From Thermoplasmata archaeon (lineage in GTDB: Archaea; Thermoplasmatota; Thermoplasmata; Thermoplasmatales; Thermoplasmataceae): a stretch of 43,854 nucleotides of DNA. Made by a program: the position numbers and the translations under genes. The stretch covers positions 1 to 43,854 of the forward strand of contig WAQW01000012.1 of the NCBI GenBank assembly GCA_015520045.1. Direction: 5' to 3'. The notes beneath the pieces were generated by a model. That model saw nothing but the letters and a program-made list of their open reading frames with translations, was not told where the DNA came from and made no database searches. Of the stretch, positions 1 through 43,854 are shown one piece after another; the stretch's first letter is position 1; every line of letters begins with the position of its first letter.

Positions 1-407
1 GCCCATAAAGTTGCCTCTTTCAGAATATTAGCATTCCCTTTGCATGTATCCGTACATACGATTGATCTATGCCTTCTAGCAAGAGAGTATGCAGATCCAT
101 GTTGAGTTGGTATCAACATGGTCAACGTGTCCACAATCTGAGCACTTTAATCCCTTTTATGAACGGTCACCTATCAATCCCCATCTTGAAAAATTCTCTG
201 ATGTGCTGTACGGATCAATATGGATATTCTATGGGATGCTCTTTTATATTCTGGGGTAACTTAAGTCCTCCTGCAACCATATCTTGATCCCTTCAGGAAA
301 TCTATGAAGACATTTATCCTCCTTTAATGGTGATCAAACCTGATCTCCTTTATGATCCTTGGATCCTCCAAACCTAAAAGTCTCCTGAACAGTTCCTTTG
401 AATTCAT
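1..407 (-). pseudogene. Remnant of an ISL3-family transposase (5' part, continues past the left edge)
   Basis: On the minus strand a reading frame opens at an ATG at 407 with an ISL3-type N-terminus: LFRRLLGLEDPRIIKEI, then RRINVFIDFLKGSRYGC. This matches the ISL3 pattern of 'LGL.DP..VK.I.....+.LDI.IDF..GS.F.C' before the N-terminal zinc finger. The match continues in other frames as VQHIREFFKMG and GLKCSDCGHVDHVD, which fit the 'W.HL.FF' and second zinc-ribbon segments. An in-frame stop after FDHH and several frame changes show that it is dead. The DDE catalytic domain would lie beyond the left edge. What is seen is homology-like order of motifs across frames; the family name rests on memory of ISL3 N-termini. 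No terminal inverted repeats could be identified. Confidence 0.6.
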
Positions 408-637
408 AGAGTGTAATTCATTGGGAGTTTATTGTTTATCCCCAAAGAGTACAAGAGATCCTATTAGAACTACTACACCTCAAAGCTGAGAGAGAAGAAC
501 TTCATCAGAGATGCACTCAGATTGATCAGAAGTGCAAAACTGAGTTAACTGGGTCTGACACATCAGTCTAACCAGCCACTCTTACTACAAATGTTAAAAT
601 ATAATCCGAATATAGGTGCGAAAGGAAATAATCGAAA
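408..637. other. Intergenic region upstream of the MTA phosphorylase gene
   Basis: No gene is supported here. The part next to 407 is probably the outer end of the ISL3 remnant. An A/T-rich TATA-like element (TTAAAATATAAT, 594-605) lies about 33-42 bp before the start codons of the MTA phosphorylase gene and is its likely promoter. Confidence 0.4.
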
Positions 638-1420
638 GTGGCAGGAATGACAAGAATCGCTATTATCGGAGGCAGTGGAATTTACAGTCTTCTGGACGAA
701 AAGGAACATCTTAAAGTGGCAACTCCTTATGGTGCTCCATCGTCACGTATTGAGAGAGGCTTAATCGGTAAAACTGAAGTTCTATTCTTGCCCCGACATG
801 GGAATCCCCATCAGATACCCCCTCACGGAATTAATTACAGAGCCAATATATGGGCACTCAGAGAATTGGGAGCGGAGAGAATTGTTGCCGTTAATGCTGT
901 TGGTTCTCTGCGGGAGGATTACAGGCCTGGAGATATAGTCATACCTGACCAGTTCATCGATTTCACCAAACGGAGAGCCCTGTCGTTCTATGACGGGCCA
1001 GACGTGTATCACATATCAATGGCAGATCCGTTCTGCCCCCATATGAACAGGGTTCTTTACGATAAATCAAAGGAGAGCGGTTACACCACCCACCTTGGTG
1101 GCACTTACGTGTGCATCGAGGGTCCGAGGTTCTCAACGAGGTCTGAATCGAAGATGTTCAGGCAGTTCTCGGACATCATCGGCATGACACTTGTTCCCGA
1201 GGTTAATCTTGCGGATGAGCTTGCCATGTGCTATTCTGTGCTGGCAACGGTTACAGATTATGATGTCTGGGCAGAGAAACCGGTGGATACAGAGGAAGTA
1301 GTAAGGATCCTCAGAGAAAATGAGGATAAGGTGCACACGATCCTGTCGAACACAGTTGGGATTCTCTCAGGGTTCCGGGACTGTAACTGCTCACTTAGAT
1401 TGGATGGAGCCAAGATTTAA
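638..1420 (+). CDS. mtnP: S-methyl-5'-thioadenosine phosphorylase (PNP/MTAP family)
   Basis: Phosphorolyses 5'-methylthioadenosine (possibly also inosine/adenosine) to a free base and methylthioribose-1-phosphate in purine and methionine salvage. Family motifs are in order: IIGGSGIY near residue 8, LPRHG with NPHQIPPH near residue 52-64, VNAVGSL near 100, and the substrate-binding segment [11 protein letters not shown] near 180. Length 260 is typical. The C-terminus carries a CXC motif (DCNC; Cys249 and Cys251), known from hyperthermophilic archaeal MTAP II, where it contributes to disulfide-based stability. The start is GTG at 638; ATG at 647 is an alternative, and TATA at 594-605 fits either with a short leader. 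The next gene begins 5 nt after the stop, suggesting co-transcription. Substrate preference cannot be read from the sequence. Confidence 0.92.
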
Positions 1421-1425
1421 ACAGG

Positions 1426-2661
1426 ATGATCAAAATGAAGATAAGATTTCTCGGCGGTGCTGAAGAAGTAGGGAGATTAGCGATAAAGATAGAGTATGAA
1501 GAAGGTTCATTTATGGTGGATTATGGGATGATCCCGGAAAAGCCACCGAAATACCCGCTTCCACCCGAGAAGGTGGACGGTTTGTTTTTGACACACGCAC
1601 ATCTTGACCACAGTGGAGTGGTGCCTCATTATTTCAACAAGTTCGATGCAAAATTCTTTGCCACCCGGATGACAGCCAACAGCATAAAACCCCTGCTTGA
1701 TGATGCACTGAAGGTAGCCCGTTTGGAGCACTACCCGCAATATTTCAGTGGAAGTGATATTGATAGGGTCTTCAGTTCGTGGGAGAATGTGGAATACGGA
1801 AAAAGCTTTGAATTTCAGGGGTACACGGTGACTCCACACAGTGCTGGTCACATTCCCGGATCCACCATGTGGCACTTCGAGAACGGGAGATCGCTGCTTG
1901 TTACCGGGGACATCTACACGAGTGACACAGAAATGCTCAAGGGCGCTGTACCTGTGAAGTCGGATGTTCTGATAATAGAGAGCACCTACGCCGGTAGAAA
2001 CCACGAGAAGAGGGAAGAGGTGGTTAAGAGGTTCAGAGAACGTGTGATGGAGGTTGTGGATGCTGGTGGAAAGGTCATACTTCCCACTTTCGCCGTTGGC
2101 AGAACCCAGGAGCTCATAATGATCCTGCACGATCTGGGGTTGGATATAGCGGTTGATGGACTTGGCAATTCCCTGACCGGGATTTATCTCCACACTCCTG
2201 GATTTCTCAGGTCATTCAAGAAATTCAAGAAAGCGGTTTCCTCCACTCACGTGATCCGAAACTCACGCATGAGGGCCAACGCCCTGAAGAATGACGTCAT
2301 AATCACAACATCCGGCATGATGGATGGTGGACCGGTTATAGGCTATGTCAACAGATTGAAAAACGATGAAAAGAGTGCCATATTCCTGACAGGATATCAG
2401 ATAGAGGATACCAACGGCCGCTCTCTTCTGGAGAATGGAACACTGGAACTTGATGGTAAGGTTGTTCGCCCTCAGAACATCGTGGAGTTCTTCGACATGA
2501 GCGCCCACTCCGGGCATGACGATCTCGTGAATTTCATAAACAGAGTTTCTCCCGAGACGGTCATTCTGTGTCACGGAGATAATCGTGAGAAATTGCTGCC
2601 GGATCTTGAAGATTACGAGGTAATCCTTCCTCGCAACGATCACGAATTTGTTGTTGAGTGA
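1426..2661 (+). CDS. Beta-CASP metallo-beta-lactamase-fold ribonuclease (aCPSF-like, without KH domains)
   Basis: A zinc-dependent RNase of the archaeal CPSF/RNase J group, predicted to cleave or trim RNA in the cytoplasm. The HxHxDH signature is H57-A-H59-L-D61-H62, followed by HSAGHIPGS (near residue 138) and a TGDIYTSDTE metal ligand segment. The beta-CASP part shows LPTFAVGRTQEL, TSGMMDGGP and SAHSGHDDL, and ends with the C-terminal LCHGD motif. At 411 residues it has the two catalytic domains but no N-terminal KH domains, so it resembles the shorter archaeal aCPSF2 type rather than the KH-bearing transcription-termination factor aCPSF1. It lies 5 nt after the MTA phosphorylase gene; an alternative ATG is at 1435. 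Whether it acts as endonuclease or 5'-3' exonuclease cannot be decided here. Confidence 0.9.
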   Translation: MIKMKIRFLGGAEEVGRLAIKIEYEEGSFMVDYGMIPEKPPKYPLPPEKVDGLFLTHAHLDHSGVVPHYFNKFDAKFFATRMTANSIKPLLDDALKVARLEHYPQYFSGSDIDRVFSSWENVEYGKSFEFQGYTVTPHSAGHIPGSTMWHFENGRSLLVTGDIYTSDTEMLKGAVPVKSDVLIIESTYAGRNHEKREEVVKRFRERVMEVVDAGGKVILPTFAVGRTQELIMILHDLGLDIAVDGLGNSLTGIYLHTPGFLRSFKKFKKAVSSTHVIRNSRMRANALKNDVIITTSGMMDGGPVIGYVNRLKNDEKSAIFLTGYQIEDTNGRSLLENGTLELDGKVVRPQNIVEFFDMSAHSGHDDLVNFINRVSPETVILCHGDNREKLLPDLEDYEVILPRNDHEFVVE

Positions 2662-2669
2662 CAGGCTAA

Positions 2670-2678
2670 AAATTATAT
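2670..2678 (+). promoter_or_regulatory. TATA box of the 2709-5795 gene cluster
   Basis: AAATTATAT lies about 31-39 bp before the ATG at 2709, right after the nuclease stop codon. It probably starts a transcript running through the YbjN-like, RPA and small helical genes, which are all tightly spaced. Confidence 0.5.
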
Positions 2679-2708
2679 CTTACCTGACCATGCTAACTCT
2701 GAACCCAT

Positions 2709-3326
2709 ATGGAAATGAAGGATCTCTACAAAAAGAGAATAGTTGAATGGCTTTCGGCTGAAAATGGTGGCGGGAAGAAACTTATCGACTTCAGGTGGAA
2801 GATCTCCGAAGAGAATGATGTTGTAGTTCTGAACAATGAGAAGGTGCCATTCACATTAAAGTTATCATTTGATGAGATGGCCGTTAGAATATTTGTTGAT
2901 ACGCTCATCGAAACGGCCGTACTCGATCTTGAAGAGAGGCTGAGAATTTATCGATCTCTGCTTCTCCTCAATTATCAGATTGATCTGGTCAAATTCATGC
3001 TCTCAGGTATGAATGAGAACATATTCGCCAGGGTGGATCTCGATCTTAAGGATCTCACTCGAAAGGAGCTCGGAGATGCTCTCGATCTCCTTCTCTCAGC
3101 ACTCTTTAAGATGGTAAAGACTCTCGGGTTCGAGGATCAGTTCAACAAGCAGATAGTGGAGCGTATGATCGAAACGATCATCGATCTCCGTGAGAAGGGC
3201 AAAAGCAAAGAACAGATTGTTGATTACCTTGTCCAGAAGATCGGTTTCGTGAGGGATGATGCCAGAAAGATCGTTGGTGAGATTCTGGTCGGAGAAGCCG
3301 GTAATATGGAAGGCATGTACAAATAA
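2709..3326 (+). CDS. Conserved hypothetical protein with a YbjN / type III secretion chaperone-like domain
   Basis: 205 residues. Residues 1-115 have the strand-strand-helix pattern of the YbjN/secretion-chaperone-like fold: a segment with LKLSFDEMAVRIFVDTLIE, then the helix LDLEERLRIYRSLLLLNYQ, then strands around residues 100-118 and a final helix. The rest (about 120-205) is helical and charged, with no motif recognised. The fold call is by eye from pattern only and is uncertain. A second ATG (codon 3, 2715) is possible. It begins the cluster that continues 9 nt later into RPA, so a role near replication or repair is a guess from context. No catalytic residues are apparent. Confidence 0.7.
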   Translation: MEMKDLYKKRIVEWLSAENGGGKKLIDFRWKISEENDVVVLNNEKVPFTLKLSFDEMAVRIFVDTLIETAVLDLEERLRIYRSLLLLNYQIDLVKFMLSGMNENIFARVDLDLKDLTRKELGDALDLLLSALFKMVKTLGFEDQFNKQIVERMIETIIDLREKGKSKEQIVDYLVQKIGFVRDDARKIVGEILVGEAGNMEGMYK

Positions 3327-3334
3327 ATGAAGTG

Positions 3335-4426
3335 ATGATTTTGAAGATTGAGGAGATAAATGGTGAGACAACTGATATTGACCTTGTTGTGAAAGTAACC
3401 TCTCTCAAGAAGAGGGAATCTCAGAATAGTACGGGAGCATCGAGCATCTTCTACTACGGGATAGTCGGGGATGAAACGGGATCGATCCCGTTCACGGCCT
3501 GGCAGTTCCCCCAGTCCATAAGGGAGGGTGACATCGTTCATCTCTCGCACTGCTACACGAGAACGTTCAGGGACTCCCTGAGGCTGTACGTGGACTCAAG
3601 ATCTGAGGTCGTTCTCGTTCCGGATGAGGATATTGAAGTGAAGCGTACGTACAGAAATAGCACAATACGTGATATAAAACCCGGCGATCTTTTTGTAACG
3701 GTCGAGGGTCTGATTGAGGATCCCATCGAGAAAACCTATGAGAAGGACGGAGTTTCCAAAAAAGTTCTCTATTTCACCCTCAGGGACGAGACCGGTTCCA
3801 TAAGAGTTTCCTCCTTTGGAAAGAGTGTGATGGCTAATCAGGTTGTGCGCATCGTGGGCGCCAAGGTCTCAGAATACAGGGGAAGGAAACGTCTCACCAT
3901 ATTTGAGAACACCCAGGTTATCCCCATCTCACGTGAAATAAGAAAGGAAGCCCCCCTCTACGACATATCGGAACTGTCAAACCCCATCGATTCTGTTGGA
4001 ATCTCTGGCCTGATCGTAAACCTCTCAGATAAAAGTGGCCTGATGAGCAGATGCAAAACGTGCAGGAAGAAGGTTATAGACATAAAATGCCCCGAGCATC
4101 CCGATGACGGGATCTTTTATGACCTGTTTGCCTCTTTCGTTATATCCGACGGAACAGGCGAGATAAATGCAACTGCGGGAGCATCATCACTGGGACCCAT
4201 CCTGGGCATCACGCAGGAAAACCTGGATCCGGAGACTTCAACGCTCACCAAGATGGAGGTTTTTACCCGCCTCAAAAGCACTCTGACCGGAAAGCCTCTG
4301 TATCTTGTTGGTGATGTGGTCCGCACCGACGACAGGGTGAACTTCAGGGCCAGAGAGATCCTGATAATGAACAAGGAGAAGCTTGCAGAGGTTCTAAAAA
4401 AGGCGGAGGAGGGGTATGAGATATGA
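3335..4426 (+). CDS. rpa: Replication protein A (single-stranded DNA-binding protein) with OB folds and zinc finger
   Basis: The archaeal ssDNA-binding protein for replication, repair and recombination. OB-fold hallmarks recur: VGDETGSIPFTAW near residue 45, LRDETGSIRVSSFG near 150, and VISDGTGEINATAG later, giving three OB folds. A zinc finger of C-x2-C...C-x2-H type (C240, C243, C252, H255, counting from ATG 3335) interrupts the last one, as in euryarchaeal RPA41/RPA1. The preferred start is ATG 3335; a GTG three bases upstream is in frame. The gene is followed with a 4-nt ATGA overlap by the RPA-associated gene, the usual euryarchaeal pair. Assignment is firm. Confidence 0.92.
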   Translation: MILKIEEINGETTDIDLVVKVTSLKKRESQNSTGASSIFYYGIVGDETGSIPFTAWQFPQSIREGDIVHLSHCYTRTFRDSLRLYVDSRSEVVLVPDEDIEVKRTYRNSTIRDIKPGDLFVTVEGLIEDPIEKTYEKDGVSKKVLYFTLRDETGSIRVSSFGKSVMANQVVRIVGAKVSEYRGRKRLTIFENTQVIPISREIRKEAPLYDISELSNPIDSVGISGLIVNLSDKSGLMSRCKTCRKKVIDIKCPEHPDDGIFYDLFASFVISDGTGEINATAGASSLGPILGITQENLDPETSTLTKMEVFTRLKSTLTGKPLYLVGDVVRTDDRVNFRAREILIMNKEKLAEVLKKAEEGYEI

Positions 4427-5241
4427 TCACGAAGCGTGAGGTAGCCAAGTGGATCCTGTCAAAGGAGCTGAGAGACACATCGGTCATCGAGGAACAGAGC
4501 CCGGATGAGAGAGGGCGCCCTTACATTATCTCGCCGATGGGAACGAAGATAAAGCGTGTTCTCATAGCAGGTTCCGTTGCATCCAAAAATATACTGGAAA
4601 ACTACACGAAGATCACATTGTCTGATCCGCTTGGCACATTTTTTTTGTCTGCCTTTGCGACGGATTTCAGCCTTGAGGTGAAGGATGCCGCTGACGCACT
4701 CTCTGTGGGAGACAACATTGCGGTCGTGGGCCGGGTGAGTCCGTTCAAGACTGATGAGGGAATTCTCAGGATATCGATAATGCCGGAATCCATCTTCAGT
4801 GCTGCAGAGGACACAATTAACTACTGGAACTGGAGAACACTTTTTATTACCAGGAGAAAGTATTACGCCATCCAGGAGATGAGGAAGAGGGAGAAACCCG
4901 ATATTGAATCGCTCGTTAAGCTCGGATACTCTCCTGAAGAGGCTGAATGCGCTGCAAACTCCCTCAAATATTATCAGGACTATAACCTGCAGGAATTCAT
5001 GGAATCGCTTTCATCCGTAACGCGTGTTTCCCATGCAAGTGAAAGGTTGGACAGCCTGCGCGATTTGGTTCTAAGGGTTATCAAGGAACAGGATGATGGA
5101 AAGGGTTGCAGGTATGAGAGTCTGGTTGAAGCCGCAGCAGAGGAGAATTTCGAGCAGAGTGAGGTCGACGAGGCCCTCAACGATCTCGGATCTTCCGGAG
5201 ACATATATGAGGTATCTCTGAAGAGGTACAAGATCATATAG
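4423..5241 (+). CDS. RPA-associated protein (COG3390-like, OB fold plus C-terminal helical/winged-helix region)
   Basis: 272 residues, overlapping the RPA gene by 4 nt. The N-terminal half has an OB-fold pattern with RVLIAGSVASK near residue 46 and DPLGTFFLSAF near 68, followed by VGDNIAVVGRV. After about residue 140 it is helical, with a C-terminal segment near residues 215-272 (ESLVEAAAEENF, VDEALNDLGSSGDIYEV) that reads as a winged-helix-like domain. This matches the euryarchaeal RPA-associated protein, which forms a complex with its partner RPA. The complex is known for the family; partnership here is inferred from adjacency and overlap. Confidence 0.85.
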   Translation: MITKREVAKWILSKELRDTSVIEEQSPDERGRPYIISPMGTKIKRVLIAGSVASKNILENYTKITLSDPLGTFFLSAFATDFSLEVKDAADALSVGDNIAVVGRVSPFKTDEGILRISIMPESIFSAAEDTINYWNWRTLFITRRKYYAIQEMRKREKPDIESLVKLGYSPEEAECAANSLKYYQDYNLQEFMESLSSVTRVSHASERLDSLRDLVLRVIKEQDDGKGCRYESLVEAAAEENFEQSEVDEALNDLGSSGDIYEVSLKRYKII

Positions 5242-5251
5242 GGTGATATTC

Positions 5252-5452
5252 ATGGATCCTGATCAGATAATGGAACGAATCAAAAAGGAGCTGAAATACT
5301 ATCGCGTTAGAAACATACGCCTCGTTCAGGAGGTCGAGGAGCTGGAGAGTGTTGTTCAGCACAATAAGCAGAGGCTGGAAAAGATCAGAAAGGATAGGGA
5401 CGACTCGGAGGAGATAGTCGACTACTTGAGAGGCCGAGAAAATGGAAATTGA
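5252..5452 (+). CDS. Small coiled-coil protein in the RPA cluster
   Basis: 66 residues, almost wholly charged and helical, with heptad-like spacing through IRLVQEVEELESVVQHNKQ: a predicted coiled coil. A Shine-Dalgarno-like GGTGAT (5242-5247) sits 4-5 nt before ATG 5252 and picks this start over the in-frame GTG at 5243. It follows the RPA-associated gene by 10 nt and overlaps the next small gene by 11 nt, so all are probably translated from one message. No family recognised; a structural or adaptor role with the following helical protein is a guess. Confidence 0.7.
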   Translation: MDPDQIMERIKKELKYYRVRNIRLVQEVEELESVVQHNKQRLEKIRKDRDDSEEIVDYLRGRENGN

Positions 5453-5795
5453 CCGGATTCTGAGATCGATCAACATATCCGGGGAAGATCTCAGGAAGGC
5501 AGCACTCGCTCTCCCTGAGAGGGAGATACTGGAGCTTGGTGAGGAGATAGAGAGGTTCAAGCAGCTCATGCAGAAAAAGCTGAAGCTTCAGTCTGAATAT
5601 GCAAAGATCAACTACCTCATTTACGAAACATACATGAGTGCGCATCAGAACGCCATCGTGATCTCCGCACTCTATTCTGAATCGCGCATCAAGATGGGCC
5701 AACTGGACCCCGGGATCGTTGATAAGATAGAGTACATTCTCGATAAGTATCTATTCCTGGGTGAATCGAATGAGGGCCAGGAGTTCCGGATTTAG
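5442..5795 (+). CDS. Small helical protein of unknown function, last gene of the RPA cluster
   Basis: 117 residues, helical. Residues 25-60 (REILELGEEIERFKQLMQKK) are likely coiled coil; a second helical part covers residues 60-108. It overlaps the upstream coiled-coil gene by 11 nt, which suggests translational coupling. The stop lies 11 nt from the end of the convergent gcvPB gene. I do not recognise the family. The tight linkage to RPA genes is the only functional hint. Confidence 0.7.
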   Translation: MEIDRILRSINISGEDLRKAALALPEREILELGEEIERFKQLMQKKLKLQSEYAKINYLIYETYMSAHQNAIVISALYSESRIKMGQLDPGIVDKIEYILDKYLFLGESNEGQEFRI

Positions 5796-5806
5796 CCTGG
5801 TCCGGA

Positions 5807-7228
5807 TTACCATCTGAGGACCAGCTGTCTGGCAGCTCTAACCTCATCGAGTCTTCTTCTGTGTGTGTTGGATGGTCGCTGTTTGATCGACTCCTCATCC
5901 TCTTTTGCGGCTTTGAGAAGTACATCGGCATATCTATCGAGATCACTCTTGCTGGCGCTCTCGGTAACCTCAATCATGAGCGCCTCATGAACGATCAGGG
6001 GGAAGTAGATTGTTGGGGGATGCATACCGTTATCGAGGATGAATTTCGCAATATCCGAAGCTCTCTTGCCAGCAGAGGTGGCTGAGACAACCATCTCATG
6101 TTTCTTGGGAGCCGGATGAGATGGTCGGTAGATCCCTGAGATCAGGTGCTCCAGATAGTTCGTATTGAGCACGGCCCTCTCTGATGCATGTCTGAGGCCA
6201 TTTGATCCCATGTACCTGATATAGGCCCATGCCCTGAGAACTACCAGAAAAGAACCGTAATGGGTTGCCATTGCACCAATACTCTCATTTCCGCTGTCAA
6301 CGAGACTGTATCTTCTACCATCAAACCTCACAACCGGTGAAGGAAGGTAACCGCTGAGAAATTTTTTAACTCCCACGGGGCCAGAACCTGGCCCACCACC
6401 ACCGTGTGGAGTCGCAAACGTCTTGTGCAGGTTGAAGTGTACTATGTCAAACCCCATGAGGCCTGGTGAGGTGATGCCCAGTATTGCGTTGAGATTCGCA
6501 CCGTCGTAATAGAGCAATCCTCCCGCCTCGTGGATTTTTCTGGCGATCTCAACAATATTCTCCTCAAAGATGCCCAGTGTGTTGGGATTCGTTATCATCA
6601 GGGCGGCGGTTCTGTCCGACATGGCTGCATCAAGAGCATCAAGATCCACCATCCCCTTCTCGTTTGAGGGGACCTCCACCACATCGAACCCGGCCATGGT
6701 GGCGGATGCTGGATTCGTTCCGTGCGCCGAGTCGGGAATTATAACCTCCGTTCTATTCTCCCCGCGGTCCTCGAAGTATTTTCTAACTATTCGCATCCCC
6801 GTAAACTCCCCATGAGCCCCGGCGAGAGGCTGTAGGGAGACCGCATCCATATCTGAGATCTCCCTGAGGTACTCCTGCAGCTCATACATGATCCTGAGGT
6901 TTCCCTGGATGGTTGATTCCGGTCTCATGGGATGCACATCCCTGAACAGGGGATTAGCTGCAATCTCATCAGCAAATTTTGGATTGTACTTCATCGTGCA
7001 TGATCCGAGGGGATAGATACCGTTGTCCACGGAGTAGTTCATCTCCGCAAGCCGCGTGAAATGCCTGGCAACATCATACTCTGCAACACTCGGAAGGTTT
7101 AACTCCCTCCTCAGGAGTTTTTTAGGGATTTCTGCTGTTTCAGATTCCACCGATGGAAATCTGTAGGAGGTGCCCGATTTTATTTCCCTGAGCAGGGGCT
7201 CATCATAGGATGCCTGCTTATACATCAT
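5807..7228 (-). CDS. gcvPB: Glycine dehydrogenase (decarboxylating) subunit 2, P-protein beta
   Basis: The PLP-binding half of the split glycine cleavage P-protein, which decarboxylates glycine and passes the aminomethyl group to the lipoyl arm of H-protein. The PLP lysine is K269 in NLHKTFATPHGGGGPGSG; SAHGTNPASA near residue 167 and YYDGANLNAI near 240 are further family blocks. Length 473 is normal for the split form. The upstream gcvPA gene overlaps it by 4 nt (ATGA type), so the two subunits are coupled. The T, H and L proteins are not in this window. Confidence 0.95.
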   Translation of the reverse strand: MMYKQASYDEPLLREIKSGTSYRFPSVESETAEIPKKLLRRELNLPSVAEYDVARHFTRLAEMNYSVDNGIYPLGSCTMKYNPKFADEIAANPLFRDVHPMRPESTIQGNLRIMYELQEYLREISDMDAVSLQPLAGAHGEFTGMRIVRKYFEDRGENRTEVIIPDSAHGTNPASATMAGFDVVEVPSNEKGMVDLDALDAAMSDRTAALMITNPNTLGIFEENIVEIARKIHEAGGLLYYDGANLNAILGITSPGLMGFDIVHFNLHKTFATPHGGGGPGSGPVGVKKFLSGYLPSPVVRFDGRRYSLVDSGNESIGAMATHYGSFLVVLRAWAYIRYMGSNGLRHASERAVLNTNYLEHLISGIYRPSHPAPKKHEMVVSATSAGKRASDIAKFILDNGMHPPTIYFPLIVHEALMIEVTESASKSDLDRYADVLLKAAKEDEESIKQRPSNTHRRRLDEVRAARQLVLRW

Positions 7229-8556
7229 ACCACCTCCTCAAGCGCCTCTTTTAGTTTCCTCAGGTCCTCATTTGTCGTCTTTTCGGTAACCGAGAAGAAG
7301 TATGCGCTGCTCATCTTCCCGCCTGCGTGGAGCAGAAGATCATCCGCTGGAATCCCCCCAAAGATCCTCTTTCGAAGGAGTAGATCGTTGAGCCTTTCTC
7401 GTTCCACATCGATCCTGACGGGAACATCGGAAAAGCTGGTTCCACTGAACAGGGATGCGTCCACGTTCGGGATGGAGGAGAGCTCTCTTCTGAGAGCTTT
7501 GCTTTTGATTATTGTTTGACCTGCTACATTCCTGATTCCCTCACTCCCCACCGTTGCCAGATAGGTCAGGGCCGCAACGGCCATGAGTGCCTGGTTGCTG
7601 CAGATATTGCTCATCGCTTTCTGTCTTCTTATGTGTTGCTCTCTTACCTGCAGGGTCATCACATATGAGTCTCTCCCGTCAGCATCAACGGTTTTACCTA
7701 TTAATCTGCCCGGTGATCTCCTTACGTACTCCTTTCTGAAGGAGAAAATTCCCAGAAATGGGCCACCAAAATTCTGGTGAAGGCCAAGCTGCTGCCCCTC
7801 TGCAACAGCGATATCAGCACCGTAGGAACCAGGAGGTTTTATGACTCCCAGACTCACAGGATCCACGTATGCTATGAGGAGGGCATTCCTCTTCATCTCC
7901 TCTATTTGCGTAACATTCTCGTCCAGTATCCCGTATGAATTTGGATTCTCAACAATTATGGCGGATGTGCCGTCATCTATTTTTTCTGATATATCGGCAA
8001 GATCAATGAACCCCGACTTTTCTTCAAATCCGTAGGGCTCGAACTCTATGCCAAGTCCATGGGCATAGTTCTCCATCACGCTCATCTTTCGCCTGTATAT
8101 GTTCTCCGGATAGAGTACCTTTTTCTTTCCGTTGATCCTGTGGGCCATCCTGACGGCCTCTCCGAGTGCTGTGAAGCCATCGTACATTGAGGAGTTGGTT
8201 ACATCCATTTCCAGCAGATCGGACATAACGCTCTGGTACTCAAAAAGCGCCTGAAGCATACCTTGCGATATTTCTGCCTGGTATGGCGTGTACGAGGTTA
8301 GAAATTCCGTTTTTGACAAAACGTGATCAACAATGGACGGAACTATCCTGTCATAGGTACCGCATCCAAGGAAATTTGAAAAACCATCAGCCCTGTTCAG
8401 TTCTGCAGTCTCACTCGCATAATTGAGGAGCTCATATTCAGACAGCCCACCCGATATTTTAAAATCTTTTTTTCTTATTTCTTCGGGTATGTCAGAAAAC
8501 AGATCATCGGTCGAGTGTTTTCCGAGAATCTCCAGCATCGCAGTCTCATCATTCAC
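7225..8556 (-). CDS. gcvPA: Glycine dehydrogenase (decarboxylating) subunit 1, P-protein alpha
   Basis: The N-terminal half of the split P-protein; it pairs with the beta subunit to form the active heterotetramer. Motifs include FLGCGTYDRIVPSIVDHVL near residue 62, FLTSYTPYQAEISQGMLQ near 88, and GQQLGLHQNFGGPFLG near 240. Length 443 fits. The start appears to be GTG at 8556. A TATA element on the minus strand (about 8584-8593, CTATATATC) lies roughly 30 bp upstream, leaving almost no leader. It is the first gene of a two-gene operon with gcvPB. Confidence 0.94.
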   Translation of the reverse strand: MNDETAMLEILGKHSTDDLFSDIPEEIRKKDFKISGGLSEYELLNYASETAELNRADGFSNFLGCGTYDRIVPSIVDHVLSKTEFLTSYTPYQAEISQGMLQALFEYQSVMSDLLEMDVTNSSMYDGFTALGEAVRMAHRINGKKKVLYPENIYRRKMSVMENYAHGLGIEFEPYGFEEKSGFIDLADISEKIDDGTSAIIVENPNSYGILDENVTQIEEMKRNALLIAYVDPVSLGVIKPPGSYGADIAVAEGQQLGLHQNFGGPFLGIFSFRKEYVRRSPGRLIGKTVDADGRDSYVMTLQVREQHIRRQKAMSNICSNQALMAVAALTYLATVGSEGIRNVAGQTIIKSKALRRELSSIPNVDASLFSGTSFSDVPVRIDVERERLNDLLLRKRIFGGIPADDLLLHAGGKMSSAYFFSVTEKTTNEDLRKLKEALEEVV

Positions 8557-8579
8557 CTAACCACCATTACGTGATTACT

Positions 8580-8597
8580 GGAAGATATATAGAACTG
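8580..8597 (-). promoter_or_regulatory. TATA box of the gcvPA-gcvPB operon
   Basis: Minus-strand CTATATATC is centred about 30 bp before the GTG start at 8556. This spacing implies a very short or absent 5' leader. Confidence 0.5.
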
Positions 8598-8599
8598 CG

Positions 8600-8656
8600 G
8601 AACGAAAAAAATGGAAAAAAGTTATATAAAAAAAGGGCGAAACAATCTCTTTTTGT
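8600..8656 (-). terminator. T-rich terminator after the HTa gene
   Basis: Just after the HTa stop codon the minus strand has several runs of T (near 8651-8655, 8628-8634 and 8605-8619) without a long GC-rich hairpin. This is the usual form of archaeal intrinsic termination, and it separates HTa from the gcvPA promoter. Confidence 0.45.
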
Positions 8657-8929
8657 TTACTTGTATTTGATCTTGCTTGATGCCCTGAAAACAAATTTCT
8701 CCTTGGCCGGCACTTCGATTATCTTCTTGGTCTGAGGGTTTCTGGCCTTTCTGGCCATCTGTTTCCTTCGTTCAAATATACCAAACCCAGCAAGGTTTAT
8801 CTTGGTCCCAACACTGTTGGTCTCCTCAACGACGGTGTCCAGAAAAGCTTTTATGACTTCCCTGGCAACCTTCTGGGTGGTGCCGGTTTTCTTCGAGACT
8901 GTTTTGGACAACTCACTTATCCCTACCAT
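8657..8929 (-). CDS. HU-family histone-like DNA-binding protein (HTa type)
   Basis: 90 residues of the HU/IHF fold: helical dimerisation body (residues 1-45), INLAGFGIFERR (44-55), the beta-arm ARNPQTKKI (62-70) with the DNA-intercalating RNP motif R63-N64-P65, and the C-terminal helix. In Thermoplasmatales this bacterial-type protein (HTa) replaces archaeal histones as the main chromatin protein. A strong Shine-Dalgarno GGAGGTG (8934-8940, minus) stands 4 nt before the ATG, and a TATA-like AAATTAAATAG lies further up near 8962-8974, consistent with high expression. It is monocistronic, ending in a T-rich terminator. Confidence 0.93.
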   Translation of the reverse strand: MVGISELSKTVSKKTGTTQKVAREVIKAFLDTVVEETNSVGTKINLAGFGIFERRKQMARKARNPQTKKIIEVPAKEKFVFRASSKIKYK

Positions 8930-8975
8930 AGTGCACCTCCGTAATAGATATTGCCATAATACTATTTAATTTTTG
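8930..8975 (-). promoter_or_regulatory. Promoter and strong ribosome-binding site of the HTa gene
   Basis: The minus strand has AAATTAAATAG near 8962-8974 (TATA) and GGAGGTG at 8934-8940. This is one of the few genes in the window with both a leader and a full Shine-Dalgarno. Confidence 0.6.
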
Positions 8976-9103
8976 CGTCATTAAGATCTCAATAAACTCG
9001 TTTTTCACTGACTCATGAGATATATCGACATTAAAATAATTATAAAGTTCTTAAAAATGGATTAAATTTTACTCTGGAAAGGCAATAAAGAAAGTGAGGG
9101 AGG

Positions 9104-10642
9104 TTACTCCCCCGCTTTGACGCCTGTCGGTAGCTGTCTATGGCCCACGATGCGGGCAACGTATGTCCAGACATAGACGACAAACAGATTGATTGCCAGC
9201 GAAGATGCTGCTATATATAGCAGGCCGAAAGGAGTATTTCCAAGAGCCGTCTTGAGCACGGCAAAATGGTTTGCCTGAAGCATCAGGTAGATGCCCGCGA
9301 TCATCCCGACAAACCAACCGGCGAGCAAGCCATTCTTGTTTAGGTTCTTCTGGTACAGGCCAAGGAGAATTGCGGGGAGGGTCTGCGCTATGAATACTCC
9401 CCCAAGGAGCTGCAGAGATATCGCATAGGTATCACTGCTCCCAAGTGCGAAGACAAATCCGAGAGCCAGGAACTTGAAAACCACAGTTGCCCATTTCACT
9501 ATTCTCGTCTCAGTCTCGGGTTTCAGATCCTTCTTAAACTCCTTAATGATGTTTCTCACCAGCAGGTTGGACTGGGAGATGGCCATGACAGCCGCTGGAA
9601 CAAGGCCGCCAATAAAAATTCCAAGCAGAGCGAAACCCACAAACCATGGTGGCATGGTGTATATGAGAAGTGCCGGTACCACCAGAGCACCGTTTCCTGT
9701 GGTTCTGACAAGGTTCAGGGCATCGGGAACGGCAAAGATCAGGACTCCGAAAAGCGTGAGCAGAAAGAGTCCGACACCGTACATCGGGAGAAGGGCGGAA
9801 CTCAACCTCACGGTCCTGACGTTCTTGGCGCTCAGAACACCATTGATGGCGTGTGGATAGAAATACAGCGTCAGGGCACTTAGAATAAACAGGCTTATGT
9901 AAGCATTGGTAAGCTTTGGCAGAAGCGTCTCAACTCCTGTGAACATATGTGATTCAGCCTTAGCCTTGGCAAAAGCTGTCGAGAAACCACCGTGAATGGA
10001 GAGCGGAACTGCTATGACAACAACCACTACCGATATGAGGATGATGGCATCCTTCATTACGGCTGTGAGGGCCGCACCCCGGAGCCCACTCCAGAACGTG
10101 AATGCCGAGAGGACAATGAAGGAAATCAGAAGGGCGATCTCACTGACGAAGAGGTAGTTGGAGAAATACTGTACAAAAATGATCTCGAGAACGGCCTTCA
10201 TTCCAACTATCTGCAACGCAATATATGGAAGTTCAGCTATGATCCCCGTGGCAGCAATCAGCATGGCCAGCCACCTGCTCTTGAACCGATCTCTGACGAA
10301 ATCAACCCCGGTGATGTAGTTGTTTTTCCTGGACATCTTCCACAGGGATGCCATGGCAACGATGGCAATGGCAAAGGTTGTCATAACGTAGGGCGTTGCA
10401 AAGAGATATATGGAACCCTTTGCATACTCTGCGGACGGCACGGCTATAAAGGTATATGCGGTGTAGAGGTCCCCTCCAACAAGAAACCATGCCAGATAGG
10501 GGCCAAGGCGTCTACCGGCAAGAGCCCACTCAGAGAGGTTGTTCAGGTTCCCTTTCCTCCACCTCGATGCACCGAATCCAAGAATGGCGAAGATGGTGAA
10601 AAGACTCAGGAAAACTCCAAGCACAACGTTCATGTTTGTCAT
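9104..10642 (-). CDS. Sodium:solute symporter family transporter
   Basis: 512 residues with about 13 hydrophobic segments, of the SSS family (LeuT fold), moving an organic solute with Na+ or H+ across the cytoplasmic membrane. The first membrane span is followed by SEWALAGRRLGPYLAWFLVGGDLYTAY, a typical SSS start (about residues 36-63). GLVPAAVMAISQSNLLVRNI near residue 347 is the TM8-like segment. Its ATG overlaps the stop of the upstream small DUF3311 gene by 4 nt. That pairing is typical for monocarboxylate/acetate-type symporters of the MctP kind, so an organic acid is a reasonable guess for substrate; the sequence does not settle it. Confidence 0.9.
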   Translation of the reverse strand: MTNMNVVLGVFLSLFTIFAILGFGASRWRKGNLNNLSEWALAGRRLGPYLAWFLVGGDLYTAYTFIAVPSAEYAKGSIYLFATPYVMTTFAIAIVAMASLWKMSRKNNYITGVDFVRDRFKSRWLAMLIAATGIIAELPYIALQIVGMKAVLEIIFVQYFSNYLFVSEIALLISFIVLSAFTFWSGLRGAALTAVMKDAIILISVVVVVIAVPLSIHGGFSTAFAKAKAESHMFTGVETLLPKLTNAYISLFILSALTLYFYPHAINGVLSAKNVRTVRLSSALLPMYGVGLFLLTLFGVLIFAVPDALNLVRTTGNGALVVPALLIYTMPPWFVGFALLGIFIGGLVPAAVMAISQSNLLVRNIIKEFKKDLKPETETRIVKWATVVFKFLALGFVFALGSSDTYAISLQLLGGVFIAQTLPAILLGLYQKNLNKNGLLAGWFVGMIAGIYLMLQANHFAVLKTALGNTPFGLLYIAASSLAINLFVVYVWTYVARIVGHRQLPTGVKAGE

Positions 10643-10881
10643 TTTTGAACCTCCTCCTGTTCGTCATCCTTGCTCAGCAACAAAACCGCAATAACATACA
10701 TTACAGTTGCAATGAACAACCACAGTCCCTGAAACCAGTAGAAGAAGGGCAGACCCAGAAATTTCGGATCAGCTCTGTTGTACATAGGCACCTGAAAAAG
10801 AATTGCTCCTATAAGATATAGAATGCTGGGTTCAGCACCGGTTGTAAAAAATTTCTTGTTGTGGTACCTGATAAGGATCAT
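10639..10881 (-). CDS. DUF3311-type small membrane protein, partner of the sodium:solute symporter
   Basis: About 80 residues with two membrane segments (residues ~17-30 and ~45-70, counting from ATG 10881) and the family signature PMYNRADPKFLGLPFFYWFQ between them. DUF3311 proteins are routinely encoded just upstream of SSS symporters in bacteria, where they act as an accessory subunit or are required for transport; here the two genes overlap by 4 nt. An in-frame GTG at 10893 would add four residues. Confidence 0.82.
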   Translation of the reverse strand: MILIRYHNKKFFTTGAEPSILYLIGAILFQVPMYNRADPKFLGLPFFYWFQGLWLFIATVMYVIAVLLLSKDDEQEEVQK

Positions 10882-10996
10882 ATCATTGCACACTCTTCTG
10901 ATGGTTGGTTAACAGACAAAACGTAGGTACACTGCCATTAGACAGGCTATGTTGATGCAGGGATCACCAAATTGATGGCCCACAAAATGAACATCT

Positions 10997-11974
10997 CTAA
11001 CTTCCCACGGCCCAGCCACGTGCATTTTTTCTCACTAAGGATCTCAACCTCAGAAGAAGGATGATTGCCACAATAACCGAGATGGTGATCCCGTGAAGGC
11101 CGTTGAAAACCTCCTGCATCTCAGCAAGGATCATCAGGGGAATTATGGCTCCAGAAACATAGTAATATTTCCCTGCGGTAACTCTTCCGCCGTTGGACAT
11201 TGACCTCACGGACAGGATAAAGAGCACCACATATGAGATGATAAGCAAAATGGCATCAGCAACGGGAGGTATTATTCCCGTGCCATCTCTCTTCACCACG
11301 GTATACGAGAAGATAAAGTAGATGGGAAAAAGAAGGAACCCCAGGATAAAAGGTCCGGCTCTGCCGTTATGGCTGTTTAGCCCAACACAAAATGCATTCC
11401 GCGGAATTAGGAATGCAACAACGGCAAAAAACGCCGCCATAAGTGTGAAGATGAAGTATTCAGAGGAAGAGGGAACCGATCCAATATGGCTCGCTTCAAT
11501 CATGATGTTGATGAGCAGAATGTCGGCAAGATAGATGCAGAAGGCGATCCAAATACCGCGTCTGCCGGTTAACCTTTCGTTCCGGTACCTGGGATATGCA
11601 ATAGAGAGAATGAAGATGGGAAGGGTGATGCTGTATATCGAATGGAAGAATGTTATGCCAGTTGCCCATATCCAGTTAACTCCCATTGACCGTCCGTATA
11701 TGGAAAGCAGACCAACGGGTTGACCTGAGGCCTGAAAGAAGGTGTGAACGGTGATACCCTCTTCCATTATCCCATAGGCTGCTCCAAGGAGAAGTATGGT
11801 CAACCATCCCCTCCTGTATTTGATGGCCAGATCTCTTATGAGGATGGCACCCATCGTGTAGAGAGCAACATTGAACCCGAGACTGATGAAAAACTGTAAG
11901 GGATTTGTGAACAGATATATCACCGGAGTTGATCCGGTGAGATACTCAGGTATGCCCGGTGTCATCACCATCAT
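10997..11974 (-). CDS. Multi-pass integral membrane protein of unknown function
   Basis: About 325 residues with eight to ten hydrophobic segments. A cytoplasmic-looking IKYRRGW loop is followed by YGIMEEGITVHTFF. The paired glutamates in a membrane segment recall CPBP/Abi-type intramembrane proteases, but the other motifs of that family were not found, so this is only a hint. The reading frame is open back to 12118. A TATA-like element (minus, AAAATTTATATT at 12033-12044) inside that extension makes the longer version unlikely; the likely start is ATG 11974, or TTG 12016 if leaderless. It stands alone, divergent from nothing and not overlapping its neighbours. Confidence 0.65.
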   Translation of the reverse strand: MMVMTPGIPEYLTGSTPVIYLFTNPLQFFISLGFNVALYTMGAILIRDLAIKYRRGWLTILLLGAAYGIMEEGITVHTFFQASGQPVGLLSIYGRSMGVNWIWATGITFFHSIYSITLPIFILSIAYPRYRNERLTGRRGIWIAFCIYLADILLINIMIEASHIGSVPSSSEYFIFTLMAAFFAVVAFLIPRNAFCVGLNSHNGRAGPFILGFLLFPIYFIFSYTVVKRDGTGIIPPVADAILLIISYVVLFILSVRSMSNGGRVTAGKYYYVSGAIIPLMILAEMQEVFNGLHGITISVIVAIILLLRLRSLVRKNARGWAVGS

Positions 11975-12032
11975 CAGCAGAATCAACTTTCGCCGATCTT
12001 TCTTCGGTATCAATGAATTATGAGAGGTAGGA

Positions 12033-12044
12033 AATATAAATTTT
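12033..12044 (-). promoter_or_regulatory. TATA box for the membrane protein gene at 10997-11974
   Basis: AAAATTTATATT on the minus strand. Expected transcription start is near 12010, so the open frame upstream of it is not translated from this promoter. Confidence 0.4.
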
Positions 12045-12161
12045 TTGCTGTGATCAAACAGTTTTATGGGCCGTATCACACCGATCTCCAGGCAAGAAAG
12101 GGGATAACCGTATGGCAATTGGATACCCTATTATGGAATGTGGATTGGAACAGAAAGAACA

Positions 12162-12244
12162 CGCTGGGGGGGAGATTCGAACTCCCGAGCTCAAAGAGCA
12201 CAGGTTCTCCAGACCTGCGCCTTACCAGACTAGGCTACCCCAGC
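12162..12244 (-). tRNA. tRNA-Ser (anticodon GGA)
   Basis: On the minus strand a full class II tRNA folds: acceptor stem GCTGGGG/CCCCAGC with discriminator G, D arm GCC...GGC, anticodon stem CAGGT/ACCTG around loop CTGGAGA (anticodon GGA, reading UCC/UCU), a long variable arm (TGCTCTTTGAGCTC) and T arm GGGAG-TTCGAAT-CTCCC. Long variable arm and G73 are serine identity features. CCA is not encoded and no intron is present. It shares D, variable and T arms with the neighbouring tRNA-Ser. Confidence 0.96.
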
Positions 12245-12445
12245 AAAACCTCCACTTTATGGTAAGAATGTATTTAGTTTTTCAGTCCGATATTCACATG
12301 TTCAGATGAAAAGCCATTTCACTAATTGGCACTCTGTCCAATACCCGGAGTTTTTATCCTTGAAATCAGGTAACGGTGCCATTTCACATATGACCAGTGG
12401 ACCGATAGCCCAGAAAGGTTTGATATGATTGCCGACAACAGATAA

Positions 12446-12528
12446 CGTCGGGGGGGAGATTCGAACTCCCGAGCTCAAAGAGCAATAGATCTCGAGTCTA
12501 TCGCCTTACCGGGCTAGGCTACCCCGAC
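12446..12528 (-). tRNA. tRNA-Ser (anticodon CGA)
   Basis: Minus strand, class II cloverleaf: acceptor GTCGGGG/CCCCGAC, discriminator G, anticodon stem ATAGA/TCTAT around loop CTCGAGA (anticodon CGA, reading UCG), variable arm TGCTCTTTGAGCTC and the same T arm as the tRNA-Ser at 12162-12244. No intron, no encoded CCA. Confidence 0.96.
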
Positions 12529-12570
12529 ACAGTTACCGGATATCAGAGAACATCATAAAAATTCCCACCG

Positions 12571-13002
12571 TCAGGAGGATGAGCCGGTACCCGAATTTGA
12601 TAAAAGTCTTCTGTGCTCTTTCATGATGCACCTGTTCATTATTACTTTTGTACCGTGGCTTTCAGCAAAGCGTTTTGCATCCTCATTCACGACACCCTCT
12701 TGGAGCCACATTACAGGTATTCCAAGATCGACGACAGATCTCGAGATGGCTGTGACATGCTCGGGCCTCCTAAACACGTCGGCGATGTCTACGTGCCTGT
12801 TCACCGCCTTCAAGGATGGGAATGCAGGAATTCCTTTCCACTCGTCTAGCTTGGGGTTAATGGGAATTATGCTGTAGCCGTTTTCCATGAGGTACGTTGC
12901 CACCCTGTAGCTGTCCCGATCCTCTTTCTCCGAAATTCCTATTATGGCTATCTCTCTGCTACTCTTTAGAATTTCGAGGATATCCTGGTCTGTTGGACGC
13001 AT
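12571..13002 (-). CDS. CoA-binding (Rossmann) domain protein, YccU-like
   Basis: 143 residues forming one CoA-binding Rossmann domain: IAIIGISEKEDRDSYRVA at residues 18-35, GYSIIPINPK near 47, and the conserved end NRCIMKEHRRLL near 122-133. The domain is homologous to the nucleotide-binding domain of succinyl-CoA synthetase alpha, but these stand-alone proteins have no established reaction. A TATA element (minus, CTTATATG near 13022-13029) lies about 25 bp before the ATG, implying a near-leaderless message. Confidence 0.88.
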   Translation of the reverse strand: MRPTDQDILEILKSSREIAIIGISEKEDRDSYRVATYLMENGYSIIPINPKLDEWKGIPAFPSLKAVNRHVDIADVFRRPEHVTAISRSVVDLGIPVMWLQEGVVNEDAKRFAESHGTKVIMNRCIMKEHRRLLSNSGTGSSS

Positions 13003-13199
13003 ATTTTAAGATAAATACATCACATATAAGGGTGTTTTGCAATTTTGGGATTACGAGGATCCACATAGAAGTGAATGCTTCTCACCTCGATTTTTAAGCC
13101 CTTGCTGAAGGTATCTTCGAAGGTAAGGAGAAAGTATCGCCGAGAACCTGTGCGGTTGTTTCAGAAATGTTTTGCAACAAACGTATGGCCATTCTCCGG
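13003..13199. other. Intergenic region
   Basis: Apart from the promoter of the CoA-binding protein gene at the left end there is a short hairpin (AGAAG-TGAATG-CTTCT near 13067-13082) followed by a T5 run. No gene on the same strand lies upstream of it, so a terminator role is doubtful. Confidence 0.25.
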
Positions 13200-13715
13200 T
13201 CAGCTATGCCTTATCCTTTCTCCCATCTTGAAGAACTTGCCACCGTTGTAGATAAGAGGTTTCTTAGTATCATCATAATATGCATTCAGAACCTCACCAA
13301 TGAACCCCCTGTGGTCTCCAACATCGAATTTCTCAATAACCCTGCATTCAAAGCACGACACGGAGTTTCCTATGAGGGGGGCTTCGATGAATCTGGCCTT
13401 GAAAGGATGAAAATTGGCGAGTGAGAATTTATCAACGTCCTTAAGGGAATAATTTCCCGCAATGTGGGCAAGCTCACTCTGTTCCTCGGAACAGAAGCTG
13501 ATTCCGAACTCCCCGGAGCCATCTATGAGCCTGTACGTTTCTCGTTCATGGCCAACGAACACAGCCATCAGGAAAGGATCAATCGACACCCTCAGTGCCC
13601 AGACAGCAGACATCACATTAACCTTCCCGCCATAGCTTGAGGTTACCAGCGCCACGGCGGATGCGAGCTGATCGGACGCACCGGATTTACCCTCTTTGAG
13701 CATATTCTTTGCCAT
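13200..13715 (-). CDS. Flavin reductase-like domain (FMN-binding split barrel) protein
   Basis: 171 residues of the flavin reductase-like family. VALVTSSYGGKVNVMSAVWALRVS (written in parts: VALVTSSYGG, VNVMSAVWALRVS) at residues 22-49 corresponds to the FMN-binding strand and turn of the family. FGISFCSEEQSELAHIAG follows near residue 70-87, and SCFECRVIEKFDVGDH carries the typical core strand ending in a His. It probably binds FMN and either reduces it with NAD(P)H or acts as an FMN oxidoreductase. The gene is monocistronic. An A/T-rich element (13729-13741, minus) is the likely promoter. Substrate unknown. Confidence 0.85.
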   Translation of the reverse strand: MAKNMLKEGKSGASDQLASAVALVTSSYGGKVNVMSAVWALRVSIDPFLMAVFVGHERETYRLIDGSGEFGISFCSEEQSELAHIAGNYSLKDVDKFSLANFHPFKARFIEAPLIGNSVSCFECRVIEKFDVGDHRGFIGEVLNAYYDDTKKPLIYNGGKFFKMGERIRHS

Positions 13716-13799
13716 AGCACGAATATGATTAAATTTTCCCTATACAATCCGGGAAGTTTATGATGTGTTTTTTTAAGATCCGTAAATCAATCACATTGA

Positions 13800-13985
13800 A
13801 TGATCTGGCTGTCAAACAGATCTGCTATCCATGCACCGGAAGGAGGCAGCAATTGCGTGAGATGTCACGGTGAGAACCGCTGAGCATGAGTTTGTTACTG
13901 TGAGGAGACCGGCCGATCCCCATAGGATCCGTATGCACTCTCTCAAGATTGGTCACATCAAACTCACCTGGTGACATCATTTTTC
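13800..13985 (+). ncRNA. Candidate structured noncoding RNA, family unknown
   Basis: No protein fits 13716-14205, yet the plus strand can form extensive helices. GATGTCAC (13861-13868) pairs perfectly with GTGACATC (13971-13978), extended by GGTGAG (13869-13874) with CTCACC (13963-13968) across a 2-nt bulge. CGGT-GAGA-ACCG (13868-13879) is an alternative GNRA hairpin. GAGTTTG pairs with CAAACTC (near 13888 and 13959), TGTGA with TCACA, and GATCC-CCATA-GGATC forms another hairpin (near 13915-13929). A TATA-like TTTTTTTAAG (about 13767-13776) lies 25-30 bp before 13800, and a TTTTT run follows the closing stem at 13980-13985, so an independent RNA of about 185 nt is plausible. The strand and ends are inferred. 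It does not fit SRP RNA, RNase P RNA or a known riboswitch by eye. Confidence 0.4.
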
Positions 13986-14205
13986 ACAAAAGAGCAATCA
14001 GGGGTAAAAAAGCAACGGTGATTTTGTGACGTTGTCAATTTTCAGTTAATGGGAATGGCAAAATTCAGGGTGGTAAAATCTCGATAGTTCGATCAGGCCA
14101 CACTTATAGTTGCCGCGGGATCATGATCGTTTCCACAAATCCTGCGGAACCAACAAAGATTTGACTATCTCGATTTTGTTTTAAGTTTAAATAGGAGATC
14201 AAAAT
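13986..14205. other. Intergenic region upstream of TFS
   Basis: No gene seen. The right end holds the TFS promoter: GTTTAAATAGG (14185-14194), itself partly overlapping a Shine-Dalgarno-like AGGAGA (14193-14198) before ATG 14206. If transcription starts about 25 bp after this TATA, the second ATG (14215) would be used instead. Confidence 0.4.
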
Positions 14206-14523
14206 ATGTTAGAAATGTTTTGCGAGAAATGTGGAACGCTGATGACTCCATTAAGTGATAGGTACATCTGCCCCTCCTGCCATCACGAGGTGCTCAAATC
14301 ACAGACAACACCAGAAAAGAAGGTTGTTTCTAAGGGTGACGAAAAAAACCTCATCCTCATTGAGGAGGAGAAGATAGCAGAGCCGCTTGATTCGGATGCC
14401 GTTTGCCCTAAGTGCCACCACCGCGGTGCCTACTACCTCTTGAAACAAACCAGAGCAGCTGATGAACCCGAAACCAAGTTCTACACCTGTGAGAGCTGCG
14501 GTCATAGGTGGAGAGAGTACTGA
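14206..14523 (+). CDS. tfs: Transcription factor S (archaeal TFIIS-like RNA cleavage factor)
   Basis: Stimulates the intrinsic RNA cleavage of archaeal RNA polymerase, rescuing arrested complexes. The N-terminal zinc ribbon has C6, C9, C22 and C25; the C-terminal TFIIS-type ribbon has C67, C70, C95 and C98. The acidic catalytic pair D86-E87 in RAADEPETKFYTC reaches into the polymerase active site in this family. Length 105 is normal. Either ATG 14206 or ATG 14215 may be the true start. SRP54 follows on the same strand but has its own TATA. Confidence 0.93.
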   Translation: MLEMFCEKCGTLMTPLSDRYICPSCHHEVLKSQTTPEKKVVSKGDEKNLILIEEEKIAEPLDSDAVCPKCHHRGAYYLLKQTRAADEPETKFYTCESCGHRWREY

Positions 14524-14532
14524 TCGAATGCC

Positions 14533-14540
14533 TTTATATC
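14533..14540 (+). promoter_or_regulatory. TATA box of the SRP54 gene
   Basis: TTTATATC is centred about 25 bp before the ATG at 14561, indicating a leaderless message. Confidence 0.5.
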
Positions 14541-14560
14541 CCCTTTTTTAATGGTGTAGC

Positions 14561-15919
14561 ATGGTTCTGGAAAGCTTCTCAAATTCTCTCAGAGAAACTA
14601 TCAGGAGGGTGTCTGGTGCATCGTATGTTGACAGGTCTTTGGTAAAGGACGTTGTCAGGGATATTCAGAGAATACTCATCAGAGCTGATGTTAACGTAAA
14701 ACTTGCCCTCCAGCTTTCAAGGGACCTCGAGAACCGCGCCATGAGTGAAAAGCCGCCTGCCGGAATGGCTCCGCAGGATTTCATAGTCAAGTTGATCTAT
14801 GAGGAACTTCTAACAATTCTTGGAAGTGAATCATCCCTTTCACTATCTCCGAAGACCATAATGCTTGTTGGTCTCTACGGGCAGGGAAAGACCACATCTG
14901 CCGGTAAACTGGCGAGGTTCTTCATGAAGAAGGGGATGAGCGTGGGTCTCATTGCCGCTGATGTTCACAGAGCAGCGGCTTACGATCAGCTTCATCAGAT
15001 ATCAGAGGAGGTGGGCTGCAATTTTTATGGAGACAGGAACCAGAAGGATCCCGTTAAGATATGCAGAGCTGCCTTGAAGCAATTTGACTCGCTGAAGATT
15101 AAGATTATAGATACCAGCGGCCGTGACTCACTTGATGATGAACTTCTCGAGGAGATCAAGAAACTCAAAGACGCAGTGAGGCCGGATGAAGTTCTTTTTG
15201 TTATAGATGCAAGCGTTGGGCAGCAGGCCGGGCCACAGGCAAAAAAGATCAACGAGGTTGTCGGTATAACGGGAGTCATTCTCACAAAGATGGACGGGAC
15301 CGGAAAGGGTGGAGGTGCTCTGAGTGCCGTCGCAGAGGTAAAAGCACCCATCTATTTCATTGGAACAGGTGAGCATCTGAATGACATGGAGATCTTCAAT
15401 CCCAAGAAGTTCCTCTCAAGACTGCTGGGACTGGGCGATCTTGATGCTCTCCTGGAGGTTGCGGAGAGTGCCGAGATAACCCCGGAGGAGGCCGAGAAGT
15501 CGGTTACGAGACTCATGTCCGGAAAGTTCGATCTCATGGATATGTACGATGTCTGGGAAAAATTCTCAAAACCCGGTCTCATCAGGAAAATGATAGATGC
15601 CCTTCCACTCTCCAGACTCGGAGGTCCAGGCAAGATCGATGGAAGCACAATCGAAGGTGCAGAGGGGAAACTTAGACTGTACAGGACAATTCTGGATTCA
15701 ATGTCCTACTATGAGATGAAGAACCCTGAAGTTCTTAACTCCTCCCGCATAGTAAGGGTGGCGAGAGGATCTGGAACCAGCGTGGAAGCCGTTAGATCCC
15801 TGCTTAAGGAGTACAAGGCGATGAAGAAAAACATTAAAAATCTCCAGGGTAACAGGAATTTCAAAAAGATACTGAAGGCTCAGCTAAGGGGCGGAGACCT
15901 GAGCCTTGAAAATATGTGA
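14561..15919 (+). CDS. srp54: Signal recognition particle 54 kDa protein
   Basis: GTPase that binds signal peptides on nascent chains and SRP RNA, and docks with FtsY at the membrane. The N domain is residues 1-95; the P loop GLYGQGKTT starts at G104, followed by DVHRAAAYDQL near 134, DTSGRDSLDD near 190, and TKMDGTGKGGGAL near 247. The C-terminal M domain (about 300-452) includes SRIVRVARGSGTS, the RNA-binding helix-turn-helix, but its methionine-rich finger is short of Met. The P loop has Q where many have a small residue. The end is 1 nt from the convergent reductase gene. The SRP receptor FtsY is also encoded in the window (29746-30630). Confidence 0.96.
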   Translation: MVLESFSNSLRETIRRVSGASYVDRSLVKDVVRDIQRILIRADVNVKLALQLSRDLENRAMSEKPPAGMAPQDFIVKLIYEELLTILGSESSLSLSPKTIMLVGLYGQGKTTSAGKLARFFMKKGMSVGLIAADVHRAAAYDQLHQISEEVGCNFYGDRNQKDPVKICRAALKQFDSLKIKIIDTSGRDSLDDELLEEIKKLKDAVRPDEVLFVIDASVGQQAGPQAKKINEVVGITGVILTKMDGTGKGGGALSAVAEVKAPIYFIGTGEHLNDMEIFNPKKFLSRLLGLGDLDALLEVAESAEITPEEAEKSVTRLMSGKFDLMDMYDVWEKFSKPGLIRKMIDALPLSRLGGPGKIDGSTIEGAEGKLRLYRTILDSMSYYEMKNPEVLNSSRIVRVARGSGTSVEAVRSLLKEYKAMKKNIKNLQGNRNFKKILKAQLRGGDLSLENM

Positions 15920-17110
15920 TCAGAGGAGCTCCTCGAGCTCTGAGACCATTTCCGGATACTTCTCCTGAACCGCTTCGAGTATGGCCTGGACTGATATCTC
16001 CTTTATGGATGCATCGGAGACTATTTCGACAAGCTTGTCGAGAGTATCGTCTGAGAGCTGCCCCAGCTTCTCTTTCGCGAACCAGTTCCTGAGATGCTTT
16101 CTCTGGAATTTATCCTTGACGAGTTTCTCGTATCTTTTCATCATATCAGGAGAGTAATCCTCCTCCTCTATTGCCTCCTTTGCGATATTGGCAGCGTATC
16201 TGCCGGAGATGTATGCGTTTGCGATCCCTCCTCCCGTGATGGGGTCGATGAGCCTTGCAGCATCCCCCACGAGCATGAGCCCCGGGAGAGTGAATGTATC
16301 CTTCACCCTGGAGACAGACACTCCTCCTGTAACGAGTTGAATGGTCTTGCCCTTTGAAAAGCCTGGATGTTTTTTGATCCACCTGTCAAGGTAGTTCCGA
16401 ACGTCAAACCTGTCCTTCATGTCCGTGATCGTCACACCAATACCCACGTTCGCTTCGTGGTCACCCTTTGGAAAGACCCATATGTATCCCTTCGGAGCCA
16501 CCGATCCCAGATAGAAATCGGTAAAGTCGGTATCACTGTCAACGTTCTTCATTCTGTACTGCACTGCGGAGATAATATCGTTCTTTGCGAGGATGATCGA
16601 CTTCAAACCTGCCCAGCGCCCGAATTCAGCCTCGAACCCATCAGCAGCTATGACGATCTTTGCCCTCACTTCCTCCATTGAGCCGAGGTGCCTTATCTTC
16701 GCTCCCACGACCCTTTCTCCTTCCTTGATAACGGAGAGTGCAGGGGATTTAACCCATATGTCCGCACCCTCGGATGCGGCAAGGGCAGCCATGTCTTTGT
16801 CGAATTTGTCACGCTCTATAACGTACCCAACCTCATTCCCTGCGTTTTCGGCGGTGAGTACTATGGGCTTTCTCTCAGATGGCCCGTATATTCGCGCTCC
16901 CTTCACCTCATCGGCTATCCAGTGGCTGTCAGGGCGTATGTCGCCCTCGCTCATCCACTGTTTTGAGAGTCCCTCTCCGCATCTCACCGGTGAGCCTATG
17001 TCAGGTCTCTTCTCCACCATCAGGGTTTTCAATCCGTGCCTGGCCGAAAATCGGGCTGCAGAGCTTCCACCAGGTCCGGCTCCTATAACGAGAACATCAT
17101 AGTTTAGCAT
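15920..17110 (-). CDS. Geranylgeranyl reductase family protein (probable digeranylgeranylglycerophospholipid reductase)
   Basis: FAD-dependent enzyme that saturates the isoprenoid chains of archaeal ether lipids. The N-terminal dinucleotide-binding motif VIGAGPGGSSAARFS starts at residue 8; the active-site Cys loop is VRCGEGLSKQW near residue 43; the family motif YIWVFPKGDHEANVGIG is near 208; and the FAD-binding GDAARLIDPITGGGIANA near 283. Length 396 is normal. The upstream ferredoxin gene overlaps by 14 nt and is a likely electron donor, as in Thermoplasma-type reductases. Substrate (phospholipid versus prenyl diphosphate) is inferred from the family. Confidence 0.92.
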   Translation of the reverse strand: MLNYDVLVIGAGPGGSSAARFSARHGLKTLMVEKRPDIGSPVRCGEGLSKQWMSEGDIRPDSHWIADEVKGARIYGPSERKPIVLTAENAGNEVGYVIERDKFDKDMAALAASEGADIWVKSPALSVIKEGERVVGAKIRHLGSMEEVRAKIVIAADGFEAEFGRWAGLKSIILAKNDIISAVQYRMKNVDSDTDFTDFYLGSVAPKGYIWVFPKGDHEANVGIGVTITDMKDRFDVRNYLDRWIKKHPGFSKGKTIQLVTGGVSVSRVKDTFTLPGLMLVGDAARLIDPITGGGIANAYISGRYAANIAKEAIEEEDYSPDMMKRYEKLVKDKFQRKHLRNWFAKEKLGQLSDDTLDKLVEIVSDASIKEISVQAILEAVQEKYPEMVSELEELL

Positions 17111-17309
17111 GGAACCACTCCGCTGAAATGGCCCCCGTGGGGCAACCCACTATGCAAAATGCACATTTTATACACTTGTCCTCATGAATCTCAACAACCG
17201 TTTCATCCATAAAAATGGCATCTGTGGGGCACATTCCCACACACGCTCCGCAGTAATTACAGAGCGATCGGTCCACGTCCATTTCGCTTTGCACCTTGAC
17301 TTCCACCAT
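17097..17309 (-). CDS. 2[4Fe-4S] ferredoxin
   Basis: 70 residues with two C-x2-C-x2-C-x3-C-P clusters: C17, C20, C23, C27 and C46, C49, C52, C56, a regular 2[4Fe-4S] ferredoxin. It overlaps the geranylgeranyl reductase gene by 14 nt, so it probably supplies electrons for lipid hydrogenation. A TATA element (minus, GAATATTTATATAGAG, 17331-17346) lies about 25-35 bp upstream of the ATG. Confidence 0.93.
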   Translation of the reverse strand: MVEVKVQSEMDVDRSLCNYCGACVGMCPTDAIFMDETVVEIHEDKCIKCAFCIVGCPTGAISAEWFHAKL

Positions 17310-17330
17310 AGTGGATCACTCATATTACAG

Positions 17331-17346
17331 TCTCTATATAAATATT
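17331..17346 (-). promoter_or_regulatory. TATA box of the ferredoxin-geranylgeranyl reductase operon
   Basis: The minus strand reads GAATATTTATATAGAG with the core TTTATATA about 25-30 bp before the ferredoxin ATG. Confidence 0.55.
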
Positions 17347-17500
17347 CATTCTTTACTTTAGCTAACATCACTGCGTATATACAGCGGCGGTGCTTCCAGG
17401 TTGCTCAACCTTGCGGAACTTTCAGATAGCACAGCGTCAGGAATGCCACTCTTCTGATAACCACCCGGCAGTCAATGAGAAACTGCCTCGAAGTTTAAAT

Positions 17501-18148
17501 TTATGAGGTCAGATCTCTGTTGTAATTGCAGAACCGCCTGATACTGCATATGCTGCACCTGGGTTTTCTGGGCAGACATACATGCTTTCCAAATTCCACT
17601 AAAGCTGGGTTGAAACCGACCCACATACTTCTCGGAACGATCTTTTCCAGATCTTTCTCCACCTCGGCCGGATCGCCGGAGTCTGAAAAACCGATCCTGT
17701 TGCTTATTCTGTGAACGTGTGTATCCACTGCTATTGCGGGAATTCCGAACGCATCGGCAAGCACAACATTGGCTGTCTTCCTTCCAACACCCGCTATCTC
17801 TATAAGGGAATCCAGATCAGGGGGGACCTTGCAACCGTGATGTTCAGAGAGGAACCTCGCTGCCTCGATTATTCTCCTGGCCTTGACGCTTCTGAAGCCA
17901 ACGTTGTGAATGAGCATCAAAACCTCATCGTAAGATGCTTTTGCGAGTTCCTCGCATTTTTTATACCTGATGTAAAGCGATCTGGCCGCTGAATCGGTAA
18001 CCTCATCTCTGGTTCTGTGCGATAGCATGGCTGCCACAAGAACCCAGAATGGGTCGGTGAACTCAAAGTGATGATCGGGTACCTGCGATTTTATATTGGC
18101 AAGAATCTCCCCCATGTGTTTTCTAAAGAATTCGGGAGATGTCATCAT
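17501..18148 (-). CDS. nth: Endonuclease III (DNA glycosylase/AP lyase)
   Basis: Base-excision repair enzyme that removes oxidised pyrimidines and cuts the AP site. The helix-hairpin-helix is IAGVGRKTANVVLADAFG with catalytic lysine K124, followed by the catalytic aspartate D142 in VDTHVHRISNR. The C-terminal [4Fe-4S] loop has C191-x6-C198-x2-C201-x5-C207. Length 215 is normal. Its ATG overlaps the stop of the upstream CARDB-type gene by 4 nt, so it is probably the last gene of the PadR-MFS operon, an unusual place for a repair gene. Confidence 0.95.
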   Translation of the reverse strand: MMTSPEFFRKHMGEILANIKSQVPDHHFEFTDPFWVLVAAMLSHRTRDEVTDSAARSLYIRYKKCEELAKASYDEVLMLIHNVGFRSVKARRIIEAARFLSEHHGCKVPPDLDSLIEIAGVGRKTANVVLADAFGIPAIAVDTHVHRISNRIGFSDSGDPAEVEKDLEKIVPRSMWVGFNPALVEFGKHVCLPRKPRCSICSIRRFCNYNRDLTS

Positions 18149-19737
18149 CTCCTCCTTTTTCTCCTGGAACGCAAGGCCATGGACACTACCGTTATCACTA
18201 CCGCAATGATAACCAGGAAAACGATGAACTCAGGAATGGAAAAAGGCAGCGAGTTTTCGAATTTCTGAATGGAGGTGGGTTCGATCACGTTGTTGAAGTT
18301 GTACGCACTGGTGAATCTGCTCAAGGACTCATTGAGATGGTATGTGATGAAGAGTTGTGACTGAAAAGTTCCGGTAGGTGCCGACGAACTAACATCAACC
18401 AGAAATGTGACCGTGAAGCTCTGGCCCGGCCTTAATTCTCCCACCGTGAAATTGTAGGCAGTCAGGGCACCGAGAGGATTAGAGGAAGAGACGTGAACGC
18501 TTATCATAGACGGACTCACGAGGTAGACGGTCAGATCGTAGAGGGTCTGGTTTCCGCTGTTTGTCAGTTTGAAGGACTCAAGAACCTTCGACTGTCCGGG
18601 AACCGCCGGCGGAATATGGGACGTGACGGAGATCGATCCCTTTGATTTAATTTTCAAATGGATGGTGGTGGCCGAACTACCGTAGTGGAGCGTTACCGAG
18701 TGCATTCCCGGTGTAGTGGGAGCATTGAGAAGAAATGTGAAATTGAAAATCTGCCCGGACGGCCACAGCGGGATGTGATAGCCCGATCCGATCAGGCTGA
18801 AGGATGATGAGCTCGCGTTTACCGTTACATCGCTGGCAAAGGAATTCCCGGAATTGACGAGAATTGCGGTGAGCCTGATGAATTTCTGCCCCTGGTATAT
18901 AACAGGAGGATCTGTGTAATAAGATACAAGAGATAGGTTGGAATAACCCGTAACCGGAACGAAAAAGGACACATTTCTACTCACACCAGAGAAGCTAACC
19001 GTGAGATCCTGCTCGAAAATACCATCATTAGATGAACGCGGGATGGATACTATAAATGAAACGGGTGAGAATCCAAAGGGGCGTATGGCACTAACGTACG
19101 TGACCTGCGTTGCACCCGTGAGAGGGAAAGCTGGAGCGTATCTTACCGTTATGTTCTGGGCAAAGGAATTGCCAACGTTTTCAAGAATTACCGTAAGAGG
19201 AATATTTTTCATGCCAGGTGTACCGATTATGGGTTCTGATTGATAGCCAAAGAATGCCTGCGCGCCCACTATATTCACAGTACCAAGAACAGGAACAACA
19301 AAGGAGGTGTTTCCGTGGTACCTTGTGGTGTTGACGAAGAACGAATATTCAAGCAGAAGGGTGTAAAGCCCGGTCTTTGCGGTTGATGATATATTGAGGG
19401 GCTGCACTATCTCAAGGTTCTGTCCTGCTGTTGAGTACGAAATGTTTTCGGTTATCATAGAGCTGGAGCCGTGTATGTGACTGTAGCTGAAGACCGTTGA
19501 ATTGTTTAGGTTAACGCTTACACTCAGATTTTCAACGGTTCCAAAGGCATTCGTGAAGGACACAACCAGAGGAACATAGCTGTTTCCCGGTGCGACCTGT
19601 TCTGTTGAGTTCTGCTGGTACCACCATACCCCTGTAACCTTCATCTCTCCATTGAGGCTGATGCCTGATGCCTGATGCATCGGTGCCATCACAGCAAGCA
19701 GGAAAACCACTCCCATTATAGCGTATATCTTTTTCAT
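18145..19737 (-). CDS. Secreted, membrane-anchored protein with repeated CARDB-like domains (COG1361 type)
   Basis: 530 residues. An N-terminal signal peptide (MKKIYAIMGVVFLLAVMAP, residues 1-19) leads to an extracellular part with about four Ig-like repeats. Repeat cores include LENVGNSFAQNITVRY, LVNSGNSFASDVTVN and LTNSGNQTLYDLTVYL, characteristic of CARDB/NEW3 domains. A membrane segment (about residues 500-522) is followed by a basic tail RSRRKRRR, so most of the chain is outside the cell. Ser/Thr/Asn content is high, with many N-glycosylation sequons. It overlaps both the MFS transporter gene upstream and nth downstream by 4 nt. A role as an external partner of the efflux pump is inference from this coupling. 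Confidence 0.8.
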   Translation of the reverse strand: MKKIYAIMGVVFLLAVMAPMHQASGISLNGEMKVTGVWWYQQNSTEQVAPGNSYVPLVVSFTNAFGTVENLSVSVNLNNSTVFSYSHIHGSSSMITENISYSTAGQNLEIVQPLNISSTAKTGLYTLLLEYSFFVNTTRYHGNTSFVVPVLGTVNIVGAQAFFGYQSEPIIGTPGMKNIPLTVILENVGNSFAQNITVRYAPAFPLTGATQVTYVSAIRPFGFSPVSFIVSIPRSSNDGIFEQDLTVSFSGVSRNVSFFVPVTGYSNLSLVSYYTDPPVIYQGQKFIRLTAILVNSGNSFASDVTVNASSSSFSLIGSGYHIPLWPSGQIFNFTFLLNAPTTPGMHSVTLHYGSSATTIHLKIKSKGSISVTSHIPPAVPGQSKVLESFKLTNSGNQTLYDLTVYLVSPSMISVHVSSSNPLGALTAYNFTVGELRPGQSFTVTFLVDVSSSAPTGTFQSQLFITYHLNESLSRFTSAYNFNNVIEPTSIQKFENSLPFSIPEFIVFLVIIAVVITVVSMALRSRRKRRR

Positions 19738-21203
19738 CTTCTATTCACCTTCATAACTCTTAAATCATCCATCATGAGCGTAACCAGCACTCCTATGATC
19801 AGAAAAACCATGCCGATTAAGAATATATATGTGAATGCAGTCTGTGACGGGAAACTGTACATCACGGGGTAGATCCCTCCAGGGATCTGAGATAAGGGTA
19901 TGACTCCCACCATGACACCCGTCGTGAATGTGGTTTCTAATACTCCCCCTATGGCTGGAGCCATCACACTCCCAATGTTTCTGAATACGGTGTTCATACC
20001 GGTTGCCTCTCCCGCTTTTGTGCCGGGAAGGGCTATCAACACCATGTTGATGATGCCCACAAAGATAAATGAGAGACCGATACCCATAATGATAGTATCC
20101 TCCAGGACAGCGAAAATGGAAGCCCTGTTGGTGAGGAGCGCCAGATATGATATGAGGAGTATCATGCTGCCGATGAGTATTGCTCTTTTTGGCCCATCGT
20201 TTGTGGTTATCATGGCCGCTAAGGGCGCGAACACCATGTTGAGCACGGAGGCGGGCAACATGATCAACCCTGACTCAACGATAGACGTTCCGAATCCTGA
20301 AGGCTCAGGATCCTGAAGCATCGGTGCGACGCTGTAAAATAGGAAGAATACCGAGGCCATCGCAAAAATGCTCACCAAATTGGATAGGAAGATATTCTTT
20401 ATCTTCAGAAGTTTCATGCTGATGAATGGCATGTGTGTTCTGCTCTCCTGGATAACGAATGCCAGAAGGAGAATACCTCCCAGGGAAAACATGAACAGTG
20501 TTGGAAAGGACAACCATCCCCAGTACTCGCCCTGCGAGAGGGGAACCAGCACGGAAACGATACCTGAGGAAAGAAACGTAACGCCAAGGTAATCGATGCT
20601 CTCTTTCTTTCTTATGGATGTGTCTTTCAGCACAAAGGCTGCCAGGATTGTGAGGGTGAAGGCCAATGGTATTGCGGTGTGGTATGCATACTGCCATCCG
20701 AGGTCCTGGGTTATTACGGCACCTCCTACAAGTCCAACCGCAGCACCAGCCGAGAAGGTGGAGCTCACTATTCCCTGTGCTAGGGCGAGCTTCTCTCTCG
20801 GAAGCTGCTCATAGAGCAGGGAAAAGGCGATGGGAAAGAGCCCCATACCGAGTCCCTGAATTGCCCTTATAATGATGAATTCTGATAGGGTCTGAGCGAA
20901 TCCACCCGCGGATATGGCAAAAGCGTAGACGACGGTGAGCATAACATATATTCTCTTCTTGCCGTAAGTATCCGAGAGCCTCCCGAAGAGGGCTGATGAC
21001 GCCGTACCTGAGATAATGTAGGCGGTTATGACCCAGGACAGATTCGCGTAGTTCGTCTGAAAATCCTTCCTGAGTACCGGAAGCGCGGGTGTCACGAGGG
21101 TCTCGACGTATGTTATCAGAAGACCGGCGAAGGCCATGATAGCTATGGTGGCCTTTGCATGAGCACCGTATTGTGCGTTATTTCTTAACCGACCTTCCTG
21201 CAA
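19734..21203 (-). CDS. MFS multidrug transporter, DHA2 (14-TM, EmrB/QacA-like) type
   Basis: 489 residues with about 14 hydrophobic segments. The DHA2 pattern is visible: the start TLVTPALPVLRKDF, then LSWVITAYIISGTASSALFGRLSDTYGKKRIY (motif A GRLSDTYGKKR near residue 74-84) and RAIQGLGMGLFPIAF (motif B). It is a proton-coupled exporter of drugs, lipids or other hydrophobic compounds; the substrate is not evident. The start overlaps the PadR gene by 26 nt. The regulator-transporter-extracellular protein order points to one operon induced by the exported compound. Confidence 0.9.
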   Translation of the reverse strand: MQEGRLRNNAQYGAHAKATIAIMAFAGLLITYVETLVTPALPVLRKDFQTNYANLSWVITAYIISGTASSALFGRLSDTYGKKRIYVMLTVVYAFAISAGGFAQTLSEFIIIRAIQGLGMGLFPIAFSLLYEQLPREKLALAQGIVSSTFSAGAAVGLVGGAVITQDLGWQYAYHTAIPLAFTLTILAAFVLKDTSIRKKESIDYLGVTFLSSGIVSVLVPLSQGEYWGWLSFPTLFMFSLGGILLLAFVIQESRTHMPFISMKLLKIKNIFLSNLVSIFAMASVFFLFYSVAPMLQDPEPSGFGTSIVESGLIMLPASVLNMVFAPLAAMITTNDGPKRAILIGSMILLISYLALLTNRASIFAVLEDTIIMGIGLSFIFVGIINMVLIALPGTKAGEATGMNTVFRNIGSVMAPAIGGVLETTFTTGVMVGVIPLSQIPGGIYPVMYSFPSQTAFTYIFLIGMVFLIIGVLVTLMMDDLRVMKVNRR

Positions 21204-21669
21204 TAGCTCTCACCTTTCTGAGCAAACTGGAATACTTATCGTCCTGGTTGCTGCTTTTGTATTTCAGGGCCTTTCCGAGAATTTTCAAGAACAGATCGTA
21301 GTAATCAGATGTCACCTCTCTTGCAGTTTTAAGACTCTCAAGGTCTGGTACGATAGAGTCATCCAGCATGGCGACGTGGGCAAAATCTCTGAAAAGCCTT
21401 GCAACCACGGGACTCCTGAATGAAATAAACTCTTCAACATATCTGGATCCCTTCTCCGTGAGAAAGTAGAATATTCTTCTACCATCCCTGCTTGAGGATA
21501 TGAGATCCTCTTCGGTGAGTTTCTTCAGGGCAGGATAGAGCGTACCGCTGCTCACCCGTCTTGCACCAAAGGATAGTTCTTTCGACAGGCGGTAGGCAGT
21601 CATCTGACCAGCCCTGAGAGACAGTAGTATCCGAAGGGCATAGGAGTACTTCATTATCGATTTCGACAT
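21178..21669 (-). CDS. PadR-family transcriptional regulator
   Basis: 163 residues. The winged helix (residues 5-85) has the PadR pattern: ILLSLRAGQMTAYRLSKEL, SSGTLYPALKKLTEEDLI, RRIFYFLTEKGSRYVEEF. A C-terminal helical part (about 90-163) would serve dimerisation. PadR repressors usually release efflux genes when a drug binds, which fits the downstream MFS gene overlapping by 26 nt. It probably controls its own operon; see the inverted repeats just upstream. Confidence 0.88.
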   Translation of the reverse strand: MSKSIMKYSYALRILLSLRAGQMTAYRLSKELSFGARRVSSGTLYPALKKLTEEDLISSSRDGRRIFYFLTEKGSRYVEEFISFRSPVVARLFRDFAHVAMLDDSIVPDLESLKTAREVTSDYYDLFLKILGKALKYKSSNQDDKYSSLLRKVRAIAGRSVKK

Positions 21670-21682
21670 ATTAGGGTGATAT

Positions 21683-21737
21683 TAAACAGTTGTGGTTCTT
21701 GTATAATGTTTATAGCCAGACATTGATGAATATCTGG
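21683..21737 (-). promoter_or_regulatory. Candidate operator/promoter region of the PadR-MFS-CARDB-nth operon
   Basis: Upstream of the PadR start are two inverted repeats: TAAACA (21683-21688) with TGTTTA (21707-21712) across 18 bp, and CCAGACAT (21716-21723) with ATATCTGG (21730-21737), one mismatch in the arm. A TATA-like CTATAAAC also lies within this stretch (minus strand, about 21708-21715). Placement over the promoter suits autorepression by PadR. No experimentally known operator is matched. Confidence 0.35.
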
Positions 21738-22186
21738 TCGGGGATACGCAGTTTGGTTCTTGAGGTAAAATACCCTCGTTGAAGGGCATGAGTCTCCCTT
21801 CCCTCATCCAGTACCCGGATGGGATGCTCTTCAGGATCGTGTGAGTAAGAGTACACTCAAAAAATGGAGGAGAAGATAGTTATACAAACTATCTAAAGTG
21901 CATTATTCTGTTCCACAGAGGAATTCCGCGGGGAATCTCAAATCTGACCTTCAATCACCTATTCGCTTAGTGCTAATGGATTAAAAATTACCCACAGTAT
22001 GGTGAGGAGATCCAGAATCATTATGCAAATTGGTACAAAAGTTGTGAGCATAGGCCCAGCATAGAAAATGTTGAGAGGACAAAAAATTCCAGCCTGAATT
22101 TATCTCAATGAATCAATCACTGCTTGATTTAGAAACAAAAATTATTGATACATAACCTGCAATGGTTTGCATATAGGTGATATATA
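21738..22186. other. Intergenic region with short hairpins, no gene seen
   Basis: Two small hairpins adjoin each other: GAGGT-AAAAT-ACCCTC (about 21761-21776) and AAGGG with CCCTT (about 21782-21800). They may be remains of an insertion-sequence end, but no transposase fragment could be read with conviction. The right end holds an AGGTGA Shine-Dalgarno (22175-22180) for the antitoxin-like gene. Confidence 0.3.
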
Positions 22187-22408
22187 GTGGAAGAAGAGGT
22201 AACCACCATACAGCTTAAGATATCCGTTGTGCAGACACTCAAGAATTTTAAGAAATATTCCGGGGAAATATACAATGAGATTATTCTCAGGTTCATTACT
22301 GAAGCTAAAGAAGCTGAGGAGTTGGGTGTTTTTGTACAAAAAGCTCAGGAGACTAAAATGAAGGAGCTCTGGAGTGAGGGATACTACAGCGGTTGGAAAA
22401 ATGCCTGA
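22187..22408 (+). CDS. Antitoxin-like small protein upstream of a broken MazF-type toxin
   Basis: 73 residues. The first part TTIQLKISVVQTLKNFKKYS (residues 6-25) resembles a short ribbon-helix-helix/AbrB-like DNA-binding start, followed by a charged helix and a C-terminal WSEGYYSGWKN tail. An AGGTGA Shine-Dalgarno 6 nt upstream supports GTG at 22187. The stop overlaps by 8 nt the ATG of a MazF/PemK-like gene, as is usual for type II toxin-antitoxin pairs. The family is not identified with certainty; the antitoxin call rests on size and position. Confidence 0.55.
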   Translation: MEEEVTTIQLKISVVQTLKNFKKYSGEIYNEIILRFITEAKEAEELGVFVQKAQETKMKELWSEGYYSGWKNA

Positions 22409-22714
22409 AGCTGGAGACGTGATGATCACCAGGGTTAGGTTTGCCGATAACGAAGGTTCAAGGATCCGACCTGCCCTATTTTTATTCGAAGAACCTGGCA
22501 ATATTGTTATTGCTGGCATCACTACAAACTCAAGAATGAAAAAAAAGGGTTCCAATCACAAGAGCAGAAGGGACTGCTCAGGATAGTGTAATCAAACGGA
22601 ACTATATCTTCACAATAACGATTGATGCAATAATCAAGACGGTTTTTCATCTCAACGAAGAGAAAGATTGTTCTAAAAGAACTCAGAGAGAAGCTGGAGA
22701 GTTTAAATTCCTGA
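22401..22714 (+). pseudogene. MazF/PemK-like toxin gene with two frameshifts
   Basis: The first frame gives AGDVMITRVRFADNEGSRIRPALFLF (shown: GDVMITRVRF and SRIRPALFLF), then IVIAGITTNSRMKK, which is the start of a MazF/PemK-type endoribonuclease (GD...F.....KIRPALV). At an A8 run (22539-22546) the frame shifts; removing one A gives continued homology, KRVPITRAEGTAQDSVIKRNY (in part) and then TITIDAIIKTVFHLNEEK. A second +1 shift near 22664 restores KIVLKELREKLESLNS and a stop at 22712-22714. Two shifts make an active product unlikely unless frameshifting or slippage occurs. Sequencing error at the homopolymer could explain the first but hardly both. Confidence 0.6.
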
Positions 22715-23082
22715 ACTTTTACACAAATTACAAACGTGTTCCAGGGTAGTAAATGCCCGGCCCGATAGGCTTCAATCTGTGCGTTCCTTCATATTTTAGT
22801 TTCAGGCATATTTTCTTTCGCTGGATCCTGATATTAAAACGTGTTATATACACGGTGAATTTCTAAGATTGGACAATATTTTATATGAGCCGTACATAAA
22901 TTTACGTGGCCTAAATGATAGTAATTGAATTTGTGTAAAAGCCGGTTGAATATTTTGCATTTTCGCCGGAATAAGAGTGATCTGGATCGCAGGTTTAATT
23001 CTGATCCACTCTTTGATGTGGAAGAGGGGAAGGTTGTACGGATTGGAGGTGTGGGATTGATCAGGGATACGAAGGAGTAGAC
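22715..23082. other. Degenerate stretch between toxin remnant and IS21 remnant
   Basis: No certain gene. A short open frame (22925-23080, TTG start, 51 codons) ends in DPLFDVEEGKVVRIGGVGLI and looks protein-like, but has no recognised relative; it may be a fragment of an older gene. A TATA-like TTTTATATG lies near 22888-22896. Confidence 0.3.
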
Positions 23083-23704
23083 AATGATCAACAAAGAGAT
23101 TGCAAAGGAATTTGGAACATCAGGAACACGCTCATAAGAAACTACGTACCACGGGGATCAACGAGCACCCGAAGATGAAGAGGAGCTAAAAGCTAGATCC
23201 ACACAGGGATCATGTAAAGAAGCTGATCGGGAAGTACAACCTCTCCTCCCTAAGGATGCCAGAGGAGATACGCAAGCAGGTACACAAAGGGGACATACCA
23301 TACTGAAAGAATACTGGGCCAACCTCAGAAAAGTTCGGAAAGTACAGGCGGTGTACCGTTACGAGGTATATCCAGCAAAGCAGTCACAGATGGGCTTCGG
23401 AGAATTCGGTCATATGGTGATCGACGGGAAGAGGAAGAAGCTCTACGCTTTCTCTATGAATCTGGGATACTCAAGGATGCGATATGTTGAATTCACAGAC
23501 ATGATAGATCGCCCAACGAAGAAAAAGATGGTAGCAATGTCCATTAGATCAAGAAATCCTCAGAAGGTCAATAAATTGAAGAGCCGATAAACATAATAAA
23601 GGAGAAAAGGACAAGATATCGTCAAAGGAACATTTTTCATAGAAGCATTCAAGCTGTCCTATGGCTTCAAGTCTGAGAGGTATAGGATACAATCATATGT
23701 CTGA
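23083..23704 (+). pseudogene. Decayed IS21-family transposase (IstA) remnant
   Basis: Fragments in all three frames follow IstA order. First is the N-terminal helix-turn-helix NKEIAKEFGTS...RNTLIRNY (23084-23145). Next is KLDPHRDHVKKLIGKYNLSS (23188-23247), then a TILKEYWANLRKVRKV segment with AVYRYEVYPAKQSQMGFGEFG (in part, 23348-23410), then KLYAFSMNLGYSRMRYVEF, and finally FKLSYGFKSERYRIQS near 23650-23697. In the QxDxGE block the first catalytic aspartate is replaced by glycine (QMGFGEF). At least three frameshifts or stops separate the pieces. No istB was found. Confidence 0.72.
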
Positions 23705-23762
23705 TTGCAAGAGGACTTAAGCTACCAACAATAAACTGATGGATCCACAGTTGTTGAACCGC

Positions 23763-24449
23763 CTACCTAATCCTGACGGGGATCCTGCCTCTGAAAAAAA
23801 CACCATTCTCATCAGTATGGAATCTGAGCGCGTGAGCTTCCACTCCAGCGTGAAGAGCCCTTTCGAGATTTGACGCAAAGGTGGGATCGGTATCCCAGTT
23901 GGGCTCGAAAACCGTGGCGCTCTCAGAAAAAACGAGAACAAGAATTGAGGCGCAGAAACCTTCTTCTCTTAGGTTCATGAGTTCCAGCAGGTGCCTGGAA
24001 GCTCTCTTGCTGGGTGAATCGGGGAATCTGGCGATGTTATCACTTACAAGCGTGCATCCCTTCACCTCAACGAAACATCCTCCGATCCTGAAGTCTATTC
24101 TGCTTTTTCCCACACGAACCTCGCTCTCGAACTCGTGCGGAAAAAATGAGCTGGCTATCTTACTGTGGAATCTGGAATCTGTGAGCACCCACTCCTCTCC
24201 ACGCAGGGAGGCCGTGATGGAACACTCAGTTACCGCACCGGTTGTGTCTCTTATGAGGACCTTGTTTCCCGCATATATGAGCTCCGTCAATCTTCCCGGG
24301 TCATGGAGATGGCACATTCTCCTGGAGCCGGTCCCGTCCCTGACCGACACCACGAATCTATTTACCCTCTCAATCACGGTCGCTTGCTCAACCGGAAAGG
24401 AGAAAGTCAGGATGCGGGCATTCCAGCCCGGATCCAGCAACTGAAGCAT
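23763..24449 (-). CDS. sfsA: SfsA-family protein (sugar fermentation stimulation protein homologue)
   Basis: 228 residues, full-length SfsA: HLHDPGRLTELI near residue 47-58, RIDFRIGG, VEVKGCTLV near 132, and the signature ARFPDSPSKRASRHLLEL near 145-162. The fold is an OB domain plus a PD-(D/E)XK nuclease-like domain; DNA binding is reported for E. coli SfsA but the role is unresolved. Its ATG follows directly on the KBL stop, so the two are probably co-transcribed. Confidence 0.93.
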   Translation of the reverse strand: MLQLLDPGWNARILTFSFPVEQATVIERVNRFVVSVRDGTGSRRMCHLHDPGRLTELIYAGNKVLIRDTTGAVTECSITASLRGEEWVLTDSRFHSKIASSFFPHEFESEVRVGKSRIDFRIGGCFVEVKGCTLVSDNIARFPDSPSKRASRHLLELMNLREEGFCASILVLVFSESATVFEPNWDTDPTFASNLERALHAGVEAHALRFHTDENGVFFRGRIPVRIR

Positions 24450-25634
24450 TTAGGATATTATTCCAAGGGAACGCCCGGCTTTCCTGAACGCCTCTGTTGC
24501 GATGCTGATATCATCTGGGCTGTGAGCAGCGGACGGCATTAACCTTATCCTGGCAGTTCCTCTGGGAACGGTTGGATACACGATGGGCGAGGCGAATATT
24601 TTATATTCCTTGTAGAGAAGCTGGCTGAGCTCAAGGGTTTTCTTCTCACTGCCTATCATCACCGGCGTTATGGGTGTCTTGCTTTTTCCAGTATCGAAAC
24701 CAAAATCAGCAAGTTCCTTCTTGAGCTTTTCAGCATTGCTCCAGAGCCTTTTGAGCGGAGTATCATCGTGCTCCAGGATGCTTATGGCTTTCATGACAGC
24801 AGCTGTGTCTCCGGCATTGAGGGCACTGCTGAAGAGAAATGGCCTGGAACGCTGTTTCATAAGGTCCATAAGGCTGGAACTTCCCGAGACAAAGCCACCC
24901 ATGGAACCCAATGCCTTTGAGAACGTACCCATTTCAACGTCAACCCTATCCGAGAGATGGAAATGGTCAACGATTCCCCTGCCATGGTCCCCAAGAACTC
25001 CTTCTCCGTGGGCATCATCAACGTAGACCATGGCATCATACCTTTCGCCGAGCTCGGTTATCTCCTTCAACGGGGTAATGTCACCGTCCATGCTGAAGAC
25101 ACCATCACTAATTATGAGTGCTTTTTTTCCTTCTCTCCTGTGCTCCTTCAGGTTTCTCTCGAGATCATCCATATCCATGTGTTTGTAGACATATTTCCTT
25201 GCGGAGCTGAGGCGAACGGCATCTATTATGCTGGCGTGGTTGAGTTCCTCACTGAACACAACATCCTGTTTGTTAACCAATACCGGAACAGCCGCAATGT
25301 TTGCAAGCAGTCCACCCTGATAAACCACGGCACCCTCCATATGCTTGAATTCCGCTACCTTCTCCTCAAGCTGTCTATGGAGATCGATGGTTCCGGCTAT
25401 AGATCTCACCGCACCTGCCCCAACACCGTACTTCTCAATGGCCTCTATGGCCGCTCTTCTTATGTCGGGGTGATTTGCGAATCCGAGATAGTTATTGGAG
25501 CACATGTTGAGGTATGTATCGGATTCAATTCTTACATACGGCCCCTGAGGGCTTCCTATGGTTCTTATGGGAATATACCTTCCCTCCTGTTTCAGACTCT
25601 CTATCTCATCCTTTGCCCAGTCAGTTCTCTTCAT
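24450..25634 (-). CDS. kbl: Glycine C-acetyltransferase / 2-amino-3-ketobutyrate CoA ligase (PLP enzyme)
   Basis: Cleaves 2-amino-3-ketobutyrate with CoA to glycine and acetyl-CoA, the second step of threonine breakdown. Alpha-oxoamine synthase motifs are clear: LNMCSNNYLGFANHPDI, SDGVFSMDGDITPL, YVDDAHGEGVLG and the PLP lysine K240 in GTFSKALGSMGG (numbering from 25634). The open frame continues upstream to 25799, but ATG 25634 gives 394 residues, the usual length, and a TATA-like TTTATTAATT about 25-35 bp upstream implies a leaderless start. Divergent from threonine dehydrogenase, which supports KBL over 8-amino-7-oxononanoate synthase. Confidence 0.9.
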   Translation of the reverse strand: MKRTDWAKDEIESLKQEGRYIPIRTIGSPQGPYVRIESDTYLNMCSNNYLGFANHPDIRRAAIEAIEKYGVGAGAVRSIAGTIDLHRQLEEKVAEFKHMEGAVVYQGGLLANIAAVPVLVNKQDVVFSEELNHASIIDAVRLSSARKYVYKHMDMDDLERNLKEHRREGKKALIISDGVFSMDGDITPLKEITELGERYDAMVYVDDAHGEGVLGDHGRGIVDHFHLSDRVDVEMGTFSKALGSMGGFVSGSSSLMDLMKQRSRPFLFSSALNAGDTAAVMKAISILEHDDTPLKRLWSNAEKLKKELADFGFDTGKSKTPITPVMIGSEKKTLELSQLLYKEYKIFASPIVYPTVPRGTARIRLMPSAAHSPDDISIATEAFRKAGRSLGIIS

Positions 25635-25811
25635 GTGAATCACATATTGTATGAAATCGGAATTAATAAACCGATCACATGAAAATGAGGAATCCTGCTT
25701 CAATGAGAACATTCTGTCCTCTGCATTTTCCATAGGGAGATCAGGGTGGCGCCAGAGCATCCAGCGTGCATGTGGTTGTGATTTAACCATGAGCAGCAAA
25801 GAGAAGAGGTA

Positions 25812-25820
25812 ATAATTTAA
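25812..25820 (+). promoter_or_regulatory. TATA box of the threonine dehydrogenase gene
   Basis: ATAATTTAA about 25-33 bp before ATG 25845. With the KBL TATA near 25657-25668 (minus) it makes a divergent promoter region of about 210 bp, in which shared control of threonine breakdown could act. Confidence 0.45.
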
Positions 25821-25844
25821 CGGTTCCTGAGATATGGTTAGGTC

Positions 25845-26795
25845 ATGACAATCATGGTTACAGGTTCATTTGGACAGGTCGGTACAGAACTCCTCGAGAG
25901 CCTCGTACAGATTCAGGGCCATTCAGAAGTTCTGGCCACCGATATCAGGATCCCCGATGGTGATTACGAATTTGAAACAGAGGTTCTGGATGTGACGGAT
26001 CAGGAGCGGATCAGGTACCTGATAAAGAAGCATTCCGTGACGTCCATTTTCCATCTTGCCGCCATTCTATCTGCTCTGGGGGAAAGGATGCAAGATAGGG
26101 CATTTGATGTGAACCTGACGGGTACCTTCAACATTCTGAAGGCAGCCAGAGACCTCGGGGTCGAAAAGGTCATAATTCCGAGCACAATAGGTGTTTTTGG
26201 AAGTGAGACGCCCAGGGAGAATGTGCCCGCAGTTACCGTGGAGAGGCCGGAGACGATGTACGGCATAACGAAGGTTGCTGCAGAACTTTTATCATCCTAT
26301 TTCAGGAGATCCTTTTCACTTGATGTCAGGGGTGTTCGGTATCCAGGACTCATCAGCTACAAGACAGTTCCAAGTGCTGGAACAACGGATTATGCGGTTG
26401 ATATGATTCGATATGCCGTTGCAGGAAAAGGTTATGTCTGTTATCTCAAACCAGATACGGTGCTGCCCATGATGTATATGCCGGATGCCATAAATGCGCT
26501 CCTGAATGTGTGGTTGGCTGATGGTGAAAAACTGCGTTATGCGCTGGAGTACAACATTCAGGCCTTCAGTTTCTCTCCGGCTATGCTTGAGAAGGAACTC
26601 AGGACCCACTTTCCAGATTTCCGCGTCGATTACAGGCCTGATTATAGGCAGGGAATTGCAGATTCCTGGCCATCGAGCCTTGATGTGACAGATGCGGTTC
26701 GAGACTGGGGGTTCAGCTGCGATTACGATTTTAAAACAATGGTAAGTGATATGATTGAGCACCTTGAAGGAAAGCAAACCCATTGGGAAAAATGA
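25845..26795 (+). CDS. L-threonine 3-dehydrogenase, NAD-dependent epimerase (SDR) type
   Basis: Oxidises threonine to 2-amino-3-ketobutyrate with NAD+. Extended SDR fold: VTGSFGQVGTEL (residues 5-16), catalytic triad S113-T114 in PSTIGVFG, Y139 and K143 in YGITK. The segment RGVRYPGLISYKTVPSAGTTDY (in parts GVRYPGLISY, PSAGTTDYAVDM) is the marker of the epimerase-like threonine dehydrogenases of Thermoplasma, Flavobacterium and animals, distinct from zinc MDR enzymes. Length 316 is normal. Divergent to kbl, completing the pathway. Confidence 0.95.
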   Translation: MTIMVTGSFGQVGTELLESLVQIQGHSEVLATDIRIPDGDYEFETEVLDVTDQERIRYLIKKHSVTSIFHLAAILSALGERMQDRAFDVNLTGTFNILKAARDLGVEKVIIPSTIGVFGSETPRENVPAVTVERPETMYGITKVAAELLSSYFRRSFSLDVRGVRYPGLISYKTVPSAGTTDYAVDMIRYAVAGKGYVCYLKPDTVLPMMYMPDAINALLNVWLADGEKLRYALEYNIQAFSFSPAMLEKELRTHFPDFRVDYRPDYRQGIADSWPSSLDVTDAVRDWGFSCDYDFKTMVSDMIEHLEGKQTHWEK

Positions 26796-27543
26796 TGGAA
26801 GGTTTAAGTGTGCCCTTCTGAAGTATGCGCACTCGGATCCCCTGTCCCTTATGCTCGGGAATCTCTGTAGTCAGGCTCGGTCATCGCCCGCCTCCAACCT
26901 CCACAATGTTTTGGATGGCCATGTCGATGTAGCGATGGTCTCGGTCCTGTCGTACTTTGATAACAGGGATACGCTAAAGATCCTTCACGGCCCCACGATC
27001 CACTCCCTTTACACCACAGGATCGACGCTTCTCATATCCAATGGTGCCCCAATGGAAAGGACAATGAGGATAGCGAAGACCCCGGAGACGCGAACCACCG
27101 AGGCGTATCTCTCTATTATCCTGAAGTCAATGGGGATAGACTTCACGTTCACAGATGCCGGATTTCCAGATGCAGACTCACTCCTCGAAAATTCAAGCCA
27201 TGCCCTTATAATGGGTGATGAGGCCCTGAAGGTATATGGTAGCAGGCACAGGATCCTGCTTGATGTGGGATATGAACTTCAAAAACTCTTTCACATATCC
27301 CCGCTGTATGCGGTAACTGTTGCCAGAAGTGATCTTGAGGCTGATGTTTCATTTCTCACCCAGGGGGCCATCTCCACCGGTGAAAGAAATTTGAGGAAAA
27401 CCTGTGCTGAAGGCTCATCGCGGAGGCTCGGTATACCGTACCATATCCTCAGATGGTACTATGATCTTATCAAATACAGCTTTGATTCAAGGGTGATGAA
27501 AAGCCTTGAATTTATTGAATCAAGACTTCAAGAGGATAACTGA
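26755..27543 (+). CDS. MqnA/MqnD-like protein (futalosine menaquinone pathway, probable chorismate dehydratase)
   Basis: 262 residues with a periplasmic-binding-protein-like fold of the MqnA/MqnD group: HVDVAMVSVLSYF near residue 56-68, TSTLL-like TTGSTLLIS near 88, HALIMGDEALKVYG near 148-161 (family DALLIGDEAL) and ILLDVGYELQKLFHISPLYAV (in part) near 165. MqnA removes water from chorismate to start futalosine-route menaquinone synthesis. No ATG suits: the frame opens with TTG 26755 or TTG 26764 and overlaps threonine dehydrogenase by about 40 nt; an ATT at 26785 is also possible. The assignment to MqnA rather than MqnD rests on the GDEAL motif. Confidence 0.72.
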   Translation: MSTLKESKPIGKNDGRFKCALLKYAHSDPLSLMLGNLCSQARSSPASNLHNVLDGHVDVAMVSVLSYFDNRDTLKILHGPTIHSLYTTGSTLLISNGAPMERTMRIAKTPETRTTEAYLSIILKSMGIDFTFTDAGFPDADSLLENSSHALIMGDEALKVYGSRHRILLDVGYELQKLFHISPLYAVTVARSDLEADVSFLTQGAISTGERNLRKTCAEGSSRRLGIPYHILRWYYDLIKYSFDSRVMKSLEFIESRLQEDN

Positions 27544-27572
27544 GCACTCACTCAAGGGGCGTCTCTGAAAAC

Positions 27573-27581
27573 TTAAATATA
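27573..27581 (+). promoter_or_regulatory. TATA box of guaB
   Basis: TTAAATATA lies 22-30 bp before the ATG at 27603, so the message is probably leaderless. Confidence 0.5.
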
Positions 27582-27602
27582 GTAAAATAACCTTACTTCC
27601 GC

Positions 27603-29060
27603 ATGTTTGTAGAGAAGTTTCAGACCATTTCGAATGGGTTCACCTTTGATGATGTTCTCATACTGCCGTCCAAGACTTCGATCGAACCCCGGATGGCGGA
27701 TGTTTCATCGCGGGTCACGAGAAACATCCAGCTGAATATTCCAATAGTGAGTTCTCCCATGGATACCGTTACCGAAGTGGCCATGGCGGTTGCCATGGCC
27801 AGAAATGGAGGAATAGGGATAATTCACAGAAACCTGTCGATGAACAGTCAGATGTCGATGGTTTCTGAGGTCAAGAGAGAGGAGTCCCTTAAAATAAGGG
27901 ATGTTCTAACCGTTGATCCCGATACTACCATTGAGGAGGCCAGGGTTATAATGTCCTCCAGGCACATTGCAGGTCTGCCGGTTGTTTCAGGCGAAAAGCT
28001 CGTCGGGATCGTGACAAAAAGAGATCTTCTTTTTGCCGGAGCTGGGAAGAAGAAGGTCAGGGACATAATGGTTTCAGATGTTGTTTATGCTGAAGATAGC
28101 ATTGAGATCGACAGGGCCATCAGTATTCTCTACGAACACAGGATAGAGAAACTTCCCCTCGTTGATTCAAAGGGAAGGGTCATTGGTCTCATAACAGCTA
28201 AAGATATTGTCACCCGACAGCAGTTTCCAGATGCCACGAGGGATGAGGATGGACAGCTGATGGTGGGTGCCGCTGTGGGCCCTTTCGACATAGAGCGGGC
28301 GGTGAATCTGGAGAAGTCTGGGGCCGACATCATAGTTGTTGATACAGCACATTCACACAATGAAAATGTCATGTCATCTTTGAAGAAGATGAGATCCAGG
28401 ATCTCCGTTGATATGATCATCGGTAACATAGCAACCAGGGCTGCCGCGGAGGATATGATCTCTCTCGGTGCAGACGGTCTTCGGGTTGGAATAGGTCCCG
28501 GATCCATATGCACAACAAGAATAGTGGCCGGGGTCGGTGTGCCGCAACTCACAGCCATTGCAGACGTTGCAGATGTGGCGAAGGAGCACGGCGTTCCGGT
28601 CATCGCTGATGGTGGCATCCGTTACTCTGGTGACATTGTGAAGGCAGTTGCAGCTGGAGCCGATGTTGTTATGTTGGGCTCGCTCCTAGCTGGCACCGAG
28701 GAGAGCCCGGGCGCAGAAATAATCCTCAACGGAAGGAAGTACAAAACCTACAGGGGAATGGGGTCTCTGGGAGCCATACAGGTTGGGATATCCGATAGGT
28801 ATGGCAAAATAGGCCAGTCAAAGTACGTCGCAGAGGGTGTTGAGGGGGCTGTTCCCTACAAAGGGAAAGTATCTGAAGCACTCTTCCAGCTTATAGGCGG
28901 TCTCAAATCAGGTATGGGTTACACCGGATCAGCCACAATAAAGGATCTTCAGGAAAAGAGCAGATTCATAAAGATCACCACCAGTGGCCTGAAAGAAAGC
29001 CATCCCCATGACATAAGGATAATGGCAGAACCACCTAACTACCAGCTGTTTCAGGTCTGA
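27603..29060 (+). CDS. guaB: Inosine-5'-monophosphate dehydrogenase
   Basis: Oxidises IMP to XMP, the committed step to GMP. Residues 1-90 and 215-485 form the TIM barrel; two CBS domains lie between (IRDVLTVDPDTTIEEA near 98 and VRDIMVSDVVYAEDS near 153). The catalytic cysteine is C303 in GPGSICTTRIVAGVG, followed by IADGGIRYSGDI near 337 and the flap YRGMGSLGA near 381. Length 485 is normal. The last 10 bp overlap the end of the convergent uracil-DNA glycosylase gene. Confidence 0.97.
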   Translation: MFVEKFQTISNGFTFDDVLILPSKTSIEPRMADVSSRVTRNIQLNIPIVSSPMDTVTEVAMAVAMARNGGIGIIHRNLSMNSQMSMVSEVKREESLKIRDVLTVDPDTTIEEARVIMSSRHIAGLPVVSGEKLVGIVTKRDLLFAGAGKKKVRDIMVSDVVYAEDSIEIDRAISILYEHRIEKLPLVDSKGRVIGLITAKDIVTRQQFPDATRDEDGQLMVGAAVGPFDIERAVNLEKSGADIIVVDTAHSHNENVMSSLKKMRSRISVDMIIGNIATRAAAEDMISLGADGLRVGIGPGSICTTRIVAGVGVPQLTAIADVADVAKEHGVPVIADGGIRYSGDIVKAVAAGADVVMLGSLLAGTEESPGAEIILNGRKYKTYRGMGSLGAIQVGISDRYGKIGQSKYVAEGVEGAVPYKGKVSEALFQLIGGLKSGMGYTGSATIKDLQEKSRFIKITTSGLKESHPHDIRIMAEPPNYQLFQV

Positions 29061-29638
29061 GATCTGGGCCCGAGCTCTCTGAGAATGCGGGACACCGAGA
29101 GGAAGTTGAGCTTGAACGATTCCATCTTCTTGGGGTTCCGGAGAATGGCGGCCGGGTGATACTGGGGCACCACCTCATATCCCTGCAAGTGAATTCTTTT
29201 CCCCGCTATCTCTGATATTTTTGGAAACCTCTGGTTGAGAACTAAACCAAGAGCACGCAGAGCTGAGTTACCCATGGGCACTATTATCCGGGGCTTCACC
29301 ATCTCAATCTCCTGGCGCAGGTAGGGGGAGCACTTTCTGATCTCACCAATTCTTGGAGAGGCACCATTTTTCGGTCTGCACTTCACCGCATTTGTTATGT
29401 AAATCTCCTCTCTGCCGATACCTGCATCTCGCAACACTGAATCGATGAGCTTTCCGCTTCTTCCCACGAAGGGTGAACCCTCCATCTCCTCTGTTCTCCC
29501 GGGGGCCTCACCGATGAAGAGCAGATCTGACTCTGGAGACCCGTGACCGCAAACCGCCCTTCTCCTGTAGAGGTGCAGGTCACAATCCTTGCATATAAGG
29601 ATCCTGTCACACATTTCTGCAAAGGGAATCATTGCCAA
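29051..29638 (-). CDS. Family 4 uracil-DNA glycosylase with [4Fe-4S] cluster
   Basis: Removes uracil arising from cytosine deamination, which is frequent at high temperature. Family 4 marks are present: cluster cysteines C16-x2-C19 and C87-x15-C103, active-site GEAPGRTEEMEGSPFVGRSG (residues 43-62), and the C-terminal YHPAAILRNPK near residue 160-170. Length 195 is normal for thermophilic UDGa. It is convergent with guaB, sharing 10 bp, and lies 107 bp downstream of ftsY on the same strand. Confidence 0.94.
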   Translation of the reverse strand: MAMIPFAEMCDRILICKDCDLHLYRRRAVCGHGSPESDLLFIGEAPGRTEEMEGSPFVGRSGKLIDSVLRDAGIGREEIYITNAVKCRPKNGASPRIGEIRKCSPYLRQEIEMVKPRIIVPMGNSALRALGLVLNQRFPKISEIAGKRIHLQGYEVVPQYHPAAILRNPKKMESFKLNFLSVSRILRELGPRSQT

Positions 29639-29745
29639 CCGATTAGCTTTTCAGACTATTTATTGGTTCCTCAACACTGCCACCATTTTTCAAATCTTCA
29701 AAGGGTTTATACGCTTCGCAATAACAGGATGCAAAGAATAATAAA

Positions 29746-30630
29746 TTACGAAGTCTCATTTGAAAAAAGTTTTTCCACCAGCCATTCGGGCGAGAAAGGG
29801 ATGAGGTCATCTGGGGCCTGCCCTACGCCGATGTAGTATATGGGCTTCTTCAGTTGATGTATAATGCTTATCACAGAACCACCCCTGGCATCCGTATCAA
29901 GTTTGGTGAGGATAACTCCATCGTATGTGATCTCCTCCAGAAACGTCTTTGCCTGTTCTATGGCGTCCTGGCCCGTGAGTGCATCGAGAACCAGAATGGT
30001 GAGATCCGGTTTTGCGACCCTCTTTATTTTCTTCATCTCCTGGATGAGGTTCTTGTTGGTCTGCATCCTTCCGGCGGAATCTACCAGAACGAAATCAAAT
30101 CCCCGGGCCTTTGCCCTGTTTACAGCATCGAAGGCCACTGCGGCGGGATCGGCTCCCTGCTTCTGCTTTACAACATCGGCACCAACCTTATCTCCGAGCA
30201 TCTGGATCTGCTCGATTGCTCCAGCCCTGAAGGTATCAGATGCCGAGATAACCACCCTCCTCCCTCTCTTCCGCAGGAGATGGGCGATCTTTGAGATGGT
30301 TGTCGTTTTACCGCCTCCGTTCACACCAAGAAAGAGTACAACGAATGGTTTCTTTTCTTCACGGAACGGATCGGATGGGTCCACGTATTCTGCCATGAGT
30401 TCCAGCAGCGATTTTTTCAGGGCATTGCGGTAGTCCTCAACTCTTATCTTCCTTCCGAGGGATGAGAGATTCTTCTCCATCAGATCCGCTACGTAATCGG
30501 CCGTTTCCACATCCACGTCATTTTCGGCCAGAGCGGTGAATACATGATCTCTAAGCTCACGGATTTTCAGAAAACCTTCCGAACCTCTCGAAACAACATC
30601 CCTGAGCCTCTTTCTCAGGCGATCAAGCAT
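29746..30630 (-). CDS. ftsY: Signal recognition particle receptor FtsY
   Basis: Membrane-associated GTPase that receives the SRP-ribosome complex. N domain (residues 1-90), P loop GVNGGGKTTT at 102-111, SDTFRAGAIEQIQML near 131-145, DSAGRMQTNKNL near 196, and TKLDTDARGGSVISI near 253. Length 294 is short because the acidic A domain is almost absent, as in other archaea. It overlaps the prefoldin alpha gene by 8 nt and is the third gene of pgk-pfdA-ftsY. SRP54 is encoded elsewhere in the window. Confidence 0.96.
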   Translation of the reverse strand: MLDRLRKRLRDVVSRGSEGFLKIRELRDHVFTALAENDVDVETADYVADLMEKNLSSLGRKIRVEDYRNALKKSLLELMAEYVDPSDPFREEKKPFVVLFLGVNGGGKTTTISKIAHLLRKRGRRVVISASDTFRAGAIEQIQMLGDKVGADVVKQKQGADPAAVAFDAVNRAKARGFDFVLVDSAGRMQTNKNLIQEMKKIKRVAKPDLTILVLDALTGQDAIEQAKTFLEEITYDGVILTKLDTDARGGSVISIIHQLKKPIYYIGVGQAPDDLIPFSPEWLVEKLFSNETS

Positions 30631-31048
30631 CTTTTCCCTTGCCCTCTGCTGTGGCGGCCCTCTGCAGGAACATTAACAGAGCCTCATATCTGTTAACCAG
30701 CTCTTTCCTTCTTGCATAGAGATTCTTTATGGTGGAGGTGATCTGTTCAAGACTTTCCTCAACGTGCTTCCTGGCTTTTTCAACATCCTCCTCCACGAAC
30801 ACGTCTGAACCTATTGGCACTATGATCCTTTCGGGTTCCTCTATCCTCACTGGAATGAATATTCCGGATCCGATGGACATCTTCTGATCGTTGGATTTGA
30901 ATATCTCAGGGTCCGAGAGAATGGATATTGTTGTGTTTACCTCAGCCGAAAGAGTTTCAAGGCTTTTGATCTGATTCTCAGTAGAGTCTATCAACTTCCT
31001 GTAGTAACTGAGTTCCTCCGTGATATCCTTTTGCTGTTTCTCCTCCAT
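30623..31048 (-). CDS. pfdA: Prefoldin subunit alpha
   Basis: 141 residues: two long helices form the coiled coil (residues 10-50 and 88-135) with a central beta-hairpin region that holds SIGSGIFIPVRI and IIVPIGSDVFVEED, the GSG/ +phi-pattern of alpha prefoldins. Two alpha and four beta subunits make a jellyfish-like chaperone that passes unfolded proteins to the thermosome. It starts 4 nt after pgk and overlaps ftsY, as in many euryarchaea. Confidence 0.92.
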   Translation of the reverse strand: MEEKQQKDITEELSYYRKLIDSTENQIKSLETLSAEVNTTISILSDPEIFKSNDQKMSIGSGIFIPVRIEEPERIIVPIGSDVFVEEDVEKARKHVEESLEQITSTIKNLYARRKELVNRYEALLMFLQRAATAEGKGKDA

Positions 31049-31052
31049 CTTA

Positions 31053-32297
31053 CTAACTCCCGTATATTTTCTTGCTTTCTGCCAGTGCCTCTAACACGGG
31101 CATGCTGTCTCCCGATAAATAGCTTATCAGTGCCCCTCCACCTGTCGATACATGGGAGATGTACTTCGTGAGCCCCATCTTATTCAGGGCGCCTATCGTG
31201 TGACCGCCACCCACAACCGTGTGGGCATTTGAGTTGGCAACAGCGTAGAAAATGGATTCTGTACCGGCTGCATAAGGCTCGAATTCATACATACCCAGGG
31301 GGCCGTTCAGGAAGATGGCATCTGCCTTCTCTATTATTGAGGAGAAGGTTGCTATGGAATCGATTCCGATGTCTGCGATGGTTTCGTCATCCGGAACGGT
31401 TTCCCCGGCCTGAATATGTCTCTGTGATGGCATCAGTATGAAGTCAGAGGGCAGCACTATCCTATCTCCATATCTGCTGAGAAGATCCCTGCAAGCCTCA
31501 ATGAGTTCATCCGATTTCTTGTTGTTCTTCACGATGAACTCTCTGTTTTTCTTTCCTATATCTATTCCCTTTGCCCAGAGGAAGGCGTTTGCAACAACAC
31601 CGCCTGTTATGATGGTATCTGTAATGGAATTTTTAAGGAACTTACCGGCCACGTTTATGCTATCACTTATTTTAGCACCCGCCAGAATGGCGATCTTGTT
31701 GTTTCCGTTGCCAGACTTGAATTTCTGAAGCGCTTCAACCTCCTTTTCGATCAGTTTGCCGGCAATATTGGGCAGGACAGATCTGAAACCTATGAGTGTG
31801 GTCTGTGGTCTATGTATCGCGGGAAATGCATCGATGATGTAATAGTCCATCAGATCTGAAAGACCTTTCACGATGTTAGAGTTTCTCATAGCCCTGGCAT
31901 CGTCTCTGTTGATGAGAAGCTCTTCTGAGTAGAACCTGGTGTTTTCAAGCATGATGATGTCATCAGGCTCCATGCTCGAGACATCCTTCCTGACCTGACC
32001 TCCAAAGAGCTGATCTATGAATTTTACCTCCCTGCCCAGAATCCTGGAAAAGGCTCTGGCATGGCCTCTGAGGGACATGAAATCTGCCTTTCCAGGTCGG
32101 CTCTGGTGGGCCAGCAGCACGATTTTTGATCCCTCCAGAGACTCTATGGTCTCAACGTGAGAATAAAATCGCTCGAAGCTGAGAATTTCACCCGTCTGGG
32201 GATTAACCGGAGAATTCACATCAAGCCTCACAAAAACCGTCTTGCCCCTGAAATCAAAATCATCCATGGTGAGGAAGTCAACAGACTTAAGGCTCAT
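31053..32297 (-). CDS. pgk: Phosphoglycerate kinase
   Basis: Transfers phosphate between 1,3-bisphosphoglycerate and ADP in glycolysis/gluconeogenesis. Motifs: VFVRLDVNSPV near residue 21-31, LLAHQSRPGK near 60, AILAGAKISDS near 203, FLNGPLGMYEFEPYAAGT near 329, and VVGGGHTIGALNKMG near 357. Archaeal PGK length (414) is normal. TATA (minus, AAAATAAATATTA, 32318-32330) is about 25-30 bp before the ATG. First gene of the pgk-pfdA-ftsY operon. Confidence 0.96.
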   Translation of the reverse strand: MSLKSVDFLTMDDFDFRGKTVFVRLDVNSPVNPQTGEILSFERFYSHVETIESLEGSKIVLLAHQSRPGKADFMSLRGHARAFSRILGREVKFIDQLFGGQVRKDVSSMEPDDIIMLENTRFYSEELLINRDDARAMRNSNIVKGLSDLMDYYIIDAFPAIHRPQTTLIGFRSVLPNIAGKLIEKEVEALQKFKSGNGNNKIAILAGAKISDSINVAGKFLKNSITDTIITGGVVANAFLWAKGIDIGKKNREFIVKNNKKSDELIEACRDLLSRYGDRIVLPSDFILMPSQRHIQAGETVPDDETIADIGIDSIATFSSIIEKADAIFLNGPLGMYEFEPYAAGTESIFYAVANSNAHTVVGGGHTIGALNKMGLTKYISHVSTGGGALISYLSGDSMPVLEALAESKKIYGS

Positions 32298-32317
32298 ACA
32301 CAGTTATTGCAACAGTG

Positions 32318-32330
32318 TAATATTTATTTT
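32318..32330 (-). promoter_or_regulatory. TATA box of the pgk-pfdA-ftsY operon
   Basis: AAAATAAATATTA on the minus strand, 21-33 bp before the pgk ATG. Confidence 0.5.
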
Positions 32331-32476
32331 CGCCAGTTGCCCATCAAAGAGAAAATAAATCACCATCCGAATGGTTCTGGTATGGGCTTTAAAGGCATTC
32401 ACCGGTAAACAGGAGAAACCACCAGATTTGTAATGCGAACCGATGTGACTGTGGATAAAATCGCCTCATACATTCT

Positions 32477-32487
32477 GTTTAAATAAA
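32477..32487 (+). promoter_or_regulatory. TATA box of the nucleotidyltransferase gene, decides its start
   Basis: GTTTAAATAAA runs into an in-frame ATG at 32487, which therefore lies upstream of the expected transcription start (about 32507). The next ATG, 32505, is about 25 bp from the TATA centre and is the probable leaderless start. Confidence 0.5.
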
Positions 32488-32504
32488 TGCTGGGATTAAC
32501 CAGT

Positions 32505-33251
32505 ATGCAACTCCTTATAACTGCTGCCGGCTCGGGGACGCGGTCAGGGCTCGATGGTCATCTGAGGAAGGAGATACTTCCCATATACGATTGCAGGGAA
32601 GGTCGCCTCGTTCTACGCCCCATCATAGATGTGATCATTAACCGCTATAACAACCTCGGAATAAGGAATACGGTGGTTGTCCTTGCACGTGGAGACCAAA
32701 GGACGGAAAGCTATCTCAGGGAGTACTTCCCCGACGTGGAGATCGTGTATCAGGAGAGAAGGCATGGTTTTGGTGACGCTGTGTTGAGTGCATCTGATTA
32801 CATCAGCGGTGATTTCATCCTGAACGCAGGAGACGGGCTGATATTCAACGATGCCCTGCTCAGGGATTTTGTGCAAATGTCATTTTCAAAAAGAGGAAGT
32901 ATATGTCTGGCCCTGATGGAGGTAGACGATCCGCGTAGATACGGCGTTGCGACTGTTGAGGGAAAAGCCCCTATATACACCGTGCTGGGTCTGGAGGAGA
33001 AACCTCAGAATCCCAGATCAAACCTCGCTCTGATGGCAGTGTACAGACTTTCTCCGGAAATATTTACCGAGCTCAGGGCTGTCCACTCAAATAATGTCGA
33101 GTTAACTCCTTCCATAAACAGCCTAATAGAGAAAGGCACTCCGGCAAATGGTATGGTGTTCAGCAGGAAAGAGTGGTTGAGTGTGGGTGTGGCAGAAAGA
33201 TACGTGGACGTTCTCCAGAACACACTGGAGAAATCATCTCCGTGCCTTTAG
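32505..33251 (+). CDS. Sugar-phosphate nucleotidyltransferase (NTP_transferase family)
   Basis: 248 residues from the preferred ATG. The signature LITAAGSGTRSG (residues 4-15) with K at KEILPIY is the nucleotide-binding start of the GT-A-like NTP transferases; DFILNAGDGLIF near 105 holds the metal-binding Asp, and VLGLEEKPQNPRS near 160 is the conserved EKP. Activity is probably UTP:glucose-1-phosphate uridylyltransferase or dTTP-type. The convergent neighbour, overlapping by 18 bp, is UDP-sulfoquinovose synthase, whose substrate is UDP-glucose, so the UDP-glucose assignment is attractive but inferred. Confidence 0.82.
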   Translation: MQLLITAAGSGTRSGLDGHLRKEILPIYDCREGRLVLRPIIDVIINRYNNLGIRNTVVVLARGDQRTESYLREYFPDVEIVYQERRHGFGDAVLSASDYISGDFILNAGDGLIFNDALLRDFVQMSFSKRGSICLALMEVDDPRRYGVATVEGKAPIYTVLGLEEKPQNPRSNLALMAVYRLSPEIFTELRAVHSNNVELTPSINSLIEKGTPANGMVFSRKEWLSVGVAERYVDVLQNTLEKSSPCL

Positions 33252-34424
33252 CATATCAAGGCCAGAACTCTTTCTCCATGATGTTTTTGGCATAATAACG
33301 TGACGCAACCGATCAAGCCTTCTCCTGTGCCTGTTTATGTCACTAAGGATTATGGAAAGCTCATCTTCAAGTGTTCTTACTGTTCTGTACCCGAGTTCAA
33401 AAAGCTTTTTATGCTCAGGGTTGTAGTAATGCTCCTCCATCTCAACCCTCGGATTGGGCACGTGCTCAATGGTAACATCTCCACCGTACAGCTTTCTGTA
33501 TATTTTTGAAACCTTGTTCGCCAGATCAAGGACGGAGTAATGCTCGTAGAACTGGTTGAAAACCCTGTACTCGCCGTTTTCCGGAGGATTTTCTATTCCA
33601 ATGGTGAGACATTGAATACTGTCCTCCAGTGACAGGAAACCTCGGGTTTGCCCTCCTTTTCCGTAAGGTGTTACAGGCATTTTCGCAATAGCCTGTGCGC
33701 AGAACCGGTTGAGTGCGGTACCCCAGACCTCATCAATGTCGAACCTCGTGTAGGCGCCCGTTTCGGTTATCTCCCTCGTCCGCGTTCCGTAGACAACCCC
33801 CTGCATAACATCCGTTATCCTCGTTTTCCACAGCTTGTTGGCGAACATCAGGTTGTTGGAATCGTGGACCTTTGTCCAGTGGTACCAGGAACCGGCGAAT
33901 TTCGGGAATGGAAGATAATCTCTGCGGCCGTGGTACTCAACTTCAAAGAAACCTTCCGGTATATCAATGTTCGGCGTTCCGTATTCGCCCATTGTTCCCA
34001 GTTTAACGATATGAGCATCCGGTTTGATATCCTTCACCGCATACAGAAGGCTCATGGTGCTCTGAATATTCCCGTGCATGGTGCTAAGTGCATGCTTCAG
34101 GTCGATCATAGAATAGGGAGCGGATCTCTGCTCAGCAAGATGAACTATGGCATCGGGTTTGTAGCGCTTTATCACATCGTAGATCACCTTCGGATCACTG
34201 GCATCACCTCTCGTGAATTCTATGCCTTTGCCATAAGTATCCTTAACTCTCTCCACTCTCTTGGAAAAGCTCAGGAGGGGAAGGAGGGAATCCGACCCAA
34301 CCTCTCTTACCCTTCGTCTCGTGATGAAGTTATCGAGACCGTAGACATCATGGCCTCTTGAGATCAGCCTTAGGGCGAGGGACCACCCGATGTAGCCATC
34401 TATCCCGAGTATCAGTACTTTCAT
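33234..34424 (-). CDS. UDP-sulfoquinovose synthase (SQD1/Agl3-like)
   Basis: Converts UDP-glucose and sulfite to UDP-sulfoquinovose. Extended SDR fold: GIDGYIGWSLALRL from G7, HLAEQRSAPYSM near 95-106, KLGTMGEYGTPNIDIPEG (141-158) with T144 and E147, and the catalytic YxxxK at Y181-K185. The TMGEYG and IDIPEGFFE segments are diagnostic of SQD1/Agl3 rather than UDP-glucose 4-epimerase. In Sulfolobus Agl3 supplies sulfoquinovose to S-layer N-glycans. A TATA (minus, GGTTTAATATC, near 34446-34456) precedes the ATG by about 25 bp. Convergent with the nucleotidyltransferase gene. Confidence 0.93.
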   Translation of the reverse strand: MKVLILGIDGYIGWSLALRLISRGHDVYGLDNFITRRRVREVGSDSLLPLLSFSKRVERVKDTYGKGIEFTRGDASDPKVIYDVIKRYKPDAIVHLAEQRSAPYSMIDLKHALSTMHGNIQSTMSLLYAVKDIKPDAHIVKLGTMGEYGTPNIDIPEGFFEVEYHGRRDYLPFPKFAGSWYHWTKVHDSNNLMFANKLWKTRITDVMQGVVYGTRTREITETGAYTRFDIDEVWGTALNRFCAQAIAKMPVTPYGKGGQTRGFLSLEDSIQCLTIGIENPPENGEYRVFNQFYEHYSVLDLANKVSKIYRKLYGGDVTIEHVPNPRVEMEEHYYNPEHKKLFELGYRTVRTLEDELSIILSDINRHRRRLDRLRHVIMPKTSWRKSSGLDMLKARR

Positions 34425-34559
34425 GACAACGTATCATGCAGTATGATATTAAACCAACGGAAAGCAAGTGAGCCACTGCCATTAGAACCGTAGCAGGCAT
34501 CAGAAGATCGAAGGGTAGCGAACGCAGAATGGTATTATACCACCGGGACATGACCCTCC

Positions 34560-35168
34560 GTGTCACTCGAGTTTCTGTCAGTGTTTATACCCATGTTCGT
34601 GGTTATCGATCCCTTCGGCTCTCTGGTACTCTTCTCGGGGTTGACGCACAATCTGCCAGAAAAAAACCGTCGTGTCATCATACGTGACGCCACCATATAT
34701 GGATTCTTCATACTCCTGTTTTTTATAATATTTGGCAATATAATACTTGATTTCTTTGGAATATCCATTGAGGCTCTCGAGGTTGCTGGTGGAATAATTC
34801 TTCTCCTGATGGGAATTCAGATGGTGCGTGGCATTGAAAAACCCGTTTCCTCGAGCTCATCTGATCCCTCGGAGGTCCAGGATTTTGGCATAGTGCCTCT
34901 CGCAACCCCTATGCTTGCTGGACCCGGTGCAATATCTCTTGTGATAATACTGTCCAATGGGGGTTTCATGACCCAGGTCATGACGATCATCTCAGCCATA
35001 ATACTCTTCGCTCTTGTTTACGTTTTCTTCAGTTTTTCAAGCAGGTTGATGGAGCTCATAGGGAGCAAAACGATGAAGGCCACGACACGGGTTTTCGGTC
35101 TTCTCGTAGCAGCCTTTGCGATACAGTACTTCATCAACGCAATGATCTCTCTGAAGCTGATAAAATAG
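34560..35168 (+). CDS. MarC-family integral membrane protein
   Basis: 202 residues with six membrane segments in the MarC/SnatA pattern: FVVIDPFGSLVLFSGLT near residue 13, EALEVAGGIILLLMGIQMV near 71 and PLATPMLAGPGAISLVIIL near 112. Some members transport small neutral amino acids; most are of unknown substrate. The start is GTG 34560; a TATA-like TATTATAC (34533-34540) about 25 bp upstream fits a leaderless GTG start. The stop is directly next to that of the convergent ABC ATPase gene. Confidence 0.9.
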   Translation: MSLEFLSVFIPMFVVIDPFGSLVLFSGLTHNLPEKNRRVIIRDATIYGFFILLFFIIFGNIILDFFGISIEALEVAGGIILLLMGIQMVRGIEKPVSSSSSDPSEVQDFGIVPLATPMLAGPGAISLVIILSNGGFMTQVMTIISAIILFALVYVFFSFSSRLMELIGSKTMKATTRVFGLLVAAFAIQYFINAMISLKLIK

Positions 35169-35948
35169 TCAGGGAGACATTGTTGTTATGACCCTGTCAA
35201 CCATCTCGTAAAATTCACTGCTTCGTGTGTTTCTGGGCCTCGGGAGATCGATGGAGATCTCGCCTATCACCCTTCCTGGTCTGTGACTCAGAATGACTAT
35301 CCTATCACTCATCTGAACTGCCTCATCGACGTTGTGAGTAACCATAAGAACCGTTTTTGGAGGGAGCTCTGGGTTTTCCCAGAGATCCAGGAGCTCCTCC
35401 CTGAGGGCCTGAGCAGAAAAAACATCCAGACCCACAAATGGCTCGTCCATAAGTAAAATATCCTCCGCAACCGAGAGAGATCTGGCGATAGAGACCCTCT
35501 GCTTCATTCCACCAGAGAGTTCCCTGGGATATGCCTTTTCAAACCCGTCAAGCCCCACCATCTTCAGATACTTTTTTGCGATGCTCTCCCGTTCCTTCTT
35601 ATCGCGGACGAACGATTCAAGAACCACCTCAATGTTCTTGATCACGTTGAGCCAGGGAAAGAGGGCGTGGAACTGAAACACCATTCCAATACGGGGATTT
35701 GTATCCCTGAGAGGTTTACCCTCAAATAGGAGCTCACCAGATACTGGAGTGATCAGGCCGAGGATCATCTTCAGGATGGTGGACTTACCACATCCCGAGG
35801 GTCCTATGAGTGTTACAAATTCCCCTCTGTTTACGGTAAAACTTACATCCTGGACCGTTACTACTTCCTTTGTTTTATATTTGAACGACATCTTCACATC
35901 GTTGACTTCAAGTAGAGGGGAAACCACGAACCTAAAATGTCTGTTCAT
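35169..35948 (-). CDS. ABC transporter ATP-binding protein, nitrate/sulfonate/taurine (SsuB/TauB) type
   Basis: 259 residues. Walker [10 protein letters not shown] (49-57), Q loop [12 protein letters not shown] near 91, signature [15 protein letters not shown] near 144-158, Walker B ILLMDEPF (164-171), H loop VTHNVDEA. The PWLNV after the Q loop is typical of the taurine/sulfonate/nitrate import group. No permease or binding protein is nearby, so it must work with components elsewhere or be left over. Sulfonate uptake would fit with the sulfoquinovose gene close by, but this is only suggestive. The start could also be an internal codon, since the first 12 residues are atypical. Confidence 0.88.
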
Positions 35949-36125
35949 TAATCTTTTTTGTTGTCCTCTTGAAAATCAAGACCGTGTGAGAACTGGATGA
36001 TGATACCTTTTTCTGGTTTAGATAACCGCACACATCCTTAACCCCGACCCCGTTAAATTGGGGACATAATGCAAAAGATTTTTAAAACCATGGCAATGAT
36101 CTTCCACCTGAAAAGTGGTGTTTGT

Positions 36126-36740
36126 ATGTTCAGAAGGAAAAAGGAGGGTGCAGATGATGATCTGGATGATACCGAGTTCAGGGTATATCCAGATTATCCA
36201 CTGAAGATGTGTCCTCTCTGTTCCAGAAGCTACGATGACGGTTCATCTTTCTGCAGATATGATGGCCAGAAGCTCGCTATAGTTGATGTGAAAACCATAT
36301 CAGGAACACGGAAGGAGATTAAATGCCCGTACTGTGAGAATACCGTCGTACCCGTGGATCACGGTATCTGTCCCATATGCAGAAACGTCATAGTACCCTC
36401 GTCTTCCGGTAGAGGTATGAGGATCCGCCTCAGAGTGGAGGGCCTCTATCCCATCGATATAGATGAGTTTCCATACCGTTTTGGCAGGAAGGACATCTCC
36501 AGGCTTCCACACTCTGAGTACATCAATCCGTATCATCTGGAGTTTTCAGTTGTGGATAACCGCATAATGATCAGGGATCACAGGTCTCTGAACGGCACGA
36601 AGCTTAACGAGACGGTTATAGGAGGTAAGAATAAGAGTTACGGTTATTTTGCGGTTCGTGATGGTGATACAATAGAGCTTGGTCTCAATGAGGATAAAAA
36701 GGGATTGATTAAAATGAAGGTATCTCTTTATGAGTGGTAG
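36126..36740 (+). CDS. Cytoplasmic protein with two zinc ribbons and a C-terminal FHA domain
   Basis: 204 residues from ATG 36126; an upstream in-frame ATG at 36069 precedes a TATA-like TTTTTAAAACC (36078-36088) and is unlikely. Order: acidic linker; a C-x2-C-x10-C-x2-D ribbon (CPLCSRSYDDGSSFCRYDG, 29-47); a C-x2-C...C-x2-C ribbon (C67, C70, C82, C85); then an FHA domain (about 100-204) with YRFGRKDIS near 117, NPYHLEF, and SLNGTKLN near 154-161. FHA domains bind phosphothreonine peptides, so this is a likely reader for the kinase encoded next. The gene is followed 40 nt later by that kinase; no membrane segment is seen. Confidence 0.85.
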   Translation: MFRRKKEGADDDLDDTEFRVYPDYPLKMCPLCSRSYDDGSSFCRYDGQKLAIVDVKTISGTRKEIKCPYCENTVVPVDHGICPICRNVIVPSSSGRGMRIRLRVEGLYPIDIDEFPYRFGRKDISRLPHSEYINPYHLEFSVVDNRIMIRDHRSLNGTKLNETVIGGKNKSYGYFAVRDGDTIELGLNEDKKGLIKMKVSLYEW

Positions 36741-36780
36741 GCCCGGTTTCATCAGCACAGTCATTGGGAGATTGTTCTGA

Positions 36781-39390
36781 ATGGATTACGCGGCTGTGAG
36801 AAAGGCACTGTTTTACGTTGAATACGGATCCATACTCGTATTTGCACTTCTGCTTCTTTCAGCTTCTTCCATAGGTTACGATCCCCTTACCCTTTACTTT
36901 TCAAGTGGACAGATAGAGACTTTTATAGTGATATTCATAGGGGTTGTGTGGGCCATACTCATCGCCATGGGTAAGGCCGGCCTTGACACAGACTCAAACT
37001 CACATCTCAGCAGGGCGTCAAGAGCGGTACTTCTTTTCTTTATGTTCTTCTCTACATTCTTCTCCTGGAATTTCCTGTACGAAAGTGTACCGGCTTACTA
37101 TCAGATGATCCTGGTGGTTTCATTCATCCCTCTCTACACCTTTCAGGATCTGAGGAAGAAGAAGCCACAATCCAGCGAATCACCTACCCATCTTGGCCGA
37201 AACATTGCAGTTTTTCTCTCTGTTATTTTCTCTGAATATATGATTCTGTTCGGGTTCATCCAGATTGAGCTCATAGCACTCTTCTCCCTCATTTTCACCC
37301 TCCTGTCTTTGGGTGGAAAAACCGCTTACTCAGAGAGGATATTCCTCTCTGTGAGGATAATTCTACCAGTATCAATATCATTTGTTCTTTTTGAGTATTA
37401 CGGCCTGTACGGGATTCTCAGGTTGAATGGAGTCATTGCATATGCCCTTCTCGGTCTGGCAGCTATTCTCATATCGGTGGGGCTGGTATACTTCAGGGGA
37501 AGAAAAGTGATATTCATCTCCTCGATGGTTGTGTTGTTTATATCTGGAATATTTGGCATAGAGGAGCTTTTCCATTTTTACAATAATTACGCCACACTCC
37601 TGTTAATTGCTACGATCGTTACGGGCTGGTTTATCTGGCTTTCTGGAAAGGCAACGCTTGAGGATAACAGGAACATTGGGGACTCATTCAAGATCGTTAG
37701 ATCCGGAAGGCTATATTTTGCACTGGTTCTTGCCATTGCTGCTTATGGATACTTTCGGCTCTTCAATTACCAGTTCCTCGATGTTGCGTCTGTCTCCTTA
37801 CCCGTTCTTGAGGGCACATTCGTCAACACTCTGAATTACATACTGAACAACACCACCGGTATTACCTCTATCATAATCATTGGTGTGATGGGTATTGCTG
37901 TTGCCATCGGTTCCAGAAAGATAAATGTCATCCTATTTTCCATCCTGATTCTTTTGTTTTTCGCCGGGCTCCACGACATCGCAACTATCAGGATTAAGGG
38001 GGTGTGGGACTTACCATATGATCTTGGTAGCATTGTTGCGATAATCGTAACCATTCTGGTTTTCTACGAACCCACCTTCAGGTTCCTGCGTTCCTATACA
38101 TCTAGGATACCAAGAAAATTCTCTCTTAGTTTTCAGATAGGTTCCGCCTCATATCTGTACGGCCGTTTCGATGTTGATACCCGCATTGACAAGAAGAACA
38201 ATAAGGATTTTCTTGGGGCCGGTGGGTTTGCTTACGTTTTTCGGGGTAGGGATATGCTCACCGGCCGGAGCGTGGTCTTAAAAATGCCCAGGGTGTTTGA
38301 CGAGGAATCGAAATCGGAGAAGGAGAAAAAATTTCTGCTTCAGGAATCAATGCGACAACTCTATGAGGAAAGCAGAATACTTTCCAAGGTGAATTATCCC
38401 GGTATAGTAAAGTTCGTGGGCTACCTGCGCGACGGAGATCGCCATTTTCTGGCTGAGGAATATGTGGATGGAAAGAACATGTCACGTCTTCTGGGGGATC
38501 GGCAGAAAAGGGGAGTGGCGTTCGACGAACAGGAAACTATCGAGATAGCACTGAACCTTCTCTTTTCTCTGAACTATCTACATCTTCACGATATATACCA
38601 TCGTGATCTCAACCCAGGAAACATCGTACTTACAAAATCCGGACCGGTGATAATTGATTTCGGGACCTCAAAGAGTTTCGCAAACAGAACCTCCACAGCC
38701 TTCTTTACCCACAGCCAGAGAATCGGCGTTCCATGTTACCACCCTCCTGAACTGGATCTGATAGATAAAATAAGCATATCTCCGGCTTACGATACCTTCT
38801 CCATCGGTGCGTTGATGTGCTCAATGCTAACCGGAGAATTCCTGGATGCCAGTGAGATGAAGAAGAGATATGGTTATGAATTCATTACTCAGGAGTACCT
38901 CCAGATGGAGATAAGGCCAAAGTGTTCTGACTGGCTTTTTGGGATAATATCCAGATCGCTTTCCTATAAACCCGAGGAGAGATACCAGAGCGCATTTGAG
39001 ATGATAGCTGATCTACTTGGCATATACGGAAACTTCCTCGTAACAGATCTTGGAATTATATATCCTCTTGAGATAAACTATGTGTATGATGTTATAATAT
39101 CACCACACGTGAAGGCTCCAGTACCTTCAAAAAGTGTTATTCGGAGCAAACAGATCAAGGTGCTTGGAAAAGGAAAAAATTCAGAGGTTAAAGTTGGCGA
39201 GATCTCCTATTCTAAAAGCACTGGATGGTTCAGATACAATTCAAAGAGCAAAGTGGCAATATATGCGAAGGAGACGGGCTCACTCGCGGAGAAGAGGAAC
39301 TCTATTTCGCTGATCCCGAGGAAAATATACTCATTCACGCCGGATCTGAAGTTCGGTTCCTTCTCGGTTTACACTGTAAGGGGTCATTGA
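36781..39390 (+). CDS. Multi-spanning membrane Ser/Thr protein kinase (eukaryotic-like) with FHA-like tail
   Basis: 869 residues. Residues 1-440 hold about 12-14 hydrophobic segments. The kinase domain follows: glycine loop GAGGFAYVFRG (479-489), VLK lysine K501, catalytic HRDLNPGN (607-614, with D609 and N614; N replaces the usual K of HRDLKP), DFG at 626-628, then a TFSIG segment. After about residue 750 a strand-rich tail (IKVLGKGKNSEVKVGEI near 800, ending VYTVRGH) resembles a degenerate FHA domain without the usual conserved R/S/H. All kinase catalytic residues are present. The start is supported by GGGAGAT about 9-11 nt upstream. PP2C begins directly after the stop codon, so the two are coupled. 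Confidence 0.9.
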   Translation: MDYAAVRKALFYVEYGSILVFALLLLSASSIGYDPLTLYFSSGQIETFIVIFIGVVWAILIAMGKAGLDTDSNSHLSRASRAVLLFFMFFSTFFSWNFLYESVPAYYQMILVVSFIPLYTFQDLRKKKPQSSESPTHLGRNIAVFLSVIFSEYMILFGFIQIELIALFSLIFTLLSLGGKTAYSERIFLSVRIILPVSISFVLFEYYGLYGILRLNGVIAYALLGLAAILISVGLVYFRGRKVIFISSMVVLFISGIFGIEELFHFYNNYATLLLIATIVTGWFIWLSGKATLEDNRNIGDSFKIVRSGRLYFALVLAIAAYGYFRLFNYQFLDVASVSLPVLEGTFVNTLNYILNNTTGITSIIIIGVMGIAVAIGSRKINVILFSILILLFFAGLHDIATIRIKGVWDLPYDLGSIVAIIVTILVFYEPTFRFLRSYTSRIPRKFSLSFQIGSASYLYGRFDVDTRIDKKNNKDFLGAGGFAYVFRGRDMLTGRSVVLKMPRVFDEESKSEKEKKFLLQESMRQLYEESRILSKVNYPGIVKFVGYLRDGDRHFLAEEYVDGKNMSRLLGDRQKRGVAFDEQETIEIALNLLFSLNYLHLHDIYHRDLNPGNIVLTKSGPVIIDFGTSKSFANRTSTAFFTHSQRIGVPCYHPPELDLIDKISISPAYDTFSIGALMCSMLTGEFLDASEMKKRYGYEFITQEYLQMEIRPKCSDWLFGIISRSLSYKPEERYQSAFEMIADLLGIYGNFLVTDLGIIYPLEINYVYDVIISPHVKAPVPSKSVIRSKQIKVLGKGKNSEVKVGEISYSKSTGWFRYNSKSKVAIYAKETGSLAEKRNSISLIPRKIYSFTPDLKFGSFSVYTVRGH

Positions 39391-40200
39391 ATGGATATTG
39401 GAACTGTTAGTATAAAGGGAAAGGTTAGGGAAAGGGACGAGGATGCTATCCTGGTTATTCTCAACGAATCGCTGTATGAGGGGAAATCTCGAGAGGTGTG
39501 TTTCTGTGCTCTCGCTGATGGCATGGGAGGTTTGCACGGAGGAGATGTTGCAAGCAGAATCGCCATCAGAACCATGGAAAGTATAGGGAACAAGTTGATT
39601 TCTCAGAACATAACCGATACCGATATGATTTTTTCAGAAATCTCCGATGGTTTTGAGAGAGCGAACAGGAACATAGTTGAATTCTCTCGGGAAAAAGGTA
39701 TTGAAAGCATGGGCACAACGATGATTGTGGTATACTACACCGATGGGTTCTACTTTGTGGGTAATCTGGGGGACAGCAGGGCTTTTCTGTTCAACAACCG
39801 TAAAGTCTCCACCCGCACGGTGGACCACTCTCTTGTCCAGACAATGGTTCTGTCCGGTGAACTTTCTGAAGAGGAGATGTCAACTCATCCACGGAGAAAT
39901 GAACTTACCAGGGCGCTTGGAATTGGTTTCAACAAACCGGATCTCTACAAATGGCGTGCCTTCAACGGGGATGCTCTCCTTCTCTGCTGTGATGGGCTAT
40001 GGGAATCCCTCGATCGAGAGACCCTCGCTCTGTCTGCAAATTCCAAAATGAGTGCGCAAGAAACGATTCTTCAACTCTCAGAACTGGCCAACGAATTTGA
40101 TGGAAGTGACAATATATCTGCTATATTGTTCAGGCCACGGATCAGACGATCAATGGAGAAGTACAGTAAGAAACCAACCATAAGGATAACGAGCCAGTGA
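39391..40200 (+). CDS. PP2C-type protein serine/threonine phosphatase
   Basis: 269 residues, Mg/Mn-dependent PPM family: VRERDEDAI (12-20), ADGMGGLHGGDVAS (42-55, metal D43), SMGTTMIV near 107, GNLGDSRAF (124-132), CCDGLWES (199-206, D201) and GSDNISAIL (238-246, D240). It starts at the base after the kinase stop codon and should reverse kinase action on common substrates. It is cytosolic, without signal or membrane segment; the C-terminus is basic. Confidence 0.94.
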   Translation: MDIGTVSIKGKVRERDEDAILVILNESLYEGKSREVCFCALADGMGGLHGGDVASRIAIRTMESIGNKLISQNITDTDMIFSEISDGFERANRNIVEFSREKGIESMGTTMIVVYYTDGFYFVGNLGDSRAFLFNNRKVSTRTVDHSLVQTMVLSGELSEEEMSTHPRRNELTRALGIGFNKPDLYKWRAFNGDALLLCCDGLWESLDRETLALSANSKMSAQETILQLSELANEFDGSDNISAILFRPRIRRSMEKYSKKPTIRITSQ

Positions 40201-40342
40201 TTATGTCGTTGTGTTCAATGTGATTTTTCCTCCAAGATGCGTGTGCAAGGGGAGGTGTTACGATTGGTAATTCTCATCCCAGCAATGTTAACGTATTGAA
40301 GTTATAAATAGTAAGATTAAAAATTTATAATACACAAAAAAT
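40201..40342. other. Intergenic region between convergent genes
   Basis: A/T-rich (about 40300-40345), including AAAAAATTTAG on the plus strand; this can serve as a T-rich terminator for the downstream minus-strand gene and the PP2C operon. No gene is seen. Confidence 0.3.
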
Positions 40343-41575
40343 TTAGAAAAGATTGATCTGCTGCGTGAGCAGGCTGTTAAGCCCGGATGTTGAAACCAGC
40401 GAGGTTCCAGAGTACTGAATTAGTATGAAATAGCTCTTGAAGTGGGCCACAACAGTCTGAGTGTAGATCATCTTATGGAATTCCATTGACGAATGGCTCC
40501 CTGTGACAATTATGACCATGGCGCCACTCACGTTCTGCTCAACCGTGGCATTGTGATCAGAACTGAGCATGTAGAGTAAATCCGTGAAGAGTGTATCGGG
40601 CATATTCGAATTCTTGAATTTAACAAATGATATGGCAGTCTTGTTCAGGTGACCGGAAGAGTATCCCATTACCGCCACCTGCGACAGATTTCCGAAAGTC
40701 TGGTTAATAAGCATCCTGACTGTGGAGGTTTGCCCCTTAAGGCTCGGAGAGAACTCGTTGATAATTCCCTGTGGATTATTAATCTCGATATTGATGCCAA
40801 AAACGCTGTTCCACGATCCTCCTATGGAGGTACTCAGATCGTTCGTAGAAACGAAGATGCTATTAACACTGGGAGTTGATTGCGATGACAGTAGTGACAG
40901 TTGCTGACCGTACAGTGCGGTGAAATTGGACATTGGTATATTTATTGGGGTCATGTATAAAATTACAATGATGCTGCTTCCCTTGTAACCCATCAGCATT
41001 GAGATATACTGGTGTGATGGATCAATATGCGAGGAGTTATGGTAGGTCCACATGTAGATGTAGGGCGCAGAGGAGAGCGTCCCCTTGTAGACCTTCATGG
41101 TGTTGTTCACGAACACATCAGGGATTTTTGAATTCACGTAGGTAAAGGTTGCGTTGGCATCAGCGCTATTTCTGTAGTTCGCTATACCCACAGAAGCGAA
41201 TCCATGGTATTTGGTTGGAGAAAAGATGGAGAACTGGAATGAGGAGATGTTCCCGTAGACGCTCTGGCTGGGAGCTGGGATCTGCGAATAGGGCGTGTAC
41301 ATATAATTGTTGCTTCCAGAGGGGAACATAGAGGGGCCACTCATATCACCCATGAATGAGGAGAGATTCCCGGCAGTACCATACCCAGAACTTGCTCGGT
41401 TCCACTTCCCACCCAGTGATTTATTAACAGCCGATGAACTCACCACATTTGGAGCGAACTTATTAGCGGTGGTGCTGGAACCGGGTAGTTTTAGGGATCC
41501 GCCCATGTATGCCATACCGACTACTATTCCTATTATAACCAATATTACTACAATCGCTACACCTGCTTTCTTCAT
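40343..41575 (-). CDS. Membrane-anchored extracellular protein with two related domains, function unknown
   Basis: 410 residues from ATG 41575; the frame is open to 41797, but a TATA (minus, TTTTTATATAC, near 41597-41607) lies about 25-30 bp before ATG 41575. Residues 1-24 (MKKAGVAIVVILVIIGIVVG) are a signal anchor, so the rest is outside. The chain is rich in Ser, Asn and Tyr. Two similar halves are visible: SAVNKSLGGKWN (48-59) against NDLSTSIGGSWN (245-256), and ANATFTYVNSKIPDVF (140-155) against NKTAISFVKFKNSNMPDTLF (shown in part, 311-330). No known family recognised. Confidence 0.75.
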   Translation of the reverse strand: MKKAGVAIVVILVIIGIVVGMAYMGGSLKLPGSSTTANKFAPNVVSSSAVNKSLGGKWNRASSGYGTAGNLSSFMGDMSGPSMFPSGSNNYMYTPYSQIPAPSQSVYGNISSFQFSIFSPTKYHGFASVGIANYRNSADANATFTYVNSKIPDVFVNNTMKVYKGTLSSAPYIYMWTYHNSSHIDPSHQYISMLMGYKGSSIIVILYMTPINIPMSNFTALYGQQLSLLSSQSTPSVNSIFVSTNDLSTSIGGSWNSVFGINIEINNPQGIINEFSPSLKGQTSTVRMLINQTFGNLSQVAVMGYSSGHLNKTAISFVKFKNSNMPDTLFTDLLYMLSSDHNATVEQNVSGAMVIIVTGSHSSMEFHKMIYTQTVVAHFKSYFILIQYSGTSLVSTSGLNSLLTQQINLF

Positions 41576-41853
41576 CACTTTATCAACGAAATTGTATATA
41601 AAAATATTTGGGTATGGTGGCATTGCGTGTATTGGCGACAGCTTACGTAATGTTCTAAATGTGTTTCGTAGCGGCCCAAGTTTTGTGTATTTATAACGGA
41701 TACCTCTCTTAAATTTCAAAGTCACTTGCATTTTTGCATCCCAGTTAATGATATAAATCGAATCAGTTGGTGAGCATCCTATTATGCTCCAGGTCAAAAA
41801 TAGTGTTTGTGTAAATCAAGGTTACACACAAACACCATACATCATATGCAATA
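41576..41853. other. Intergenic region between two surface-protein genes with hairpins
   Basis: Contains a hairpin GAGCAT (41772-41777) with ATGCTC (41784-41789), and a 10-bp inverted repeat GTGTTTGTGT (41803-41812) with ACACAAACAC (41826-41835), 20 bp past the stop of the Hint-domain gene. The latter may be a terminator or processing signal for that gene; the TATA of the next gene is at the left end. Confidence 0.4.
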
Positions 41854-43842
41854 TCATGCCAGCTTCTTGTCCAGTAAGAAACCGTTGGCAATATAGTCTG
41901 ATCTCACTGAACCATTGTTGTTGAAGTTCCTGGCTGTGTGTATGCCATATACAGTGAAGTTCCCAAAGAGAATGGTTAAGTTTGTTATTTGCGTCCAGTT
42001 GTTGTTCAGTGGATTAAACAGCTCCATGCCCGTTGTGAGCTGCCCCACTGTCAACCATTCCTCCGTTCCATTTGGCAGCTTAACGAATATTGGCTGGTCT
42101 TCCATGCCGGACACAAACAATTCTCCATTGTTTATGCTGGTTATCATGGAAACGTTGTTCTCAATAACACTGGTTACTGTTGTCTCCATTAACCTGCCAG
42201 TCTGGATATTATATGAGAGTGTCTTCATGCCCGGGCGAAGATTCTGTACCATAATGCTTGATCCATCAGCGAGTGTAATGTTGGTTCCTGTGAGGACACA
42301 ACCACCACCTGAACCCGGGGAGTCTGGCTGTGCATATACATAGGCAAAGACTGTGGGTACCTGTATGCTGGCACCATCAACCTCCAGGTTCTGGCTTGTG
42401 TAACCGATGTAGAGCTCCGGGGGATTGCTGCTTAAACTGCTATATTCTATCCAGGAAACCGCATAATCCATATCCTGGCTTCCCCACTGAATAAATGCCA
42501 GAGTTTCACCAAGGGCAGAAGACACAAATCCTCCTATGGTGGCTGCAACAGCTGCGGCATCCCCTATTCCAAGTGTAGCTACCCCCAGAACTATCGCACC
42601 TGCACCTATTCCTATACCGGCCAGAGCAGCATAGTTGGTGATATGACTATAAATTAACCACGATGAAATTTCGTACCAACCCGGGGCACCATTAATGGGC
42701 CATGAATTATTGTGATATTTTAAGGTCATGTACGGTTGCTGCTCGGGATAATAGGTAGGCTGTGTTTTTCCTACACCTCCCATTATGCTGCTTGCATTGT
42801 GTACAATCTGGGTAATCGCAATATCGGTCTGGAACTCTCCCGTTGGTACATAATAAGATTGTCCAGTTACGGGATTATAATGTATCTCATATAGCTCGTA
42901 ATTGGCAACGGTCAGATTCCCACGAATGTAAGCGTAACTCCAGCCATAACCAGTGGAATTTGTAACACCACTTGGTTGGTAAGCAAGGATTGTGTATGCT
43001 CCTGTATTGACACCATTGGAAGTCCCAATGCTTATCTGAACATTGCTGGAGCTGTATGGATTGATGATCTGGCCCATTACATCCGTGGTCTTGCTCCCGG
43101 CGTAAAGAACTTCACCTGCTTCTACCGATCCCGCACCGTAGGTTTCACCCTGAGCTAGAGGAATTTTGAGAGGTGAGCTGTTATTTCCATGCACCAGGGT
43201 TGCATTGGTCTGGTACCAGATCTCAAATATGTTATTGCCGTTTAACCGGGAGGGAGGGGGATTATTCAGGTTGGCATCCGGGATCATGTTTTCAGAACTT
43301 CCATAAGTAACATACGCTTTGAAATCCAGAGGATGTACCTTAACCATCTTATCCGGGATCAACCTGTGGCCGAACCCTTTCCCCGCATGGATATATGCAT
43401 GATAGCTCTCCCCATGGAGCAAAGCTTCTGGTGTCAGCCTTATGGAAGTCTGCTGTGTGTATGTTGCATTATTAACCTTATATGTCAAGAAAACAATGAT
43501 GTAAGGTTGAAATGCGTTGTTGTGTCTTGCGTTGTAACTGATCCACCGGGAAGCCATCTCATGCACCGGTGACATATTCTTAACACTGTACATTCCCCCA
43601 CTGTTGGTCACACCGGCAAATAGAAAAGCGGTACCGTTACCTTCTGATGGGGGGATCTCGATCATTCCCTGCACAGAAGCATTTACCATGGGGAACCCAT
43701 AATCATCAACCACCTGAATTCCTATGGAGGATCCTGAGTCAAAGGGGCCGGTCTTTGTTATTGCCATACCGGCAAAGGCAATGACAATTACCGAAATGAT
43801 CAGTATCGAGGCAATAACCAAACTTTTTTTGTTATTGCTCAT
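41854..43842 (-). CDS. Extracellular protein with C-terminal Hint (hedgehog/intein) domain
   Basis: 662 residues. A signal anchor (SLVIASILIISVIVIAFAGMA, residues 7-27, shown in part) leads to an exported chain beginning with a carboxypeptidase-regulatory-like segment, GIQVVDDYGFPMVNASVQG (41-59). Residues 405-450 are Gly/Ala-rich and hydrophobic and may be a second membrane segment. The Hint domain runs from C515 to about 656: GCVLTGTNITLADGSSI, then MKTLSYNIQTGR, WLTVGQLTTGMELFN and the terminal YIANGFLLDKK. The usual TxxH of block B reads M580-E-D-Q583, and the closing HN is DK, so the N-terminal cysteine is kept but other catalytic residues look lost. Whether it self-cleaves is unknown. 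Confidence 0.8.
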   Translation of the reverse strand: MSNNKKSLVIASILIISVIVIAFAGMAITKTGPFDSGSSIGIQVVDDYGFPMVNASVQGMIEIPPSEGNGTAFLFAGVTNSGGMYSVKNMSPVHEMASRWISYNARHNNAFQPYIIVFLTYKVNNATYTQQTSIRLTPEALLHGESYHAYIHAGKGFGHRLIPDKMVKVHPLDFKAYVTYGSSENMIPDANLNNPPPSRLNGNNIFEIWYQTNATLVHGNNSSPLKIPLAQGETYGAGSVEAGEVLYAGSKTTDVMGQIINPYSSSNVQISIGTSNGVNTGAYTILAYQPSGVTNSTGYGWSYAYIRGNLTVANYELYEIHYNPVTGQSYYVPTGEFQTDIAITQIVHNASSIMGGVGKTQPTYYPEQQPYMTLKYHNNSWPINGAPGWYEISSWLIYSHITNYAALAGIGIGAGAIVLGVATLGIGDAAAVAATIGGFVSSALGETLAFIQWGSQDMDYAVSWIEYSSLSSNPPELYIGYTSQNLEVDGASIQVPTVFAYVYAQPDSPGSGGGCVLTGTNITLADGSSIMVQNLRPGMKTLSYNIQTGRLMETTVTSVIENNVSMITSINNGELFVSGMEDQPIFVKLPNGTEEWLTVGQLTTGMELFNPLNNNWTQITNLTILFGNFTVYGIHTARNFNNNGSVRSDYIANGFLLDKKLA

Positions 43843-43854
43843 TGGAATGTCACA

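Follow-up and report, generated by a model that had tools for sequence, protein, structure and literature searches.

Known circuits that combine a kinase, a phosphatase and an FHA protein

Bacterial PknB/PstP (Stk1/Stp1) operons, with the FHA proteins GarA and FhaA, unite a membrane Hanks kinase, an adjacent Stp1-type PP2C phosphatase and an FHA reader. The threonine phosphorylation pathway of type VI secretion systems (T6SS), PpkA-PppA-Fha1, has the same three activities in one locus. To our knowledge, little is understood about the archaeal use of Ser/Thr phosphorylation beyond the control of motility in Sulfolobus. In that archaellum network, ArnA, which has both an N-terminal zinc finger and an FHA domain, works together with a Ser/Thr kinase and a phosphatase. 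Other archaeal loci, situated next to ESCRT genes, encode a membrane kinase, a phosphatase and, in some cases, an FHA protein (PMC10936438).

The stretch of DNA studied here (the window; 43,854 nucleotides) comes from an uncultured relative of Thermoplasma. Positions 36126-40200 hold three open reading frames on the forward strand, for an FHA protein, a membrane kinase and a PP2C phosphatase, exactly as the first-pass annotation had proposed. A putative sensor, writer, eraser and reader fit in about 4 kb. The same annotation knew of no named archaeal system with this layout, for which the ESCRT-linked loci are nevertheless an archaeal precedent (PMC10936438). Kinase/FHA/PP2C loci are known, also in archaea, and what is new here is the 14-span membrane domain of the kinase and the tail of the PP2C. 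The literature searched contained no paper on this operon.

The triad differs from each described system. Its kinase carries a 14-span N-terminus where bacterial PknB has one span, and it has no match to PASTA domains and scores 100 bits against the PknB equivalog cut-off of 450. Its FHA protein, unlike the bacterial readers, bears zinc ribbons, and the triad is archaeal and confined to one clade. In comparison with the T6SS pathway, the kinase is polytopic and the secretion genes are missing from the neighborhood; Pfam scans of 19 window genes found no T6SS structural genes. Sulfolobus ArnC and ArnD lack membrane spans, the phosphatase of that network is PP2A rather than PP2C, and its partner ArnB is a vWA protein, of which none occurs among the window neighbors scanned. 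Kinases of the ESCRT-linked loci differ in having an N-terminal span with Ig-like and PCI domains (PMC10936438).

A putative membrane signaling operon

We think it probable that the triad is a self-contained, membrane-anchored Ser/Thr phospho-signaling operon with a sensor kinase, reversal by the PP2C and regulation through a threonine in the PP2C tail. The 14-span domain would anchor the kinase with its catalytic domain in the cytosol, and through this domain the kinase may sense a bilayer change or some small solute. As expected for its family, the kinase would phosphorylate itself and client proteins on Thr or Ser, and the co-translated PP2C would undo these modifications. The invariant tail threonine is a candidate regulatory site for the partner kinase and, once phosphorylated, might dock the FHA-zinc-ribbon protein. 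This protein would read phospho-Thr and either relay the signal or keep kinase and phosphatase together.

A bolder version is offered only tentatively. In it, the 14-span domain would belong to a receptor class not seen before, fused directly to a Hanks kinase and reporting on the condition of the archaeal membrane. The operon would then work as a closed circuit, in which the kinase phosphorylates the tail threonine of its own phosphatase and thereby creates an FHA dock. The operon combines a candidate receptor domain, unmatched in Pfam or PDB, with a defined candidate phosphosite, and so makes archaeal membrane signaling testable with three purified proteins.

Conservation and inheritance of the triad

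The kinase gene (36781-39390) encodes 869 amino acids, and its TGA stop codon is followed at once by the ATG of the PP2C gene, with 0 nt between them as previously noted. The adjacency of kinase and PP2C is kept in 18 of 18 genomes, and that of FHA and kinase in all 15 genomes whose contigs are uncut at this point. Across relatives with intact contigs, intergenic gaps range from -32 to +55 nt, with one of 115 nt. Comparing neighborhoods among relatives, the check suggested in the first-pass annotation, therefore finds the order preserved wherever it can be read, which supports the original interpretation.

Recurrence in 18 genomes places the arrangement far beyond chance. However, these genomes represent five genera in one clade within the archaeal family of the window, so their agreement counts as one origin rather than as repeated evidence. 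The kinase tree branches like that of the small subunit of DNA polymerase D (DP1), which indicates that the triad was inherited together as a unit. Its passage intact through five related genera argues, on comparative grounds, that the FHA-kinase-PP2C set is a real signaling unit.

The membrane domain of the kinase

The membrane part comprises residues 1-435 (36781..38085). Between 11 and 14 hydrophobic segments are seen in single sequences at a fixed threshold, and 14 in the family average. Lys and Arg are concentrated in the even loops (1.4-6.5 per loop, versus 0-0.7 in the odd loops), and this positive-inside alternation is complete over the 14 spans. Together, these two features favor 14 spans, resolving the earlier estimate of 12 to 14. 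The predicted topology is N-in/C-in, with the catalytic domain on the cytosolic side.

The external loops are very short, the longest having about 28 residues, such that almost no surface is exposed outside. This makes a bound surface ligand less likely than a small solute or a signal arising in the membrane itself. Of the membrane or surface signal suggested originally, the surface alternative is not supported.

The fusion was rightly called unusual. Its membrane domain has no Pfam or PDB match, and in the genomes searched it is confined to kinases of this clade and never found without one. Kinases of S. acidocaldarius have at most five N-terminal spans (PMC5300886). Comparisons of parts of the domain by profile revealed no internal repeat; the sole high score arose from overlap of the compared stretches.

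The domain could instead be a transporter or membrane enzyme whose activity is regulated by the fused kinase with the FHA protein and PP2C. Fourteen spans with short external loops do resemble a carrier or enzyme more than a ligand receptor. Carriers usually retain polar substrate residues, whereas the few invariant positions here are three Gly, one Trp and a terminal YEP. The domain is also always associated with a kinase, and searches of Pfam and PDB matched it to no transporter or enzyme family. We regard this explanation as unlikely.

Catalytic domain, linker and C-terminal tail

A sensor kinase is the reading we prefer. Behind the membrane part, a juxtamembrane linker (residues 436-469; 38086..38187) is conserved among 14 orthologs, with S448, G454, R462, D464 and V465 invariant and R437 and Y439 nearly so. 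It leads into a Hanks-type kinase domain (residues 470-748; 38188..39024) that matches PF00069 with E=3.5e-35 and 122 bits (cut-off 31.7). The intact G-loop, VLK, HRDLNPGN and DFG motifs reported at first reading are all present. Invariant in the 14 orthologs are the G-loop, Lys501, Glu530, HRD (607-609), Asn614, DFG (626-628) and PPE (655-657). The catalytic loop departs from the HRDxKxxN pattern. Its lysine position, usually Lys in such kinases, is Asn611 in every ortholog, so kinase activity is not assured.

The C-terminal tail of about 120 amino acids (39025..39387) is conserved within the clade. Its comparison with FHA domains gave an hhalign probability of 0.1%, and the idea that it is a degenerate FHA domain was rejected. 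AlphaFold2 gave uninformative models of the kinase, from three alignment rows (pLDDT 37), and of the tail (pLDDT 32).

Some kinases serve in anti-phage defense (PD-T4-6, MADS, KKP), and the catalytic domain is hit by the PADLOC models for such kinases (PD-T4-6, E=6e-37; mad6, 1e-35). These matches are limited to the generic kinase domain, and the NCBIfam MAD6 score is 99.7 bits against a cut-off of 460. Defense systems of this type are a highly improbable identity for the triad, given also its vertical inheritance, its housekeeping neighbors and the absence of mobile context.

The PP2C and its threonine tail

The PP2C (PPM) Ser/Thr phosphatase (39391..40200) matches PF13672 (E=2.8e-13). It scores 192.4 bits with the Stp1-type model NF033484, below the equivalog cut-off of 230, and its nearest solved structures are bacterial Stp1/PstP-type PP2Cs. 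By these profiles it is of the same type as Stp1/PstP but not an equivalog. The metal-binding motifs are invariant: D43-G47 (DGMGG), G127-R130 (GDSR), D201-G202 (DG) and D240-N241 (DN).

PP2Cs of the triad end in a short basic tail, mostly [K/R][K/R]PT and otherwise variable, in which the threonine is invariant in 18 of 18 genomes. In the window this is Thr263 (40177..40179) of a KKPT motif. Outside the clade, the 18 PP2Cs compared (from f3, f5 and genus g12) end before the tail. We propose that this threonine is a regulatory site for the kinase and a possible FHA dock.

The FHA zinc-ribbon protein and known archaeal outputs

The longest open reading frame of the FHA gene spans 36069-36740. 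Conservation among relatives points to Met20 (36126) as the true start, precisely where the first-pass annotation began the locus. The resulting protein (36126..36740) was correctly described as an FHA protein with two zinc ribbons; the two ribbon-like motifs lie at its N-terminus. PF00498 is matched by all 15 family members, with 31.1 bits for the window copy (cut-off 20.7), and the double zinc ribbon PF12773 also matches 15 of 15, the window copy falling just below the cut-off. Three cysteines (48, 51, 62) and Asp65-Gly66 are invariant in the first ribbon, and Cys 86, 89, 101 and 104 in the second. The FHA core GR...NG is present with R140, N175 and G176 invariant. However, NxxH (N153, H156) replaces the SxxH motif for phospho-Thr in all 15 members, so the affinity for phospho-Thr may be altered.

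Sulfolobus ArnA (5a8i, 8s05) and kinase-pathway FHA domains such as GarA are among the best matches of the FHA profile to solved structures. The triad protein shares with ArnA the N-terminal zinc finger plus FHA architecture, with two ribbons in place of the one RanBP2-type finger of ArnA (PMC6509490). This likeness, and the location of kinase-phosphatase-FHA loci beside ESCRT genes in other archaea (PMC10936438), could mean that the operon is a local form of a known circuit controlling the archaellum (ArnA/ArnC/PP2A) or ESCRT. Such an identity is largely refuted by the genomes themselves. None of the 18 triad genomes matches Snf7/ESCRT-III, and none has an archaellin above the cut-off, with a single weak match in G040; both are readily found in other genera of the same family. 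The triad neighbors examined include no ESCRT or archaellum genes. Control of either known output is thus unlikely, and a mere variant of these circuits very much so. The output is probably one not yet described for such circuits.

Related triads and genomic neighbors

Other triads in the same taxonomic order (family f5, mostly genus g27; L056-L058, L075, L076) have the same gene order, FHA(x2)-kinase-PP2C, with overlapping genes. In contrast to the present triad, they lack the 14-span part and the PP2C tail. Homology of the two arrangements as a unit was rejected since their kinases lie on separate branches, although long branches leave this uncertain.

Genes near the triad include those for PGK, an SRP-type GTPase and DNA polymerase subunits. 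The neighbors examined give no sign of a mobile context. A gene of about 107 codons downstream of the PP2C (c5) has the same distribution as the triad, being present in those 18 genomes and no others. It was rejected as a proven fourth component, because these genomes are one clade and because c5 stays with DP1 in the window genome (G000) and G010, where the triad and DP1 are apart.

In g10, g14 and g15 the triad lies between the genes for a family B DNA polymerase and DP1, and ArnA of S. islandicus is reported to be a repressor of the DNA damage response (PMC10470591). That the triad is tied to replication or to the response to DNA damage is nevertheless very doubtful. The upstream flank differs in g1 and g2, and the DP1-side genes of the window genome and G010 are on a different contig from the triad. 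DP1 and its partner gene c4, which is found class-wide, remain together whether the triad is present or absent.

A conserved FHA-kinase-phosphatase operon

Three adjacent genes on the forward strand, reported as such in the first-pass annotation, encode an FHA protein that starts at 36126 (the conserved start is Met20 of the longest ORF), a kinase (36781-39390) and a PP2C phosphatase (39391-40200) that begins at the very next base after the kinase stop. Each of these Pfam domains scores above its curated cut-off (31.1, 122 and 50 bits, respectively). An ABC ATPase gene upstream (35169-35948) and a gene for a protein with no Pfam match downstream (40343-41797) both lie on the opposite strand, so the three genes form a stand-alone unit. 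This triad is a genuine signalling operon, conserved and of a kind already known. Its putative receptor part is new, and it has a specific candidate phosphosite.

Homologues were sought in 121 genomes from the window's own genome, family, order and part of the class. The full kinase occurs in 18 genomes of five genera, all of which also carry the PP2C, and 15 carry the FHA protein. The neighbourhood expected of an operon is preserved in these relatives. The PP2C lies immediately 3' of the kinase in 18 of 18 genomes and the FHA gene immediately 5' in 15 of 15; in the three genomes with no FHA match, the contig stops within or ahead of the kinase. Intergenic gaps range from -32 to +55 nucleotides, many being overlaps, apart from a single 115-nucleotide gap in a fragmentary assembly.

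The 18 triad genomes form one clade (98/89) when the tree is built from the small subunit of DNA polymerase D, and within that clade the genera branch alike in the kinase tree. Therefore, the triad came together a single time in this lineage and was then inherited. Thermoplasmatota bins FK_Sedi_A_Bin.135 and MAS3.bin109 are two named relatives. A complete genome of the same family (G023; 1,584,804 bases) lacks the triad. One genome, G054, has two kinase-PP2C copies on contigs C128 and C32 (L053, L107). One is nearly like the copy in genome G043; the duplication reflects either a paralogue or contamination from a second species.

A 14-span membrane domain restricted to triad kinases

Of the 12-14 spans proposed to be fused to the kinase, the multi-span fusion stands and the count is 14, not 12, by hydropathy averaged over the alignment. 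Mean Lys+Arg content is 1.4-6.5 in even loops (0, 2, 4 ... 14) versus 0-0.7 in odd loops (1, 3 ... 13). This complete alternation places both ends of the domain on the cytosolic side. Apart from one of approximately 28 residues, the external loops are short, and the kinase thus has no extracellular domain for binding a ligand. Searches of Pfam and PDB gave no match to the membrane domain. Searched separately as a profile, it is found only in triad kinases. Among 117 genomes of the order, the hits are those in the 18 triad genomes and three marginal ones (2e-4 to 8e-4); in a sample of 390 genomes from across the phylum, all hits are in clade members. In S. acidocaldarius, kinases carry no more than five spans at the N-terminus (PMC5300886).

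Kinase and reader domains

The first-pass annotation was right that the kinase motifs are intact, since the catalytic residues are invariant in 14 aligned orthologues (30-47% identity to the window copy). Two departures are invariant or nearly so: Asn replaces the catalytic-loop Lys (HRDLNPGN), and GVPCYxPPE stands where GTxxYxAPE is usual. Neither excludes the predicted kinase activity; RIO and Bud32 kinases likewise lack this Lys. In the available assembly of the window's genome, which is 76% complete, the triad kinase is the sole PF00069 match at 1e-5. Defence models match only the catalytic domain, and a reading as a defence kinase is improbable.

Core residues R140, N175 and G176 of the FHA domain are invariant across the family, and all members have NxxH where SxxH is usual. 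The proposed zinc ribbons are also found, as a Pfam double zinc ribbon matched in 15 of 15 family members that falls just under the cut-off in the window copy. Best solved matches include archaeal ArnA (5a8i), GarA and 8s05, an entry titled 'conserved protein' that additionally matches a zinc ribbon.

A candidate phosphosite in the phosphatase tail

Triad PP2Cs extend approximately 15-35 residues past the catalytic core, which ends in NISAILxRP. This tail is absent from PP2Cs of three groups outside the clade, family f3 (seven), family f5 (six) and genus g12 (five), which stop at the core or a few residues beyond. The tail is variable save for one Thr, present in 18 of 18 genomes. It is preceded by Pro in 16 and Gln in two, then by Lys or Arg in all 18, with a second Lys or Arg in 16. 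This Thr is the one constant point of a basic tail that varies elsewhere, and it is encoded beside a Ser/Thr kinase and a phosphothreonine-reading domain, which makes it a candidate for a regulatory phosphosite and docking site.

Possible outputs

In S. acidocaldarius, ArnA acts with the kinases ArnC and ArnD and with PP2A (PMC5300886, PMC6509490). ESCRT and archaellum outputs were considered for the triad and judged unlikely. ESCRT-III (Snf7) is found in none of the 18 triad genomes and in 19 others searched; archaellin exceeds its cut-off in 46 genomes, none with a triad, and one triad genome (G040) has a single weak match. The triad bins are 62-96% complete, and incompleteness is unlikely to account for absence from all 18 together. 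Given these absences, the triad fits neither of the outputs known for archaeal FHA/kinase circuits and is probably neither an ESCRT- nor an archaellum-type circuit.

Related arrangements and neighboring genes

Family f5 also has the order FHA-FHA protein, kinase and PP2C, in most cases alongside Sua5 and M24 peptidase genes. Its kinase lacks the membrane part and lies on another branch, so triads of this layout seem to have arisen more than once within the order; the long branches are a caveat. In one genome (L055:705-6268), a kinase-PP2C pair adjoins a 1565-residue protein, probably secreted or membrane-bound, whose vWA and C-terminal FHA domains recall an ArnA-ArnB fusion.

A family of approximately 107 residues (MDC..., no Pfam match) is confined to the 18 triad genomes and present in all of them (in the window's own genome at L067:2214-2534, G000:C31). 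Its gene usually lies between the PP2C and polymerase D small subunit genes; in the window's genome and G010, it and the triad sit on separate contigs. In genera g10, g14 and g15, a family B DNA polymerase gene lies just 5' of the triad (L046, L048-L052, L054), and the polymerase D small subunit lies 3' unless split off, as in G010.

In the window, 41854-43842 (reverse strand) encodes a 662-residue protein with an N-terminal hydrophobic segment and, behind a Gly-rich linker, a C-terminus that looks Hint-like (hedgehog/intein-type); its Pfam Vint match reaches only E=0.08. Large proteins of 1230-1265 residues that join a kinase domain to an AAA_16 NTPase and TPR-like repeats (L068:2474-6184, L073:8230-11997) are patchily distributed in the window's family and family f3. 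In genus g16 (L074:7267-9832), the gene after that of a 555-residue kinase encodes a protein whose GDSHGD motif, recognized by eye, resembles PPP-family phosphatases rather than PP2C.
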